The translations under genes were made by a program, and so were the position numbers. Below are positions 1-64,000 of a DNA stretch of 64,000 bases, in pieces (position 1 is the first letter of the stretch; each line of letters begins with the position of its first letter). The notes beneath the pieces are model-generated. The model was not told the origin of the DNA, did no database searches, and saw only the letters and a list, made by a program, of their open reading frames with translations. This DNA is from an uncultured Bacteroides sp. (GTDB lineage Bacteria; Bacteroidota; Bacteroidia; Bacteroidales; Bacteroidaceae). Where the stretch lies: contig NZ_OY762899.1 of NCBI RefSeq assembly GCF_963666545.1, positions 2,852,001 through 2,916,000 of the forward strand, read 5' to 3'.

Positions 1-444
1 TACAGCAGTTGTAATTTCCCAACGTGATGAGTAACTAAGAGCCAGCACGAGGCACATTCCTGAATTTGAGGATGTATGCTTTACGCAGTCGTACAATCGT
101 TTCTGTACGTCTTCCGGGAGTTTATTAATATCGCCAACAATGCGAAAACTGATATTATTTTTCATGAAAATTTCTTCCTCTATGGAGTCTATAAGCAGGC
201 TCATCAATGTCGCTACCTCATCAGTTGGCCTATTCCAGTTTTCGGTCGAAAAAGTATAGAGCGTGAGATATTTAATGCCTATTCGGGCAGCTTCTTCGGC
301 TATAATGTGCACCGTTTGCGCTCCGGCTTGATGCCCATAGCTCCGCTCTCGTCCGTGCTGCTTGGCCCATCTCCCGTTACCATCCATTATGATCGCTACG
401 TGCTGAGGTATGCGGCTTAAATCTATTTGCTCTTTATTTGGCAT
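1..444 (-). CDS. uppS: Isoprenyl transferase (undecaprenyl diphosphate synthase), 3' end cut by window
   Basis: Reading the reverse strand from ATG at 444 gives 148 codons open to the window edge. Residues 20-27 read MDGNGRWA, the isoprenyl-diphosphate-binding signature of cis-prenyltransferases with catalytic Asp21; a FSTENW motif follows near residue 67. The family condenses isopentenyl diphosphate onto farnesyl diphosphate to make the C55 lipid carrier for peptidoglycan and surface glycans; it acts at the cytoplasmic membrane face. The family is about 240-250 residues, so roughly 100 C-terminal residues lie outside. The lipoprotein gene at 518-1801 lies 73 bp upstream on the same strand. 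Confidence 0.93.
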
Positions 445-517
445 CTTATTCAGTTGTTACATTCTCTGCATTTGCAAATATTGTAGGATATAATTAGATT
501 GAATGACGAATTGCTAA

Positions 518-1801
518 TTATTTTATTTTGAACCCTAGTCTATTAATTCGTCCTCGCCATACTTCGTCCTGTTTTTGCCCCTTGCTCCATATAATCCAAA
601 TGAAGTTGTTTTGATCTACTACCATTGAGTAATGCTCTCTTCCACTGAAAGCTGTAGGGAAAAGGACTTTCTTTTTAATCTTGTTCCATACGAGACCTTC
701 TTTTGATAGATAAAAAGAACTGAAGTCTCCTCCGAATGCATAAAACTTATCATTGTAGTGAATAATAGATGGATTACTCATTGGAGGGCAATAATAATCA
801 GAGGTGGTTGAGGCTTCTTCCCAACTTTTGCCATCAAGTGAAAACCAAGGTGTTGTCTGGGTAGCGCCTGTCTTTTTCCCCATCAAGAAGGATTGCTCAA
901 GTCCGGTATTTGTAGTATATATCGTTGATGAGATATTTTCCTGTGGGAAATCGCTTGGAACTTCATTCCCAATTTCCCAACCTGTCATTGCTTTGTTTGA
1001 AACACAAAATTTGAGAGTTGCGCCGTCTTGTATAATTCCGCTTATAGCACCAGAAAAATTAGTGATTAGGGTTGCCACATTTCCACTTAATGCTTCTTGT
1101 TTTTGCCAAGCGTTTCCATCTTCTGAATAGAATACTTCTCCGGTTGCGGTGGCTATGTAAAGTTTGTTGCTATAATTAAGCATAGAGGATATATTCGCAT
1201 TATCAGGTAATCCCGTAACGGCTATTTTGCTCCAAGCATGTCCGTCTGAAATAAGGGTGGTGTATGCTGTGTTGTAAGATGCATATACAAACAAAGTGTT
1301 ATTCAATATAATCGATTTTTGTTTGCCGGTAACAGTTCCTGCCGAAAAAGAATCGCTCATTTTATTCCAGACTAGCGAGTCGGGATCTTGCTGATGAACA
1401 CGTACTTCAATTGAATATTCTTTTGTGTGTGTGCCATCCGGAGCCCAAACTTTAAGCTTTAGAGGCGTCTTCATTGTTTTGCTCAAATCGATAGAGTCAG
1501 TTGTGTAGTTAAAAGTGCTATCACCTATAGATACAGTCCCCATGTAAGTAAGGGTCTTTATTAACGTTTTATCAATGATGGTGTCGGCTCTGAACGGCAG
1601 AGAATCGACGTTGTATATTATCTTATTGGCTTGGTCGATAGTGAAAGCGTAATTTACCCCTCCTATGGTGTTCAGAGCAAAAGCGTGGACTGTATCGTCT
1701 GAACTATATTCTACCGCTTCATTGTCTGTACTGAGGCACGAAGTAACAGCGAGCGATACTAGTAGAGAAATTGCGATTACTGATAAAAACTTTATTTTCA
1801 T
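518..1801 (-). CDS. DUF6242-like secreted lipoprotein
   Basis: A 427-residue protein with a lipoprotein signal: hydrophobic residues 5-20 followed by VTSC, so Cys22 is the likely lipidated residue. The N-terminal part (about 35-135) resembles the Bacteroidales DUF6242 domain; the rest contains repeated short blocks of the type W-S-DG..W, as in beta-propeller or sialidase-like Asp-box repeats. Function is unknown; a periplasmic or surface location is inferred from the lipobox. It sits between ribD and uppS on the same strand but has its own -7 box at 1830-1837. The family name is from memory. Confidence 0.75.
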   Translation of the reverse strand: MKIKFLSVIAISLLVSLAVTSCLSTDNEAVEYSSDDTVHAFALNTIGGVNYAFTIDQANKIIYNVDSLPFRADTIIDKTLIKTLTYMGTVSIGDSTFNYTTDSIDLSKTMKTPLKLKVWAPDGTHTKEYSIEVRVHQQDPDSLVWNKMSDSFSAGTVTGKQKSIILNNTLFVYASYNTAYTTLISDGHAWSKIAVTGLPDNANISSMLNYSNKLYIATATGEVFYSEDGNAWQKQEALSGNVATLITNFSGAISGIIQDGATLKFCVSNKAMTGWEIGNEVPSDFPQENISSTIYTTNTGLEQSFLMGKKTGATQTTPWFSLDGKSWEEASTTSDYYCPPMSNPSIIHYNDKFYAFGGDFSSFYLSKEGLVWNKIKKKVLFPTAFSGREHYSMVVDQNNFIWIIWSKGQKQDEVWRGRINRLGFKIK

Positions 1802-1829
1802 TTGAGGGATTTTGTTTATTTACAAGTTG

Positions 1830-1837
1830 CAAAAATA
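1830..1837 (-). promoter_or_regulatory. Bacteroides-type -7 box for the DUF6242-like lipoprotein
   Basis: On the minus strand this reads TATTTTTG, a match to the Bacteroides TAnnTTTG box, about 29 bases upstream of the ATG at 1801. No clear -33 TTTG was found at the expected spacing. Confidence 0.5.
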
Positions 1838-1937
1838 GGAACAATTTTCTCTATATTGAACATTGTCGGTAAGTTTTATATAAAATTATAGATAATAATG
1901 CTGTTTTTATCGATGGAAATTCTAAATGGAGGCTTTT

Positions 1938-2981
1938 CTATTCATCTTTTTCATTGGTGTAATGGTAAACGATAACTCCAAAGTGTTTCTCGACAGAATG
2001 GCTGTTTTTATCTTTTATTTCGGGAGATTTCACTCCTAATTTCAATGACTTGGTGCTTTTCTCGATGAAAATTTCGTCCCATAAATTGCTATTGATGAAT
2101 GATTGGAGTAAAATGCTTCCACCTTCAACAAAAAGAGATTGCACATTCCTATTGTATAAAGCCGTTAAAATTTGAGGTAGAATGTCTGTGCTGAAGTCAA
2201 TGCTGATGTATTTCGTTTGACCCTCCTCGAGTTTATGTTTTGCAGTGAACACGAGAGTGGGAACACTGCCATCAAAAAGATGCAGGGAGGTTTCCAATGA
2301 TAAGTTGCGGTCGATAACTATTCGTGTAGGGTTGTCACCGTGCCAATTCCGTACGGTGAGCAAAGGGTTGTCTAAACGGGCTGTTTGGGTCCCCACCATG
2401 ATGGCATTGGATTCTGCCCTTTTTTTGTGCACTAACATTGCGGTTAAATCGGTGGATAGAATGGCGGGTGAACCGCTGTTTCGGCAGATATCTATATATC
2501 CATCCGACGACTCAGCCCATTTGAGAGTAATATATGGTCTGTGGAGCGTGTTAAAGGTTATGAATGACTTTATTAGGCTTGTGCACTCATCTTCTAAAAC
2601 TCCAACGACGACCTCTCTACCGGCATCACGTATTCTTTTAATACCACGTCCGGCCACTTCCTTAAAGGGATCTTGGCATCCAATAACTACTCGTGGTATT
2701 TCTTTTCTTATGATAAGGTCGGTACAAGGTGGCGTTTTACCATAATGAGAGCATGGCTCCAAGCTGACATATATGGTCGATCGTTTAAGTAGCGATTGAT
2801 CTTTTACGGAATTAATAGCGTTTACTTCAGCATGTGGTCCGCCACATTTAGCATGATAACCTTCTCCTATTATTTTATCACCGCATACGATGACTGCTCC
2901 TACCATTGGATTAGGCGAAGTATGGCTGTGCCCATTTTTTGCCAGCTGAATGCATCGTCTCATGTATTTTTCTTCTCCCAT
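1938..2981 (-). CDS. ribD: Bifunctional riboflavin deaminase/reductase RibD
   Basis: 347 residues. The N-terminal zinc deaminase domain (about 1-145) shows H50-A-E52 and the second zinc motif PCSHYGKTPPC with Cys77 and Cys86. The C-terminal domain (about 148-340) is the NADPH-dependent RibD_C reductase fold. Together they convert diaminohydroxyphosphoribosylamino-pyrimidine to 5-amino-6-ribitylamino-uracil in cytoplasmic riboflavin synthesis. Length is normal for the family. It is divergent from prmC, sharing a 55-bp intergenic region. Other rib genes are not in the window, which is usual where the pathway is scattered. Confidence 0.95.
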   Translation of the reverse strand: MGEEKYMRRCIQLAKNGHSHTSPNPMVGAVIVCGDKIIGEGYHAKCGGPHAEVNAINSVKDQSLLKRSTIYVSLEPCSHYGKTPPCTDLIIRKEIPRVVIGCQDPFKEVAGRGIKRIRDAGREVVVGVLEDECTSLIKSFITFNTLHRPYITLKWAESSDGYIDICRNSGSPAILSTDLTAMLVHKKRAESNAIMVGTQTARLDNPLLTVRNWHGDNPTRIVIDRNLSLETSLHLFDGSVPTLVFTAKHKLEEGQTKYISIDFSTDILPQILTALYNRNVQSLFVEGGSILLQSFINSNLWDEIFIEKSTKSLKLGVKSPEIKDKNSHSVEKHFGVIVYHYTNEKDE

Positions 2982-3008
2982 CTTTTAGGCTTGTATCTGT
3001 AAAATTCT

Positions 3009-3016
3009 TACTTTTG
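3009..3016 (+). promoter_or_regulatory. -7 box for prmC-recX
   Basis: TACTTTTG matches TAnnTTTG and ends 20 bases before the prmC ATG at 3037. No convincing -33 box was seen. Confidence 0.5.
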
Positions 3017-3036
3017 CACACAAAAATTATAGAAAC

Positions 3037-3870
3037 ATGAATCGTCTCTCCTTATATATCCGTCAGTCTTTACAAGGCTTTTATCCGCTCTCAGAGTTGC
3101 AAAGTCTTGCGAAAATTGTTTGCCTAGACCTTCTTGGCGTGGATGCTATTGATTTTTATTCCGGCAAAGATATTGATTTATCTCAAAAGAAAGAAAAAGA
3201 TTTGGAAACTATTCTGGAACGTTTGCGTGATAATGAACCGATTCAATACATTCGTGGAAATGCTGATTTCTTTGGTTTGAAATTTAAAGTTGCTCCAGGG
3301 GTTTTGATTCCTCGTCCCGAAACGGAAGAATTGGTTGATTTAATCATTAAAGAGAACCCTTTGGCGAAACGCATTTTAGATATAGGTACCGGTAGTGGGT
3401 GCATCGCTATTGCGTTGGCAAAACATTTGCCGCTAGCTACCGTTTCAGCTTGGGATGTGTCTGATGAAGCATTGGCAATAGCGGAACAGAATAATGCTTG
3501 CCTAGGTACTTCCGTGGCATTTTCAAGAAAAGATGTCTTTTCTGAAATTTTAAATGAAGATAATTATGACGTGATTGTTAGTAACCCCCCTTATATTACT
3601 ATTGCTGAGAGAGAAGAGATGGACGCGAATGTATTGAATTGGGAGCCGGAGTTAGCTTTGTTCGTGGGCAACGACGACCCATTATGGTTTTATCGGCGTA
3701 TTGCTTCTCTGGGTCTGAACCTTCTGTCTTTGGAAGGAAGCCTTTATTTTGAGATTAATCAGGCTTATGGACTCGAAACATCCCTCATGCTCACGGCGTT
3801 GGGCTATAGAGATGTGTGTGTGATAAAGGATTTATTTGGAAAAGACAGAATTGTAAAAGCTAGCCGATGA
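3037..3870 (+). CDS. prmC: Peptide chain release factor N5-glutamine methyltransferase PrmC/HemK
   Basis: 277 residues. An N-terminal helical recognition domain (1-75) precedes a Rossmann methyltransferase domain with the SAM motif DIGTGSG at 115-121 and the catalytic NPPY at 183-186. PrmC methylates the Gln of the GGQ motif in class I release factors. Length is typical. The stop overlaps the recX start by 4 bases (ATGA), so the two are translationally coupled. The divergent partner is ribD. Confidence 0.95.
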   Translation: MNRLSLYIRQSLQGFYPLSELQSLAKIVCLDLLGVDAIDFYSGKDIDLSQKKEKDLETILERLRDNEPIQYIRGNADFFGLKFKVAPGVLIPRPETEELVDLIIKENPLAKRILDIGTGSGCIAIALAKHLPLATVSAWDVSDEALAIAEQNNACLGTSVAFSRKDVFSEILNEDNYDVIVSNPPYITIAEREEMDANVLNWEPELALFVGNDDPLWFYRRIASLGLNLLSLEGSLYFEINQAYGLETSLMLTALGYRDVCVIKDLFGKDRIVKASR

Positions 3871-4337
3871 GTATGATAACTGAAAATGAAGCATTGAGCC
3901 GTGTGGCATTCTATTGCAGTGCAGCTGAGCATTGTAGGTCGGAGATCGATGATAAACTAAAGAAATGGGGATTGGAGGCTGATGCAATAGAACGCATATT
4001 GGCTCGGTTAGAGACCGAAAAATATATTGATACCGAACGCTATTGTCGGGCTTTTGTGGATGATAAACTCCGCTTTTCAAAATGGGGTAAAGTGAAAATA
4101 GCGCAAGCGTTGTATTTAAAAAAAATACCCTCAGAAACGGCTTCGAAATATCTAGGCGACATTGATGAAGAAGAATATTTGGCTACCTTATCTCATTTAT
4201 TGGTGTCAAAACGTAGAACCATTCGTGCAAAAGATGACTACGATTTGAAAGCGAAGCTGATTCGTTTCGCTATGAGTCGGGGATTTGAGATGAAATACAT
4301 TATTCGTTGTGTGAATCTGCCTGAGGATGATGAATGA
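3867..4337 (+). CDS. recX: Regulatory protein RecX
   Basis: 156 residues, mostly helical, with the tandem three-helix repeats of RecX. The conserved IARLE..KYIDTERYCRAFVDDK-type block is at about 44-68, followed by KWGKVKI and basic helices. RecX binds and inhibits RecA filaments. In many bacteria recX follows recA; here it is coupled to prmC by a 4-base overlap, a context seen in Bacteroides. No recA is in the window. Confidence 0.88.
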   Translation: MSMITENEALSRVAFYCSAAEHCRSEIDDKLKKWGLEADAIERILARLETEKYIDTERYCRAFVDDKLRFSKWGKVKIAQALYLKKIPSETASKYLGDIDEEEYLATLSHLLVSKRRTIRAKDDYDLKAKLIRFAMSRGFEMKYIIRCVNLPEDDE

Positions 4338-4400
4338 GCATAAATAGGATTTTTATTTAAAAATATATGAGTTCTTCTTTTCATTCTCGTTCAGTTTCCG

Positions 4401-4408
4401 TATTTTTG
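4401..4408 (+). promoter_or_regulatory. -7 box for pyrE
   Basis: TATTTTTG matches the Bacteroides box and lies 29 bases before the pyrE ATG at 4438. The preceding 100 bp is AT-rich and separates pyrE from recX. Confidence 0.5.
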
Positions 4409-4437
4409 TGCCATATAATTATCTTAGTTAGTTTAGT

Positions 4438-5076
4438 ATGAAAACGTTAGAGAGATTATTCGCAGAGAAGTTACTGAAGATTAAGGCTATTAAGCTGCAA
4501 CCGGCCAATCCGTTTACATGGGCTTCGGGGTGGAAATCACCGTTTTATTGTGATAACCGTAAGACGCTTTCCTATCCTTCTCTTCGTAATTTCGTGAAAA
4601 TTGAAATTACTCGCCTTATTCTAGAACGCTTTGGGCAAGTTGATGCCATAGCGGGTGTTGCTACTGGAGCCATTCCTCAAGGAGCCTTGGTGGCTGATGC
4701 CTTGAATCTTCCTTTTGTTTATATTCGCTCTGCTCCGAAAGATCATGGACTGGAAAATTTGATTGAAGGAGAGTTACGCCCGGGTATGAAGGTGGTTGTA
4801 GTTGAAGATCTCGTTTCGACAGGAGGAAGTAGTTTGAAAGCTGTAGAGGCAATTCGTCGAGACGGTTGTGAAGTGATAGGTATGATAGCTGCATTTACTT
4901 ATGGGTTTGATGTTGCAATAAAAGCTTTTAAAGATGCAAAAGTTCCGTTGATAACATTGACTAATTATGATGCGGTAATTGAGGCGGCTCTTCGTACTGA
5001 GTATATTGATGAACCTGATGTTGCCGTATTGGAAGAATGGCGTAAAGACCCATCACATTGGGAACCCGAAAAATAA
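4438..5076 (+). CDS. pyrE: Orotate phosphoribosyltransferase
   Basis: 212 residues. The PRPP-binding motif VVVVEDLVSTGGSS spans 119-132, and the upstream loop GVATGAIPQGAL (73-84) fits the phosphoribosyltransferase fold. The enzyme joins orotate to PRPP to form orotidine 5'-phosphate in de novo pyrimidine synthesis in the cytoplasm. Length is normal. It stands alone with its own -7 box and is followed by a hairpin terminator, although the SRPBCC gene lies only 91 bp downstream. Confidence 0.96.
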   Translation: MKTLERLFAEKLLKIKAIKLQPANPFTWASGWKSPFYCDNRKTLSYPSLRNFVKIEITRLILERFGQVDAIAGVATGAIPQGALVADALNLPFVYIRSAPKDHGLENLIEGELRPGMKVVVVEDLVSTGGSSLKAVEAIRRDGCEVIGMIAAFTYGFDVAIKAFKDAKVPLITLTNYDAVIEAALRTEYIDEPDVAVLEEWRKDPSHWEPEK

Positions 5077-5106
5077 GAAAATCTATTTATAAATAAAGAG
5101 ATGGGA

Positions 5107-5146
5107 AAGAACCGTTCGGACTGCTTTTGTTCGGATTGTTCTTTTT
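5107..5146 (+). terminator. Terminator after pyrE
   Basis: An imperfect hairpin pairs AGAAC(n)GTTCGGAC with GTTCGGAT(n)GTTCT using several G-U pairs, followed by CTTTTTGTCTTTT. It would end or attenuate the pyrE transcript before the next gene. Confidence 0.5.
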
Positions 5147-5167
5147 GTCTTTTAAAGACAGAAGCAA

Positions 5168-5578
5168 ATGAGCCAATTTGAGAGTAGTGTGAAGGTAATC
5201 CCTTACGGTCAACAGCAAGTTTATGCTAAACTTTCAGACCTTAACAATCTGGAGACGGTTAAAAATAGTATTCCTGCTGATAAGGTGAAGAATATGAGTT
5301 TCGATGCTGATACTTTGAGCTTTAATGTAGCTCCTGTAGGGAGTATAACATTGAAGATCATAGAGCGAGAACCTTATGAATCTATAAAATTTGAAACCAC
5401 TCAGTCTCCTATGCCTTTCAATATGTGCATACAATTGGTGGATGGCGGCGAGATGGAATGTAAAATGAAACTTACAGTTAGCATAGATATCAATCCTTTC
5501 ATGAAAGGAATGATCCAGAAACCTTTGCAAGAAGGTCTTGAGAAGATGGCCGACATGCTTGCGTTGATACAATATTAA
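5168..5578 (+). CDS. SRPBCC-family (START-like) protein
   Basis: 136 residues with no signal peptide or membrane segment. The pattern (FESSVKVIPY at the N-terminus, alternating beta strands, and a long C-terminal helix MKGMIQKPLQEGLEKMADML at about 110-130) fits the SRPBCC/START helix-grip fold, which binds hydrophobic ligands in a central cavity. The ligand is unknown. It lies 31 bp upstream of argH and is probably cotranscribed, but nothing in the sequence ties it to arginine synthesis. Confidence 0.72.
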   Translation: MSQFESSVKVIPYGQQQVYAKLSDLNNLETVKNSIPADKVKNMSFDADTLSFNVAPVGSITLKIIEREPYESIKFETTQSPMPFNMCIQLVDGGEMECKMKLTVSIDINPFMKGMIQKPLQEGLEKMADMLALIQY

Positions 5579-5609
5579 TAATAAATAGGTAGATAGCTGC
5601 AAAATTATT

Positions 5610-6950
5610 ATGGTACAGAAACTTTGGGAAAAATCGGTTCAGGTTAACAAGGAGATTGAACGGTTTACCGTAGGTCGCGATCGTGAAATGGACCTTTATC
5701 TGGCGAAGCACGATGTGCTCGGCTCTATGGCGCATATCACGATGCTTGAAAGTATAGGTCTGCTAACTAAAGACGAACTAGCAATGTTGCTTGCCGAATT
5801 GAAAGGAATATATGCAACAGCTGAGCAAGGTGACTTTACGATTGAAGACGGAGTGGAAGATGTGCACTCGCAAGTAGAGTTAATGCTGACGCGTAATTTA
5901 GGCGATGTGGGAAAGAAAATTCATAGCGGGCGTTCACGTAATGATCAGGTTTTGCTCGATTTGAAACTATTTACTCGTGCACAAATCAAAGAGATTGCCG
6001 ACACGGTAGAGCAACTCTTTCATGTGCTCATATCTCAGAGTGAGAAATATAAGGAGGTGTTGATGCCGGGTTACACGCATTTGCAAATAGCGATGCCTTC
6101 TTCTTTTGGATTGTGGTTTGGTGCTTACGCTGAGAGTTTGGTCGATGATATGATGTTTTTACAAGCTGCTTTTCGTATGTGTAACCGAAACCCATTGGGC
6201 TCAGCTGCAGGATACGGTTCTTCTTTTCCTTTAGATAGGACGATGACTACTCGTTTGCTTGGTTTTGATTCGCTAAACTATAATGTGGTGTATGCGCAGA
6301 TGGGGCGTGGCAAGATGGAGCGAAACGTCGCTTTCTCGTTAGCAAGTATTGCAGGAACTATTTCTAAACTAGCCTTTGATGCTTGTTTGTTCAACAGCCA
6401 GAACTTTAGTTTTGTGAAGTTACCCGATGAATGCACTACCGGTTCAAGTATCATGCCGCATAAGAAAAACCCCGATGTGTTTGAACTGACGCGTGCCAAA
6501 TGCAATAAGCTACAATCTCTTCCACAGCAAATTATGATGATTGCCAATAATTTGCCCTCAGGCTATTTTCGGGATTTACAGATAATCAAGGAGGTTTTTC
6601 TGCCTGCTTTTCAAGAATTGAAAGATTGTCTGCAGATGACCACATATATTATGAACGAGATACGTGTCAATGAGCATATCCTGGATGATGATCGTTATTT
6701 ACTTATTTTTAGTGTAGAAGAGGTGAACCGCTTGGCGCGGGAAGGTATGCCTTTTCGTGATGCCTATAAGAAGGTAGGGCTAGATATCGAATCGGGTCAG
6801 TTTGCGCATAGCAAGGAAGTGCATCATACGCATGAAGGTAGTATTGGCAATCTGTGCAATGATAAAATTTCGGCGTTGATGCAACATGTACTAGAAGGTT
6901 TCAATTTTGAAACGATGGAGATTGCTGAACGCAATCTACTTGGAAGGTAA
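5610..6950 (+). CDS. argH: Argininosuccinate lyase
   Basis: 446 residues of the fumarase/aspartase superfamily. SGRSRNDQ at 106-113 and the signature loop GSSIMPHKKNP at 278-288 (catalytic Ser in the flexible loop) are intact; YTHLQIAMP at 155-163 supplies substrate-binding residues. It splits argininosuccinate into arginine and fumarate, the last step of arginine synthesis. It is separated by about 11 kb from the arginine block at 15615-20292, which contains argG for the preceding step. Confidence 0.96.
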   Translation: MVQKLWEKSVQVNKEIERFTVGRDREMDLYLAKHDVLGSMAHITMLESIGLLTKDELAMLLAELKGIYATAEQGDFTIEDGVEDVHSQVELMLTRNLGDVGKKIHSGRSRNDQVLLDLKLFTRAQIKEIADTVEQLFHVLISQSEKYKEVLMPGYTHLQIAMPSSFGLWFGAYAESLVDDMMFLQAAFRMCNRNPLGSAAGYGSSFPLDRTMTTRLLGFDSLNYNVVYAQMGRGKMERNVAFSLASIAGTISKLAFDACLFNSQNFSFVKLPDECTTGSSIMPHKKNPDVFELTRAKCNKLQSLPQQIMMIANNLPSGYFRDLQIIKEVFLPAFQELKDCLQMTTYIMNEIRVNEHILDDDRYLLIFSVEEVNRLAREGMPFRDAYKKVGLDIESGQFAHSKEVHHTHEGSIGNLCNDKISALMQHVLEGFNFETMEIAERNLLGR

Positions 6951-7038
6951 TTGGTGACTATCTGTGGTACGTGCTTCTCGTTAAAAGGCTGATGGACATC
7001 TTTTCTATTCATGGGATCGTAACTTTCAGTTGGAAAAA

Positions 7039-7070
7039 TTTGGCAGATATCTGAAAACTGCTTATCTTTG
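7039..7070 (+). promoter_or_regulatory. Consensus Bacteroides promoter for the tRNA pair
   Basis: TTTG at 7039-7042 and TATCTTTG at 7063-7070 are separated by 20 bases, a textbook -33/-7 pair. Transcription would begin near 7077, about 10 bases before the tRNA-Gly 5' end. Confidence 0.8.
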
Positions 7071-7086
7071 CACCCGTTGAAAAAAT

Positions 7087-7159
7087 GCGAAAGTAGCTCA
7101 GTTGGTAGAGCATAACCTTGCCAAGGTTAGGGTCGCGGGTCCGAGTCCCGTCTTTCGCT
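7087..7159 (+). tRNA. tRNA-Gly (GCC)
   Basis: A 73-nt cloverleaf. The acceptor stem GCGAAAG pairs with CTTTCGC, with discriminator T. The anticodon arm is TAACC-TTGCCAA-GGTTA, so the anticodon is GCC. The T-arm contains GGGTCCGAGTCCC. The CCA end is not encoded. It forms a tandem unit with tRNA-Leu 14 bp downstream. Confidence 0.97.
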
Positions 7160-7173
7160 CTCTTTGAAATGTT

Positions 7174-7257
7174 GCTCGAATGGTGGAATGGTAGACACGA
7201 AGGACTTAAAATCCTTTGGCTATTGCAGCTGTGCGGGTTCAAGTCCCGCTTCGAGTA
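7174..7257 (+). tRNA. tRNA-Leu (TAA)
   Basis: An 84-nt class II tRNA with a long variable arm. The acceptor stem GCTCGAA pairs with TTCGAGT (terminal G-U), with discriminator A. The anticodon arm AAGGA-CTTAAAA-TCCTT gives anticodon TAA, decoding UUA. The T-arm is CGGGTTCAAGTCCCG. The CCA end is not encoded. A terminator follows directly. Confidence 0.97.
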
Positions 7258-7259
7258 CA

Positions 7260-7298
7260 AAGAAACCTCTGTGAACGTTTTGTTTATAGAGGTTTCTT
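7260..7298 (+). terminator. Terminator of the tRNA unit
   Basis: AAGAAACCTCT pairs perfectly with AGAGGTTTCTT across a 17-base loop, immediately after tRNA-Leu, followed by CATTTT. It closes the Gly-Leu tRNA transcript. Confidence 0.75.
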
Positions 7299-7458
7299 CA
7301 TTTTGGCAATACTTCTCTTCTTCCATTTTCATTGTGCATAAGTTCTTTTATAAAGTCGTGAATATATTAGCTCAACGATGTTGTTTTTTTATTCACATTT
7401 GTTATATTTACAGCCAGATACAAATAGTAGGGGTGAACTAACAGATAAATCTATATAT

Positions 7459-9795
7459 ATGAACTTTATTTCTGAAGATCGATTGAATCAACTATTGATT
7501 GATGAACTCGATGTCCTTTTTATCTTAAACATGGATTGCGACATTCTTTCCATTAATAAGGCTGTGAGCTCTATCCTCGGCTATCGAGAAGAGTCATTGA
7601 AGGGCCATAATTTAGTTGCTGTATATCCACCTGAGCATAAAGACAAAATGAGCTTAACTCTCCCGTTGTTAATCAAAGGGAATGTGCTTTCTTGCCCGTA
7701 TCCTCTTATGTCGTTTGGAGGGAAAATTCTACCTGTTGATATGAAGTTTTATATGGGTTGGTGGAATGGCGAAAATGTTATAGCAGCTGTTGGCGTTAAT
7801 CTATCTTCTCATCATTTTTCAAAAGACGTTTTTTATAGTATATTCAATTGCTCTGATATAATGATGGTTTTGGGCTCTATTGACGGAACTTATATCTATA
7901 ATGCAAATAGAGCTTTTAGGAAATGTTTAGGATATTCTATCGAAGATATTTCCGGAAAGACTATTCATGAATTGGGATTGTTTTTGAATAGGGGCCGTTT
8001 TGATGAGATATTAGCTAAGTTTTATAAAGTAGGCAAAGCTAAGGGCGAAGGTGTGTTACGAGCAAAATCCGGAGAGTTAGTCGTTTGCTGGTTTTCTTTG
8101 GAGAAATTAATCATTAGTGGAGAATCTTACATCTTCTTTGTAGCTACTGATATTACAGAGCGTAAGCAAATGGAGACTAAATTGCAATACCTTGTCTCTC
8201 AACAGAAATTATTAGCAGATGTGGCTCAATTACTTAATGAGCAGAGAAATTTTGATGAGATAGTTAATAGGGTGTTGGAACTCATCGGGCGGCATACCAA
8301 TGTCAGTCGGGTATACATTGGCAAATATGCGGAGGATAATCTTTATTGTGATATGGTTTATGAATGGTGTAATGAAGGTATTGAGAGCTTGATCGAAGTT
8401 CTTCAAAATGTTCATTTCTCAGCAGCACCTTCATGGAACACTATGCTTAGTAAGGATGGACGAATTCTGGCAGATACTATTAATAAACTGCCTAAAGATA
8501 TAGCTGATTTTGTGCGTAAACTTGGAGTTAAATCATTGTTGGTATATCCGATTTATATTAATAACCATTTTTGGGGATTTATAGGCTTTGATGATTATGT
8601 GCGAAATAAAGTATGGCAGGAAGAGGAAATTCATTTGATGCGTACGATCGTTAATAATATAGCTAATGCTTTGGATCGTAAATCATATATTGAACAATAT
8701 AAAAATAGTGAAATGCGGCTAAGGCTTGCCCTAAATGCTGCTAAAGAAGGCATGTGGGATTGGAATTTGCAGACAGATGAGGTCTTTTTTACTGATGCTT
8801 GCTTTACCATGTTGGGGTATGAGCCCAATGAGATGTCCGGCAAAACCTATCATTGGAAGGATTTGGTTCATCCAGATGATTGGCCGGGAGCGATGAAAGC
8901 ATTTGCTACTCATTTAAGAGGTAATTCTGCTTACTATGAATGTGTGTTCCGCGTTAAAACTAAAACCGGCGATTGGAAATGGGTTTTGGATCATGGAAAA
9001 ATTGTAGAGAAAAACAGTAAAAATGAGGCGCTACGGGCTGTCGGTACTCATATTGATATTACAAAACAAAAAGAAGCGGAACGAGAGTTGCAAGAATTGC
9101 TCTCTACAAAAGATAAATTGTTCTCTATCATTTCTCACGATCTTCGAGGTCCTGTTGGTAGCTTTATGCAAATCATAGAACTTCTTACTAGCGGTATGCA
9201 GATTGAGCCGGAGATGCAGGTCTCTCTTTTGGGGGAACTGAAGAATATGTCTAAAAATACATTCTATTTGCTGGAAAATTTGCTCAACTGGTCAAGATCG
9301 CAACGTAGTGAAATAGAATATGCTCCGCGTGCTATCCTTATTAATGACTTAATTACAGAGAATCTTTCTTTATTATCGGTTACTGCAAGCCAGAAAGAAA
9401 TTGAGGTCCGATTTAATGAAGATCATTATTTTAATGCTTTTGCTGATTACAATATGATAAATCTGGTGATAAGGAATCTGTTGTCTAATGCAGTTAAATT
9501 TACTCCTCGTGGTGGAACTGTCGATATTTATCTTGCAGAGGAAGAACACTTCGTGCAAGTAACGGTAAAAGATTCAGGTGTAGGTATGTCGCCGGATATT
9601 GTGGAGAAGTTGTTTACTAAGGATCATTATCACTCAACCTATGGTACAAATAATGAAAAAGGATCAGGACTTGGACTTATGCTTTGTACAGACTTTATAA
9701 GTAGAAACGGAGGAAAGATTAGAGTCGAGAGTGAAGTTGGCAAGGGCAGTTCTTTCATATTCACGCTTCCTGCAGCGGATATTGGAACGATTTGA
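7459..9795 (+). CDS. Soluble multi-PAS/GAF sensor histidine kinase
   Basis: 778 residues from ATG 7459; an upstream in-frame ATG at 7378 would add 27 non-conserved-looking residues. Domains: PAS (about 10-115), PAS with a DITERKQ-type PAC end (125-235), GAF (255-410), PAS/PAC (420-545, ending in DITKQKEAE), HisKA with ISHDLRG (phospho-acceptor His near 568) and HATPase with N-box NLVIRNLLSNAVKF, DSGVGM and GSGLGLML. No membrane segment is visible, so the signal is probably cytoplasmic. There is no receiver domain and no response regulator next door: an orphan kinase. The ligand is unknown. Confidence 0.9.
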   Translation: MNFISEDRLNQLLIDELDVLFILNMDCDILSINKAVSSILGYREESLKGHNLVAVYPPEHKDKMSLTLPLLIKGNVLSCPYPLMSFGGKILPVDMKFYMGWWNGENVIAAVGVNLSSHHFSKDVFYSIFNCSDIMMVLGSIDGTYIYNANRAFRKCLGYSIEDISGKTIHELGLFLNRGRFDEILAKFYKVGKAKGEGVLRAKSGELVVCWFSLEKLIISGESYIFFVATDITERKQMETKLQYLVSQQKLLADVAQLLNEQRNFDEIVNRVLELIGRHTNVSRVYIGKYAEDNLYCDMVYEWCNEGIESLIEVLQNVHFSAAPSWNTMLSKDGRILADTINKLPKDIADFVRKLGVKSLLVYPIYINNHFWGFIGFDDYVRNKVWQEEEIHLMRTIVNNIANALDRKSYIEQYKNSEMRLRLALNAAKEGMWDWNLQTDEVFFTDACFTMLGYEPNEMSGKTYHWKDLVHPDDWPGAMKAFATHLRGNSAYYECVFRVKTKTGDWKWVLDHGKIVEKNSKNEALRAVGTHIDITKQKEAERELQELLSTKDKLFSIISHDLRGPVGSFMQIIELLTSGMQIEPEMQVSLLGELKNMSKNTFYLLENLLNWSRSQRSEIEYAPRAILINDLITENLSLLSVTASQKEIEVRFNEDHYFNAFADYNMINLVIRNLLSNAVKFTPRGGTVDIYLAEEEHFVQVTVKDSGVGMSPDIVEKLFTKDHYHSTYGTNNEKGSGLGLMLCTDFISRNGGKIRVESEVGKGSSFIFTLPAADIGTI

Positions 9796-9920
9796 AAAGT
9801 CAGATATATTTTTGCTTAGATATTATTGGGGGATTTTTTGTGTTATGCTGATGGCCGGTTATGGGCTCTGTCTTGCTATGATCAGTGTATATGTTGTAGA
9901 GCCCCTATTAATATTAATTT

Positions 9921-11543
9921 ATGTTACGTGATTTTATTATGACCGCCTTTTTTCTTTCAGGTGCCATTGTGCAAGCGCAAGATTTGTCTAAATCAGTTAG
10001 TATTATTCCTCAACCGGTTGAAATAATATCTTCGTCTGGTGTTTTCGATCTTAGAACGAATACATCCATTTCCTTTTCTTCTAAAGAAGTGCTACCAAGT
10101 GCAGTCTACTTGTCTGATTATCTGGGTAGATACCTTAGTTATCCGCTTGCAGTGAAGAGAGAAAAGGTTACTCCGAAACAAACAATCCGACTGATTAATC
10201 AAAAGAATGGACAGATCTCCGGTGGCTATCGGCTCGAAGTAACGCCTGATGGGATAACGGTAAATGGAAATGATGATGCAGGAGTGTTTTATGGTGTGCA
10301 GACGCTTATTCAATTACTTCCTATCCGAGCTGGCATAATGCCTGTGGTACCTGCACTAACGGTGCGCGACTATCCTCGTTTTGCTTATCGAGGCATGCAT
10401 TTGGATGTGGTTCGGCACTTCTTTCCCGTATCTTTTATCAAACAATACATTGATTACCTGGCTCTGCACAAGATGAATTATTTTCATTGGCACTTGACCG
10501 ATGATCAAGGGTGGCGTATTCAGATGAAATGTCGACCTGAACTCACGGAGGTTGGATCTTATCGGGAAGGTGAGATAGAGGGCTTATACCCTGGTGTTTA
10601 TACTCCTCTGCCTTACGGTGGCTATTATACTCATGAACAAGTAAAGGAAATTGTGGCGTATGCTGCCGAACGTTACATCACTGTGATTCCTGAAATAGAT
10701 ATTCCGGGACACTGCATGGCTGTGTTAGCTACTTATCCGCAATTTAGCACTACGCCTGATGAGGCGAAGAAATGCGCATTGACTTGGGGCATTTTTAATA
10801 AAGAGAACAATGTGCTGGCACCTACACCTGAGGTTTTCGGATTTCTTAAAGATGTGTTCTCTGAGCTCTGCGATTTGTTTCCTGCGCCCTACATACATGT
10901 GGGTGGAGATGAATGTGCCAAGCGTTGGTGGCAAGAATCTGACCAAACGCAGCGTTTTATGAAAGAACAAGGATTGAAAGATGAGAAAGCATTGCAGAGC
11001 TACTTTATCCATTATGTGCAGCAAGTGGTCAATGCCAAAGGGAAAACCTTGATCGGCTGGGATGAAATTCTTGAAGGTGGCATTTCGCCTGATTGTATTG
11101 TGATGAACTGGCGTACTACGCCTAATGCCGTGAAGGCTATCAAGACAGGGCATCGGGTGATCATGACGCCGTCAGCATACACTTACCTGAATATAAAAGA
11201 ATCCAGAAGTCAGTCTGAACTGGCCTTTCCGGGTTTGCTTCCTTTAGAGAAAGTTTATAAGTTTGATGTGATTCCCGATAGCCTGACGGTTGCTGAGGCT
11301 TCTCAGGTATGGGGTGGGCAGGGTTGTTTGTGGACGGAATATGTGTCCACTCCGTGGAACGCAGAATATTGCCTTTTTCCACGGCTTTCTGCTTTGGCTG
11401 AAAACCTTTGGTCGGCCCCGGAATGTAAGAATTGGGAACGCTTTGTGCAAAAAATGGAACAGCAGTATCAACGCTACGACTTGTGGGGAGCCCGTTATTC
11501 GGAAGCCTTTTTTCGGGTGCAAGATATCTTGAGAAAGCGCTAG
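9921..11543 (+). CDS. Secreted beta-N-acetylhexosaminidase, GH20
   Basis: 540 residues with an N-terminal export signal ending near QAQ20. An N-terminal GH20b alpha/beta domain (25-145) precedes the TIM barrel. HWHLTDDQGWRIQ lies near 192-204, and the catalytic pair is D330-E331 in HVGGDE (326-331); the Asp positions the substrate acetamido group and the Glu is the acid. It removes terminal GlcNAc/GalNAc from host or microbial glycans in the periplasm or at the surface. There is no carbohydrate-binding module and no SusCD neighbour. The gap from the kinase gene is 125 bp; cotranscription is possible but unproven. Confidence 0.95.
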   Translation: MLRDFIMTAFFLSGAIVQAQDLSKSVSIIPQPVEIISSSGVFDLRTNTSISFSSKEVLPSAVYLSDYLGRYLSYPLAVKREKVTPKQTIRLINQKNGQISGGYRLEVTPDGITVNGNDDAGVFYGVQTLIQLLPIRAGIMPVVPALTVRDYPRFAYRGMHLDVVRHFFPVSFIKQYIDYLALHKMNYFHWHLTDDQGWRIQMKCRPELTEVGSYREGEIEGLYPGVYTPLPYGGYYTHEQVKEIVAYAAERYITVIPEIDIPGHCMAVLATYPQFSTTPDEAKKCALTWGIFNKENNVLAPTPEVFGFLKDVFSELCDLFPAPYIHVGGDECAKRWWQESDQTQRFMKEQGLKDEKALQSYFIHYVQQVVNAKGKTLIGWDEILEGGISPDCIVMNWRTTPNAVKAIKTGHRVIMTPSAYTYLNIKESRSQSELAFPGLLPLEKVYKFDVIPDSLTVAEASQVWGGQGCLWTEYVSTPWNAEYCLFPRLSALAENLWSAPECKNWERFVQKMEQQYQRYDLWGARYSEAFFRVQDILRKR

Positions 11544-11600
11544 GTAACTCTTGCCGGATTGAAGGATGATGAGGGAGCCTGTGAAAAACAACTGAAAGAC

Positions 11601-11631
11601 TTGACAAAGAGCGTTTTGCGTTGTATATTTG
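11601..11631 (+). promoter_or_regulatory. Promoter of a short intergenic transcription unit
   Basis: TTG at 11601-11603 and TATATTTG at 11624-11631 with a 20-base spacer match the Bacteroides -33/-7 pattern. The predicted start is near 11638. Confidence 0.6.
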
Positions 11632-11673
11632 TAGAATAAATCAGAGTAAATGATCAAGATTAAAAACAAAAAT

Positions 11674-11754
11674 ATGAATAAGCTATACAATTGCGGATTT
11701 CTTACATCAAAACAAAATGTGGTTTTGATGTGTCATTTGGTAGATATTCGGTAA
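11674..11754 (+). CDS. Possible 26-residue peptide or sRNA body
   Basis: ATG-initiated ORF of 26 codons (begins MNKLYNCGFL, ends CHLVDIR) in a unit with its own promoter 43 bases upstream and a strong terminator 23 bases downstream. The ORF contains a 10-bp hairpin at 11704-11731. The AT-rich leader AAAAACAAAAAT before the ATG resembles leaders of translated Bacteroides genes. I do not recognise the peptide. The alternative is that the roughly 180-nt transcript is a regulatory RNA and the ORF is chance. Confidence 0.35.
   Translation: MNKLYNCGFLTSKQNVVLMCHLVDIR
11704..11731 (+). repeat. Perfect 10-bp hairpin inside the short transcript
   Basis: ACATCAAAAC and GTTTTGATGT flank an 8-base loop. 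It could be an sRNA stem-loop or fold over part of the 26-codon ORF. Confidence 0.6.
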
Positions 11755-11777
11755 GGGTTTAATAGCATAATAACAAC

Positions 11778-11818
11778 AAAAAGGCGGTAGTTTCTAACTG
11801 AAATTGTCGCCTTTTTTG
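11778..11818 (+). terminator. Strong intrinsic terminator
   Basis: AAAAAGGCG pairs with CGCCTTTTT. Including wobble pairs the stem extends to about 17 bp up to a 4-5 base loop, followed by a T run. It ends the short transcript begun near 11638. Confidence 0.8.
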
Positions 11819-11877
11819 TAGCTAAATTTCTTGTAATATAGGATAAATCCAATATTTGGTCCTACTAAATTTTTGTG

Positions 11878-11916
11878 CAATTTATAATAAATTGTTTTTG
11901 AATTTATTATAAATTG
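11878..11916. repeat. AT-rich perfect inverted repeat
   Basis: The 16-base arm CAATTTATAATAAATT is repeated as its exact reverse complement after the 7-base spacer GTTTTTG. Each arm is itself nearly palindromic. It could be a protein-binding site or a hairpin. No gene starts nearby. Confidence 0.6.
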
Positions 11917-12131
11917 ATTTTTGGTTTATTAAAGCCTTCTTTTGGGATGTAAATATCTTGAACTGATCTTCTCCTTTGAAAATCGAGAAGAATTTACTTG
12001 GATAAAAAGCGACTTAAAAGGCGATGGAATCTTTCGTACAAAACAATGCCTTCTAGTAGTATTTTATGGTTCTTATTAATTACAAATGATGAAATGGGCA
12101 GATATTCTCGAATGAGTAGTATGCATAAATG

Positions 12132-12182
12132 AAAGGCAGAATCAACACTTTTTCTTCAAAGTTTGTCGATTCTGCCTTTTTT
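12132..12182. terminator. Bidirectional terminator
   Basis: AAAGGCAGAATC pairs with GATTCTGCCTTT over a 24-base loop and is followed by TTT on the plus strand and TTTCATTT on the minus strand. On the minus strand it lies about 30 bases past the DUF2007 stop. Confidence 0.7.
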
Positions 12183-12211
12183 GCGAATGCTTTCAGTGAA
12201 AGCTTGTTTTT

Positions 12212-12424
12212 TTAGAATACTTTTTTGCCGTCTATAATCTTCATGGCAGCAGTGTATTGTTCGCAAGGGACAGCTAAAAGGATGCTGTCTATTCCTTTAT
12301 CTTTTACTGAAACATCAATATAAGCTGCGCTCAAAAGCTCCTTTACACAGTTTACCTCCCATGGGCTGCCTGCAAAAACGTCTACCAGAGAAAGTCTTTT
12401 ATTTGTTATCATTGCTTTAAACAA
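12212..12424 (-). CDS. Small DUF2007-like protein
   Basis: 70 residues, soluble. The pattern (VDVFAGSPWEVNCVKELLSAAYIDVSVKD..., then LAVPCEQYTAAMKII) fits DUF2007, called putative signal-transducing proteins: short ferredoxin-like proteins of unknown role. It has its own promoter at 12441-12470 and a terminator downstream, so it is probably monocistronic and separate from the acyl-CoA ligase 94 bp upstream. Confidence 0.75.
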   Translation of the reverse strand: MFKAMITNKRLSLVDVFAGSPWEVNCVKELLSAAYIDVSVKDKGIDSILLAVPCEQYTAAMKIIDGKKVF

Positions 12425-12440
12425 TTAAGTTATGCGGTTG

Positions 12441-12470
12441 CAAATATAGACTATTTTTTTGTTTCGCAAG
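12441..12470 (-). promoter_or_regulatory. Promoter of the DUF2007-like gene
   Basis: On the minus strand a TTG -33 element (12468-12470) and the -7 box TATATTTG (12441-12448) have a 19-base spacer; the -7 lies 16 bases upstream of the ATG. Confidence 0.65.
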
Positions 12471-12518
12471 TTAAAGTGCTGTAAATTATGGCATTAAAAC
12501 TTCATGCAAACGTTATCG

Positions 12519-14174
12519 CTACTTCACATCATTTTCACGAATCTCTACCCGACGAATTTTGCCGCTGATCGTTTTAGGGAGTTCATCCACAAATTCAATG
12601 ACACGAGGATACTTGTAGGGTGCGGTAACTTTCTTCACATGGTCTTGCAATTCTTTAATTAATTCCTCTCCCACACGATCTTTATAGTCGTGTCCTAGCA
12701 CGATGGTAGCTTTCACAACTTGCCCGCGTATCTCGTCGGGAACTCCTGTGATAGCACATTCTACTACGGCAGGGTGCGTCATTAAAGCACTCTCTACTTC
12801 AAACGGGCCTATGCGATAGCCGGAACTTTTGATCACGTCATCTGCACGGCCTACGAACCAGTAGTACCCATCTTCGTCTTTCCAAGCTACGTCGCCCGTG
12901 TAGTATATATGATCATGCCATGCTTCATGACTGCGTACGGGATCACGATAATATTCTTTAAACAGCCCGATGGGTTTGCCTTTGTCTGTGCGAATAACAA
13001 TCTCACCTTGTTCACCGGCTTCTACCGAACGGCCATCGTGATCTATCAAGTCTACATCATATTCAGGATTGGGCACACCCATGCTGCCCGGTTTCGGCTC
13101 CATCCAAGGGAAAGTAGCTACGGTTAGCGTTGTTTCTGTCTGCCCAAAACCTTCCATCAGTTTGATTCCTGTAAGTTTCTTGAAGGTTTCGTATACGGTA
13201 GGATTGAGTGCTTCGCCTGCGATCGTGCAATACTCAAGTGATGAAAGGTCATACTTCGTCAGATCCTCGCGTATTAGAAAACGGAAGATGGTAGGTGGTG
13301 CGCAGAGAGAGGTGATGTGGTAATCATGTATTTTCTTCAGTATCTCAGCCGGAGTGAATTTTTCATGGTCGTATACAAACACATTGGCACCGGCTATCCA
13401 CTGTCCGTAGAGCTTTCCCCATACAGCTTTGCCCCATCCTGTATCGGCTATGGTCAGATGCAGACTGTCGGGGCGCAGATTATGCCAAAAACTGGCGGTA
13501 ACGATGTGTCCCAGCGGGTATGTGAAATCGTGTGCTACCATTTTGGGCTCACCTGTGGTGCCTGATGTGAAGTACATCAGCGACACGTCTTCATTGCTGT
13601 TTGGATGGGTGGGACGAATAAATGGAGCAGCTTGTTCAATGCCTTTATGGAAGTCCTTAAATCCTTCTGCTATTTCAGGGCCGACACTCACCAGTTGCTT
13701 CACAGTGGGTGATAGCGACATAGCATCAATGATATGTTTTGTAATTACCTCTTCACCTGCAGCGACGATCATTTTAATGCTTGCGGCATTGCAGCGGTAG
13801 GCAATATCTTTCTTGGTGAGCAGATGTGTAGCCGGAATTACAACTGCTCCGATCTTATGAAGTGCCACTATGCTAAACCAAAATTCGTAGCGACGCTTCA
13901 GGATAAGCATAACCATATCTCCGTGTCCTATACCTAAGCTTTGGAAGTATGATGCCGTTTGGTCCGTATATCGTTTCATGTCGGCAAAAGAAAACTGTCG
14001 GTGTTCGCCTTTGTCATTAGTCCACATCAGAGCCGGTTTTTCAGGCTCTTCAGCCGCCCAAGTATCCACTACGTCATAGCCGAAGTTGAAATTGTCGGGT
14101 ACATTTATTTTCAGGTTCTCTATAAAATCTTTCTGTGATGTGAAAGAGGTTTGAGATAAATATTTTTCTACCAT
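12519..14174 (-). CDS. AMP-forming acyl-CoA ligase (acetyl/medium-chain or aryl type)
   Basis: 551 residues of the ANL adenylate-forming superfamily: P-loop YFTSGTTGEPK at 201-211, the GFGQTETT motif near 338, YYTGDVAWKD near 430, and a C-terminal acylation Lys539 in SGKIRR. It activates a carboxylate with ATP and transfers it to CoA in the cytoplasm. The acid cannot be told from sequence alone. It lies 22 bp after the XRE-cupin regulator, a pairing seen in anaerobes where such ligases handle branched-chain or aryl acids. It forms the distal end of the arginine/proline gene run. Confidence 0.85.
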   Translation of the reverse strand: MVEKYLSQTSFTSQKDFIENLKINVPDNFNFGYDVVDTWAAEEPEKPALMWTNDKGEHRQFSFADMKRYTDQTASYFQSLGIGHGDMVMLILKRRYEFWFSIVALHKIGAVVIPATHLLTKKDIAYRCNAASIKMIVAAGEEVITKHIIDAMSLSPTVKQLVSVGPEIAEGFKDFHKGIEQAAPFIRPTHPNSNEDVSLMYFTSGTTGEPKMVAHDFTYPLGHIVTASFWHNLRPDSLHLTIADTGWGKAVWGKLYGQWIAGANVFVYDHEKFTPAEILKKIHDYHITSLCAPPTIFRFLIREDLTKYDLSSLEYCTIAGEALNPTVYETFKKLTGIKLMEGFGQTETTLTVATFPWMEPKPGSMGVPNPEYDVDLIDHDGRSVEAGEQGEIVIRTDKGKPIGLFKEYYRDPVRSHEAWHDHIYYTGDVAWKDEDGYYWFVGRADDVIKSSGYRIGPFEVESALMTHPAVVECAITGVPDEIRGQVVKATIVLGHDYKDRVGEELIKELQDHVKKVTAPYKYPRVIEFVDELPKTISGKIRRVEIRENDVK

Positions 14175-14196
14175 AATTTATTGTGTGTTTGTCGGT

Positions 14197-14751
14197 TTAC
14201 ATGATAACAGCAAGAAAACGGACCATTTTGCCGTTGAGTGCTTTCATACCATGAGGCAGTTTAGAGTTAAAGTAAATACTATCTCCTTCATTTAAAATCA
14301 ACTTTTTGCTAGCTATACATATCATCATGCTACCTTCAAGTACTAAATTAAACTCTTGCCCGTTGTGGCTGTTGTGTTGTATAGGTTCGTTTTCATCCTT
14401 AGGCTCTACGGTTACAATGAAAGGATCGGCAGAACGATTAATGAATCCAGCTGCCAGAGATTGATATTTGTATGCCTTCGTGCGCTCAATCGATGTGCCT
14501 GTTCCTGCTCGTGTGACAAAGTAAGAGTTCATTTTTGGTTCTTCACCAAACATGAGTGCATCTAAGGCAATGTTATACTTACGAGCCACTTTTTGCAGCA
14601 TGCTGATTGAGATGTCGTACTCACCGCTCTCGGCTTGTTTGTACTCTTTGGCTGATAGTTCGCAATCGCGGGCAATATCTTCAACCGTTAGTTCGAGTAC
14701 TTCTCGCAGACCGCGCAGGCGCTCTGCAATTTGCTTTATCTGTTCATCCAT
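14197..14751 (-). CDS. XRE-family regulator with C-terminal cupin
   Basis: 184 residues: helix-turn-helix at about 6-62 (LRGLREVLELTVEDIARDCELS...) and a cupin beta-barrel at about 110-180 with HNSHNGQEFNLVLEG and GDSIYFNSKLPHG, the usual metal or ligand pocket. Such proteins sense a small molecule through the cupin. It is 12 bp after proC and 22 bp before the acyl-CoA ligase, so the ligase is the likely target. Self-regulation is possible; no operator was identified. Confidence 0.88.
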   Translation of the reverse strand: MDEQIKQIAERLRGLREVLELTVEDIARDCELSAKEYKQAESGEYDISISMLQKVARKYNIALDALMFGEEPKMNSYFVTRAGTGTSIERTKAYKYQSLAAGFINRSADPFIVTVEPKDENEPIQHNSHNGQEFNLVLEGSMMICIASKKLILNEGDSIYFNSKLPHGMKALNGKMVRFLAVIM

Positions 14752-14763
14752 ATTATTGTGTTT

Positions 14764-15540
14764 TTAGTTTGAGCTTGCTTTCATGGCACGAATGATGGCA
14801 GAAGAGAATCCGGCATGTTCCAGTTCATTGATTCCTTTGATGGTGATTCCGCCGGGAGTGGTAACTTTGTCTATCTCGATGCTGGGGTGCGTGTCGTTAG
14901 CCAGAATGAGTTCCGCTGCTCCTTTCACCGACTGTGCCACCATCTTCATGGCATCTTTGGGGTAGATACCCATTTCCACACCTGCTTGCATGCCCGCCTG
15001 AATATATTTCAGTACGTAGGCAATGCCACAAGAAGCGAGAGCTGTGGAGGCAGCCATTTGTTTTTCGGGAATGAGCATAGCCAATCCCATCTCATTGAAG
15101 AGGTTCAATATAAGTGCTTCTTGTTGAGGTGAAGCATTGTGTGAGGCTATCAGCGTCATGCTTTGCAATTGCGAGATAGCAGTGTTGGGCATTAAGCGAA
15201 AAATGGTAGCCGAAGAACTGATCCATTGTTCATATTCGGAGAAAGGAATACCCGAAGCAACGGAAGCGATAAGTTGCTTCTCAGGCTTAAGAGATAGATT
15301 GCCGATCACCTCTTTCATTAGCCAGGGTTTTACAGCCAGAATAACCAGATCAGCGCTATCTACTGCTGTCTGGTTGCTGTTGGTTACTTGTATTTCTTTG
15401 TTGAAGACTTTTAAAGCATCCAGTTTCCCGTTGGTGGGGTTTGCTACAGTGATGTCTGTAGCTTTGATGAGTTGTCCTTGTGCCAATCCACGGGCAATGG
15501 CACCGCCCATGTTCCCGGCTCCGATAATTGCAACTTTCAT
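14764..15540 (-). CDS. proC: Pyrroline-5-carboxylate reductase
   Basis: 258 residues. The N-terminal Rossmann motif is IGAGNMGGAIARGL (5-18), and the C-terminal dimerisation domain ends with TTPGGITIKGINELE, the P5CR signature. It reduces pyrroline-5-carboxylate to proline using NAD(P)H. Lying 74 bp after argD, it links the proline and arginine branches of glutamate metabolism in one gene run. Confidence 0.94.
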   Translation of the reverse strand: MKVAIIGAGNMGGAIARGLAQGQLIKATDITVANPTNGKLDALKVFNKEIQVTNSNQTAVDSADLVILAVKPWLMKEVIGNLSLKPEKQLIASVASGIPFSEYEQWISSSATIFRLMPNTAISQLQSMTLIASHNASPQQEALILNLFNEMGLAMLIPEKQMAASTALASCGIAYVLKYIQAGMQAGVEMGIYPKDAMKMVAQSVKGAAELILANDTHPSIEIDKVTTPGGITIKGINELEHAGFSSAIIRAMKASSN

Positions 15541-15614
15541 GTATTCTAATTTTAAGTATTATGGTGGCAAAGTTACAAGTTTTGCGGACAAAGTGTACTT
15601 TGGTCTCTAAAAAC

Positions 15615-16748
15615 TTATGATTGTTGTTTTAAAACTTTTTCAAATCGCTCTAAGAAGATGTTTGCTTCTTCCATGCTTAGGCAAAGTGGGGGCAATAGGC
15701 GGATAACGTTTGTTCCGCTTACTCCTGTAAATACTTTCTGTTCAAAGAGCAATTTGTTGCGAAGTTCTTTGATAGGTTCTTCAAATTCCATCCCAATTAT
15801 TAATCCGCGACCACGCACTTCTTTTATTTGTGAGTAGGAGCTCAACTTCTCGATCAAATATGCACCTACACGAGCGGCGTTCTCCACCAAATGTTCTTTC
15901 TCCATGGTGTCCATTACTGCCAAAGCTGCTGCACAGGCTAAATGATTACCACCAAAGGTGGTGCCTAGCATTCCATATACGGCTTTAAATATGGGCGATA
16001 TGAGTACGCCTGCCATTGGGAAACCATTGCCAATGCCTTTAGCGACGGTGATAATGTCTGCTTTGATGCCAGCATATTGGTGGGCGAAGAACTTGCCACT
16101 ACGGCCGTATCCGCTTTGTATTTCATCCAGAATAAGCACTGTTTTAGTCGCAGTACATACTTCACGAAGCTCTTTGAAGAAATCGTCAGTCGGTAATTTA
16201 ATACCACCAACTCCCTGTATGCCTTCAATGATAACGGCGCAAACATCTCCTTTGGACAATTCCATTTTTACTGCTTCTATGTCGTTCAAAGGCAAGTAAG
16301 TAGTGTGTCCGTTTGCATTGATCGGGGCAATAATCTTAGGATTATCTGTTGCTTCTACAGCTAGCGATGTACGGCCGTGAAATGATTTAGAAAAAGAAAT
16401 AACGCGGGTGCGTCCATTGTGAAATGATGCCAGTTTTAGTGCATTTTCATTGGCTTCGGCACCGGTGTTAATAAGGAACAATGAATAATCATCATATCCT
16501 GAGATCACACCCAATCGGGTTGCGACCTGTTGTTGCAGCTTGTTGATTACCGAATTTGAATAAAAGCCCAACTTGCTGACTTGTTCACTTATCATCTCTA
16601 CATAGTGAGGGTGACTGTGTCCAATGGAGATGACAGCATGTCCGCCATATAGATCGAGATACTCTGTTCCATTCTCGTCCCATACTTGACATCCTTTACC
16701 TTTTACTATATTGATATCAAAAAGTGGATAAACGTCGAATAATTTCAT
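15615..16748 (-). CDS. argD: Acylornithine aminotransferase (ArgD family)
   Basis: 377 residues, class III PLP aminotransferase. INTGAEANENALK lies at 93-105, DEIQSGYGR at 208-216, and the PLP-binding Lys237 is in TVAKGIGNGFPMAGV. It transaminates N-acylglutamate semialdehyde to N-acylornithine. Bacteroides is known to use N-succinyl rather than N-acetyl intermediates from work on its ArgF'-type carbamoyltransferase, so a succinylated substrate is likely here but cannot be read from this sequence. It is downstream of argC with a 182-bp gap containing a weak GTTGTTC/GAACAAC hairpin (16772-16808). Confidence 0.92.
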   Translation of the reverse strand: MKLFDVYPLFDINIVKGKGCQVWDENGTEYLDLYGGHAVISIGHSHPHYVEMISEQVSKLGFYSNSVINKLQQQVATRLGVISGYDDYSLFLINTGAEANENALKLASFHNGRTRVISFSKSFHGRTSLAVEATDNPKIIAPINANGHTTYLPLNDIEAVKMELSKGDVCAVIIEGIQGVGGIKLPTDDFFKELREVCTATKTVLILDEIQSGYGRSGKFFAHQYAGIKADIITVAKGIGNGFPMAGVLISPIFKAVYGMLGTTFGGNHLACAAALAVMDTMEKEHLVENAARVGAYLIEKLSSYSQIKEVRGRGLIIGMEFEEPIKELRNKLLFEQKVFTGVSGTNVIRLLPPLCLSMEEANIFLERFEKVLKQQS

Positions 16749-16930
16749 GATAAGGTCCTCCTTCTGCCTTTGTTGTTCCGAGAGTTAAACTTCTCTTCTC
16801 AGAACAACGTTGGTCAGATTTATTTTTTATTAATATTTTAGCAGAGTTTGTTTCGTTATTGTTCGAAACTGGGTGGTGTAATTTCTTGTTTTTCGTGCAC
16901 GTCTTATAAAAAAATGTGCCGTTAGGATTC

Positions 16931-17899
16931 TTAGAACGCAGAAGGTTTCAATCGAAGTCCTACTGTCTCTTCCAGGTTGAACATCAGGTTCATATTGTGC
17001 ACTGCTTGCCCCGACGCACCTTTTAGCAAGTTGTCTATGCAGGAGATGATGAGGAGTTTGTCCCCATGCTTCTCTAAATGAATGAGACATTTATTGGTGT
17101 TTATTACTTGCTTTAAATCGATGTTCTTTTCTATAATGTGCACGAATGAATCCTCTTCATAATACTCCTCGTACATGCGAACGATCTCGCTTAACTCCAC
17201 CTTGGTCTTCACTACCAATGTAGCAAAAATACCCCGTGGGAAGTCACCTCGATAAGGGATGAAATCAATTTCTGCATCGAAGCTATTTTGAAGTTTCTTT
17301 AATGATTGCTTAATTTCGGGCACATGCTGATGGTCGAACGCTTTGTAGATACTCATATTATTGTTTCGCCAGCTGAAATGGTTGGTTGCTCCCGGCTTTA
17401 CTCCCGCACCTGTACTTCCTGTAATGGCGTTTACCGTCACATCTTCATTAAGCATTAGGTGTTTGGCTAGCGGTAGCAAACCTAGTTCGATGCATGTGGC
17501 AAAACATCCGGGATTGGCTACGTGTTTTGCTTTGCAGATAGCACGTCGATTTAGTTCGGGCAACCCGTAAAGGAAATCGTGTTCGTCACTTTCGATGCGA
17601 TAATCCATCGAAAGATCTATGATTTTGAGCTCTTGAGGCACATTGTGGCTTTCCATGAACTTGCGGGTATCACCATGTGCGGTGCAGAAGAAGAGCACAT
17701 CAATTTCATCTAGTGGCAACGCATCGGTGAATGTCAGATCACATTCTCCGTATAGTCCCTCGTGCACGTCTGTGATTTTGTTGCCGGCGTTGCTACTGCT
17801 ATTGATAAAAACAATCTCTGCTTCGGGATGGTTAATCAGTAAGCGAATAAGTTCTCCGGCCGTATAGCCTGCTCCGCCGATAATTCCTGCTTTAATCAT
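16931..17899 (-). CDS. argC: N-acyl-gamma-glutamyl-phosphate reductase
   Basis: 322 residues. The NAD(P) motif IIGGAGYTAGELIRLL is at 6-21 and the catalytic Cys132 is in ANPGCFAT. It reduces acylglutamyl phosphate to the semialdehyde, the step before argD. It follows argG by 47 bp on the same strand. The start at 17899 places the Rossmann fold directly at the N-terminus, as usual. Confidence 0.94.
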   Translation of the reverse strand: MIKAGIIGGAGYTAGELIRLLINHPEAEIVFINSSSNAGNKITDVHEGLYGECDLTFTDALPLDEIDVLFFCTAHGDTRKFMESHNVPQELKIIDLSMDYRIESDEHDFLYGLPELNRRAICKAKHVANPGCFATCIELGLLPLAKHLMLNEDVTVNAITGSTGAGVKPGATNHFSWRNNNMSIYKAFDHQHVPEIKQSLKKLQNSFDAEIDFIPYRGDFPRGIFATLVVKTKVELSEIVRMYEEYYEEDSFVHIIEKNIDLKQVINTNKCLIHLEKHGDKLLIISCIDNLLKGASGQAVHNMNLMFNLEETVGLRLKPSAF

Positions 17900-17946
17900 A
17901 TTTGTATTTAAGTTGGGCAGCCATCTTTCAAAGGCTGCCTCAATTA

Positions 17947-19161
17947 TTATAATTCTTTTCCGTTTTTCTTTTGATTAGCATAGTATACACGCAAAGGCGT
18001 AGAAAGTATCTTGGTGAACCCTTTAGCATCCTCTGCAGTCCAGCCTTTCTGGATTTCTCCATATTCTCCTAATTCAGTTTTTACTAGGTCGTAAGCCGAT
18101 TCCACTCCTACTAAGGTGTAGCTGTATGGACGAAGGACAATGCTCACAGTACCATTTACGTTTTGTTGAGAGCTAAGTAGCATAGCCTCAATGTCACGCA
18201 TCACAGGTTCCAAATACTGTGCTTCGTGTAGAAACATTCCGTACCACGTACCCACTTGATCTTTCCAGTACTGTTGCCACTTGCTGAGAGTGTGCTTCTC
18301 TAACATTTTGTGCGCATTGATAATAAGAATTGGTGCTGCAGCCTCAAATCCGACTCTACCTTTAATACCAATGATGGTGTCACCGATGTGCATATCACGA
18401 CCAATGGCATATTTACTACCAATCTCTTCTACTTTATTGATGGCCTTGACTTTATCTGCAAACACTTCGCCATTCACCGCATAGATCTCTCCTTCTTTAA
18501 ATTCGATCTTCAGCGTTTCAGTCCCTTTTTCAGTTACCTGACTGGGATAAGCTTCTTCGGGCAATGTTTGTTCGCTGTGCAATGTCTCTTTTCCACCTAT
18601 ACTGGTACCCCAAAGTCCTTTATTAATGGAGTATTCCATCTTCACAAAATCAGCTACATAGCCATGCTCGCGCAGATAGTTTATCTCATATTCACGAGTG
18701 AGGATCATATCACGTGTTGGAGTAATGATTTCAATGCCTGGAGCAAGTACGTCAAAAGTGAGGTCGAAACGAATTTGGTCGTTGCCGGCGCCCGTACTAC
18801 CGTGTGCAATTGCATCGGCACCTATTTCACGTGCGTAGTTAGCGATAGCAATGGCTTGAAATATACGCTCAGAACTAACCGATATAGGGTAAGTGCCATT
18901 GCGCAGTACATTGCCAAAGACCATATATTTGATACTCTTGTTGTAGTAATCCTGAGTAACGTCTATCGTGGCATGTTTTACTGCTCCCAGTTTGTATGCT
19001 TTCTCTTCAATCGCCTTCAGCTCTTCAGCACTGAAACCTCCTGTGTTTGCTATGGCAGTGTATACTTCGTATTCTTTCTCTTGTGATAAGTACATGGCAC
19101 AAAACGAGGTATCCAATCCACCGCTAAATGCTAAAACAACTTTCTTTTTCATATCTTTCAA
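17947..19161 (-). CDS. argG: Argininosuccinate synthase
   Basis: 404 residues. The ATP pyrophosphatase P-loop is FSGGLDTS (12-19), and the citrulline/aspartate-binding STGAGNDQIRF block is near 121-131. It condenses citrulline and aspartate with ATP. It starts 12 bp after the GNAT stop, implying cotranscription from argR. An alternative start three codons in (MKKKVVLAF) is possible. The partner lyase argH is at 5610-6950. Confidence 0.95.
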   Translation of the reverse strand: MKDMKKKVVLAFSGGLDTSFCAMYLSQEKEYEVYTAIANTGGFSAEELKAIEEKAYKLGAVKHATIDVTQDYYNKSIKYMVFGNVLRNGTYPISVSSERIFQAIAIANYAREIGADAIAHGSTGAGNDQIRFDLTFDVLAPGIEIITPTRDMILTREYEINYLREHGYVADFVKMEYSINKGLWGTSIGGKETLHSEQTLPEEAYPSQVTEKGTETLKIEFKEGEIYAVNGEVFADKVKAINKVEEIGSKYAIGRDMHIGDTIIGIKGRVGFEAAAPILIINAHKMLEKHTLSKWQQYWKDQVGTWYGMFLHEAQYLEPVMRDIEAMLLSSQQNVNGTVSIVLRPYSYTLVGVESAYDLVKTELGEYGEIQKGWTAEDAKGFTKILSTPLRVYYANQKKNGKEL

Positions 19162-19173
19162 AATGATTATATT

Positions 19174-19749
19174 CTACTTTTCCGGTTTTTCTTCTTGCCC
19201 TTCTGCTTTATGCTGCTTTGTAGGGTCGTAAAGCATTGCAGTGCAGATGCAATATTTCCTTTCTGTACGTTCCAGCACATCATGGTTGCAGCATCCTTCA
19301 CATCCTTTCCAAAAAGCGTCATCTGTTGTCAATTCCGAAAATGGAACAGGAACGTATCCGAGCTCTGTATTTATTTTCATCACCGCTCCTCCGCTTGTGA
19401 GACCAAACAATTTCGCATTTGGCCATCGCAATCGAGAAAGCTCGAAAGCTGCTTTCTTTATTCGTTTAGCCAATCCTTGGCTACGAAATTTTTCCACCAC
19501 TATGAGTCCTGAGTTAGCCACATACTGTTTGTTACCCCACGATTCGATGTAGCAGAATCCTGCAAATTCTTCACCGTTGAGTGCAATGATGGCTTTCCCT
19601 TCTCTCATCTTTTGCGCCACATATTCGTGTGTACGCTTTGCAATGCCTGTGCCTCTTACCTTGGCTGCGGCAGAGATTGTTTCTAATATAGTGTCAACAT
19701 AAACCTCGTGCGAGGCGTCGGCTACCATTACATCTATTTGAGTGTCCAT
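19174..19749 (-). CDS. GNAT acyltransferase in the arginine operon (candidate N-acylglutamate synthase)
   Basis: 191 residues with the GNAT fold: LIVVEKFRSQGLAKRIKKAAF is the motif-A acyl-CoA loop (about 83-103). A C-terminal cysteine cluster (CEGCCNHD near 150, then CIC) is unusual for the family and may bind metal. It sits between argR and argG. No classical ArgA or ArgJ is present in the window, so acylation of glutamate, the first step of the pathway, is the natural guess. I recall high-throughput genetics work assigning a similar role to a B. thetaiotaomicron protein in this position, but could not check it. Confidence 0.75.
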   Translation of the reverse strand: MDTQIDVMVADASHEVYVDTILETISAAAKVRGTGIAKRTHEYVAQKMREGKAIIALNGEEFAGFCYIESWGNKQYVANSGLIVVEKFRSQGLAKRIKKAAFELSRLRWPNAKLFGLTSGGAVMKINTELGYVPVPFSELTTDDAFWKGCEGCCNHDVLERTERKYCICTAMLYDPTKQHKAEGQEEKPEK

Positions 19750-19821
19750 TTAGTTATAAGCTTTTAGCTTTAAAATTTTGAATGATACGTTTTGGTTTAG
19801 ACTTTTAATCTCTTTTGGTCG

Positions 19822-20292
19822 TTATATGTTTGGAATAATTAAAGCTAAGAAGTTGCGTACCATCGTTTGTTGCGCTCCTTCACGAAGAACAAGCATGATT
19901 GTGTCATCTCCGGCTATGGTGCCTAGCAAGTCACTGAATTCATGATTGTCAATGTCATATGCCATGCTGCTGGCATATCCGGGACGTGTTTTAATCACAG
20001 CAATGTTTCCCGAAAATTGCAGAGATACAAACCCGTTATTCATTAACATCTCGCTGGTACTTTGGTCATTTGCCCGTTTGTACATAGTGTTGTTGGGCAA
20101 AACATAGACATATTTACCATTCATGCTGGCAGCCTTTGCTACTTTGAGCTGTTTAAGGTCGCGCGAGAGAGTAGCCTGAGTCAGCTTAAACTTCTCTTTA
20201 CTCAGTTCCTGTAATAGTTCTTCCTGAGAGCCAATCTCCTTGCTGGAGATAATCATTTTGATGGCATCTAATCGGTTCGCTTTTTTCTTCAT
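19822..20292 (-). CDS. argR: Arginine repressor ArgR
   Basis: 156 residues. A winged helix (about 5-75) with QATLSRDLKQLKVAKA as the recognition region is followed by a C-terminal oligomerisation/arginine-binding domain (85-156) containing the GTIAGDDTIMLVLR motif, where adjacent Asp residues bind arginine in the family. It is first in the minus-strand run and is likely autoregulated: palindromic sites resembling ARG boxes overlap its promoter (20325-20381). Confidence 0.94.
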   Translation of the reverse strand: MKKKANRLDAIKMIISSKEIGSQEELLQELSKEKFKLTQATLSRDLKQLKVAKAASMNGKYVYVLPNNTMYKRANDQSTSEMLMNNGFVSLQFSGNIAVIKTRPGYASSMAYDIDNHEFSDLLGTIAGDDTIMLVLREGAQQTMVRNFLALIIPNI

Positions 20293-20318
20293 CTTGTATA
20301 ATTATTCTAAGAATGGTG

Positions 20319-20382
20319 CAAAAGTATGCATTTATTTGGAATATAATGCATAAATACCTCTTTTTTTATTTATTTTATGCAT
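20319..20382 (-). promoter_or_regulatory. argR operon promoter with ARG-box-like sites
   Basis: The minus-strand -7 box TACTTTTG is at 20319-20326. Three TGCAT-centred sites follow upstream: TATGCATTTATT (20325-20336), AATGCATAAATA (20345-20356) and TTTATTTTATGCA (about 20369-20381). The last two form an inverted pair (TGCATAAATA...TTATTTTATGCA). Their position over the -7/-33 region fits repression by ArgR. The match to known ARG boxes is partial. Confidence 0.5.
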
Positions 20383-20428
20383 TAGGCCTGTATACGAAAT
20401 GGCAAAAAGAATAAGATTACAATCAAAA

Positions 20429-20465
20429 AGCCAATACGTTATACCATTTTTTCTGATTAAGTTTG
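20429..20465 (+). promoter_or_regulatory. Candidate RhaR site and -7 box upstream of the esterase-GH105 gene
   Basis: AGCCAATACGTTATACCATTT (20429-20449) recurs with one base fewer upstream of rhaB. The -7 box TAAGTTTG is at 20458-20465, and no -33 element is present, as expected of an activator-dependent promoter. The regulator assignment is inferred. Confidence 0.4.
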
Positions 20466-20515
20466 TAACTTAAATATTTCTATTGATCTTTAGGAACTAT
20501 AAAAACACGTTCATC

Positions 20516-23044
20516 ATGAAAAAACTGTTTGGATACTTCTCTTTTCTTTTTCTGATAATCTCTTCACTTTCTTTGGAGGCGAAAGTAACTCTTCCTGCAA
20601 TCTTTTCGGATAATATGGTGTTGCAGCAGAATACATCGGTAAATATATGGGGAAAAGCCAAAGCTGGAGAAAGAGTTTCTGTATCTGTGTCTTGGGATAA
20701 AAAGGTCTATAGTGTTGTTACACCCGCTAGCGGCAAATGGATGTTGAAGTTGAAAACTCCTTTAGCGGCAGAAAATCAAACGTTGACAGTAAAGGGAGAG
20801 AATACCCTTATTATTCACAACCTATTAATCGGTGAAGTATGGCTTTGCACGGGACAATCGAATATGGAATTTCCTGTAGCTAAAGATCCGAAAGTAAAAT
20901 GGAAGACAGGGATGCTTACTGAAGCAAAAGAGTTAGAAGATGCTGACTATCCACAGATACGTCTTTTTCATGTAGAACATCAGTTGGGGCATAATGGTGA
21001 GATAGATGATTGTGTAGGTCGTTGGCTGGTTTGCAATTCGGAAAATGTGAGAGACTTCTCTGCCGTAGGATTTGTTTTTGGTCGTAAATTATATAAAGAA
21101 CTGCACCAGCCTGTGGGACTTATTCAATCAACATGGGGCGGAACTCATGCTGAATCATGGACAAAGATGGCAGTGATGAAAACGAATCCTCTTTATGCTG
21201 ATGTGCTTCAAGAGTTTGCTAAAGAAAAAGTGACGCAAGCAAAAAATGATTGCAAAGTACCTGCCACTCTGTGGAACGGTATGATTTATCCAATCTTACC
21301 TTATACTATTAAAGGAAATATCTGGTATCAGGGAGAATCTAACTCTATTCGGTTTGAGAAATATCAGGAAGTTTTCACTAATCTGATAGCTAGTTGGCGA
21401 AAAGAATGGGGGCAGCTTGACATGCCTTTCTATTTTGTGCAGATAGCACCCCAATATAAACAACCGGCAGGCATTCGTGAGGCTCAACTTAAAACTTGGC
21501 AAAGCGTTAAGAATACAGGGATGGTAGTAATAACAGATGCAGGAGATTCAACAGATATACATCCTCGAAACAAACTCATTACCGGCGAGCGCTTGGCTGC
21601 ATGGGCCTTGGCTAAGCAATATAATAAAAGTATGCCTTATTCAGGACCGGTATATAAAAGTCTGATAGTAAAGAACGGTAAAGCTATTTTGTCCTTTGAT
21701 TATGCTGAAGATGGTTTGGCAACAAATGATAATCAACTTGTTAAAGGCTTTTTTATTGCTGGTAAAGATGAACGTTTTTATCCTGCACAGGCCGCTATTG
21801 TCGATAATAACAAGGTAGAGGTTTCTGCTCCTGAGGTGTTGGAACCTGTTGCAGTACGCTATGGCTATGGCAATTTCTTCAGAGTAAATTTATGTAATAA
21901 AGCAGGCCTACCTGCAACTCCTTTCCGAACAGATGCTTTTGCTCCTGATACTTATTCGCGTCGATTTGCCGATTCAGAGATGCGCCGTTTTCCAGAAGCA
22001 TGGCAGTTGGATCATGGCACAAAACCTTTCTTTGGCTATGCTCAAGGGGTGGGCTGCTGTGCAATGCTTGGTGTGTGGAAGCAAACCGGTGATAAACGAT
22101 ATTTTGATTATGTGGAGAAATGGGCTGATTCACTGATCAATGATAAAGGAGAAATAGAGTTATATCATGTCGAAACATATAATATAGACTATATAAATTC
22201 AGGGAAAGTGCTTTTTGATCTTTATCGTCAAACAGGAAAAGCCAAATACAAACTGGCAATGGATGTCCTTATCAAGCAGATGAAAAATCATCCTCGTACG
22301 CTTGAAGGGGGTTATTGGCACAAGCTGACTTATCAACATCAGATATGGCTTGATGGATTATATATGGCTTCACCTTTTCTTGCACATTATGGGGCGGAAT
22401 TTGGCAAGCCTGAATGGATAGACGAAGCCGTGAAGCAATTTACTATTTGTCAGAAACATACGTATGATGCAAAGACGGGACTGTATCACCACGCATGGGA
22501 TGAGAGTAAAAGTCAGCGTTGGGCTGATCCGGAAACAGGACATTCACCTAATTTCTGGGGACGTAGTATAGGATGGTGGTTTATGGCATTGGTTGATGCT
22601 CTCGATTATATCCCGCAAAATCATCCGGGCCACGCATCTATGGTTACTTGGATACAAGGTTTGGCTGATACGTTGCCTAAATACCAAGACAAGAACGGAT
22701 TATGGTATCAGGTACTCGACCAACCTACGCGTCAGGGCAACTTCCCTGAAGCATCTGTTACCACTCAATTTATGTATGCTTATGCAAAAGCGGTGAATAA
22801 AGGTTACCTTGACAAGAAATACCGTGTTTATGCCGAAAAAGCATTTAAAGGTTTGCAAGATAAACTGTTGGTGGAAAATGCCGATGGAACGTTGACGCTT
22901 ACTCGCTGCTGTCAGGTAGGTGGTTTAGGCGGTAATCCTTATCGCGATGGCAGCTTCGAATATTATGTTGGGGAGAAAATGCGCGATAACGATGCTAAAG
23001 CTACAGGCCCGTTTATTATGGGCTGCATCGAACTCGGAAAATGA
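20516..23044 (+). CDS. Secreted sialate-O-acetylesterase-like / GH105 fusion enzyme
   Basis: 842 residues from ATG 20516 (an upstream in-frame TTG at 20483 is less likely because the signal peptide MKKLFGYFSFLFLIISS starts here). Residues about 25-470 are a SASA/SGNH esterase with nucleophile Ser115 in GQSNMEF and D347-x-H349. Residues about 480-842 are a GH105 (YteR-like) toroid with the putative catalytic Asp613 in WLDGLYMA. GH105 enzymes remove unsaturated uronic acid from lyase products. The fusion would deacetylate and trim the same pectic oligosaccharide. It lies 42 bp upstream of the GH106 gene and heads the rhamnose region. Confidence 0.88.
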   Translation: MKKLFGYFSFLFLIISSLSLEAKVTLPAIFSDNMVLQQNTSVNIWGKAKAGERVSVSVSWDKKVYSVVTPASGKWMLKLKTPLAAENQTLTVKGENTLIIHNLLIGEVWLCTGQSNMEFPVAKDPKVKWKTGMLTEAKELEDADYPQIRLFHVEHQLGHNGEIDDCVGRWLVCNSENVRDFSAVGFVFGRKLYKELHQPVGLIQSTWGGTHAESWTKMAVMKTNPLYADVLQEFAKEKVTQAKNDCKVPATLWNGMIYPILPYTIKGNIWYQGESNSIRFEKYQEVFTNLIASWRKEWGQLDMPFYFVQIAPQYKQPAGIREAQLKTWQSVKNTGMVVITDAGDSTDIHPRNKLITGERLAAWALAKQYNKSMPYSGPVYKSLIVKNGKAILSFDYAEDGLATNDNQLVKGFFIAGKDERFYPAQAAIVDNNKVEVSAPEVLEPVAVRYGYGNFFRVNLCNKAGLPATPFRTDAFAPDTYSRRFADSEMRRFPEAWQLDHGTKPFFGYAQGVGCCAMLGVWKQTGDKRYFDYVEKWADSLINDKGEIELYHVETYNIDYINSGKVLFDLYRQTGKAKYKLAMDVLIKQMKNHPRTLEGGYWHKLTYQHQIWLDGLYMASPFLAHYGAEFGKPEWIDEAVKQFTICQKHTYDAKTGLYHHAWDESKSQRWADPETGHSPNFWGRSIGWWFMALVDALDYIPQNHPGHASMVTWIQGLADTLPKYQDKNGLWYQVLDQPTRQGNFPEASVTTQFMYAYAKAVNKGYLDKKYRVYAEKAFKGLQDKLLVENADGTLTLTRCCQVGGLGGNPYRDGSFEYYVGEKMRDNDAKATGPFIMGCIELGK

Positions 23045-23086
23045 TTTTGCTCTTAATGAATGTACTTACTACAAACCTTATAACCG

Positions 23087-25834
23087 ATGAATCACTCTAA
23101 ACAATTTCTAGTAGTAACCGGATTGCTCTTGTCAAACCTGATAATGGGACAAACAACTTCGTGGCCTGAGATTAAAATAGAAGCAAAACCTGCTGCCCGT
23201 TGGTGGTGGATGGGCAATGCTGTAGACAAGGAGAATCTTAGCAGGAATATGGAAGCGTATGCCACTGCTGGTATGGGGACAATGGAAATTACACCGATCT
23301 ATGGCGTTCAGGGAAATGAGAATCGGGATATTTCTTTTCTATCTCCTCCTTGGATGGAGATGCTTAGACATACTGAAAGTGAGGCTGCTCGTTGCGGTAT
23401 GCAAATAGATATGAATACAGGTACGGGATGGCCGTTCGGTGGTCCTGAGGTAACCATAGAAGATGCTGCCTCAAAGTTACTCGTTGCTGAATTTAAACTT
23501 TCGGGTGGCGAACGCTTGAAGGACAAAATCGCTGTAACTGATAAGGAACAAGCGTCTTGTGCAGTGCTTAGCAGGTTGATGGCTTTTTCCGAAAAAGGAC
23601 AATTTCTAAACTTAACCGATAAGGTGAAAGATGGAGTACTTAACTGGAAAGCGCCTAAAGGGAACTGGCGGCTAATAGCGGCTTTCTGCGGCAAGACCTT
23701 GCAAAAAGTGAAGCGTGCTGCTCCCGGAGGAGAGGGCTATGTAATGGATCATCTTTCGGCTAGAGCTGTAAAAAACTACCTCAATCGTTTTGAACGAGCG
23801 TTTGCTCAAAGCAAAGTTTCTTATCCTCATAATTTTTTTAATGATTCGTACGAGGTATATAAGGCTGATTGGACAGAGGACTTCTTTGAGCAATTTGCAA
23901 CCCGCAGAGGATATAAGCTCGAAGAACATTTACCCGAATTCCTCTCTGACGAACGAACAGAAGCGGTTGCCCGAATTATTTCTGATTACAGAGAAACAAT
24001 AGCCGAATTGTTACAAGAGAATTTTACTCGTCAATGGACGGAGTGGGCGCATAGTCATGGATCTAAAACCCGTAATCAGGCACATGGTTCGCCTGGTAAT
24101 CTGATTGATCTCTATGCAACAGTGGATGTACCCGAATGCGAAGGTTTTGGTATTTCTGATTTTGGAATTAAAGGATTGCGTAAAGATTTTCTGACCCGAC
24201 CTAACGATTCGGAACTTTCTATGTTGAAATATGCTTCTTCCGCAGCTCATATTGCAGGCAAACCTTATACTTCTTCAGAGACATTCACTTGGCTGACAGA
24301 ACACTTCCGTACTTCGTTGTCGCAGTGCAAACCAGATATTGATCTAATGTTTGTCTCGGGCGTAAACCATACATACTTTCATGGTACCACTTATTCGCCA
24401 ACTGAAGCGGCATGGCCCGGCTGGAAGTTTTATGCATCGATAGATATGAGCCCAACCAATAATATTTGGAGAGATGCTCCGGCTTTCTTTAATTATATTA
24501 CTCGCTGTCAGAGCTTCTTGCAGATGGGCAAACCGGATAATGATTTCCTATTATATCTGCCTGTCTACGACATGTGGCAAGAACAAGACGGTCGCTTGTT
24601 GATGTTCGATATTCATAAAATGGATAAACGTGCGCCTAAATTTATAGATGCTGTGCATCGTATTAATAAAGCGGGATATGATGTGGATTATATTTCGGAT
24701 AACTTTATTCGTTCGTGCACTTGCATAAATGGACAAATTGTGACTTCGTCAGGTGCTGCTTATAAGGCCCTTGTCATTCCCGGTGCTCGATTGATGCCTG
24801 TCGATGCATTGGCTAAGCTGATTCGTCTGGCTGATGAAGGTGCTACAATTGTATTTTTAGATCAATATCCTCAGGATGTACCGGGATATAGCAATCTGGA
24901 TGCTCGTCGCGCAACGTTTAAAGGATTGATGAAGACTGTTCAGGGCTCGCATAAAGGACGCATTCTTTTTGGAACAGATTATGTTACTACTCTAGCACAG
25001 ATAGGCGTGCAGCCGGAAGCGTTGAAAACCCAGTTTGGACTTAGTTGCATTCGCCGTACTAATAAGGATGGATATCACTATTTTATTTCAGCTTTGAAAA
25101 GCGAGGATACTGAGGGTTGGGTCCCTTTGGCTGTTCCGGCAACGTCGGCTATAATTTATAATCCAATGACAGGCGAGAGCGGAAAAGCACGTTTACGTAA
25201 TGTGAATGGGCATGCTGAAGTATATCTTCAGTTGGAGTCGGGGGCTTCTCTTATTCTAAAAACATTTACTACAGCCGATGTGACGCTATCTGTATGGCCT
25301 TACTTGCAAGCTCAAAGAGGAGAGCTTATGCTTACTAATCAATGGGATTTTCATTTTATAAGTAGTCAACCTGAAGTAAAAGGAACTCTTTCAAATATCA
25401 AACTTGGTTCGTGGACTGAACTCAACTTACCTGAGGTGAAAGCGACGATGGGTACTGGATGTTACAAAACAACATTTGAATTGAGCTCAGTTTTGGGTGA
25501 AGAATGGATGCTCGATTTGGGTGCTGTGCGTGAAAGTGCTCGTGTGCGCATCAACGGGAAAGATGTTACTACTCTTTGGGCAGTTCCTTTCCGCTGTTTG
25601 ATTGGTAATTATCTTCGTCAGGGGGTGAATACACTCGAAGTAGAAGTTACTAATTTGCCGGCTAATCGCATTGCCGATATGGATAGAAGGGGTGTAAATT
25701 GGCGTATCTTCAAGGAAATAAACTTCGTAGATCGCAACTATAACAAAACGAATTATGCTCATTGGCTACCTGTGCCCAGTGGTTTGTTAGGACCTGTGAA
25801 GATTGTACCTATGAAAAACAAGATTGTTTATTAA
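23087..25834 (+). CDS. Secreted alpha-L-rhamnosidase, GH106
   Basis: 915 residues with an export signal (hydrophobic 8-20, GQTTSW after it). The N-terminal block PAARWWWMGNAVDKENLSRN, the MEITPIYG segment and GTGWPFGGP are hallmarks of GH106. The C-terminal 170 residues (about 735-905) look like a galactose-binding jelly roll. GH106 enzymes are inverting, calcium-dependent rhamnosidases acting on rhamnogalacturonans and decorated glycans. Freed L-rhamnose would feed the kinase-isomerase-aldolase genes just downstream (178-bp gap with its own promoter). Confidence 0.9.
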   Translation: MNHSKQFLVVTGLLLSNLIMGQTTSWPEIKIEAKPAARWWWMGNAVDKENLSRNMEAYATAGMGTMEITPIYGVQGNENRDISFLSPPWMEMLRHTESEAARCGMQIDMNTGTGWPFGGPEVTIEDAASKLLVAEFKLSGGERLKDKIAVTDKEQASCAVLSRLMAFSEKGQFLNLTDKVKDGVLNWKAPKGNWRLIAAFCGKTLQKVKRAAPGGEGYVMDHLSARAVKNYLNRFERAFAQSKVSYPHNFFNDSYEVYKADWTEDFFEQFATRRGYKLEEHLPEFLSDERTEAVARIISDYRETIAELLQENFTRQWTEWAHSHGSKTRNQAHGSPGNLIDLYATVDVPECEGFGISDFGIKGLRKDFLTRPNDSELSMLKYASSAAHIAGKPYTSSETFTWLTEHFRTSLSQCKPDIDLMFVSGVNHTYFHGTTYSPTEAAWPGWKFYASIDMSPTNNIWRDAPAFFNYITRCQSFLQMGKPDNDFLLYLPVYDMWQEQDGRLLMFDIHKMDKRAPKFIDAVHRINKAGYDVDYISDNFIRSCTCINGQIVTSSGAAYKALVIPGARLMPVDALAKLIRLADEGATIVFLDQYPQDVPGYSNLDARRATFKGLMKTVQGSHKGRILFGTDYVTTLAQIGVQPEALKTQFGLSCIRRTNKDGYHYFISALKSEDTEGWVPLAVPATSAIIYNPMTGESGKARLRNVNGHAEVYLQLESGASLILKTFTTADVTLSVWPYLQAQRGELMLTNQWDFHFISSQPEVKGTLSNIKLGSWTELNLPEVKATMGTGCYKTTFELSSVLGEEWMLDLGAVRESARVRINGKDVTTLWAVPFRCLIGNYLRQGVNTLEVEVTNLPANRIADMDRRGVNWRIFKEINFVDRNYNKTNYAHWLPVPSGLLGPVKIVPMKNKIVY

Positions 25835-25917
25835 TATTCAGCTTTTATTATTTATCGTAGTATAGTCTATCTAATTTGACGGTTTATTGAGCGTTTTTCA
25901 TTAAAGTTTTTCTTAAT

Positions 25918-25983
25918 AGCCAAATATTATACCATTTCCATCAAAACATACATATTAGGTGGATGTATTTCTTATTAGATTTG
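25918..25983 (+). promoter_or_regulatory. Candidate RhaR site and -7 box of the rha operon
   Basis: AGCCAAATATTATACCATTT (25918-25937) matches the motif at 20429-20449. The -7 box TAGATTTG is at 25976-25983, 29 bases before the rhaB ATG. No -33 box is visible. The site-to-box spacing (38 bases) differs from the first promoter (8 bases), which weakens the case. Confidence 0.4.
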
Positions 25984-26012
25984 TGGTATTAAAATAATTT
26001 ATCAACACACTT

Positions 26013-27482
26013 ATGAAGCAGTGTTTTTTTGCAGTCGATTTGGGAGCCACTAGTGGGCGTACTATTCTAGGCTCTTTATCAGATAAAGGTCTCGAACTGG
26101 AGGAAGTAAACCGTTTTCCTAATCATTTGATTGAAGTTGGAGGACATTTTTATTGGGATATTTATGCTTTGTATCAGCATGTTGTAGATGGTTTGAAGCT
26201 TGCTGCTCAGCGAGAGGTGAAAATTACATCTATCGGTATTGACACTTGGGGAGTCGATTTTGTTTGTGTAGGTGAGGATGGGCACATCCTTCGTCAGCCT
26301 TATGCTTATCGCGATCCTCATACTAATGGTGCGCCTGAGGCTTTTTTTAGTCGTGTATCCCGTAGTCGCGTTTATGAATTAACAGGTATTCAAGTGATGA
26401 ACTTTAATTCACTGTTTCAGCTTGATACGCTTCGTCGCAATAACGATAGTGCACTCGCTGCTGCTAAGAAAATACTCTTTATTCCGGATGCTCTGTCTTA
26501 TATGTTATCCGGTGAAATGGTAACAGAATATAGCATTGCTACCACAGCGCAATTAGTGAATGCTAAAACGCGTAAGTTAGAACCAGAATTGCTTGCAAGC
26601 CTTGGTTTGACGGAAGAGAACTTTGGACGCTTTGTATATCCGGGCGAAACGATTGGTGCTTTGAGCGAAGAAGTACAAAAGCAAACCGGATTGGGAGCCA
26701 TCCCTGTGATAGCTGTTGCCGGACATGATACCGGATCGGCCGTAGCCGCTGTACCTGCGCTGAACAGTAATTTTGCTTATTTAAGTAGTGGTACGTGGTC
26801 ACTGATGGGCGTGGAAGCAGAAGCACCTGTGGTGAATGCTGAAACAGAAGCGTTGAACTTTACTAACGAAGGTGGTGTCGAAGGTACCATTCGTCTACTG
26901 AAAAATATTTGTGGCATGTGGCTTTTGGAGCGTTGCCGAGCAGAATGGGGGGAAACATCTTATCCTGATTTGATCGCTGAAGCAAAGGCTGCTGAGCCTT
27001 TCCGTAGTATTATTAATCCCGACGATGCACTTTTTGCCAATCCTACTCACATGGAGAAGGCTATTTTTGGTTACTGCGAAGCAACAGGGCAGCCCGTTCC
27101 GGATACTCGTGCTCGCATCGTGCGTTGCATCTTCGAAAGTTTGGCGTTGCGTTATCGTCAGGTACTAGAGAATCTAAGTAAACTATCTCCTCGTCCTGTT
27201 GAGACTCTTCACGTTATCGGCGGCGGCAGTCGAAATGACCTTTTGAATCAGTTTACAGCTAATTCTACAGGGGTAACAGTAATTGCCGGACCTTCAGAGG
27301 CTACAGCCATTGGTAATGTAATGGTACAGGCCATGGCTTCAGGCGTAGCCGATAGTATTGGCGAGATGAGAAAGCAAATAAATGCTTCTATTCCTCTTGC
27401 TACTTTCCAACCTCAGGATGCTGCAGCTTGGGATGAGGCGTATGCGCAGTATCTTACTATATTGACTAATAAAAGCAAATAA
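26013..27482 (+). CDS. rhaB: Rhamnulokinase
   Basis: 489 residues, FGGY carbohydrate kinase. The N-terminal phosphate motif is FFAVDLGATSGRTILG (5-20), GIDTWGVDFV lies near 75-84, and IGGGSRNDLLNQFTA in the second domain binds ATP. It phosphorylates L-rhamnulose to rhamnulose 1-phosphate in the cytoplasm. It is first in the tight series rhaB-rhaA-rhaT (gaps 24 and 30 bp). The B. thetaiotaomicron counterpart is called rhaK in the rhaKIPAO operon (recalled). Confidence 0.94.
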   Translation: MKQCFFAVDLGATSGRTILGSLSDKGLELEEVNRFPNHLIEVGGHFYWDIYALYQHVVDGLKLAAQREVKITSIGIDTWGVDFVCVGEDGHILRQPYAYRDPHTNGAPEAFFSRVSRSRVYELTGIQVMNFNSLFQLDTLRRNNDSALAAAKKILFIPDALSYMLSGEMVTEYSIATTAQLVNAKTRKLEPELLASLGLTEENFGRFVYPGETIGALSEEVQKQTGLGAIPVIAVAGHDTGSAVAAVPALNSNFAYLSSGTWSLMGVEAEAPVVNAETEALNFTNEGGVEGTIRLLKNICGMWLLERCRAEWGETSYPDLIAEAKAAEPFRSIINPDDALFANPTHMEKAIFGYCEATGQPVPDTRARIVRCIFESLALRYRQVLENLSKLSPRPVETLHVIGGGSRNDLLNQFTANSTGVTVIAGPSEATAIGNVMVQAMASGVADSIGEMRKQINASIPLATFQPQDAAAWDEAYAQYLTILTNKSK

Positions 27483-27506
27483 ATAATAACTTAAAAAGAT
27501 TATATT

Positions 27507-28763
27507 ATGAAAGAAGAATTGATTAAAAGAGCCTATGAGATTGCGGTAGAACGCTATGCAGCTGTTGGTGTAGATGCTGATAAAGCCATCGAAAAACTAC
27601 AAAAAATAGCATTATCTCTACATTGCTGGCAAGCAGATGATGTAGCTGGTTTTGAAAATCCAGACGGGCAACTGTCAGGAGGTATTCAAGCTACAGGTAA
27701 CCATCCCGGTAAAGCTCGTAATATTGAAGAGTTGCGTCAAGACATCCTTAAGGCAGCTAGCTATATTCCGGGAACTCATCGTTTGAATCTTCATGCTACT
27801 TACGGTGACTTTGGTGGCAAATTCGTTGATCGTGATCAGATAGAACCTAAGCACTTTGAGAGCTGGATGCAATGGGGAAAAGAGAACGGAATGAAACTTG
27901 ATTTCAATTCAACTTCATTTTCACATCCTAAAAGTGGTAGTCTTTCGTTATCAAATCCTGATGATAGCATTCGTAACTTCTGGATTGAGCACACAAAACG
28001 TAGCCGTGCTATTGCTGAAGCAATGGGTAAATTTCAAGGTGATCCTTGTATCATGAACCTTTGGATTCACGATGGTAGTAAAGATCAAACAGTGAACCGC
28101 TTGCGTTATCGTGAACTATTAAAACAGTCACTGGATGAGGTTTTTGCGACGAAGTATGATAACATGAAAGACTGCATCGAAGCCAAACTTTTTGGAATCG
28201 GAGCAGAAAGTTATACCGTTGGTTCTTATGATTTCTATCTGGGATATGGTTCTAAGAACAACAAGATGGTGACTTTGGATACCGGACATTTCCATTTGAC
28301 AGAGAGCATTGCAGACAAGATCTCTTCTCTGTTACTCTTCACTCCTGAAATCATGTTGCATGTTAGTCGCCCTGTACGTTGGGATAGCGACCACGTAACT
28401 ATTATGAATGATGATACATTGGATTTGGCCAAAGAAATTATTCGTTGTGGTGCTCTCGATAAAGTACATATTGGTCTTGATTATTTCGATGCAAGTATCA
28501 ATCGTATTGGTGCGTATGTAGTAGGTAGCCGCGCTACACAGAAATGTTTCATGCAAGCATTGCTTGAACCCCTTGCTAAACTTCGCGAATATGAAGCGAA
28601 CGATCAATTGTTCGAACGCCTTGCCCTACTTGAAGAATCAAAAGCATTGCCATGGAATGCTGTATGGGATATGTTCTGTTTGAAGAATGATGTTCCTGTA
28701 GGAGAAGACTTTATTACTGAAGTTCAGAAGTATGAAAACGAAGTAACTTCAAAGAGAAATTAA
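27507..28763 (+). CDS. rhaA: L-rhamnose isomerase
   Basis: 418 residues matching the family length. The TIM-barrel metal-site segments are LHATYGDFGGKFVDRDQIEP (about 92-111), NLWIHDGSKD (181-190) and LDTGHFHLTESIADKI (252-267). It interconverts L-rhamnose and L-rhamnulose using Mn2+. In the Bacteroides rha nomenclature this is the isomerase rhaI; the Enterobacteria symbol is used here. Confidence 0.95.
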   Translation: MKEELIKRAYEIAVERYAAVGVDADKAIEKLQKIALSLHCWQADDVAGFENPDGQLSGGIQATGNHPGKARNIEELRQDILKAASYIPGTHRLNLHATYGDFGGKFVDRDQIEPKHFESWMQWGKENGMKLDFNSTSFSHPKSGSLSLSNPDDSIRNFWIEHTKRSRAIAEAMGKFQGDPCIMNLWIHDGSKDQTVNRLRYRELLKQSLDEVFATKYDNMKDCIEAKLFGIGAESYTVGSYDFYLGYGSKNNKMVTLDTGHFHLTESIADKISSLLLFTPEIMLHVSRPVRWDSDHVTIMNDDTLDLAKEIIRCGALDKVHIGLDYFDASINRIGAYVVGSRATQKCFMQALLEPLAKLREYEANDQLFERLALLEESKALPWNAVWDMFCLKNDVPVGEDFITEVQKYENEVTSKRN

Positions 28764-28793
28764 GATTATAAGCGTCGCTAATATAAAGATATC

Positions 28794-29822
28794 ATGAACA
28801 CACTTGTCGGACTTATCATCATTGCTATAGGCAGTTTAGGGCAAAGTAGCTCGTACGTGCCAATCAAGAAAGTAAAACAATGGAGTTGGGAAAGCTTCTG
28901 GCTGGTGCAAGGCATCTTCGCTTGGTTGGTTTTTCCTTTTCTGGGTGCTTTGCTTGCTATTCCTGAGGGTAGTAATTTGTTCGAGCTTTGGAGCTCGGGC
29001 GGCGCTATGCCTTCTATCATCTACGGCGTGTTGTGGGGAGTTGGTGGGTTGACGTTCGGTCTGAGTATGCGCTACCTTGGGGTGGCGTTGGGACAAAGTA
29101 TTGCACTCGGCACATGTGCTGGTTTCGGTACACTTTTTCCTGCTATTTTTAGTGGAAAAGATTTGTTCCACGGCGAAGGCCTGTTGTTGCTTATTGGTGT
29201 GTGCATTACACTGGCTGGTATTGCAGTCATTGGATACGCCGGTAGTCTTCGCTCTCAGAACATGACTGACGAGGAAAAGAAAGCTGCTGTAAAGGACTTT
29301 GCGTTGACCAAAGGATTGCTTGTGGCTCTGCTGGCAGGTGTGATGAGTGCTTGTTTTGCTCTAGGGCTTGAAGCGGGGACACCCATAAAGGAAGCTGCTA
29401 TTGCAGGTGGAGTTGAAGGGCTTTATGCCGGTCTTCCTGTGATATTTCTGGTGACGTTTGGTGGTTTTATGACTAATGCAGCCTATTGTATTCAGCAGAA
29501 TGTGAAGAACAAAACGGGCAAGGAATACTTTACTGTTAAAGGTAGCACTCTGACAAACAATATTTTGTTCTGTGCGCTTGCCGGTGTACTTTGGTATTCT
29601 CAGTTCTTTGGTCTTGAAATGGGTAAAAGTTTTCTTGATAGTCCGATTCTGCTGGCTTTTTCATGGAGTATATTGATGTCGCTCAATGTTACATTCAGTA
29701 ATGTTTGGGGCATCATTTTAAAAGAATGGAAAGGAGCAAGCAGTATCACTGTTTTAGTACTTGTCTTAGGGCTGTTAGTGCTAATTTCGTCTATCATTGT
29801 AGTAGCGATGTCACAAGCTTAA
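28794..29822 (+). CDS. rhaT: L-rhamnose/proton symporter
   Basis: 342 residues with about ten hydrophobic segments, the first at 2-20. It matches RhaT throughout: SLGQSSSYVPIKKVKQWSWE at 14-33, WGVGGLTFGLSMRYLGVALG near 81-100 and a FSNVWG motif near 302. It imports L-rhamnose across the inner membrane and is followed by a region holding an internal promoter before rhaD. Confidence 0.94.
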   Translation: MNTLVGLIIIAIGSLGQSSSYVPIKKVKQWSWESFWLVQGIFAWLVFPFLGALLAIPEGSNLFELWSSGGAMPSIIYGVLWGVGGLTFGLSMRYLGVALGQSIALGTCAGFGTLFPAIFSGKDLFHGEGLLLLIGVCITLAGIAVIGYAGSLRSQNMTDEEKKAAVKDFALTKGLLVALLAGVMSACFALGLEAGTPIKEAAIAGGVEGLYAGLPVIFLVTFGGFMTNAAYCIQQNVKNKTGKEYFTVKGSTLTNNILFCALAGVLWYSQFFGLEMGKSFLDSPILLAFSWSILMSLNVTFSNVWGIILKEWKGASSITVLVLVLGLLVLISSIIVVAMSQA

Positions 29823-29871
29823 AAGGAAGTCTGGCTTTTATGAAGCTGACCTGATTATTAATAAATAGATT

Positions 29872-29912
29872 TTTGGCTATGCAAATGAAAGATTATCTTT
29901 GTTGCATAGCCA
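29872..29912 (+). promoter_or_regulatory. Internal promoter inside an inverted repeat, upstream of rhaD
   Basis: TTTG (29872-29875), an 18-base spacer and TATCTTTG (29894-29901) form a consensus promoter. The same DNA carries the inverted repeat TGGCTATGCAA/TTGCATAGCCA (29874-29884 and 29902-29912), whose loop contains the -7 box. It could be a repressor operator or an RNA hairpin in the rhaB-A-T message. Confidence 0.6.
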
Positions 29913-29930
29913 GAATTAAATAACAAGAAT

Positions 29931-30740
29931 ATGAAATCAATATTAGAAAATCGTCCGGTACTAGCCAAACAGGTAGCTGATGTAGCTGAAGTAGCCGGAT
30001 ATCTCTGGCAAAAAGGTTGGGCTGAACGTAATGGAGGAAATATCACCATCAATATTACAGATGTAATTGATGATGAGATTAGAAATATGAAAGCGATTAG
30101 TGACCGAGTTGAGATCGGTTCTTGCCTTCCGCACTTAAAAGGATGCTACTTTTTTTGTAAAGGGACCAATAAACGCATGCGTGATTTGGCCCGTTGGCCT
30201 ATGGAAAATGGATCGGTTATCCGTATCTGTGATGATTGCTCAAGTTATGAAATAATAGCAGATAAGCCTGTTGCTCCCACTTCAGAATTGGCTTCTCATT
30301 TATCTATGCACAATTATCTGATAGGTAGTGGCTCTAACTATAAAGCAGCAGTGCATACCCACCCAATTGATTTGGTAGCAATGACTCACAATCCTGCTTT
30401 CTTGAAAAAAGATGTGTTGACGAAATTGCTTTGGAGTATGATTCCGGAGACAAGAGCTTTCTGCCCAAAAGGTTTGGGCATTATCCCTTATGCTTTGCCT
30501 AGTTCTTTTGAATTAGCAAATGCAACAGTCAAAGAACTTGCTGACTACGACGTCGTGATGTGGGAAAAGCATGGAGTTTGCTCTGTTGGTGAAAATGTGA
30601 TGGAAGCATTCGACATGGTTGATACACTTTCCAAATCAGCTCAGATATATCTTACAGCTAAATCGATGGGGTTTGAGCCTGAAGGTATGTCAGATGAACT
30701 GATGGAAGAGCTTAAAGTCGCTTTTAATCTGCCTAAATAG
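29931..30740 (+). CDS. rhaD: Rhamnulose-1-phosphate aldolase
   Basis: 269 residues, class II (zinc) aldolase. An N-terminal GGNITINI phosphate-binding block (36-43), AVHTHPIDLV with the zinc ligands His-x-His (near 140-142) and WEKHGVCS with a further zinc His (near 212) are intact. It cleaves rhamnulose 1-phosphate to dihydroxyacetone phosphate and L-lactaldehyde. No lactaldehyde reductase gene lies next to it. Confidence 0.94.
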   Translation: MKSILENRPVLAKQVADVAEVAGYLWQKGWAERNGGNITINITDVIDDEIRNMKAISDRVEIGSCLPHLKGCYFFCKGTNKRMRDLARWPMENGSVIRICDDCSSYEIIADKPVAPTSELASHLSMHNYLIGSGSNYKAAVHTHPIDLVAMTHNPAFLKKDVLTKLLWSMIPETRAFCPKGLGIIPYALPSSFELANATVKELADYDVVMWEKHGVCSVGENVMEAFDMVDTLSKSAQIYLTAKSMGFEPEGMSDELMEELKVAFNLPK

Positions 30741-30757
30741 ATCTCATCTATTATTCT

Positions 30758-30803
30758 AAAACAAGGACATGAGTGTTTTACATGAACGCTATGTTCTTGT
30801 TTT
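30758..30803 (+). terminator. Hairpin after rhaD
   Basis: AAAACAAGGACAT pairs with ATGTTCTTGTTTT (one G-U) across a 20-base loop, giving a terminator or attenuator before the next GH105 gene. Confidence 0.6.
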
Positions 30804-30838
30804 CTATCAACTCTACTAGCATTATCAATCTATTAATC

Positions 30839-32149
30839 ATGAATTTAAAGAAAAGTTTGTTGCTGGGTACACTTGCCCTCTGCTTTACCTCTCTGACTTC
30901 TCATGCGCAGACAAAAATGACTGCTGAAGAAGCTGCTGTGAAAATTGCAAATCGTATATTGAACAGCACTACCTATGAGTTCAAAAACGCTAAAACCGGG
31001 GAAACATATAAATCGGTAAAGGGACTTCCTGTATCGCCGGATATTAAGGTTGTTTCTAAATATAACCAATGGCATTACACCAATGGTGTAACGAACATTG
31101 CATTGATGGATTTGGCTACAAAACTTGGTGACAAGAAATATGAGAAGTATGTCCAGAAGAATATGAATTTTGTATTCAACGACGGCAATCTTGATTTCTT
31201 TCGCAAACAATACGATCAAGCTTTTAAAGAAGGTGGTTGGAGTGCTATTCGTGATTTGAGCTGGCATATGATTTTCCGAGCTAAGCGCTTGGATGACAAT
31301 GGTCCGATGGGCGCTAGTCTTATAGAACTCCAGATGCGTTATCCTAACAAATCTTTTCTGAACTATATAAATGAGACGGCCGATCATTTAAACTTTGCGG
31401 AACCACGTTTAGTAGATGGAACCATTGCACGCCTATGGCCCCATGTCAACACTATTTGGGCAGATGATGCTTTCATGGCTATCTCTTTTTTAGCTCGTAT
31501 GGGTAAACTTACCGGCGACCAAAAATATTTTGATGATGCTGCTAATCAAGTGCTGAATTATACTCGCTATTTATGGTGTCCTGAAAAGCAAATATACTAT
31601 CACTGTTACCATACAGATAATAAGGAACATGGTGCTGCGCATTGGAGCCGTGCTAATGGATGGGTCTTTATGGCTCAAGCCGACTTGCTGAGCATGTTGC
31701 CCAAAGATCATCCATTGCGTGATGAGCTGATTAAAAACTTCCGTCAGCAGGCCAGTGGCGTTGCTCGTTATCAAGGGAAAAATGGTCTTTGGCATCAATT
31801 GCTTGATAAAGAAGATTCTTACGAAGAAATCACAGGGACAGCTATGTTTGTGTTTGGTATAGCTCGTGGAGTGAAAGAAGGTTGGTTGCACCCCGACTTC
31901 ATCTATGTGGCCGAACAAGGACTAAAGGGAATGATGACGTTAATCTCTGATGGCGGAGATGTGAAAGGTATTTGCGTAGGTACAGGTATTATGCCTTCCA
32001 TATCCTATTACTACAACCGCCCAACGCAAGAAAATGATCCGATGGGTGAGGGCCCGGTATTACGTGCCCTTATCGAAATGATGGATGCTCCTAAATATAC
32101 AGAAATAAAGGCCGAGCAACAATACGATAAGATTGTACTCAAAAAATAG
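30839..32149 (+). CDS. Secreted GH105/GH88-like unsaturated uronyl hydrolase
   Basis: 436 residues from ATG 30839, chosen because MNLKKSLLLGTLALCF...SHAQ is a clean signal peptide; an upstream in-frame ATG at 30773 adds 22 residues. The body is an (alpha/alpha)6 toroid with WADDAFMAISFLARMG (near 207-222), HWSRANGWVFMA (near 260) and GKNGLWHQLLD, as in GH105/GH88. It likely removes 4,5-unsaturated uronic acids left by polysaccharide lyases. It occupies the place where, as I recall, B. thetaiotaomicron has the rha operon oxidoreductase. Divergence from the fused GH105 domain upstream suggests a different linkage. Confidence 0.85.
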   Translation: MNLKKSLLLGTLALCFTSLTSHAQTKMTAEEAAVKIANRILNSTTYEFKNAKTGETYKSVKGLPVSPDIKVVSKYNQWHYTNGVTNIALMDLATKLGDKKYEKYVQKNMNFVFNDGNLDFFRKQYDQAFKEGGWSAIRDLSWHMIFRAKRLDDNGPMGASLIELQMRYPNKSFLNYINETADHLNFAEPRLVDGTIARLWPHVNTIWADDAFMAISFLARMGKLTGDQKYFDDAANQVLNYTRYLWCPEKQIYYHCYHTDNKEHGAAHWSRANGWVFMAQADLLSMLPKDHPLRDELIKNFRQQASGVARYQGKNGLWHQLLDKEDSYEEITGTAMFVFGIARGVKEGWLHPDFIYVAEQGLKGMMTLISDGGDVKGICVGTGIMPSISYYYNRPTQENDPMGEGPVLRALIEMMDAPKYTEIKAEQQYDKIVLKK

Positions 32150-32163
32150 AAAGAAGCTAAGAT

Positions 32164-32213
32164 AAACGAATGATTTGCATTGGTTAATTACAGCCATTGC
32201 AAATCATTCGTTT
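32164..32213 (+). terminator. Strong terminator closing the rhamnose gene set
   Basis: AAACGAATGATTTGCA pairs perfectly with TGCAAATCATTCGTTT, extending to about 20 bp with one mismatch around a 10-base loop. It sits 14 bases past the GH105 stop. Confidence 0.8.
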
Positions 32214-32329
32214 GTGGGTTCTTGGTTTTCGTGTACGAAAATGACGAGTTGAGTCTATCTGGAATGGCCTTTATTTCCTAAAAAGTAGATACTATATATT
32301 AAAAAGTTTTTGTTTTCCTTTCAATATGC

Positions 32330-32358
32330 TTGTTTTTTGATTTTTATACCTATTTTTG
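32330..32358 (+). promoter_or_regulatory. Promoter of the AraC-type regulator
   Basis: TTG (32330-32332), an 18-base spacer and TATTTTTG (32351-32358). This makes the in-frame TTG at 32330 a promoter element rather than a start codon and supports ATG 32387. Confidence 0.6.
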
Positions 32359-32386
32359 TTGCGTAGACTGTTCTGATGTGGCGCTT

Positions 32387-33301
32387 ATGACTAAGAGTTT
32401 TAATGATTTAGGAGTAGAATTTAAGTATCTCATTGTTAATGACAAAGATCACCAGTTCGGGCTTTGGGTTAATACTGTCGGCTTTCAGGCTATTCAACCT
32501 AACTCTCCATATCCTTTAAAAGACCATCCTTCCGGTTATTTTTTTAACACGCTTAAAGGGCGTGTACTACCCGAATATCAAATAGTTTATATAACTAAAG
32601 GGCGAGGGCTGTTTGCTTCTGATTCTACTCCCGAACGACAAGTTTGTAAAGGACGACTAATGATTCTTTTTCCGGGGCAATGGCATACTTATCATCCTTT
32701 GCAGCAAACTGGTTGGAATGAGTACTACATTGGTTTTGAAGGAGGCATCATTGATAATTTAATAAAGAATTCTTTTATAACGAAAGAAAATCAATTGCTC
32801 GAAGTTGGTCTAAATGAAGAACTGGTTTCACTCTTTTCTCGTGCTCTTGAAATCGCTGAGGCTGATAAAATTTCAACTCAGCAATATCTTTCAGGTATTG
32901 TACTTCACATGGTCGGAATAATTCTTTCTGCTTCAAAGAATAAAATATTTGAAATGGGCGATGTGGATCAGAAAATAGAACAGGCTAAGATTATTATGAA
33001 TGAAAACGTTCTTAAGAACGTTGATCCTGAAGAGCTAGCAATGAAACTCAATATTAGCTATTCATGGTTTCGGAAAGTTTTCAAAGATTATACGGGATAT
33101 GCTCCTGCCAAATACTTCCAAGAGTTGAAACTTCGCAAGGCAAAGCAACTTCTAGTCGGAACTTCTCAATCGGTGAAAGAGATCTCTTTTCTGCTCGACT
33201 ATAAATCTACTGAGCATTTCTTCTCTCTCTTTAAAAAACGAACAGGCTTTACCCCACTTGAATATCGCGCCTATGCCCGTGGTGGGGACGGTGATGAATA
33301 G
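32387..33301 (+). CDS. rhaR: AraC-family regulator, probable RhaR
   Basis: 304 residues from ATG 32387. The N-terminal cupin-like sensor (about 30-165; PEYQIVYITKGRGLFAS, MILFPGQWHTYHP) binds sugars in this family. The C-terminal double helix-turn-helix (about 205-300) has the second-motif signature VKEISFLLDYKSTEHFFSLFKKRTGFTP. Adjacent to rhaB-A-T-D and enzymes, it probably activates them in response to L-rhamnose, as known for B. thetaiotaomicron RhaR. No other regulator is nearby, so it may also control the SusCD locus downstream. Confidence 0.85.
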   Translation: MTKSFNDLGVEFKYLIVNDKDHQFGLWVNTVGFQAIQPNSPYPLKDHPSGYFFNTLKGRVLPEYQIVYITKGRGLFASDSTPERQVCKGRLMILFPGQWHTYHPLQQTGWNEYYIGFEGGIIDNLIKNSFITKENQLLEVGLNEELVSLFSRALEIAEADKISTQQYLSGIVLHMVGIILSASKNKIFEMGDVDQKIEQAKIIMNENVLKNVDPEELAMKLNISYSWFRKVFKDYTGYAPAKYFQELKLRKAKQLLVGTSQSVKEISFLLDYKSTEHFFSLFKKRTGFTPLEYRAYARGGDGDE

Positions 33302-33604
33302 TTTGCCTCGAAGTAATTCTCCCATTTTGTAAAGTAATAGTCTTATTTGCTCTCTCTCCATTTATCTTATGTGTCGTTAAATATTTGCTTTTTGTATGCT
33401 GGAATTCCCTGTCTGCTGGTTTTTTGATAAATAAGTTGTATTAAAGAATGTAGGTAAAATCAAATAGGAAAGTGTTTCTATCAAAAGGGTTACCTGCTAA
33501 TCCTTTGAGATGAGTTATTTTTGTATATAAATACTGTGCTCGATAACGAGGATTTGTTAAGTTTGAATTTATCTATTAATCATTATATATTTATTTATTA
33601 ATCT
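33302..33604. other. 303-base leader region upstream of susC
   Basis: AT-rich, no ORF. It contains a -7 box TATTTTTG at 33516-33523 about 80 bases before the susC ATG, leaving a long 5' leader. No -33 box and no copy of the TTATACCATTT motif was seen. Confidence 0.6.
33516..33523 (+). promoter_or_regulatory. -7 box for susC/susD
   Basis: TATTTTTG fits the Bacteroides consensus; the predicted start near 33530 gives a leader of about 75 nt. Lack of a -33 box suggests activator dependence. Confidence 0.45.
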
Positions 33605-36600
33605 ATGAGAATCTTACACAAAAAGCTATGCTTGTTAATGATCCTTTTAATAAGCTGCCCTCTTAGTCTTCTTGCTCAGAACAAGACAATCACCGGAACG
33701 GTGAAAGATGCTATGGATGTAGTTATTGGTGCATCTGTGGTTGTCAAAGGTACTTCTATCGGTACTATTACTGACTTGGATGGCCATTATTCCATCTCAG
33801 TTCCTACTTCTGCTAAGCAACTTACTTTCTCTTTTGTAGGTTACGAAAATCAAACAGTAACCATTAGTAATCAAACGAAAATTGATGTGACTTTGGCTGA
33901 ATCTTCTCAAATGCTTGATGAAGTAGTAGCGATCGGTTATGCGAAAGTTAGGCGTAAAGACTTGACTGGTTCAACCTCTTCTTTAGCTGGTAATGATATT
34001 AAAGCTATTCCGGTAACTTCTGCTGCACAAGCTCTCTCCGGTCGAATACCAGGGGTGAATGTTACTTCTAAAGGTGGTGCTCCGGGAGCTAGCGTGAATA
34101 TTGTTATCCGTGGAGGAATGTCTATTACACAGAGCAATGATCCGCTTTATATAGTAGATGGTTTTCAATTGAGTGACGCTCTTTCTAAAATTGATGCGAC
34201 TGATATTGAGAGCATTGATGTTTTGAAGGATGCTTCTGCCACTGCTATTTATGGAGCCCAGGGTGCTAACGGAGTTGTTTTGATAACAACAAAGTCTGGC
34301 AAAACAGGTAAGTTAAAAGTGGAATACAACGGCTACATCAGTGCTAATAAACTGGGAAAGAAACTAGATGTACTTGGTACAATGGATTATTTGGATATGC
34401 AATATGAAAAAGCCATATTAGATGGACAATTGACTCAATATACTCAAGTATATGGTAATTATGCCGATCGTAATTCTATTTATGCAGGACGTCCTGGTAT
34501 TGATTGGCAAGATGAAGTGTATGGCGGATCAGCTTTTCAACAGAATCATAATGTAAACATGTCAGGTGGGTCTGATGCAACAAAAATAGCTTTGAGCTAT
34601 AATAATACGAAAGAAGATGGTATTATGTCTCGTTCTGGATTTTTAAAAAATAATCTTCGTTTTAAGCTTGACCAAGAAATAACGAAAAAAATCCGTTTTT
34701 CCTTGAATATGAATTATCAATCAACTAAGAAGGAGGGTGCAGGGAGCCAATTAGGCAGTACAATTCTGATGCGCCCCACAGGAGGAATCTTAATGAGTGA
34801 TGAAGACTTTATTCATGCTGAGCAAGATCCTATTCGCGAAAATGGTATTAATGGTAATTTTTCGAGGCAAAATCCTTTGATGCTGAATGATGCAATTACA
34901 AAAACATCATGGAATCGTCGTTTTCAAACTGACGCCGCATTGGAATTTGATCTTCTGAAAGGATTAACTTTTAAAACAGCTTTGAGTTATGATTTCGCTC
35001 ATTCCCGGAGTGATTACTGGGAGGATAATCGTACGATTGACGGATTTTCAGCCAATTTCAAAAGTTCACGTGAAAATAAAGAATCTGATGGTTGGAGAAA
35101 CATTAATACACTCTCTTATAATACGAAATTCGGGACAGATCATGAGTTGAACTTATTAATTGGAAATGAATGGTCAAAAAGTGGCTCTGTTAAGACTAAA
35201 GCTGAAAGTAGCAATTATCCGGAAGATAATTTCGGATTAGATCAAATGCAGCAAGGAACTCTAGTACAGCCGAACGAAACGGGCAGTAGTCGTGGTACAT
35301 CTGCTTCGTTTTTTGGACGCGCTTTTTATGGATACAAGAGTAAATATCTTGCAACAGTAACTTTGCGCACGGATGGTTCTTCGAAGTTTGCGACAGGACA
35401 ACGTTGGGGTTGGTTTCCATCTGCATCTTTAGCATGGCGTATTACCGAAGAAAACTTTATGAAAAATCAAAATATCTTTGATAATTTGAAATTGCGTATA
35501 GGTTATGGCACAGCAGGTAATAATCAAATTGATAATAATCTGTATGTGACTTCTTTTGGTACGACTTATTATGCCCATGCTGGTGATTATTTGAATGCCT
35601 TACAGCCATCGACGACATTGGGTAATAAATTCCTGAAATGGGAAACAATTAAAACACAAAACATTGGTTTGGATATGGCTTTCTTGAAGAGCCGACTAAA
35701 TGCTACAGTTGAATTTTACCGTAATGAATCAAGTGACTTGTTGCTTAACGTAAATATTCCAGCTATGACAGGCTTCAAAACACAAATGCAGAACATCGGT
35801 AAGACACGAAACACCGGACTTGAAATTCAATTGAATTCAATCAATCTTCGGAGCAAAGATTTTACGTGGAGTACTGATTTCAATATTTCATTCAATAAGA
35901 ATAAGGTTGTTAAACTTGCTGGCTCTTCTTATATGCTTATGGATGATAGTCGCTTCAAAATAGAAGAAGGGAAATCGGTTGGTCAGATATATGGATATAT
36001 CTATGATGGAATTTATTCTTCTGATGATTTTGATCAGAATTCTAATGGTTCTTATATCCTCAAACAAGGGATTGCTCATGATAAAGGAATAGAGCGCAAG
36101 AATGTGAAAGTTGGAGATGCTAAGTTTAAAGTTTTAGGTGAAGAGACCGATAAGGAAGGTAATCCTGTATGGAGTGCGGCTGATCGTACGGTTATAGGTA
36201 ACGGTAATCCAGACTTTAGTGGTGGTTTAAATAATACATTAAAATATAAGAATTGGGATTTCAATGTGTTTATGGACTTTGTTTACGGAAATGATTTAGT
36301 GAATCTTAATAATCAATCGTTTACAGTTAGTCAGGGTATGCATGCTAACGGGTTGACAATAATGAATGGACGTTACCGTCTAGTTAACACCACTACAGGC
36401 AAAGAAGAAACGAATTTGGAGGTATTACGTGAAATGAACCCTAATCCAACATTATGGAGCATTGGTAAGAATAATACGATCTGTGGAACCTACTTAAGTA
36501 CGTTTAATGTAGAAGATGGATCCTATTTGCGTATCAGTAATATCTCATTGGGATATACTTTGCCAAAGCCATGGTTGAAAAAAATAGGCGTTGAGAAGTT

Positions 36601-36757
36601 GAGACTTTATGGAACTGTTTATAATGTCCATACTTTTACTAATTATAGTGGCTATGATCCAGATGTATCGTCTAATGGCTCTGTTACTCGAGGTCTTGAT
36701 AGTGGAAATTATCCTACTTCTAAGCGTTATGTTTTTGGTGTCAACTTAACATTCTAA
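33605..36757 (+). CDS. SusC-like TonB-dependent outer-membrane transporter
   Basis: 1050 residues with signal peptide MRILHKKLCLLMILLISC...LLAQ. Order: CarboxypepD_reg-like domain (about 28-105; ITGTVKDAMDVVIGASVVVKG), plug (about 110-230; SGRIPGVNVTSKGGAPG, IYGAQGANGVVLITTKSGK) and the 22-strand barrel ending GVNLTF. It imports oligosaccharides across the outer membrane with its SusD partner, whose start overlaps the stop codon by one base. Content nearby suggests a rhamnose-containing ligand, but the sequence does not show it. Confidence 0.95.
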   Translation: MRILHKKLCLLMILLISCPLSLLAQNKTITGTVKDAMDVVIGASVVVKGTSIGTITDLDGHYSISVPTSAKQLTFSFVGYENQTVTISNQTKIDVTLAESSQMLDEVVAIGYAKVRRKDLTGSTSSLAGNDIKAIPVTSAAQALSGRIPGVNVTSKGGAPGASVNIVIRGGMSITQSNDPLYIVDGFQLSDALSKIDATDIESIDVLKDASATAIYGAQGANGVVLITTKSGKTGKLKVEYNGYISANKLGKKLDVLGTMDYLDMQYEKAILDGQLTQYTQVYGNYADRNSIYAGRPGIDWQDEVYGGSAFQQNHNVNMSGGSDATKIALSYNNTKEDGIMSRSGFLKNNLRFKLDQEITKKIRFSLNMNYQSTKKEGAGSQLGSTILMRPTGGILMSDEDFIHAEQDPIRENGINGNFSRQNPLMLNDAITKTSWNRRFQTDAALEFDLLKGLTFKTALSYDFAHSRSDYWEDNRTIDGFSANFKSSRENKESDGWRNINTLSYNTKFGTDHELNLLIGNEWSKSGSVKTKAESSNYPEDNFGLDQMQQGTLVQPNETGSSRGTSASFFGRAFYGYKSKYLATVTLRTDGSSKFATGQRWGWFPSASLAWRITEENFMKNQNIFDNLKLRIGYGTAGNNQIDNNLYVTSFGTTYYAHAGDYLNALQPSTTLGNKFLKWETIKTQNIGLDMAFLKSRLNATVEFYRNESSDLLLNVNIPAMTGFKTQMQNIGKTRNTGLEIQLNSINLRSKDFTWSTDFNISFNKNKVVKLAGSSYMLMDDSRFKIEEGKSVGQIYGYIYDGIYSSDDFDQNSNGSYILKQGIAHDKGIERKNVKVGDAKFKVLGEETDKEGNPVWSAADRTVIGNGNPDFSGGLNNTLKYKNWDFNVFMDFVYGNDLVNLNNQSFTVSQGMHANGLTIMNGRYRLVNTTTGKEETNLEVLREMNPNPTLWSIGKNNTICGTYLSTFNVEDGSYLRISNISLGYTLPKPWLKKIGVEKLRLYGTVYNVHTFTNYSGYDPDVSSNGSVTRGLDSGNYPTSKRYVFGVNLTF

Positions 36758-38580
36758 TGACTAAAATAATGAAGATATTAAATAAAAAAAATATAGTACT
36801 TGCGTTAAGCTTCCTTTTCGCTTTCATGATTGTTTCATGCGACGATTTTCTTGATGTGCCCGCTACTGGAAGTTATAATGATGAAAGTGTTTTCATTAAT
36901 GAGAACCGAGCAGAAATGGCAGTACTTGGCTGTTACAATGCTATTCGCAATCAAGCGATAGCATCTACTATGAATATGGGAACTGATGAAGCTGATAATA
37001 AAGAGAGCGTAAGTGGCACTAACCGAACAGTTTCTTCATATGGTCAAAATCCTGCTCGTAGCATGAGTTTGGATTGGATTTATCTCAATATATCTAAGTG
37101 TAACTATTGCATAAAAGGTATTCCCGGAATGTCTGCTTTTAGCAACAGCGATAAACTCAAAAAGATGTATGGTGAAGTTTTGACTATTCGTGCTTTGCAA
37201 TACCTTGATTTGATTCGTTACTGGGGAGATGTACCTTATATCACTTTACCTCAATCGGATTATAATACGGTCTATTCTTCTCGAGTTAGCCGTGACGTGA
37301 TATATGATGGCATTATAAAAGATCTGCAAACTGCAATTGAACTTGTACCTTGGTCTGACGGGGGTAGCAACGCTAATTCTAATGAACGTATCACAAAGCA
37401 GGCAGTTCATGCTATTTTAGCACGCACGGCTCTTTATGCGGCAGGATATTCATTGCGTTGGGATTTGAACACCTATTCTGAGGCAAGTTTAAAGATGGCT
37501 CGACGCGATGACGCTACAAAGGTTAAGGAACTATATACGATAGCACGTGATGCTGCTAAAGCGGTAATTGATCATGGATATAATAGTCTGGAAAGTTCTT
37601 TTGAAGGCGTTTTCAGGGGTTATCATCAACATCAAAGCTATAATAATAAAGAGAGCATATTTATATTGGAATATACTAAAGACCAGGATGGCACTAGGAT
37701 TGGATATAGTATGGGGCAATATGTTTATAAAAACAATCCATTTGCTGCTTACACTGTTCCTTTAAATCGTGTTGTTCCAACTTTTTATTATTCCTTTAAA
37801 GAAGGAGATACTCGTCGGGATGTGAGTATTTGCAATGCTTATCTCTTGGCTGATGGAAGTTACAAAGCGGCTACGCTGGATTCGCTTTATATGGGTAAAT
37901 GGCGTTCAACTTGGAGAAGCACCAAAACAACAGGTAGTAGTTTGTATATGATGAATATCAACTATCCAATCGTTCGTTATTCAGATGTTCTATTGATGTA
38001 TGCCGAAGCAGAAAATGAAGTAAGTAATGGCGTTGCTAATTCTCCTGCTGCTGTGCAGGCATTGAAAGAAGTACGCTTGCGGGCTTTTGGTAATGACGAA
38101 GCTAAGATGAAAACGGCGCTAGGGGAAATTCCTACAAATCATGATGGATTCTTTAAAGCAATTGTGCAAGAACGAGCATGGGAGTTAGCTTTTGAAGGCT
38201 ATCGTCGAACAGATTTGATTCGTTGGAATGTTATTGCTGATGTATTGTCAGAAACGAAAACCAGAATGCAGCAACTGTATAGTCGTGAAGGTGATTATGC
38301 CAATGTCCCTCAATGGATTGACTATAAGGTAGAAAAGGGGCAGCTACAAGACCCTATTGTTGCAATTGGAACGAAATCAGTTGCTAATATAAATGTTGCT
38401 CCAGAGAGTGGTTGGAAGCGTCTTAAACTGAATGGTTTTTATGGGCAAGAAGACAAAGAACCATTTATTAGCAACTTTGCAGCTAACTTTATCGCTAATA
38501 AAAAAGAACTTCTCCCAATACCTCAGACAACAATTGATACAAATCAAGGATTAACCGGGCAACAAACTCCTGGTTTCTAA
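36757..38580 (+). CDS. SusD-like glycan-binding lipoprotein
   Basis: 607 residues. The signal ends in MIVSC, with lipidated Cys near 28, then DDFLDVPATGSYNDE, the typical SusD N-terminus. The SusD/RagB fold has TPR-like helices and the conserved C-terminal blocks (NYPIVRYSDVLLMYAEAENE; ERAWELAFEGYRRTDLIRW). It caps the SusC barrel at the cell surface. The ATG at 36757 overlaps the SusC stop (TAATG); ATG 36769 is an equally good start. Confidence 0.95.
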   Translation: MTKIMKILNKKNIVLALSFLFAFMIVSCDDFLDVPATGSYNDESVFINENRAEMAVLGCYNAIRNQAIASTMNMGTDEADNKESVSGTNRTVSSYGQNPARSMSLDWIYLNISKCNYCIKGIPGMSAFSNSDKLKKMYGEVLTIRALQYLDLIRYWGDVPYITLPQSDYNTVYSSRVSRDVIYDGIIKDLQTAIELVPWSDGGSNANSNERITKQAVHAILARTALYAAGYSLRWDLNTYSEASLKMARRDDATKVKELYTIARDAAKAVIDHGYNSLESSFEGVFRGYHQHQSYNNKESIFILEYTKDQDGTRIGYSMGQYVYKNNPFAAYTVPLNRVVPTFYYSFKEGDTRRDVSICNAYLLADGSYKAATLDSLYMGKWRSTWRSTKTTGSSLYMMNINYPIVRYSDVLLMYAEAENEVSNGVANSPAAVQALKEVRLRAFGNDEAKMKTALGEIPTNHDGFFKAIVQERAWELAFEGYRRTDLIRWNVIADVLSETKTRMQQLYSREGDYANVPQWIDYKVEKGQLQDPIVAIGTKSVANINVAPESGWKRLKLNGFYGQEDKEPFISNFAANFIANKKELLPIPQTTIDTNQGLTGQQTPGF

Positions 38581-38624
38581 TTGAAATCTTAAGAGATTTT
38601 CAGTCTCATTTTTATCTATAATTT

Positions 38625-38678
38625 GGCCAGTTATATTTTATCTCAATAGATGAAAAATAACTGGCCTTTCTTCTTTAT
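38625..38678 (+). terminator. Terminator after susD
   Basis: GGCCAGTTAT...ATAACTGGCC, with inner pairing ATTTTATCT/AGATGAAAA, forms a hairpin of about 19 bp around a 4-base loop, then TTTCTTCTTT. It separates susCD from the enzyme genes. Confidence 0.8.
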
Positions 38679-38766
38679 TTCAAACTATTTGAATTGATTT
38701 ATTACTTTCTGACAAATAACATAGCATTTGTGTCATTCCATGTAGATTAGAGTATAAGATGTTTTG

Positions 38767-38774
38767 TATTTTTG
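38767..38774 (+). promoter_or_regulatory. -7 box for the two-enzyme operon
   Basis: TATTTTTG, 30 bases before the ATG at 38805, gives the enzyme pair a promoter independent of susCD. No -33 element was found. Confidence 0.5.
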
Positions 38775-38804
38775 TAGAATCTATTATTTATCACCAACGA
38801 TACC

Positions 38805-40916
38805 ATGAAGAAACTATTTTATTCGTTTACTGCTTTAGTGCTTGTTGCATGCGGTGCCTTTGCTAAGCAATCACCGATTGATCGTGAGGCTCTTGTAACT
38901 CGTAATAATCCGCAAGTTACCTCTTTTGATTCTCTCTCTTCTCTTTCAGTAGGAAATGGAGAGTTTGCCTATACCGTAGATGCTACGGGTTTGCAAACAT
39001 TCCCGGCTCAGTATTCGCAAGGGGTGCCTTTGGGTACGCAGAGTCAATGGGGTTGGCATTCATTCCCAAATCCGGAGAAGTTTACACCTCAGGAAGCACT
39101 AAAAGACTATGATTTTGGCCGTGGTCGTATGGAGCCTTATTCTGTTGAGTTTAAGGAAGATGGGCGTAATAAAGATGCATCTAACTGGTTACGGGCCAAT
39201 CCTCATCGCTTGCATTTAGGTATTGTTGGTCTGGAGTTGGCTGAAGGCGTTACTCCTGCAAAGTTTACCAATATTCATCAAACACTTGATATGTGGCAGG
39301 GCGTTATCCGCAGCAGTTACAAAATATCAGGTGTATCTTATAAGGTTGAAACTGCTGTTCATCCGCATGCTGATATGATTGCTGCCCGTGTTACATCCAA
39401 TGGAAATAAGGACATCAATTTCCGCTTTCCTTATCCTACCGGAGGACATTCAGATGATGCATGTTTGTGGAATGCTAATGATAAGCACTCTACTACTCTT
39501 GTTTCACAAGATGTGAACTCAGCCGTGCTGAAACGTCAAATAGATGATACAGTCTATTATGTTACTATCCGTTGGGAAGGCAAAGCCACACTAAGAGAGA
39601 AAGAGAAAAACTATTTTGTACTTACTCCTCAGGGCAAAACTATCGACTTTACTTGCGCTTTTACTTCAGAAGCAGCTTCTACAGAAAAAGCAACTGTGGC
39701 AGAAACATTGAACGCTTCGGCTAACTATTGGAATGGTTATTGGAAGAAAGGTGCTGCTGTAGATTTTTCCCTATGCAAAGATACGCGAGCCAAAGAATTG
39801 GAACGCCGTGTGGTGCTTAGCCAATATTTACTTGCTATTCAGTGTGCAGGAACAACTCCTCCACAAGAGACAGGCTTGACTTACAACTCTTGGTTTGGCA
39901 AGTTCCATCTTGAAATGATATGGTGGCATCAGGCACAATTTGCTTTATGGAACCGTGCCGATTTACTGGACCGTACTCTTTCTTGGTATGAGAAGGTAGA
40001 GCCTATAGCTCGCGAGATAGCAAAACGTCAGGGATTTGACGGCATCCGCTGGATGAAGATGACAGATCCTAGCGGGCAAGAAGCTCCTTCTAAAGTAGGC
40101 AGTTTCCTTATCTGGCAACAACCACATTTTATCTATTTGGCTGAGCTAATTTATCGTTCAAATCCAAATTCTGATGTGCTTAAGAAATATAACCGTTTGG
40201 TTCAGGAAACAGCTAAGTTTATGTACTCTTTCGCAACTTATGATGAAGCTAACAAACGTTACGTGTTGAAAGGTGCTATCCCTGCACAGGAAACTCTTCG
40301 TGCAGCAGAGACTGTTAACCCTCCTTTTGAACTCTCATACTGGTACTATGCTATGCAAACAGCACAAAAATGGCTGGAACGTACGGGGCAAAAACGTAAT
40401 GTACAATGGGATGAGATGATCGAGAAATTATCTCCGCTGGCATACAATAGCGACAAGCTTTATCTGGCAGCAGAAACGGCGCTTGACACATACAAAGATG
40501 TTCGTTTCACTTCCGATCACATGGCTGTTCTGGGTGCGGTAGGCATTTTACCGATGAATAAACTTATTCGCCAAGATTATATGAAGAATACTTTTGATTG
40601 GATATGGGACAACTGGAACTGGGACTCTACTTGGGGATGGGATTATCCGATGACTGCCATGAACGCTGCTCGTATGGGCGAGCCTGACAAAGCTGTTGGT
40701 GCTTTGCTTATGAATAAGCGTACCAATACCTATCTGATAAGCGGGCACAATTATAAGGATGAACGTTTGCGTGTTTACCTTCCAGGTAACGGTGGCTTGC
40801 TTACTGCTGTGGCAATGATGTGTGCTGGTTGGGATGGTTGCACTGTAGAGAATCCGGGTTTTCCGAAAGACGGAAAGTGGAACGTGCGTTGGGAAGGATT
40901 AAAACCAATGCCATAG
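38805..40916 (+). CDS. Secreted six-hairpin (alpha/alpha toroid) glycosidase-like protein, family not assigned
   Basis: 703 residues with an N-terminal signal (LVLVACGAFAKQS; the Cys could be lipidated but no strict lipobox follows). The N-terminal half has a beta-sandwich character (SLSVGNGEFAYTVDATGLQTFP). The C-terminal half has alternating helices with GLTYNSWFGKFHLEMIWWHQAQF near 357-379 and DWIWDNWNWDSTWGWDYPMTAMNAARM near 605-630, as in GH65/GH95/GH15-type clans. Candidate acids are the Glu in HLEMIWW and the Asp in STWGWDYP. Substrate unknown. It is cotranscribed with the DUF4450 gene 28 bp downstream. Confidence 0.75.
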   Translation: MKKLFYSFTALVLVACGAFAKQSPIDREALVTRNNPQVTSFDSLSSLSVGNGEFAYTVDATGLQTFPAQYSQGVPLGTQSQWGWHSFPNPEKFTPQEALKDYDFGRGRMEPYSVEFKEDGRNKDASNWLRANPHRLHLGIVGLELAEGVTPAKFTNIHQTLDMWQGVIRSSYKISGVSYKVETAVHPHADMIAARVTSNGNKDINFRFPYPTGGHSDDACLWNANDKHSTTLVSQDVNSAVLKRQIDDTVYYVTIRWEGKATLREKEKNYFVLTPQGKTIDFTCAFTSEAASTEKATVAETLNASANYWNGYWKKGAAVDFSLCKDTRAKELERRVVLSQYLLAIQCAGTTPPQETGLTYNSWFGKFHLEMIWWHQAQFALWNRADLLDRTLSWYEKVEPIAREIAKRQGFDGIRWMKMTDPSGQEAPSKVGSFLIWQQPHFIYLAELIYRSNPNSDVLKKYNRLVQETAKFMYSFATYDEANKRYVLKGAIPAQETLRAAETVNPPFELSYWYYAMQTAQKWLERTGQKRNVQWDEMIEKLSPLAYNSDKLYLAAETALDTYKDVRFTSDHMAVLGAVGILPMNKLIRQDYMKNTFDWIWDNWNWDSTWGWDYPMTAMNAARMGEPDKAVGALLMNKRTNTYLISGHNYKDERLRVYLPGNGGLLTAVAMMCAGWDGCTVENPGFPKDGKWNVRWEGLKPMP

Positions 40917-40944
40917 GGTGATTCTAAACTTATAAATAGCTTTT

Positions 40945-43900
40945 ATGAACAAATATCACCTGTTTTTTTTGCTTTGCCTTCTCTTTGGGGCAGCAGAAAA
41001 ACTTTTAGGGCAGGCTCCTACAAAGCGGATTGGCGATTTTATAGAATCGACCTCTTACAATGAGCATAAACGTGGGGCACTTCGCTCGCTACAGTATCAT
41101 CCGGATGGAGAAGATTTTGTTTCGATTAATGGAGTGAACCGCTATACGCGTGCGCTTTATGCCAGAACTTCTCCTTTTCGTCTCGAGACGAGTGATCGGC
41201 CTGTGTTTGCAGCTTATGACAAACGGAATAGCAAGAATATCCGCTTTCGTGTGGCCGTAGGAAAGACTTCTGTTGCTCTTGATTCTGTCTCTTTCTGTGA
41301 AGCTCGATATACACCCGGGCGTCGGAGCTACCGATTAACAGATCCTTCTTGGGGAAAAGGGAAGCTCCTTATCTCTGTCTTGCCTTTTTCAGATAAAGAC
41401 GGTGCTGTTTGGAAAATAATAGCTTCTGATATGCCGGTTGGTGCTAAACTGACTTGTTTGCTTTCCGAAATAAAAACGAAACGTCTGAATCGTAATGGTG
41501 ATATGGGTGCTGATCCGGCTGATAGCTTTGAAGCGCCGGAACATCCTTTGTCCTTGCAGCAATGTCAGCTTTCGCTGGCTTCTGTTGGCTATCTGCTTTT
41601 AGAGAATCTCGCTTTGCGAGTTCCGGAAATGTCGGAAGGAAGTTCTCTGTATGAAAAGGCGGAGCAGGCTCGTGTTGCATTGGCTTCTCGAATCAAGATT
41701 AATACTCCAGACGCCTATTTCAATACATTGGGTGGAGCCCTTTCTGTCGCAGCCGATGCCATTTGGGACGGTGAAGTTTGGTTGCACGGGGCAGTAGGCT
41801 GGCGAATGCCACTTAGCGGTTGGCGTGCTGCATATACAGGTGATGCTCTTGGTTGGCACGATCGTGCCCGGAAGCATTTCGATGCTTATGCTGCTAGTCA
41901 GGTAACCGCTGTACCACAAACGATTCCGCACCCGGCACAAGATCCTGAGATGAATCTTGCCCGTTCTATTAAGCAATGGGGAACACCCCAATATAGCAAC
42001 GGATACATCTGTCGTAATCCGCACAATCCTAATCAGATGCACCATTACGACATGAATCTTTGCTACATTGATGAACTACTTTGGCACTTCAATTGGACGG
42101 GTGATTTGGACTATGCCCGCCAGATGTGGCCTGTTATTGTTCGCCATCTTGATTGGGAGAAGCGTAATTATGATCCCAATGGCGATGGACTTTATGATGC
42201 TTATGCCTGTATCTGGGCAAGCGATGCGCTTTACTATAGTTCGGGTGCGGTAACTCATTCGTCTGCTTATAACTATCGCGCCAACAAAATGGCAGCAGAG
42301 ATAGCTTCTAAGATCGGCGAAGATTCTGCTCCTTATCGTGCTGAGGCTGAAAAGATACTGAAAGCACTTAACGCTCGTTTGTGGATGCCTTCAAAGGGGC
42401 ATTGGGCCGAATATCAAGATTTGATGGGACATGGTCGCTTGCATGAAAGTGCTGCTGTGTGGACTATCTATCATGCGATTGATAGCGAAACGGCTGATCC
42501 TTTTCAATCTTATCAGGCCACTCGATATGTGGATACTGAAATACCCCATATACCTGTTGTTGCCAAAGGCTTGAAAGATGAAGGTTATGCTACTGTTTCT
42601 ACTACCAACTGGTTACCTTATTCGTGGAGCATCAACAATGTTGCTTTTGCTGAGGTGATGCATACCTCCCTTTCTTATTGGCAAGCCGGGCGCAACGATG
42701 AAGCTTTTAAGTTGCTTAAAAGCTCCGTACTCGATGGGATGTATCTTGGAGGAAGTCCCGGTAACTTCGGCCAGGTCAGCTTTTATGACGCTGCCCGCGG
42801 AGAGTGTTATCGAGATTTTGGTGATCCTATTGGTGTTGCTTCTCGTGCTCTTATACAAGGGCTTTATGGTATCCTTCCCGACGCACTTAATGGTAAGTTG
42901 CTCATTCGTCCGGGTTTCCCTGCTGAATGGCCTTATGCTTCGCTTGTTACGCCCGATGTGTCGTTTGATTATCGTCGTGAAGGAAAGACTGATGTTTACA
43001 AGATAGCGCAACACTTTAGTAAGTCATTGTCTCTTGAATTGCAATGTCGTGCTCGGATGGATAAAGTTGTTCGCCTTACTATAAATGGGCAACCTGCAAC
43101 ATGGAAACAAGTTGAAACATCTGTTGGTCAGCCTGTTTTGTCCATAACAGTTCCTGCAGCTACTACTTGTGAAATAAAGATAGAGTGGGGAGGTAGCTTA
43201 ATTAAAACAACGATTGCCGATGCAGATCGTAGTTTTAAAATTGGTGATCGCTTCCAATTGGCGTTATCCCAGTATAAAGTGAATAAATTATATGATCCGC
43301 AAGGTGTGTTAGAGGATGCGAGAATCAATGGAAAAGAAATTGAAGGACGTGTGTGTGGAGAGGTAGGAAGTCGTACCTTGTTTGCACATGTTCGTCAAGG
43401 TGACTTGGCGTGGTGGCAACCTATCAATGTAGTAGTAAAAGCTGATATCGCTCCTGCGACTCCTGCATTTGAGCATGTTGTTGCAACTTCTTGCCGTCCG
43501 GTAAATATGGACACTGCATTTAATGCTTCCGTTACGGATATTTTCCGCAATGAATACCTAACGCCTCGTTCTCCTTATACTACTCTTCAACTACCTAAAC
43601 AAGGGATAGGTGAATGGTGCCATCCTAAAACTACGGCAGAGATAGACGATTCGGGCATGCGTGCGCAGGTAAGAGACGGTTTGCTTTCTACTAAATTGGG
43701 CGTGTCTTTCCGCACTCCGGCGCAAGGTAGGAACATTGCTTTCACTTCATTGTGGGACAATTATCCCGATAGCTTACGCATTCGCTTGAGTGGTAAAGCT
43801 TCTCACGCCTATCTTCTCATGGCTGGTAGCACTAATCACATGCAATGTCACATAGCCAACGGCATCATTCGCGTGCATTATAGCGATGGGACTAGTGATA

Positions 43901-44202
43901 CACTTACTTTGGTAAATCCGGAGAACTGGTGTCCGATAGAACAGGATTTTTTTGTGGATAACATTGCTTTCAAACTCAAAGTTCCCAGACCTTATCGTTT
44001 GCATTTAAAGTCCGGTTTGGTAAGTAATGATCTGGAGAAGGATCTCGGAATTGAAGGCGTTTACGGCCGCCCTATTGATGGGGGAGCTGCAATCTTACTT
44101 GATATGCCTCTGGATCCTGAAAAGGATTTGAGCTATTTGACTTTGGAAACTCTTTCAAATGATGTAGTGATTGGGCTGATGAGTATAACTCTCCAACCAT
44201 AG
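40945..44202 (+). CDS. Large secreted DUF4450-like six-hairpin protein
   Basis: 1085 residues with an N-terminal signal (YHLFFLLCLLFGAAEKLLGQ). The early segment TSYNEHKRGALRSLQYHPDGEDFVSINGVNRYTRALY matches my memory of the DUF4450 family. Residues about 250-660 form a helical toroid (VWLHGAVGWRMPLSGWRAAYTGDALGWHDRA; HHYDMNLCYIDELLWHFNWTGD), then two or more C-terminal beta domains. Activity is not known to me; a glycosidase or lyase role is likely from fold and context. It is convergent with the sugar-oxidation operon across a repeat-rich gap. Confidence 0.75.
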   Translation: MNKYHLFFLLCLLFGAAEKLLGQAPTKRIGDFIESTSYNEHKRGALRSLQYHPDGEDFVSINGVNRYTRALYARTSPFRLETSDRPVFAAYDKRNSKNIRFRVAVGKTSVALDSVSFCEARYTPGRRSYRLTDPSWGKGKLLISVLPFSDKDGAVWKIIASDMPVGAKLTCLLSEIKTKRLNRNGDMGADPADSFEAPEHPLSLQQCQLSLASVGYLLLENLALRVPEMSEGSSLYEKAEQARVALASRIKINTPDAYFNTLGGALSVAADAIWDGEVWLHGAVGWRMPLSGWRAAYTGDALGWHDRARKHFDAYAASQVTAVPQTIPHPAQDPEMNLARSIKQWGTPQYSNGYICRNPHNPNQMHHYDMNLCYIDELLWHFNWTGDLDYARQMWPVIVRHLDWEKRNYDPNGDGLYDAYACIWASDALYYSSGAVTHSSAYNYRANKMAAEIASKIGEDSAPYRAEAEKILKALNARLWMPSKGHWAEYQDLMGHGRLHESAAVWTIYHAIDSETADPFQSYQATRYVDTEIPHIPVVAKGLKDEGYATVSTTNWLPYSWSINNVAFAEVMHTSLSYWQAGRNDEAFKLLKSSVLDGMYLGGSPGNFGQVSFYDAARGECYRDFGDPIGVASRALIQGLYGILPDALNGKLLIRPGFPAEWPYASLVTPDVSFDYRREGKTDVYKIAQHFSKSLSLELQCRARMDKVVRLTINGQPATWKQVETSVGQPVLSITVPAATTCEIKIEWGGSLIKTTIADADRSFKIGDRFQLALSQYKVNKLYDPQGVLEDARINGKEIEGRVCGEVGSRTLFAHVRQGDLAWWQPINVVVKADIAPATPAFEHVVATSCRPVNMDTAFNASVTDIFRNEYLTPRSPYTTLQLPKQGIGEWCHPKTTAEIDDSGMRAQVRDGLLSTKLGVSFRTPAQGRNIAFTSLWDNYPDSLRIRLSGKASHAYLLMAGSTNHMQCHIANGIIRVHYSDGTSDTLTLVNPENWCPIEQDFFVDNIAFKLKVPRPYRLHLKSGLVSNDLEKDLGIEGVYGRPIDGGAAILLDMPLDPEKDLSYLTLETLSNDVVIGLMSITLQP

Positions 44203-44243
44203 ATCGGTTTTGCCTGTTTTTTCTTACTTATTTTAAAGTCAAA

Positions 44244-44329
44244 GTTTCCTTCCTTTAAACCATTAGTTTCAATACGTAGAAACTTTTGATTTAAGGGAAG
44301 GAAACCATTCGTTTCCACGTATTGAAACT
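44244..44329. repeat. Interleaved double inverted repeat (A-B-A'-B')
   Basis: Arm A (44244-44259, GTTTCCTTCCTTTAAA) pairs with A' (44290-44305) with one mismatch. Arm B (44265-44283, AGTTTCAATACGTAGAAAC) pairs with B' (44311-44329) with one mismatch. The arms interleave, a pseudoknot-like order, and the GTTTC/GAAAC units also allow smaller hairpins. It lies between convergent genes and may act as a bidirectional terminator or be a dispersed repeat. Confidence 0.8.
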
Positions 44330-44394
44330 AAATAGGCTTCGTGTGTCCGTAGGCATGAAGATATTAGTGCTACTATAAAGAAAGCGCTATTTGC

Positions 44395-45411
44395 CTATAA
44401 CTCCACTAAAATACGGAATACTTTGCCTGGGTCTGCTGCCCATTCATTCATCGCATCAGTGGCCTTTTCGGGTTTCACAATCATCGAAATCAGCTCATCT
44501 TTAGGACAAGTGCCTTGTTTAAGGTAATGAATTACTGCACGAAAATCTTCCGGCAATGCATTGCGAGAACCGCGTATGTCCAGCTCTTTCTGCACAAAAT
44601 ATTTTGTTTGGAAGGCGACTTCACTCTTAGCATAACCAATGCATACTACTCTACCGGTGAAAGCAACTTCATCTACAGCCATAACGTAAGTCACAGGGCT
44701 ACCCACTGCTTCAATAATAACATCAGGACCAAAACCTTCCGTAATCATTTGCAATGATTCATGTACGTTGTCTGTCTTAGAGTTAATAGTGTGCTGGGCA
44801 CCAACTCGTTTTGCCAATGCTAATTTCTCATCATCCAAATCGACTGCAATAACCTTAGCACCACGAAGGGCCGCACGAACAATCGCTCCCATACCAATCA
44901 TCCCACAGCCAATTACCATAACTGTATCAATATCAGTAACTTGAGCACGAGATACGGCATGGAAGCCCACACTCATGGGTTCAATTAAAGCACAGTCGCG
45001 AGGCGAAATACCTGTTGCCGGAATGATTTTAGCCCACGGCAAAGAGAGATATTCGCTCATGGAGCCGTTGCGTTGTACGCCCAAAGTCTCGTTGTGTTCG
45101 CAGGCATTCACCCGTCCGTTACGACAAGAAGCGCATTTACCACAGTTGGTGTAAGGATTCACGGTGACACTCATACCCACTTCCAATCCTGCGGGAACGG
45201 CACTACCGATTGCTTCGATCACTGCACCGACTTCATGTCCCGGTACAACAGGCAATTTCACCATAGGGTTGCGGCCTAAATAAGTATTCAGGTCGGAACC
45301 ACAAAACCCGACATATTTAATTTTCAAGAGAACTTCATCTGCTTTCATTGCAGGCTTCTCTACATCAACCACCTTCATTTCGGAAGGAGCTGTAATTTGA
45401 ATTGCTTTCAT
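44395..45411 (-). CDS. Zinc-dependent alcohol/polyol dehydrogenase (LgoD-like candidate)
   Basis: 338 residues, MDR superfamily. Catalytic zinc ligands are Cys37, His59 and Glu60; the structural zinc cysteines 90, 93, 96 and 104 and the NAD motif VIGCGMIGMG (about 169-178) are present. The segments YLSLPWAKIIPATGI, ALIEPMSVGFHAVSRA and GSRNALPEDF closely recall E. coli LgoD (YjjN), which oxidises L-galactonate to D-tagaturonate; this comparison is from memory. It is last in a four-gene operon with a permease, an amidohydrolase and an aldose dehydrogenase-like enzyme. Alternative: another sugar acid or polyol. Confidence 0.85.
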   Translation of the reverse strand: MKAIQITAPSEMKVVDVEKPAMKADEVLLKIKYVGFCGSDLNTYLGRNPMVKLPVVPGHEVGAVIEAIGSAVPAGLEVGMSVTVNPYTNCGKCASCRNGRVNACEHNETLGVQRNGSMSEYLSLPWAKIIPATGISPRDCALIEPMSVGFHAVSRAQVTDIDTVMVIGCGMIGMGAIVRAALRGAKVIAVDLDDEKLALAKRVGAQHTINSKTDNVHESLQMITEGFGPDVIIEAVGSPVTYVMAVDEVAFTGRVVCIGYAKSEVAFQTKYFVQKELDIRGSRNALPEDFRAVIHYLKQGTCPKDELISMIVKPEKATDAMNEWAADPGKVFRILVEL

Positions 45412-45457
45412 CTTTATTGTTATTAAAATCGATTCTTTATTTACTTGATTTCTTTTT

Positions 45458-46726
45458 TCAATCTACTATTTTATATCCTTTCCATCCATAATAAGCACAG
45501 AACAGGAAGCAGATCATTGGTATAATGTATGCTATGTAATAAATGTTTTGATTGAGGTGCATGATATAAGCAGTGAGTTGCGGTAGGCAAGCATTTCCCA
45601 CGATGGCCATTACCAGGAATGCGGAACCACTCTTTGTATTGCTACCCAATCCTTTTAAAGCCAAAGAAAATTGTGTGGGATACATAATGGACATAAAGAA
45701 TGATACTGCGAGCATGGCATATAGTCCAACTGTTCCGCCACAACAAATGATAACTCCACACAGGGCTACATTAATAAGAGCGTAGACCAATAGCATATCT
45801 TGTGGACGGAATTTGATCATTAACAAGGTACCAATCCACCGTCCTGACAGGAACGCCAACATGTAGAGTCCGAAGAAAGTCGTAGCCGTGTTTTCTTCTA
45901 AACCGGCGTAGCTACAGCAATATACCAGGAATAAGCTGTTTATTGCCGTTTGTCCTCCGTTATAAAAGAATTGTGCAATGACACCCCAACGTAAGTGAGA
46001 ACGTTTCAGCACAGAGAAATTTATTAGCTTTCCCCCTTTTTCACTATCACCTTCTACGCTATCTCCTTCTTTTATTTTGGGTAATTTGGAGAAGACGAAA
46101 ACGATTGCAATAACGATCAGTAATAATCCCAAGATCAGATAGGGCAGTTTCATGGAATCGGTTTCCATCTGGATATATCCTTCCCATCCACCCGAAAAAT
46201 CAGCGGGTAGAGTGTCGCGTGTATAGTGATTGCCACTCAGAACGAGCTTGCTTAGGAACATTGCCGAGATGAATGCACCCAGCCCATTGAATGATTGGGC
46301 AAGGTTTAGTCTTCGAGGAGCTGTTTCCTGATCGCCTAAAGCGGTAACATAAGGATTGGCTGCTGTCTCAAGGAAACACATTCCCGTAGCGATGACGAAG
46401 AAGATGCAAAGGTAAGCCCAATATTCCTTCAATATGGCCGCTGGGAAGAATAGAAAACCACCGCATGCGGCTAGTATAAGTCCGAAAATTATTCCCGATT
46501 TATAACTATAGCGTTTCATAAACATCGCAATAGGGATGGGGAAAATAAAATAAGCCAACCAATAGGCCGTTTCGGTAAAGGATGCTTCAAATGCATTTAG
46601 TTCGCATGTTTTCATTAACTGTCGAATCATAGTAGGCAGCAGATTACTACTGATGGCCCACAAGAAGAACAGAGAGAAAACCAGTGCAAGAGGCAATAAA
46701 TAATTATTTTTTTTCATGGTATACAA
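45458..46726 (-). CDS. FucP-type sugar/proton symporter
   Basis: 422 residues, major facilitator with about 12 membrane segments. It carries FucP-family motifs, notably FLETAANPYVTALGDQETAPRRLNLAQSFNGLGA (about 118-151). FucP imports L-fucose and related L-galacto sugars in E. coli; in Bacteroides the family also covers glucose/galactose carriers. The start may be at the second Met (MKKNNY, 46717). It sits between the amidohydrolase and dehydrogenase genes (gaps 23 and 46 bp), so it likely imports their substrate. Confidence 0.88.
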   Translation of the reverse strand: MYTMKKNNYLLPLALVFSLFFLWAISSNLLPTMIRQLMKTCELNAFEASFTETAYWLAYFIFPIPIAMFMKRYSYKSGIIFGLILAACGGFLFFPAAILKEYWAYLCIFFVIATGMCFLETAANPYVTALGDQETAPRRLNLAQSFNGLGAFISAMFLSKLVLSGNHYTRDTLPADFSGGWEGYIQMETDSMKLPYLILGLLLIVIAIVFVFSKLPKIKEGDSVEGDSEKGGKLINFSVLKRSHLRWGVIAQFFYNGGQTAINSLFLVYCCSYAGLEENTATTFFGLYMLAFLSGRWIGTLLMIKFRPQDMLLVYALINVALCGVIICCGGTVGLYAMLAVSFFMSIMYPTQFSLALKGLGSNTKSGSAFLVMAIVGNACLPQLTAYIMHLNQNIYYIAYIIPMICFLFCAYYGWKGYKIVD

Positions 46727-46749
46727 TTGTACTATTTAGTGATTAGGTG

Positions 46750-47676
46750 TTATTCTGACATGTTTTTTATGTAAGGCAATTGGGGGAGATTTTTAAAGCC
46801 ATAAAAGGTTTCAGCATTCTGTCCCAGAAAACGAGCTTTTTCGTCGGCCGATAATTCTTGAGACTTCAATACGAAGTCATAAGACATCTTGTAAGTAATG
46901 GCCGTTATTGTTCGCGGATAGTCGGAACCCCACATTAGTTTCTCCATTCCCACCAATCCTGCGGCTTCACGGATAGCTTTTATCGCTCCCTTAAAAGGAT
47001 AAAACTCATCATTGAACAACCAAGTGATTCCTCCTGATTCAATCATTACATTCTCATAGCGAGCCAGTTTGATTTGCTCCTGCCAGTTTGGAGTTGTTAC
47101 CATTCCGAAGTGCCCGATGGCTACTTTTAGATCAGGATACTGCTGAATGACCTCTTTCATTTCACCCACCTGCATTTCGCCGTCGGCTAAGTCGATAGAA
47201 AGAATCATCTTGCTTTCTTCCATGTAGGCAAACGTCTGCATCATTTCTTCGCAGTTGAGCATCACTCTTCCTTCTTTTAGCAACAAACGTTGAGCTGGAA
47301 TCTTGATTGCTTTGAATCCTAGACCATGCAATTCTTTTATTTGCTCATAATAGCCAGGTTTGCGAAACTCGCACATGCCACACACGAAGAAGCGGTTAGG
47401 ATACCTACTTATTACATCGAGAAGATATTCATTTTGAATTCCGTCAATATATTCTTGGGTAATGACAGCTGCCGATACCTGTGCATAGTCCATGTTTGAG
47501 AGGAAGACTTCGGCCGAATTTTGTCCGTCAATCATAAAGGGAGGAAGCATTTGTCTCACCTCACCCATAAACTCCGAACGTCCGTTGCCGATATCACGAA
47601 TCGGTAAACCATTCACTACTGTGTCTTGTTTAAGCCACAAGTGAGAATGTGCATCAATGATTTTAAAGTCGTTCAT
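46750..47676 (-). CDS. Amidohydrolase-family protein, probable sugar lactonase
   Basis: 308 residues with the amidohydrolase_2 TIM barrel: IIDAHSHLW gives metal ligands near His10 and His12, AIGHFGM a later His, and GSDYPRTI the C-terminal Asp. Members hydrolyse lactones (such as L-fucono- or L-rhamnono-lactone) or decarboxylate. Placed between an aldose dehydrogenase-like AKR and a FucP permease, a lactonase role fits best. Cytoplasmic, no signal peptide. Confidence 0.82.
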   Translation of the reverse strand: MNDFKIIDAHSHLWLKQDTVVNGLPIRDIGNGRSEFMGEVRQMLPPFMIDGQNSAEVFLSNMDYAQVSAAVITQEYIDGIQNEYLLDVISRYPNRFFVCGMCEFRKPGYYEQIKELHGLGFKAIKIPAQRLLLKEGRVMLNCEEMMQTFAYMEESKMILSIDLADGEMQVGEMKEVIQQYPDLKVAIGHFGMVTTPNWQEQIKLARYENVMIESGGITWLFNDEFYPFKGAIKAIREAAGLVGMEKLMWGSDYPRTITAITYKMSYDFVLKSQELSADEKARFLGQNAETFYGFKNLPQLPYIKNMSE

Positions 47677-47697
47677 AGTAATTCCTCTTTTACGTGG

Positions 47698-48630
47698 TTA
47701 AGAGTTAAACCAACTAACGCGCTTTTGATCCCCGATAATGTCTTGCACCTCTTGTACCAGATTCCAGTCGATTGCTTCTTCGGCATATTGAATATTCATC
47801 TCTACATTTTCAGGGTTGGCTGAACTGAAGAGCGTCGTTGCGATGCGTGGATTGCTTATCGAGTATTGAATGGCTAGTTTCTCTATTGCGCAACCTTTAG
47901 ATGAACAATGTTGAACGGCTTTTTTACAAGCTTCCACTAAAGATATGGGAGCCGGGTGCCAAGATGGGACACCTCTTTGTGAGAGTAAGCCCATGGAGAG
48001 AGGAGAAGCATTGATTACTCCAATGTTGTGAGCTTCGAAGAAATCGAGAAAGTCAGCCAGCTTGTCATCATTCAGGCAGTAATGGCAAAAATTAAGGATA
48101 CTTTCCACACTTCCCGGGGCAGAATGCTCTATCACCCATTGCAGATTCTCCAATTGAAGATCGGTTATTCCTACATGTTTTACAATTCCTTTTGTGCGCA
48201 GTTCTACTAATGCGGGTAAAGTTTCAGTAACGATCTGATTCAGATCAGCAAATTCTATATCGTGAACATTAATCAAATCAATGTAATCAATGTTTAGCCG
48301 TTCCATACTTTCGTACACACTCTCTGTGGCACGTTTGGCAGAGTAATCCCACGTGTTTACGCCATCTTTTCCGTAGCGTCCCACTTTAGTCGATAAATAA
48401 TATGCATCACGAGGAAGGTCTTTTAGTGCTTTGCCTAAAACCGTTTCAGCTTTGTAGTGTCCATAGTAAGGTGAAACGTCGATGAAATTCATTCCTTTCT
48501 CTACTGCAGTAAATACCGCTCTTATCCCCTCTGCCTCACGAATATCGTGAAATACTCCTCCTAGTGAAGATGCACCGAAGCTGAGGCTCGAAACTTTCAT
48601 TCCTGTCTTTCCAATTTCATTGTAAATCAT
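47698..48630 (-). CDS. Aldo/keto reductase, L-galactose/L-fucose dehydrogenase-like
   Basis: 310 residues. The complete AKR tetrad is visible: Asp51 and Tyr56 in DVSPYYG, Lys82 in STKVGRYG and His123 in NVHD. The overall pattern resembles plant L-galactose dehydrogenase and bacterial D-threo-aldose (L-fucose) dehydrogenases, which oxidise the sugar to a lactone with NAD(P). It is first in the operon, preceded by a minus-strand -7 box at 48663-48670 and divergent from a LacI regulator. Confidence 0.87.
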   Translation of the reverse strand: MIYNEIGKTGMKVSSLSFGASSLGGVFHDIREAEGIRAVFTAVEKGMNFIDVSPYYGHYKAETVLGKALKDLPRDAYYLSTKVGRYGKDGVNTWDYSAKRATESVYESMERLNIDYIDLINVHDIEFADLNQIVTETLPALVELRTKGIVKHVGITDLQLENLQWVIEHSAPGSVESILNFCHYCLNDDKLADFLDFFEAHNIGVINASPLSMGLLSQRGVPSWHPAPISLVEACKKAVQHCSSKGCAIEKLAIQYSISNPRIATTLFSSANPENVEMNIQYAEEAIDWNLVQEVQDIIGDQKRVSWFNS

Positions 48631-48662
48631 AGTATCTTTCTATTAAAGTGATAATTAATATC

Positions 48663-48670
48663 CAAAAATA
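48663..48670 (-). promoter_or_regulatory. -7 box of the sugar-oxidation operon
   Basis: The minus strand reads TATTTTTG, about 32 bases before the ATG at 48630. No -33 element is clear. Confidence 0.5.
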
Positions 48671-48713
48671 GAACATACATTGAATATACCTAAGAATGGC
48701 TGCCTAAAAAAGC

Positions 48714-48729
48714 ACGCAAAGGTTTGCGT
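48714..48729. promoter_or_regulatory. Palindromic candidate LacI-family operator
   Basis: ACGCAAAGGTTTGCGT has perfect 7-bp arms (ACGCAAA/TTTGCGT) and a 2-base centre, in the middle of the divergent intergenic region. Size and symmetry fit LacI/GalR-family sites. Confidence 0.6.
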
Positions 48730-48746
48730 CAATCCGCCATTATCTA

Positions 48747-48777
48747 TTGGTTATGTAACCTGAAACAGTTATATTTG
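48747..48777 (+). promoter_or_regulatory. Promoter of the LacI-family gene
   Basis: TTG (48747-48749), a 20-base spacer and TATATTTG (48770-48777); the -7 box ends 17 bases before the ATG at 48795. Confidence 0.7.
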
Positions 48778-48794
48778 CGAAAATAGCTATTGCC

Positions 48795-49829
48795 ATGAAG
48801 ACAAATACGCATATCTCGTTAAAGAATTTGGCAGAAGAACTCGGAGTCTCTATTTCCACTGTATCCCGGGCTCTCAAAGATAGTCCCGAAATAGGACCTG
48901 AAATGAGAGAGCGCGTCAAGGCACTTGCTCGTAAATATAACTATAGACCGAATCCTTTTGCTATGAGCCTGCTTAAAAACAGTCCTCGGATTATTGGTAT
49001 TCTGGTACCTGACTTGGTAACCCACTTTTATTCCTCCATAATTAGCGGTATTAGTGATGTAGCTAAACAAAATGGTTATTCTGTTATTATTACTTCATCT
49101 TATGAGCAATATGAACTCGAGAAACAATGTCTGGACGATTTGATAAATATTCGTGTGGAAGGTATCATTGCTTGTTTATCTCAAGAAACAACAGACTATA
49201 GTCATTTCGGAGCTTTAGAATCACAGAACATTCCGTTGGTGTTCTTCGATCGCATCTGTCCCGGAGGTAGATTCTCTTCTGTTGTTGCCGATAATGTAGA
49301 ATCGGCCCGTCTTGCTACAGAACATTTATTGCAGACAGGATCAAAACGTATCGGATTTATCGGAGGCGCCAACCATTTGAAGATAGTAGAGGAACGAAAA
49401 CATGGTTATTTGGAAGCATTGAGGCAAAACAAAATATCGATAGAAAAAGAACTCGTTATTTGCGAGAAAATGACTTATGATGAAGGACGTGAAGCTACTC
49501 GCCGGTTACTCTCTCTCTCAAATCCACCCGATGCCATTTTAGCCATGAATGATGCGTTGGCTTTTGCTGCGATGAAAGAGATTAAGAACCATCATCTATG
49601 TATCCCGAAAGACATTGCTCTGATTGGTTATACAGATGAGATGCATTCAAATTACGTGGAACCTGCTCTTACGGCCGTTACCCATCAAACTTACAAAATG
49701 GGCGAGGCGTCTTGTAAACAGTTACTTGCACAGATAAAGGCGAGGACAACTCCTTTGCAGATAGTTATCCGCACACATTTAGTTGTCAGAGAATCATCTT
49801 GTAAGAAGTCTCTAGACAGTAATGTCTAG
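48795..49829 (+). CDS. LacI/GalR-family transcriptional regulator
   Basis: 344 residues. The N-terminal helix-turn-helix SLKNLAEELGVSISTVSRALKDSPEIG (about 8-34) and hinge region precede a periplasmic-binding-protein-like sensor (about 63-340; IIGILVPDLVTHFYSSIISGI). Divergent from the AKR operon and flanking a perfect palindrome, it most likely controls that operon in response to its sugar or a pathway intermediate. Confidence 0.92.
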   Translation: MKTNTHISLKNLAEELGVSISTVSRALKDSPEIGPEMRERVKALARKYNYRPNPFAMSLLKNSPRIIGILVPDLVTHFYSSIISGISDVAKQNGYSVIITSSYEQYELEKQCLDDLINIRVEGIIACLSQETTDYSHFGALESQNIPLVFFDRICPGGRFSSVVADNVESARLATEHLLQTGSKRIGFIGGANHLKIVEERKHGYLEALRQNKISIEKELVICEKMTYDEGREATRRLLSLSNPPDAILAMNDALAFAAMKEIKNHHLCIPKDIALIGYTDEMHSNYVEPALTAVTHQTYKMGEASCKQLLAQIKARTTPLQIVIRTHLVVRESSCKKSLDSNV

Positions 49830-49880
49830 TTAAATCTGTTGAAATTAAGCAAGGGGGAAAAGATAATCATTTACATTACA

Positions 49881-49910
49881 TTGTGTATTCAACTTTTTTT
49901 CGTACTATTG
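49881..49910 (+). promoter_or_regulatory. Likely promoter of the 39-residue membrane protein
   Basis: TTG (49881-49883), a 19-base spacer and TACTATTG (49903-49910), one mismatch from TAnnTTTG. It ends 31 bases before the ATG at 49942. Confidence 0.45.
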
Positions 49911-49941
49911 CACGAATTTTAAAGAAAGGATAAACGTCGCA

Positions 49942-50061
49942 ATGGCTATATTGATAGGATTTGTTGTTTTTCTTGTTGTGGCTGGGGTTTGGTGTTACAT
50001 TTGTATCCGCAAAGCACCCAGCGATAAAGAGCTATGGGGTGACGATGAGGGTATAGATTAA
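49942..50061 (+). CDS. 39-residue single-pass membrane microprotein
   Basis: ATG 49942 to TAA 50061. Residues 2-22 are strongly hydrophobic (begins MAILIGFVVFLVV), followed by the charged tail IRKAPSDKELWGDDEGID, so an N-out/C-in anchor with an acidic C-terminus is likely. It has a candidate promoter and an AGGA 14-17 bases before the start. It is not part of the lacI gene, whose stop is 112 bp upstream. Function unknown; the clean amphipathic layout makes chance unlikely. Confidence 0.65.
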   Translation: MAILIGFVVFLVVAGVWCYICIRKAPSDKELWGDDEGID

Positions 50062-50120
50062 ATATTCTTTCTCTAGTTTCTTATAAAAGAATACTGCGTC
50101 GCCAATTTCTAAAAAGCACT

Positions 50121-50393
50121 TTACGCTTGCCAACGTTTCAATGTGGGAAAGAATTCTTTCATGGCAATAATCGCTTCTTCTTTACTGTATTTTACTTCAG
50201 AATCTTTGTTGAACTCATCTAAAAACGCGACACAATTGGTTATCATTTCATCCATTGTACAATCTTTAGTGAATTTACCTTCAGCAAAACAATAGCAGCA
50301 ATAATCTTCATTTTTACTACCGTCAGCATTTGTACCGAGAACTTCGTCTGATTTTAGTGGCATACCACAACTTTGACACACTTTTGTTTCCAT
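50121..50393 (-). CDS. Small zinc-ribbon protein
   Basis: 90 residues. CQSC (Cys6, Cys9) and YCCYC (Cys32, 33, 35) form the zinc-ribbon pattern of the putative zinc ribbon family (CQSCGMPL...), followed by a helical C-terminus. Function unknown, probably cytoplasmic. It has its own -7 box at 50423-50430 and no operon partner. Confidence 0.82.
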   Translation of the reverse strand: METKVCQSCGMPLKSDEVLGTNADGSKNEDYCCYCFAEGKFTKDCTMDEMITNCVAFLDEFNKDSEVKYSKEEAIIAMKEFFPTLKRWQA

Positions 50394-50422
50394 CAGTTAT
50401 TCGTTTTAAAGTAGAATATATT

Positions 50423-50430
50423 GCAAAGAT
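50423..50430 (-). promoter_or_regulatory. -7 box of the zinc-ribbon gene
   Basis: The minus strand reads TATCTTTG, 29 bases before the ATG at 50393. Confidence 0.5.
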
Positions 50431-50624
50431 AGTTTTTATTTTAGTTCTTGTATTTACGCTCATTCTTTTTTTATGTAAACGTTTTGTAGTACCTCTTCTT
50501 GGGTTAGTTAATAATAAGCATCATCTTTTAAGGATTTAGCGGTTGTTGCAGAATGTTAACTGTGCTGTAACCGAATTGTATTCCTTCTTCCTCTCTTTTG
50601 CTTTTATAAAAAAAATAGCGAAAT

Positions 50625-51977
50625 ATGATGATGCTAAAATTACCCATATTTACTGTAGGATTAAGCTCTTTACTTTTTACTTCTAGTGCTATCGCGATTG
50701 AACAAGTAAAAGGCAATCAAGACAGGATGACTGAGTGTAGAATTGCAGTAATCTCGGACGTGCATGTGATGGATCCGTCGTTGCTGGTAGAAGGCGGTAA
50801 AGCGTTTGACGATTACTTAGTGCATGATAGAAAGATGCTGCGAGAATCGACCGTTATACTTAAAGAAATAACCGATAGGCTTATTGCTGAACATCCGCAG
50901 GTGGTGTTGCTCACCGGAGATCTTACCAAGGATGGAGAATATGTCTCTCATCGCTATTTGGTGGATAGCTGCCTGGTGCGTTTGAAAAAAGAGGGCATAC
51001 AAACACTTGTTATCCCCGGAAATCACGATGTGAATGATCCACATGCGGTGTCGTTTATGGGCGAAAAGACTGAAAGAGTGCGTACGGTTTCTGCAGCCGA
51101 TTTTGCTGATATCTATGCTGACTACGGATATGGGGGCGCTTTAGCACGCGATGAACATTCACTTACATACGTTTATCAACCTACTACTAACTTGCGCATA
51201 CTGGCCATTGATGCTTGTAAGTATGATGAGAATGATTTCGAAAAGAATATTTGTCGGCATGATGGACGGATAAAACCTGAAACGATGAAATTTATTAAAG
51301 CACAGATAGCCGATGCTCACCAAAAAGGGATACGAATCATTGCAATGATGCACCACGGACTGGTATCCCACTGGAAGTACCAAGACCGTATTATGAAAGG
51401 TTATCTGGTGGATGATTGGAAGAAGCAGGCGTCTGAGTTGGCTGCGGCAGGCTTGGAGGTCGTTTTTACCGGACACTCTCATGCGCAAGATATTTCTTGT
51501 CGCAAGAAAGGGAAACATACCATTTATGATGTGGAAACAGGATCGTCAGTAACCTATCCTTCACCTTATCGACTTGTATCCATTAAGGATGATTCGATGG
51601 AAATCAAAAGTCGTTTTCTCGAATCGATTCCGATGGATTTGAATGGCCTTTCATTCGCTGAATATGCGAAGAAAACAATTGCTAAAGGTGCTGAGACACT
51701 AGTCATTTCTGCGTTTCCTCCTAATGTACCGGATTCGCTAAAGATTACTGCTGCTCGTTGTGTGGGTGAAGCTTTAATTGCTAATTGTTGTGGTGATGAG
51801 AAATTGTCGGATGAAGATCGGCAAAAGATTAATGAATTGGCCGATCTCATCAAAAAATATTCAGTTCATTGTGCAAAGCTATTCCGCATAGCAACTTCAG
51901 TGCTTCGGGACGATGTCTTTCCCACTGATAATGATTTTACGGTGCAGTTTGCTTTTTCAACTGCTCCCTTACCTTGA
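50625..51977 (+). CDS. Secreted calcineurin-like metallophosphoesterase
   Basis: 450 residues with a signal peptide (KLPIFTVGLSSLLFTSSAIA). Dimetal motifs in order: D45-x-H47 (SDVH), GDLTKDG (98-104), GNHD (132-135), MMHHG (near 242) and GHSHAQD (near 285). The C-terminal 120 residues are helical and unassigned. It would hydrolyse a phosphomono- or phosphodiester in the periplasm or at the surface. The start has three ATGs in a row, so the exact first Met is uncertain. It lies 46 bp upstream of a TonB receptor and is probably cotranscribed. Confidence 0.9.
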   Translation: MMMLKLPIFTVGLSSLLFTSSAIAIEQVKGNQDRMTECRIAVISDVHVMDPSLLVEGGKAFDDYLVHDRKMLRESTVILKEITDRLIAEHPQVVLLTGDLTKDGEYVSHRYLVDSCLVRLKKEGIQTLVIPGNHDVNDPHAVSFMGEKTERVRTVSAADFADIYADYGYGGALARDEHSLTYVYQPTTNLRILAIDACKYDENDFEKNICRHDGRIKPETMKFIKAQIADAHQKGIRIIAMMHHGLVSHWKYQDRIMKGYLVDDWKKQASELAAAGLEVVFTGHSHAQDISCRKKGKHTIYDVETGSSVTYPSPYRLVSIKDDSMEIKSRFLESIPMDLNGLSFAEYAKKTIAKGAETLVISAFPPNVPDSLKITAARCVGEALIANCCGDEKLSDEDRQKINELADLIKKYSVHCAKLFRIATSVLRDDVFPTDNDFTVQFAFSTAPLP

Positions 51978-52023
51978 TCTTTTGATAATGCTTTATAAAA
52001 GAACTACGTAGAAAAAACAAATT

Positions 52024-54879
52024 ATGAGTCACAAATTATTATTTCTTCAACATTCTGATGCTTCAGCAAACGGGAAGCAGGTATCTAAACGATTTACGAA
52101 TTCAATGTTTCAATGGCTTTTCGGTGAGTTGTTTGGACGTGGAAGTAAAGCCTTGCCGATCATCTTATTGGCAGGTTTGTGGATGTGTTGCTCCCAAGAG
52201 ATGGCGCATGCCGCCACTGTGAGCTTTATGAGTGAAATAAATGAAAACGCCCTTCCGGTGAGTATAAAGGGAAAGGTAGTAAACGAAAAAGGAGAATCTC
52301 TTCCGGGTGTAAGCATCGCTGTGAAAGGTACAGGAACGGGCACGGCAACAGGTGCAGATGGCACATTTACCTTGAATATTCCTTCTGTTCGCACATTATT
52401 GGTATTCTCTTATTTGGGCTATCAACAACAGGAACTGCAAGGACGAAATGGAATGACGATTGTGCTGAAAGAAGATGTGCAGATGCTTGGCGAAGTAGTC
52501 GTAAGCACCCAGAAGCGTAGTCAGAGTAGTATTGAAGTGCCGATAACAGTGAGTACGCTTTCCGGTGGGAATTTGAAAAAACTCAATGTGCAGCAATTTG
52601 ACGAAATGGCGCAATACATTCCGGGTTTGCAGATTCAATTACAAAGTCCTAACAATCCGGGTTATGTGATTCGTGGTGTAACCTCTGACGATGGCGATTC
52701 GCGTTCACAACCTCGTATCTCTGTGTTTCAAGATGGAGTATCTATCTCTCGATCTCGTGCTTCGGTGGTGGAGCTGTTTGATCTTGAACGTGTAGAGGTT
52801 GTTAAAGGTCCCCAAGGAACACTTTTCGGACGTGGTGCGGAAATTGGTGCGGTGCATGTACTCCGTAACAAAGCCACGAATGAACTGAGTGGGGAACTCT
52901 CTTTGGGCTATGGCAGCTATAACCAGAAATTGGCAACCGGTTTTATCAATACGCCCATCGTTGATCAAAAAGTAGCCAATCGTTTTGCTTTCTCTTATAA
53001 CGAACGTGACGGTTTTATTAAAAACTTGTCGGGTGGCAGACTGAATGGAAAGAACACCATTGCTTTACGTAACTCCACTCGTTATTGGTTGGGTGAGAAT
53101 ACAACGGCCGATTTGGTATTTGACTATCAGTACGATAACTACCCTGGTACTTCATTTAAGAGTAAAACTTATGCTCCTGCAGGAGGAGATACTGACCCTA
53201 ACAGTGCGGCAGATTTGGAACGAGGCGAAGGACTTTATATCAAACGCCACGTGGGTGGTGGGTCTTTCTTACTTGATCATGCAATAAATAACAATTGGAA
53301 ACTTTCTTCTATTACCGGATTTCGAGCATTTGATTCGGACGAGTCGTTCGATGCTGATGGAACACCGGCACCCATTCTTTGGGTATCCGAGAAAGCCAAA
53401 GGAACGCAGTTCAGCCAGGAGTTTCGATTAAACTATGACAATAAAGGACGTTTTTCCGGTTTCGGAGGAGTTAGCTATTTTTATGAGAACTCTTCACAAG
53501 AAGTACCTATGCGCATCAACGAGCAAAGTCTTTATCCGGCTTACATATCCCCGTTGCTTAAAGCCCAATTTGCTAAACAGTTTAAGGGACTTGGTCTGCC
53601 TGATGCACAAAGTGTTCCTATTTTAAACTCTTTATTTCCTGATCAAGCACCGGTAGTGGATGGTAAAGCACAATACGTGACTAACTTACCACAAATAAGA
53701 AAAACGCTCGAAGCAGTGTTTAGTAGCCAGATGGGAACGGCTGTAACTCTTGAACAGGCTCTAGCTGCTATGAAAGTGCCTGCTGATGTTATTAAGGCGA
53801 TCACTCAGCAAGTAGACCAATTGTCGGGAAAACCAATAAATAGTTATCACGAAGAGTCTTCCAAAAACTATGGAACCAATCAGGCTGCCGAGATTTTCAT
53901 TGACGGAACCTATAAATTGACCTCGGCTCTTGCACTGACTGCCGGTCTGCGTGCATCCTACGAGCATCAAGTGGGTGGCTATCGTTCGGATGCTTCGGCA
54001 CAACCCAGCATCTTTGGAATGATGATGAATGGCTCCGCCAATCTGATGAACCCTATCTCCAACGGAAAGATAACTGCATCCGGTGACTATCTTTCTTGGG
54101 TTGGTCGTGTGGCGCTGAACTATATGTTCAAGCGTAATAACATCTACGTAAGTGCTTCCAAAGGTCGCCGCCCCGGTGTGATATTGGTTTTGCCAGCTAA
54201 GGTGACTAAGTTACAACCCGAAATAATATATAGCTATGAAGCCGGTATTAAAGGAGTAGTAGCAAACGGTATATTATCGTATGACTTGAGTGCTTATTAT
54301 TATGATTGGAATCACTTCCAGACGACTACATTGCAAACTGTTGCCGGAAGCCTTGCACCTCAATATCTGGCTGATGATGCAGGAAAGGCACATACCTTTG
54401 GTGTGGAGGCCGGATTGCGATACAGTCCTGTGCGTTGTTTCAGCATCTTCGGTAACTATTCTTCTATCGATGGTAAGTTTAATGACACTGACGAGAATGG
54501 AAATGCACAAGAATATGCAGGTAATCGTTTTCGTCTTACTCCGAAGAATACTTTCTCGGCAGGTATTGACTTAGATGTACCAGTGAGTAAAACCGCTGCG
54601 GTTTACTTTCGTCCGTCTTATTCATACAAGTCTCAGGTATACTTTGAAGACAGTAACCGTGAAGATCTGAGCCAGCCGGGATATGGATTGGCCAACTTTA
54701 CAGCAGGTTTACGTATGCATCCACGTAATTGGTATTACGAGATTGGAGCTTTTGGAAAAAATGTATTTGATAAGAAATACATTATTGATGCCGGAAACAG
54801 TGGTGATACGATAGGGCTACCTACTTTTGTGGGTGGAAGCCGTTGTATAATCGGTGTAATGGCCAAAATAGGTTTTTAA
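52024..54879 (+). CDS. TonB-dependent receptor without SusD partner
   Basis: 951 residues. A long N-terminal lead of about 45 residues precedes a signal segment (ALPIILLAGLWMCCSQEMAHA). Then come a CarboxypepD_reg-like domain (about 78-155; VSIKGKVVNEKGESLPGVSI), plug (about 160-275; RVEVVKGPQGTLFGRGAEIGAV) and barrel. The plug is of the siderophore/cofactor-receptor type rather than SusC. No susD follows; the upstream metallophosphoesterase suggests import of a dephosphorylated or phosphate-bearing ligand, an inference. A downstream ATG at 52105 would shorten the lead. Confidence 0.9.
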   Translation: MSHKLLFLQHSDASANGKQVSKRFTNSMFQWLFGELFGRGSKALPIILLAGLWMCCSQEMAHAATVSFMSEINENALPVSIKGKVVNEKGESLPGVSIAVKGTGTGTATGADGTFTLNIPSVRTLLVFSYLGYQQQELQGRNGMTIVLKEDVQMLGEVVVSTQKRSQSSIEVPITVSTLSGGNLKKLNVQQFDEMAQYIPGLQIQLQSPNNPGYVIRGVTSDDGDSRSQPRISVFQDGVSISRSRASVVELFDLERVEVVKGPQGTLFGRGAEIGAVHVLRNKATNELSGELSLGYGSYNQKLATGFINTPIVDQKVANRFAFSYNERDGFIKNLSGGRLNGKNTIALRNSTRYWLGENTTADLVFDYQYDNYPGTSFKSKTYAPAGGDTDPNSAADLERGEGLYIKRHVGGGSFLLDHAINNNWKLSSITGFRAFDSDESFDADGTPAPILWVSEKAKGTQFSQEFRLNYDNKGRFSGFGGVSYFYENSSQEVPMRINEQSLYPAYISPLLKAQFAKQFKGLGLPDAQSVPILNSLFPDQAPVVDGKAQYVTNLPQIRKTLEAVFSSQMGTAVTLEQALAAMKVPADVIKAITQQVDQLSGKPINSYHEESSKNYGTNQAAEIFIDGTYKLTSALALTAGLRASYEHQVGGYRSDASAQPSIFGMMMNGSANLMNPISNGKITASGDYLSWVGRVALNYMFKRNNIYVSASKGRRPGVILVLPAKVTKLQPEIIYSYEAGIKGVVANGILSYDLSAYYYDWNHFQTTTLQTVAGSLAPQYLADDAGKAHTFGVEAGLRYSPVRCFSIFGNYSSIDGKFNDTDENGNAQEYAGNRFRLTPKNTFSAGIDLDVPVSKTAAVYFRPSYSYKSQVYFEDSNREDLSQPGYGLANFTAGLRMHPRNWYYEIGAFGKNVFDKKYIIDAGNSGDTIGLPTFVGGSRCIIGVMAKIGF

Positions 54880-54952
54880 TGCTAACCCTTAGACATGATT
54901 ATATTGCTCGCGGCTCTTGAAGTGTTGAGAGCTTAGATTTGTTGGTTTGGAG

Positions 54953-54988
54953 AAAGAGAGGTAGAAGTAGAACTATGCCTCTCTTTTA
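54953..54988. terminator. Bidirectional terminator between receptor and EamA genes
   Basis: AAAGAGAGG pairs with CCTCTCTTT, with inner TAG/CTA pairing, followed by T residues on the plus strand; the genes on either side converge. Confidence 0.7.
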
Positions 54989-55016
54989 CTATGTATATAT
55001 GTAGTGCCGGAAATCA

Positions 55017-55955
55017 TCAATGTTTGCCATCGGTTGGTTGGTTGTTCACCAAAGAAAATAATCGGGTAGGTATATTGCCGAGTTTATCTCCCTGTTCGGC
55101 AATATATACTCCAAAGAGTATAAATATGGATCCGATGATAGCGATATAAGTAATGACTTCATCAATGACAATGGCTGAAGAGATGAGTGTGACGAAAGGT
55201 ACGATGTAGATGTAATTTGTAGTCCGCACTACGCCCAATTGTTTCACCGTTGTATTCCACATAATATAGCAAAGCATGGAAGCTATCAAACCCAGAAAGA
55301 CAAGGTTGGCTATCACTATTGGTTGATCCAGGATAGATATGTGCAGTTGTGAAGGAGAGAAGGCAAGGACGGGTAGCATCGTGATGATGCCGTAAAAGAA
55401 TACTTTGCGGGTAATGAATAGCACACTATATTTCCGGTCGAGTCTTTTCAGTATGATACCATAGCATGCCCACATGAAGGCTGCGGCAACTGTTAGCAAG
55501 TCACCCAGTGGACTGACTTTGAGTATGAAGTTACCGTTGAATACAACCAACGCTACTCCGACGAACGCCATACCCGATCCATAAAACAATCGTTTCTTTA
55601 GTCGTTCTTTTCTATCCGTCAGATGTGAGAGAAAGGCGGTGAGTATGGGCGTAGTGCATAGAATCAGCGATACGTTGGAGGCTAGCGTTATTTCCAGTGC
55701 GTTGTTCTCTGCTATGAAGTAAAGTGAACCACCACACACTCCGGCGGCAAATAGCAAGGCTTCATCTCGCAGGTTGTTGGCCAATAAGCGTTTCGGACAG
55801 AAAAACCAGATGCTGACGTAAGCCAGGAGAAAGCGGTAGAGCAAAATTTCTGTGGGCGAGAGCCCGTGTTGCAATAATACTTTGGTTGAAACAAACGTAG
55901 TGCCCCAGATTGCTACCGTTACCAAGGCCATTATATGATACCAGAAGTTCTTCAT
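55017..55955 (-). CDS. EamA-family (DMT) transporter
   Basis: 312 residues with about ten hydrophobic segments in two EamA repeats (about 5-135 and 150-290), including WGTTFVSTKVLL at the first repeat and MWACYGIILKRL at the second. Such proteins export amino acids, purines or other metabolites across the inner membrane; the substrate is not predictable here. Divergent from the S1-domain gene with facing -7 boxes. Confidence 0.9.
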   Translation of the reverse strand: MKNFWYHIMALVTVAIWGTTFVSTKVLLQHGLSPTEILLYRFLLAYVSIWFFCPKRLLANNLRDEALLFAAGVCGGSLYFIAENNALEITLASNVSLILCTTPILTAFLSHLTDRKERLKKRLFYGSGMAFVGVALVVFNGNFILKVSPLGDLLTVAAAFMWACYGIILKRLDRKYSVLFITRKVFFYGIITMLPVLAFSPSQLHISILDQPIVIANLVFLGLIASMLCYIMWNTTVKQLGVVRTTNYIYIVPFVTLISSAIVIDEVITYIAIIGSIFILFGVYIAEQGDKLGNIPTRLFSLVNNQPTDGKH

Positions 55956-55983
55956 GAATGTGCTTGCTTATCCATTTATTTTG

Positions 55984-55991
55984 CAAATATA
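55984..55991 (-). promoter_or_regulatory. -7 box of the EamA gene
   Basis: The minus strand reads TATATTTG, 28 bases before the ATG at 55955. Confidence 0.55.
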
Positions 55992-56014
55992 GACATAAAA
56001 ATACAAGGAAAAGT

Positions 56015-56022
56015 TATCTTTG
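56015..56022 (+). promoter_or_regulatory. -7 box of the S1-domain gene
   Basis: TATCTTTG, 19 bases before the ATG at 56042. It faces the EamA -7 box 23 bases away, so the two promoters overlap. Confidence 0.55.
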
Positions 56023-56041
56023 CATTTAAATAAATGAATGT

Positions 56042-56881
56042 ATGAGCATAGAACTAGGCAAATTTAATGTGCTGGAGGTTGTGAAGACCGTAGATTTTGG
56101 AGTGTATCTTGACGGCGAGCAGGAAGGCGAGATATTATTACCCACCCGTTATGTTCCCGATAATTGTCAGATTGGTGACTTTCTGAATGTTTTTCTATAC
56201 CTCGACAATGAGGAGAGGCTGATTGCTACAACTTTGACTCCATTGGTGCAGGTAGGTGAATTTGCTTGTCTGGAAGTGGCGTGGGTAAATCAGTTTGGTG
56301 CTTTCCTTAACTGGGGTCTGATGAAAGACCTTTTTGTTCCTTTCAGTGAGCAAAAGATGAAGATGCTAGTGGGCAATAAGTATGTGATACATGCTCATGT
56401 TGACGAGGAGAGCTATCGCATTGTAGCATCGGCCAAGGTCGAACGTTACTTTTCTAAAGAAGAACCTACTTATGAGCCCGATGATGAGGTGAATATTCTC
56501 ATCTGGCAGAAAACAGACTTGGGTTTCAAAGCGATTATAGATAATAAGTTTGGCGGATTGCTGTATGACAGTGAAATTTTTCAGCCTTTACATACCGGTA
56601 TGACCCTGAAAGCTTATGTAAAACAGGTACGCGAGGATGAAAAGATTGATCTTGTGCTTCAGAAGCCGGGCTTTGAGAAGATAGATGATTTCGCCAAAAG
56701 TTTGCTGCAATATATTCAAACGCATGGCGGTAGTGTAGCTGTTAATGATAAAAGCCCTGCCGAAGAAATTTATGATATTTTTCAGGTGAGTAAGAAGACT
56801 TTTAAAAAAGCGGTAGGCGATCTATATAGAAGGCGTCTTATTAAACTTACTGATGGTGGCATTGAACTCGTGGTTGCGTGA
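56042..56881 (+). CDS. CvfB-like S1 RNA-binding protein
   Basis: 279 residues in the order of CvfB: tandem S1-like beta barrels (about 5-62, 68-130, 140-210) and a C-terminal winged helix (about 215-279; EEIYDIFQVSKKTFKKAVGDLYRRRLIKL). CvfB-type proteins bind RNA and affect virulence genes in Firmicutes; the role in Bacteroides is unknown. It is followed after 19 bp by a small lipoprotein gene and probably shares its transcript. Confidence 0.88.
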   Translation: MSIELGKFNVLEVVKTVDFGVYLDGEQEGEILLPTRYVPDNCQIGDFLNVFLYLDNEERLIATTLTPLVQVGEFACLEVAWVNQFGAFLNWGLMKDLFVPFSEQKMKMLVGNKYVIHAHVDEESYRIVASAKVERYFSKEEPTYEPDDEVNILIWQKTDLGFKAIIDNKFGGLLYDSEIFQPLHTGMTLKAYVKQVREDEKIDLVLQKPGFEKIDDFAKSLLQYIQTHGGSVAVNDKSPAEEIYDIFQVSKKTFKKAVGDLYRRRLIKLTDGGIELVVA

Positions 56882-56900
56882 ATATAATACAATAACTAAG

Positions 56901-57209
56901 ATGAAGAAATTATCTATTTTGTTCTTTTCGTTCTTATTCCTTTTGAGTAGCTGTGCTACAATGAAGAGTCTTGACGATAAAATGATGAAGATAACTGAAG
57001 GTATGTCTCAAAAAGAGGTGAAAGAGATCTTCGGCGCTCCTAATTTTAGACGTTTTGATAATGGTAGAGAGGAGTGGGAATATAGCTACACTACTGTGAT
57101 CACGGATACAAAGATTTTTTTGATACGTTTTGAATCAGGTCGTGTTGTGGGAATGGACACCTTTGTTGTTCCTTACGAGCCTAACAGGGAAAATACCTTT
57201 ATCAGGTAG
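56901..57209 (+). CDS. SmpA/OmlA (BamE)-like small lipoprotein
   Basis: 102 residues from ATG 56901, which directly precedes the signal MKKLSILFFSFLFLLSSC; an in-frame start at 56853 would overlap the upstream gene. Cys18 is the lipidated residue. The core MMKITEGMSQKEVKEIFGAPN is the GMS..EV..LLG.P pattern of SmpA/OmlA domains, which occur in BamE and other envelope-assembly lipoproteins. Its exact role is unknown. Confidence 0.8.
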   Translation: MKKLSILFFSFLFLLSSCATMKSLDDKMMKITEGMSQKEVKEIFGAPNFRRFDNGREEWEYSYTTVITDTKIFLIRFESGRVVGMDTFVVPYEPNRENTFIR

Positions 57210-57241
57210 GGAAATTCCTACGAACGATTAGAGAGAATCAT

Positions 57242-57272
57242 TAGGGTAGGGGATTTCCTTACCCTATTTTTG
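57242..57272 (+). terminator. Terminator overlapping a -7 box
   Basis: TAGGGTA (57242-57248) pairs with TACCCTA (57260-57266), extended by G-C and G-U pairs, followed by TTTTTG. The T tract is also part of TATTTTTG (57265-57272), a -7 box 30 bases before the next ATG (57303). One short element may end one transcript and start the next. Confidence 0.6.
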
Positions 57273-57302
57273 TTGCATGGAAATTAATTTAAAAAGAAGG
57301 AT

Positions 57303-57968
57303 ATGCGTAAGTTAATAATCAGTTTCAGCCTTTTGCTGATAGTGGCACTTTCAATGAAAGCTGCGCCAATCTATGGCATTCGAATAGAGAGCGCCGAGAA
57401 TCCGATAATTATATTCGTAGATGGAGTACAAATTTCTACTCCAACAATGAGTTGCTTTATTGCCAACCTGAGTCCGGGCAATTATCGAATAGAAGCCTAT
57501 GAGGTAGAATATTTTGGAAGGAATGATTTTGAAAGGAAAAGGAATTTAATCTATCATAATCTAATTTATTTTTCCGGGAATGAGCTGAAAAATATTCGTA
57601 TAGAGAGCAACTTTCCTACATTGCCTTCTCCTCGAGATAGGTGGACTGGGGCTCACTCAGATAGAGGGGTAATGGATAATAATACGTTTAGTAGTTTTTT
57701 ATCCGCAGTGAAAGCAGCTCCATTTAAGTCGGATAAGATGGACCTGATTGAGACGGCAGTGCAGACTAGCGCATTCACTATCCAACAATGTAAAAGGTTG
57801 GTTGAACTGAATACTTTTGATGATGAAAAAATAGAAATGATTCAGTTGCTTTATCCTCGAATTGTAGATAAACAGAACTTCTTTATGCTGCTTGAGAGCC
57901 TATCTTTTATTTCTAGTAAGGATAAGATAAATGATTTTATAAAAGGATATAATAGTAAAGATAACTAA
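57303..57968 (+). CDS. DUF4476-containing secreted protein
   Basis: 221 residues with signal peptide MRKLIISFSLLLIVALSMKA. The N-terminal half is a small beta domain (IFVDGVQISTPTMSCFIANLSPGNYRIEAYEV, PEGA-like). The C-terminal half (about 125-218) matches DUF4476: FSSFLSAVKAAPFKSDKMDLIETAV then TIQQCKRLVELNTFDDEKIEMIQ. Function unknown; periplasmic. It starts a short unit with the Arg/Ser-rich protein 13 bp downstream. Confidence 0.82.
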   Translation: MRKLIISFSLLLIVALSMKAAPIYGIRIESAENPIIIFVDGVQISTPTMSCFIANLSPGNYRIEAYEVEYFGRNDFERKRNLIYHNLIYFSGNELKNIRIESNFPTLPSPRDRWTGAHSDRGVMDNNTFSSFLSAVKAAPFKSDKMDLIETAVQTSAFTIQQCKRLVELNTFDDEKIEMIQLLYPRIVDKQNFFMLLESLSFISSKDKINDFIKGYNSKDN

Positions 57969-57981
57969 AAAACTGACAGAG

Positions 57982-59076
57982 ATGAAACGAATGATGATTA
58001 TTCTATTTGCCATCGGGATGACTGCCATGAGCAGCACAAGTATGGCCGCAATGAGCACTGGCAGAGTTCGCCAAGAGACTCGTTTTCTTACTGATAAGAT
58101 GGCGTATGAGCTAAACTTGAATACCGCTCAATATAATGATGCTTACGAAATCAATTATAATTTCATCTACTCTATTCGTAACACGATGGACAATGTGGTG
58201 CGTGGAGAAGAGTGGGCGTTGAACGAATACTATTATTATCTTGACATTCGTAACGATGATTTGCGTTGGGTACTTAATGATTGGCAATACCGTCGTTTTA
58301 TGAGAACAGATTATTTCTATCGCCCAGTTTATGCCAGTACTAATGGATGGTCTTTTAGAGTTTACATTAGGTATAGCAATCATGCCTTGTTCTATTTCGG
58401 TCGGCCAACTCATTACGCCACTTACAGAGGAGCTCACTTCCGTGATCGCTATGATGACGTGAGCTTTTATCGCGGGCGTTACAATCATACTGTATATCGA
58501 GAATCTCATAGCGTGAGAGACGACAGAGTTTATCATAACAATCGTCGGGCAGATTTTGGCAGGGTAGACATTCGCCCCAATTCGGATAGAAGATCTGATG
58601 GCAGAGACAAGATTTACTCTACTCGTCCAAGTAATGACACTCCATCTAGAGAGAGCAACACACGTCCTTCGTCTCCTACAAATAATAGAGATAGCCGTCG
58701 TATGGATGGCGATGGTAACACTAGCAATCGTCGCGAGAACAATAGTGAAACGATCCGCCGTAGTAATCAAGATGTAAAGAGGGATGTTGATAGTAGAAAT
58801 AATCTTCGTTTAGAGCCTTCGAACAATAATCGTAGTAATGAAACTCCTGCTTCTTCGGGTAGCCGTAGAAATGCAACTGAAACGCGTTCTTCCTCCAATG
58901 AAGAGAGTCGTAGCACCGAACGCTCGAGTAGTCGCAGGTCAAACAGTAGTAATGCCCGTAGTGATGAAGGTACTCGTAGTTCGGCTGCCAGTAGGTCTAA
59001 CTCAAATGAGCGTAGCCAAAGGGACAAATCACCGGAGGTTGAACGCTCGAGTAGCCGCACTCCTTCAAGAAGATAA
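57982..59076 (+). CDS. Secreted protein with a long Ser/Arg/Asn-rich low-complexity tail
   Basis: 364 residues with signal peptide (MIILFAIGMTAMSSTSMAA). An N-terminal globular part (about 28-165) is rich in Tyr and aromatic residues (NEYYYYLDIRNDDLRWVLNDWQYRRFM). From about 190 to the end the composition is dominated by Ser, Arg, Asn, Glu and Asp with RSSS, SNSNE and SRRS repeats and almost no hydrophobics: intrinsically disordered. It may bind polyanions, or the tail may be a spacer. Not recognised; cotranscribed with the DUF4476 gene. Confidence 0.75.
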   Translation: MKRMMIILFAIGMTAMSSTSMAAMSTGRVRQETRFLTDKMAYELNLNTAQYNDAYEINYNFIYSIRNTMDNVVRGEEWALNEYYYYLDIRNDDLRWVLNDWQYRRFMRTDYFYRPVYASTNGWSFRVYIRYSNHALFYFGRPTHYATYRGAHFRDRYDDVSFYRGRYNHTVYRESHSVRDDRVYHNNRRADFGRVDIRPNSDRRSDGRDKIYSTRPSNDTPSRESNTRPSSPTNNRDSRRMDGDGNTSNRRENNSETIRRSNQDVKRDVDSRNNLRLEPSNNNRSNETPASSGSRRNATETRSSSNEESRSTERSSSRRSNSSNARSDEGTRSSAASRSNSNERSQRDKSPEVERSSSRTPSRR

Positions 59077-59087
59077 TACCATACAAA

Positions 59088-59112
59088 GCGTGTTGCTTGA
59101 GCACGTTTTTTG
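59088..59112 (+). terminator. Terminator after the Ser/Arg-rich protein gene
   Basis: TGCT-TG-AGCA core with bulged GTG/CAC extension, followed by CGTTTTTTG, 12 bases after the stop codon. Confidence 0.5.
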
Positions 59113-59266
59113 TCAAGAGAAGATTTGTACTATATTAACTGGTTAGGTATGGGTGCGAAAGGAAAAAGGTGTTTTTAGGGTAACAATAAGAGAAAAAACT
59201 TTTTCATTAGGAGTTATTGCGATAACAAATAAGCAAATGAGTGAAGAGAAACCGTCTTCCGACTGA

Positions 59267-59304
59267 AAAGAACCGTTCAGATGAGCCATCTGAACGGTTC
59301 TCTT
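59267..59304. terminator. Perfect hairpin, orientation unclear
   Basis: GAACCGTTCAGATG and CATCTGAACGGTTC pair with no mismatch around AGC. On the minus strand it is followed by TTCTTTT, on the plus strand by TCTTGCTTC. Confidence 0.6.
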
Positions 59305-59332
59305 GCTTCATCACAAGCGTGCAGACACAAAA

Positions 59333-59360
59333 AAAGAGAGAAGTTGCAACTTCCCTCTTT
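59333..59360 (-). terminator. Terminator-like hairpin reading on the minus strand
   Basis: AAAGAGAGAAGTTG pairs with CAACTTCCCTCTTT (one mismatch). On the minus strand the stem runs straight into TTTTTTT, the canonical intrinsic layout, but no minus-strand gene precedes it. Confidence 0.5.
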
Positions 59361-59451
59361 AACCCTATTTTAATCTGAATATACTTTATGATTACATTGA
59401 CGAAGATAATACATTTACTTGCCAAAGTCAAGTGTTTCTGCTTTTTTTTGC

Positions 59452-59459
59452 TACTTTTG
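59452..59459 (+). promoter_or_regulatory. -7 box of the TPR/AraC-type regulator
   Basis: TACTTTTG, 24 bases before the ATG at 59484. Confidence 0.5.
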
Positions 59460-59483
59460 CCGATAGAATAAAAGCATTTAAGG

Positions 59484-61256
59484 ATGAAAAACGTCTTTCT
59501 GTTTCTTGTTTTTAGTTTGTTATTTATCTTATTCCCTTCACTTCATGCGCAAGATCAAAGTCGGAACTCCGATAACTTGAATGAGCGTATCAGCTATCTG
59601 CGTGCTAAGAAAGATGATGGATATGCATTGAAAGAACTCTCTTTTCTTTATCTGGCAAAGGCTGATTATACAAAAGCCATCTATTTTGCGGAACAGCTCC
59701 GTAAATTCGGAGAGACTAAGTCTATTGATTATTTCCGTCTTTATTCTTATATCTATTTGGGGCAGGGAATGATGATGAAGGGCTACGAAAGACCTGCCAA
59801 ATTTTATCTGAATAAATCTTTGTTATTAGCACAAGAATTAAAAAATGATTCTGCTCTCTGTTCGGTTTACAATGGCTTGGGCCTTTATTCATCGAATATA
59901 GAAATGGATTATTATCGATCTATTTCTTATTTCTTTAAAGGAGTGGAAGTGGCTAAGAGAGGAAATAATGAGCAGTTGCAGTCGTTGTTACTTTCCAACT
60001 TATCTGGCGTTTATTATCTGATGAATGATACCACAGGGCTTAAGTATGCGTTGGAGTGTTATGAGTTGGGACATAAAAGAAGTGATATATACACCATTAT
60101 GTCCGGTGCCATGAATTCAGCTTATATGTATTATCTTAAAGGCAACTATGCCGAAGCATCAAAGTATGGCAAAGAGGCAGAATTCATTATGCTCCGAAAT
60201 GACTTTCATGATCAATCCAATGTGTATAATTTATTGGGCTATATTTCAACTAAACAAGGGGATGATGTGCTTGCACTTAGTTATTTCGAGAAAGCTCTTG
60301 AGCTACAAAATCACGCTCAAACATCATCTGTTGTCAATGCATACCTCGGATACTCAAAAGTGCTGATCAACAAAGGAGATTATGACGAAGCCATACCATT
60401 GCTTAAAAAAGGTATTTCTATCTCGAATGATAGAAACAGTAGTACATATAGGCATCTTTTATACCAGACTCTTTCTAATTGTTACGAACGGAAACAAGAC
60501 TATGCCAATGCCTTGGAGTACTATAAGAAGTATCGAGTGGAAAAAGATAGTATATTGACCGAAGAGAAAGAGCGTTCTCTGAATGAACTCAGAATCAAAT
60601 ACGATGTAGAAAAACAAGAGAATGAAATAGCTCATAGCAAATTGCATCTGCTACAAAATGAAAAGAAAGTTCAGTTTCTTACTTTCGGCTTTCTGTTGAT
60701 TTTTGTTGCGCTCGGCTTTACTTATTATCTTTATATAAGGAAGAATCGTTTGTTTCTTAAGATTGTGGAACAGAATCAGGATGCGATCAGGCGCGAAGAG
60801 AACCTGCGTTTTGAGATAAGAAGACTTAAGAATGAGGAACAGAAAGACAAAGTAGATGTCACTGGAAAATATGCGGCATCTTCATTGACCGATGAGAAAA
60901 CGGTAGAGCTCTATTACCTGCTTAATCAGCTGATGTTAGAAAAAAAAGTGTATAAGGATCACTTTATAACGAAAGAAAAGGTTGCTGACATGCTTAGTAC
61001 TAACCGTACTTATCTATCTCAAGTAATCAATGAGCAGAGTGGGAAAACATTTACGCACTATATAAATTCGTTCAGAGTGGAAGAAGCTGTTCGTGTTTTG
61101 TCCGATGCGAATAACAATATACCACTTAAGGCACTTTCTTCTGAACTAGGTTTTAATTCAATTTCCACCTTCTATAATGTCTTTCAATCAGCCGTCGGCA
61201 TGCCTCCTTCTCTATATCGCTCGAAGGTTCTTTCCATTCAAAAAGGCAGGCAATAG
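59484..61256 (+). CDS. Membrane TPR sensor with C-terminal AraC-type DNA-binding domain
   Basis: 590 residues: signal peptide (MKNVFLFLVFSLLFILFPSLHAQ), TPR repeats (about 40-365, including DDVLALSYFEKALELQNHA and DYANALEYYKKYRVEKD), a membrane segment (about 396-416, FLTFGFLLIFVALGFTYYLYI), a charged coiled-coil linker and an AraC helix-turn-helix (about 485-585; MLSTNRTYLSQVINEQSGKTFTHYINSFR). The layout puts the TPRs in the periplasm and the DNA-binding domain in the cytoplasm, so it can carry a signal across the membrane in one chain. The SusC-like gene 275 bp downstream is the obvious target. Confidence 0.88.
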   Translation: MKNVFLFLVFSLLFILFPSLHAQDQSRNSDNLNERISYLRAKKDDGYALKELSFLYLAKADYTKAIYFAEQLRKFGETKSIDYFRLYSYIYLGQGMMMKGYERPAKFYLNKSLLLAQELKNDSALCSVYNGLGLYSSNIEMDYYRSISYFFKGVEVAKRGNNEQLQSLLLSNLSGVYYLMNDTTGLKYALECYELGHKRSDIYTIMSGAMNSAYMYYLKGNYAEASKYGKEAEFIMLRNDFHDQSNVYNLLGYISTKQGDDVLALSYFEKALELQNHAQTSSVVNAYLGYSKVLINKGDYDEAIPLLKKGISISNDRNSSTYRHLLYQTLSNCYERKQDYANALEYYKKYRVEKDSILTEEKERSLNELRIKYDVEKQENEIAHSKLHLLQNEKKVQFLTFGFLLIFVALGFTYYLYIRKNRLFLKIVEQNQDAIRREENLRFEIRRLKNEEQKDKVDVTGKYAASSLTDEKTVELYYLLNQLMLEKKVYKDHFITKEKVADMLSTNRTYLSQVINEQSGKTFTHYINSFRVEEAVRVLSDANNNIPLKALSSELGFNSISTFYNVFQSAVGMPPSLYRSKVLSIQKGRQ

Positions 61257-61279
61257 CCAATTGTACTATCATATTTATT

Positions 61280-61305
61280 CCAATAACGACAATTGCCGTT
61301 ATTGG
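61280..61305 (+). terminator. Hairpin after the TPR/AraC regulator gene
   Basis: CCAATAACG and CGTTATTGG pair perfectly around an 8-base loop, 24 bases past the stop. No immediate T run, so termination is uncertain. Confidence 0.5.
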
Positions 61306-61404
61306 ATGCCTGTTTCGAAGATCTTTTTGAATCTTTATTCTTTTATTTGCAATCATTAAATCGTGTTTTGGCTTTTATTCTATAAATACCATAATGATGG
61401 GATT

Positions 61405-61433
61405 TTTGCTAGGGTAGATTTATTCTAGCTTTG
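61405..61433 (+). promoter_or_regulatory. Promoter of the second SusC-like gene
   Basis: TTTG (61405-61408), a 17-base spacer and TAGCTTTG (61426-61433). The leader to the ATG at 61532 is about 90 nt. Confidence 0.55.
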
Positions 61434-61531
61434 AAGGCAAAATAAAACGCTGTAATTTTAGTTAGGAATAAGTGTGTAAAAGGTTTCTTGTTTTAAGTAT
61501 GATGGTTACTAACAGTAAATGCTAGGTTGAT

Positions 61532-64000
61532 ATGAGAAAAAAGATTATTGTTTTATGTGGTATGGTGCTGATGTTATTATCAGGCACTCACGAAGTCTTT
61601 GCCCAAAATGTTGGCAGAGCTTCCGGAATAACTGTTCGCGGAACAGTAAGTGATGTAGACGGGGAACCTTTAGTTGGAGCTACGATTAGGATAGCAAACT
61701 CAAAAAATGTTTCTTCAGGAGCAATTACAGATATGGATGGGAAATATTCTATATCTGTACCATCGGAATCAGCTGTGCTTGAATTCTCCTTTGTAGGATT
61801 TGCTAATCAAGCCTTGAAAGTAGGCACAAGTAGAATCTTGAATATCGTTTTGAAAACTGATGATCAATTACTTGATGAGGTGGTGGTAACAGGCTATCAA
61901 ACGATTTCAAAAGAGCGGGCTACGGGTGCTTTTTCTAAAGTAAGTGGAGAGAAATTGCAGGAACAACGACTTAATAGTTTGAGCACTTTGCTCGAAGGAC
62001 GGGTTGCAGGTTATGCAAATGGTCTTGTACGTGGTACTACAACAATGAATGGAGTGACGAACCCACTTTATGTAATTGATGGCTTTCCGGTAGAAAGTAC
62101 TCGGTATACTCCCCAAGGAAATCTTATCGAGAATATTCCTGATTTGAACATGGAAGATATAGAGAGCATAACTGTGTTGAAAGATGCGGCTGCTGCTTCT
62201 ATTTACGGTGCGCGTGCAGCCAACGGCGTAGTAGTAATTGTGACAAAGAAAGCATCTAAAGGAAGAACCGAAGTGTCTTTCTCAAGTACCTTCACATTTT
62301 CTCCTTATTCCTTTTATAAAGATCGCCTGACCAACTCGGCTGATGTTATTGATCTTGAAAAAGAGTGGGCAGAGAAGAATCCTAATTTGCAGGGAAGTGG
62401 TGCTTCATCTTATGCCGCTAATTTATTGAAATACAGAGTTTATACGAACCAAGGTATTACGGCTATCTTGAATGCTTATGCAGGAAACTCAACACAAAAT
62501 GAAATGAATGCAACACTGAATGCGCTTTCTGCTAAAGGTTATAATTATTATGATGATACGAAGAAATATACCAAAACAAATCCTTTCTATCAGCAATATA
62601 ACTTAAGTATCGGTAAGGCTACAGAGAAGAATAACTTTAAAGTTTCACTAACTTATAAGAATAATCAATATGAGAATAAGTATTCAGATGATAGTTCTTT
62701 TGGGCTGAATATTATTAACTCTACGGATATTACAGATTGGTTGAGACTTGATGTGGGCAGCTATACAAAGTATACCAATGCTACCACTCAGACTTATGAC
62801 CCATTGTCCCCCGGTTATACTTATATGCCTTATGACGGATTGGTTGATGCTCAAGGAAATCCTTATATTTCTACGGCCGAATCTCGCTATAGTCAGGATA
62901 TTGTAGATAGAATTAAGACAAATAGACTTTATAGCATGAATATAACTCCGCTGGATGAAATTGGGCGGAATCTGGGAAAGGAAAAAAACTTCTTGAATAG
63001 ATCATTTGTTAAATTGAACTTCAAATTAACAGACTGGTTAAAATACGAAGCGATGTTTCAGTATGAGTATGGAGTAGATAGGTATAATAAGCTCTCCGAT
63101 AAAGAGTCGTACAGTGTACGTTCGAAGGTGAATGGCTTGGCTACCGCTTCTGCTAATGGTCAGACAACCTATAATTTGCCTTATGGAGATATTAATTATG
63201 ATAGACGGCAATACTCGTCTGCTTACGGTTTCCGCCAGCAATTGAATTTTAATAGAACCTTTGCCGGGAAGCATGATTTGGCTATGATTTTGGGATCAGA
63301 AATTCGTAGCACAAAATTGGAATACAAGGACGAAATTCAATATGGCTATGATCGTGAAATGCTGAGCTATATTCCTATTGATGCTGCTTCTTTATTGAAA
63401 AGGTACAATGGATTGTTGGGAGGGCGTTTTTATTCTTCGGATTTAGGCTTTCAGAAAGAGAACGTTGACCGTTTCGTTTCATTCTATGGCAATGCGGCTT
63501 ATACATATGATGATAAGTATACGGCTTCAGGAAGTCTTCGTTGGGATCGCTCTAATCTCTGGGGTACCGATTCAAAGTATCAGAATAAACCTATTTGGTC
63601 TGTAGGTGCATCTTGGAACATCAATAAAGAAGATTTCTTTCATGTTAGTTGGGTAGATATGCTTAAGTTCCGCCTCTCTTATGGTATTGGTGGAAATGTT
63701 GCTAAGAATGCAGCTCCATATTTAACCGCTTCTTATTCTACAAATCCTAATGTTGGTGGTACCAAGGGAACTGTGGGTTCTCGGCCTAATCCTGAGTTGT
63801 CTTGGGAGAAAACAACAACGACGAATGTGGGCGTTGACTTCTCTCTGTTTAAGAATCGTTTGAATGGTTCTGTGGAATATTATGATAAGAAGGGAGTAGA
63901 CCTTTTGGCTAATGCCAACGGGGTACCTACTGAAGGATTTGGGTATTCTACCTATAAAATAAATAACGGAGAGATGACTAATCGAGGCGTAGAATTAAGT
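61532..64000 (+). CDS. SusC/RagA-like TonB-dependent transporter, 3' end cut by window
   Basis: ATG 61532 opens a frame of 823 codons with no stop before the window edge. Signal peptide (MRKKIIVLCGMVLMLLSG...VFAQ), CarboxypepD_reg-like domain (about 45-115; VRGTVSDVDGEPLVGATIRI) and plug (VLKDAAAASIYGARAANGVVVIVTKKASKG, near 214-243) are followed by barrel strands. The plug entrance reads GYQTISKERATGAF, a subtype distinct from the SusC at 33605. About 200-300 residues are missing; a susD partner is expected just outside. Confidence 0.93.
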   Translation, partial: MRKKIIVLCGMVLMLLSGTHEVFAQNVGRASGITVRGTVSDVDGEPLVGATIRIANSKNVSSGAITDMDGKYSISVPSESAVLEFSFVGFANQALKVGTSRILNIVLKTDDQLLDEVVVTGYQTISKERATGAFSKVSGEKLQEQRLNSLSTLLEGRVAGYANGLVRGTTTMNGVTNPLYVIDGFPVESTRYTPQGNLIENIPDLNMEDIESITVLKDAAAASIYGARAANGVVVIVTKKASKGRTEVSFSSTFTFSPYSFYKDRLTNSADVIDLEKEWAEKNPNLQGSGASSYAANLLKYRVYTNQGITAILNAYAGNSTQNEMNATLNALSAKGYNYYDDTKKYTKTNPFYQQYNLSIGKATEKNNFKVSLTYKNNQYENKYSDDSSFGLNIINSTDITDWLRLDVGSYTKYTNATTQTYDPLSPGYTYMPYDGLVDAQGNPYISTAESRYSQDIVDRIKTNRLYSMNITPLDEIGRNLGKEKNFLNRSFVKLNFKLTDWLKYEAMFQYEYGVDRYNKLSDKESYSVRSKVNGLATASANGQTTYNLPYGDINYDRRQYSSAYGFRQQLNFNRTFAGKHDLAMILGSEIRSTKLEYKDEIQYGYDREMLSYIPIDAASLLKRYNGLLGGRFYSSDLGFQKENVDRFVSFYGNAAYTYDDKYTASGSLRWDRSNLWGTDSKYQNKPIWSVGASWNINKEDFFHVSWVDMLKFRLSYGIGGNVAKNAAPYLTASYSTNPNVGGTKGTVGSRPNPELSWEKTTTTNVGVDFSLFKNRLNGSVEYYDKKGVDLLANANGVPTEGFGYSTYKINNGEMTNRGVELS

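Follow-up and report, generated by a model that had tools for sequence, protein, structure and literature searches.

We report an operon that is highly likely, on the basis of sequence comparison, to be a LacI-controlled L-galactose utilization operon of the kind described for Phocaeicola vulgatus (Bvu0219–0222). It lies in a window, the whole 64,000-nucleotide stretch of DNA that was analyzed, which covers positions 2852001–2916000 in a 4.45-Mb genome made up of one contig. The window thus very probably carries another copy of a known L-galactose pathway, and the L-galactose oxidation route itself is already known and has been in print since 2014. Four genes now have well-supported assignments, and the gene set recurs across Bacteroidales, some loci also carrying uxaB/uxaA homologues or GH29-type genes. 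Our reading draws on gene content, gene order, conservation, catalytic residues and downstream gene families, and from these we infer substrates, reaction direction, transport and repression. The features are as follows.

44244–44305, no strand assigned: strong hairpin between the end of the neighboring PUL and the end of the operon; probable two-way terminator
44395–45411, minus strand: zinc dehydrogenase (ZnDH), ADH_N and ADH_zinc_N (Pfam); predicted L-galactonate 5-dehydrogenase yielding D-tagaturonate
45458–46726, minus strand: FucP-type MFS permease, MFS_1 (Pfam) and TIGR00885; predicted L-galactose importer
46750–47676, minus strand: amidohydrolase, Amidohydro_2 PF04909 (Pfam); predicted L-galactonolactonase
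47698–48630, minus strand: AKR, Aldo_ket_red (Pfam); predicted L-galactose 1-dehydrogenase (L-galactose to L-galactono-1,5-lactone)
48714–48729, no strand assigned: operator-like palindrome of 16 bases between the LacI and AKR genes; putative function
48795–49829, plus strand: LacI-family regulator, PF00356 and PF13377 (Pfam), divergent from the operon; presumed operon repressor

Gene content and predicted activities

The four close-set genes and flanking LacI gene described in an earlier, sequence-only reading of this DNA were all found as open reading frames at these positions, and their Pfam families agree with that description. The gaps within the operon are 46, 23 and 21 bases, the middle one becoming 32 if the permease begins at an ATG (45458–46717) instead of a TTG (45458–46726). 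In the proposed pathway, the permease would bring L-galactose, a rare sugar of plants and seaweeds, into the cell, where the AKR would oxidize it to L-galactono-1,5-lactone. The amidohydrolase would open this lactone to L-galactonate, which the ZnDH would oxidize at C5 to D-tagaturonate. The sequence-only reading had arrived at the same series, from L-galactose through the lactone and L-galactonate to D-tagaturonate, and it is supported both by the sequence evidence given below and by a published pathway that runs in the same order in the available part of its source (PMC12632266).

Over 310 residues the AKR shares 73.9% identity with PDB entry 7lh6, which was deposited as an L-galactose dehydrogenase. 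Its top five PDB matches all bear that name; the second to fifth (9w6y, 7smi, 7ezi and 8scc) score 276–315 bits, and the sixth falls to 99 bits. All four residues of the tetrad D51/Y56/K82/H123 occur in this protein, as they do in 80/80 homologues (the best 80 of at least 585). The tetrad is therefore intact, as had been noted from the letters of the DNA, and the suggested resemblance to L-galactose dehydrogenase is upheld by the match to 7lh6.

The second gene does belong to the Amidohydro_2 family (PF04909). Residues H10, H12, H189 and D252 are invariant in an alignment of 62 sequences, comprising the window protein and 61 of 77 usable homologues. A structure model of the protein is confident (pLDDT 91), and its best Foldseek matches are 4i6k, a probable 2-pyrone-4,6-dicarboxylate hydrolase, and 4dlf and 4do7, both a COG3618 amidohydrolase of Burkholderia multivorans, with decarboxylases next. 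We take 4dlf to be an L-fuconolactonase. Against a lactonase reading, the sequence is only weakly like a named lactonase (NF052480, L-fucono-1,5-lactonase; 26.6 bits, cut-off 400), and the modeled fold also fits decarboxylases.

In the ZnDH, residues C37/H59/E60, C90/C93/C96/C104 and E144 are invariant in 20 aligned sequences (the window protein and 19 of 73 usable homologues); these are presumably the ligands of the catalytic and structural zinc in the zinc dehydrogenase family. The enzyme had been called LgoD-like, and the blocks ALIEPMSVGFHAV and GSRNALPEDF on which this rested are present, but the likeness ends at the common dehydrogenase family, and the closest solved relative is RspB (4ilk), in contrast to E. 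coli LgoD. To our knowledge, the E. coli LgoD pathway begins at L-galactonate, without an L-galactose dehydrogenase or a lactonase. The protein reached no cut-off among the 25 NCBIfam models listed, and its score against PRK10083 (NF007489, Zn-dependent oxidoreductase) is 200 bits, below the cut-off of 376. We considered an RspB-like function for the ZnDH, 4ilk being the closest structure, but did not adopt it in view of the operon context.

The permease passes the TIGR00885 fucP model with 345.6 bits (cut-off 280.4), partly in line with its earlier description as FucP-type. It stays below the cut-off of a second FucP model, NF007524 (293 bits against 427), and passes the gluP model as well.

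Conservation, downstream enzymes and known pathways

Relatives of the operon were found using the AKR alone, and the best 80 of at least 585 matching stretches were kept, with AKRs 75–98% identical to that of the window; the counts therefore describe fairly close relatives. A gene was counted as present at 50% identity or more over 80% of its length. By this measure the amidohydrolase is present in 77/80 loci and the ZnDH in 73/80, with both present in 73/80 (best 80 of at least 585). When only the 71 loci reaching 4.5 kb or more past the AKR are counted, 69 have both of these genes, the exceptions being L041 and L081. The co-occurrence of AKR, amidohydrolase and ZnDH is far beyond chance. Gene order and the remaining genes vary more: the ZnDH precedes the AKR in L071, a FucP protein (at least 50% identity) lies between amidohydrolase and ZnDH in 36/80 loci and is distant, partial or missing in the remainder, and a divergent LacI homologue is found in 26/80. 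The closest named relative among the best 80 of at least 585 is Bacteroides ihuae (L005), with an AKR identity of 98% and all four operon proteins 95–98% identical, and P. plebeius (L026) likewise has the four genes, arranged as in the window.

From D-tagaturonate, carbon would flow by way of D-altronate, 2-keto-3-deoxygluconate and KDPG, ending as pyruvate and glyceraldehyde 3-phosphate, with enzymes encoded outside the operon. The genome search for uxaB, uxaA and kdgK that the sequence-only reading had called for found all of these families. The one Mannitol_dh protein in the genome passes the tagaturonate reductase model with 640.8 bits (cut-off 359), which places UxaB above an NCBIfam cut-off. 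UxaA and KdgK are assigned by Pfam family, with NCBIfam matches below cut-off: the former is the one galactarate/altronate dehydratase family protein in the genome, and the latter is a PfkB kinase whose gene adjoins that of a KDPG aldolase (374.1 bits, cut-off 275). Kinase and aldolase genes are grouped with the dehydratase gene within about 5 kb, at 417.5–422.1 kb. In 8/80 relatives (best 80 of at least 585; L009, L020, L022, L042, L058, L066, L073 and L077), uxaB and uxaA homologues, of which one representative each was checked, form an adjacent pair on the operon's strand in the same locus, and this pairing is an independent pointer to D-tagaturonate.

L-galactose metabolism in Phocaeicola (Bacteroides) vulgatus was described by Hobbs et al. 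(2014, Biochemistry 53:4661), as cited in the available part of PMC12632266. The route had been thought notable for a gut Bacteroides; since it is the P. vulgatus pathway in the same order, on record for that species since 2014 (PMC12632266, available part), it was already known. Compared by description, Bvu0219, Bvu0220 and Bvu0222 are likewise an AKR, an amidohydrolase lactonase and a zinc dehydrogenase leading to D-tagaturonate, and we detected no difference in kind between that pathway and the window operon, although species and sequence differ. No P. vulgatus record occurs among the best 80 of at least 585 loci, and orthology to BVU_0219–0222 is presumed, as the BVU proteins were outside the set of sequences compared. 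The 2014 work of Hobbs et al. reportedly identified Bvu0220 as the lactonase and the 1,5-lactone as the first product, and the permease is said to stand in third place in the P. vulgatus operon.

Other systems share parts of the route. The lgu cluster of Luteolibacter LG18 has an L-galactose dehydrogenase of the BVU_0219 sequence cluster, an L-galactonate dehydrogenase and, downstream, a tagaturonate reductase; features of its own are a C4 epimerase for L-glucose and the presence of several downstream enzymes in the cluster (PMC12632266, available part). Neither 'amidohydrolase' nor 'lactonase' appears in the main text of that paper, as far as it was available. The E. coli LgoD pathway also breaks down L-galactonate via D-tagaturonate, according to the available part of the same source (PMC12632266).

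Alternative substrates

The L-fucose alternative raised in the sequence-only reading would make this mainly an oxidative L-fucose route, running from L-fucose through L-fuconolactone and L-fuconate to a 5-keto-6-deoxy acid. The genome gives some reason to consider it, as it has four matches to GH29 and four to GH95 (three strong, one weak), yet searches with PF07881 and PF02952 found no L-fucose isomerase in it; in addition, the permease scores as FucP (TIGR00885). GH29-type genes also lie within the operon locus in 12/80 relatives (best 80 of at least 585; one representative checked), which fits the release of an L-galacto-configured sugar. The missing isomerase suggested L-fucose as the main substrate, a candidate that was rejected on a survey of relatives. 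Twenty of the 80 loci, from named isolates, were chosen and L020 was left out, and 14 of the 19 genomes searched, all of which carry the AKR locus, have an L-fucose isomerase (13/18 when L041, whose locus is without the full gene set, is excluded). The operon thus does not replace the isomerase as a rule; the isomerase-free genomes are L005, L022, L033, L035 and L066, which are assemblies of unstated completeness. The operon also has no fuconate dehydratase gene, consisting only of the AKR, Amidohydro_2, MFS and ZnDH genes, and the uxaB/uxaA homologues co-located in 8/80 loci suit D-tagaturonate and not a 6-deoxy product. Finally, the L-fucose activity of LguA, a related L-galactose dehydrogenase, was not above the detection limit in the available part of PMC12632266. 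L-fucose is accordingly disfavored, and we consider it quite improbable as the main substrate.

There is also a slim chance that the operon, while serving L-galactose, may oxidize L-fucose as well, to a 5-keto-6-deoxy acid that would be excreted or enter an undescribed branch. If so, one operon would serve both L-galacto sugars in a genome with fucosidase-type genes and without L-fucose isomerase.

Still less probable is an operon for L-glucose/L-gluconate or another L-aldose, after the manner of the dual lgu pathway of Luteolibacter. Luteolibacter LguA, which clusters by sequence with BVU_0219, accepts L-glucose as well as L-galactose, but it favors L-galactose 40-fold (kcat/Km), and L-glucose and L-gluconate are very inefficient substrates of BVU_0219 and BVU_0222 (PMC12632266, available part). 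Moreover, none of the four operon genes encodes a C4-epimerase.

Control region and neighboring PUL

For the L-galactose operon, the divergent LacI protein is the presumed repressor, and the palindrome at 48714–48729 is a putative operator by virtue of its position and its recurrence in relatives. A divergent LacI gene occurs in 26 loci, of which one (L006) was left out because its spacer is too long. In 10 of the 25 LacI–AKR spacers examined we find a GCAAA..TTTGC or CGTAAA..TTTACG form, the same motif type as in the window, while 9/25 have the TTTACGTAAA palindrome only and 6/25 have neither form; the motif was picked after viewing the sequence, and these counts stand without a shuffled control. 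Within the window, a match to the palindrome at up to two mismatches arises in 36 of 100 shuffles. At up to one mismatch, the pattern occurs just once in the genome, as does a backwards control pattern, so that the single genomic site says little and there is no enrichment. A regulon search of the genome with the operator pattern (up to one mismatch) indicated no distant L-galactosidase. Promoter and terminator scans of 44000–50000 returned 16 and 5 hits against 15.2 and 4.0 in shuffles, which is no excess. The palindrome at 48714–48729 also scored as terminator-like on the minus strand.

Adjacent to the operon, on the plus strand, is a PUL with GH88, GH106, rhamnose genes, an AraC-type regulator, SusC/SusD, a 703-aa protein and a DUF4450 protein. 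Its end at 44202 faces the operon end at 44395, so that the two are convergent across the hairpin at 44244–44305. The predicted RNA fold of 44240–44345 has an energy of -33.8 kcal/mol (z -6.3 against 200 shuffles). Among the operon loci, which reach no more than 10 kb from the AKR and in many cases less, a homologue of the 703-aa protein stands beside the operon in 1/80 (L005) and a DUF4450 homologue in 2/80 (L005 and L033). Given this convergence and the rarity of PUL genes beside the operon, we do not count the PUL as part of the system, and a functional tie between the two was considered and rejected. The link to pectin or RG-II drawn in the sequence-only reading thus comes down to proximity, as the two units converge across a hairpin and the glycosidase-like 703-aa gene accompanies the operon in one of 80 loci.

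The 703-aa protein was found in 68/301 genomes. Its 30 best loci, the window's included, each span about 4–5 kb; 21 have DUF4450 and none has an operon gene, although at this length an operon close by could have been missed. A literature search found no paper combining DUF4450 and glycoside hydrolase, and the available parts of papers on porphyran (PMC12316285) and carrageenan (PMC5698469) contain nothing on the enzymes of this operon. The structure model of the 703-aa protein is of moderate confidence (pLDDT 71); structurally closest to it are GH65 and GH95 enzymes with 12–14% identity, including 4ufc, BACOVA_03438. The available part of a review credits two GH95 enzymes with L-galactosidase activity (printed as 'beta-l-galactosidase'), and its table on GH95 enzymes has BACOVA_03438 and BT1010. 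We offer these matches as a lead to the source of the sugar and not as evidence.

L-fucose isomerase and fucosidase-type genes

Although the genome carries fucosidase-type genes of families GH29 and GH95, a search of the whole genome with the Pfam domains PF07881 and PF02952 found no L-fucose isomerase. The control genome, Bacteroides ihuae, likewise returned no match in this search.

A possible glycosidase pair in the neighbouring PUL

The last two genes of the PUL, the neighbouring + strand locus, are:

38805-40916, +, 703-aa protein with a predicted GH65/GH95-like fold
40945-44202, +, DUF4450 protein, the next gene

The 703-aa protein has no sequence match among solved structures at E 0.1 or better. 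Within the family, 68 of 301 genomes encode relatives of it. A DUF4450 neighbour is present in 21 of its 30 best loci (our own locus included), and the two proteins possibly constitute an undescribed glycosidase pair.

Other features of the PUL and its border

26013-30740, +, set of genes for rhamnose use: a kinase, an isomerase, a transporter and an aldolase
44244-44305, strong hairpin in the gap where the PUL and the predicted L-galactose operon converge

The rhamnose set is enclosed by GH88, GH106 and SusC/SusD genes. The hairpin (z -6.3 for the fold of 44240-44345 against 200 shuffles) is in part repeated close by as an inverted copy.
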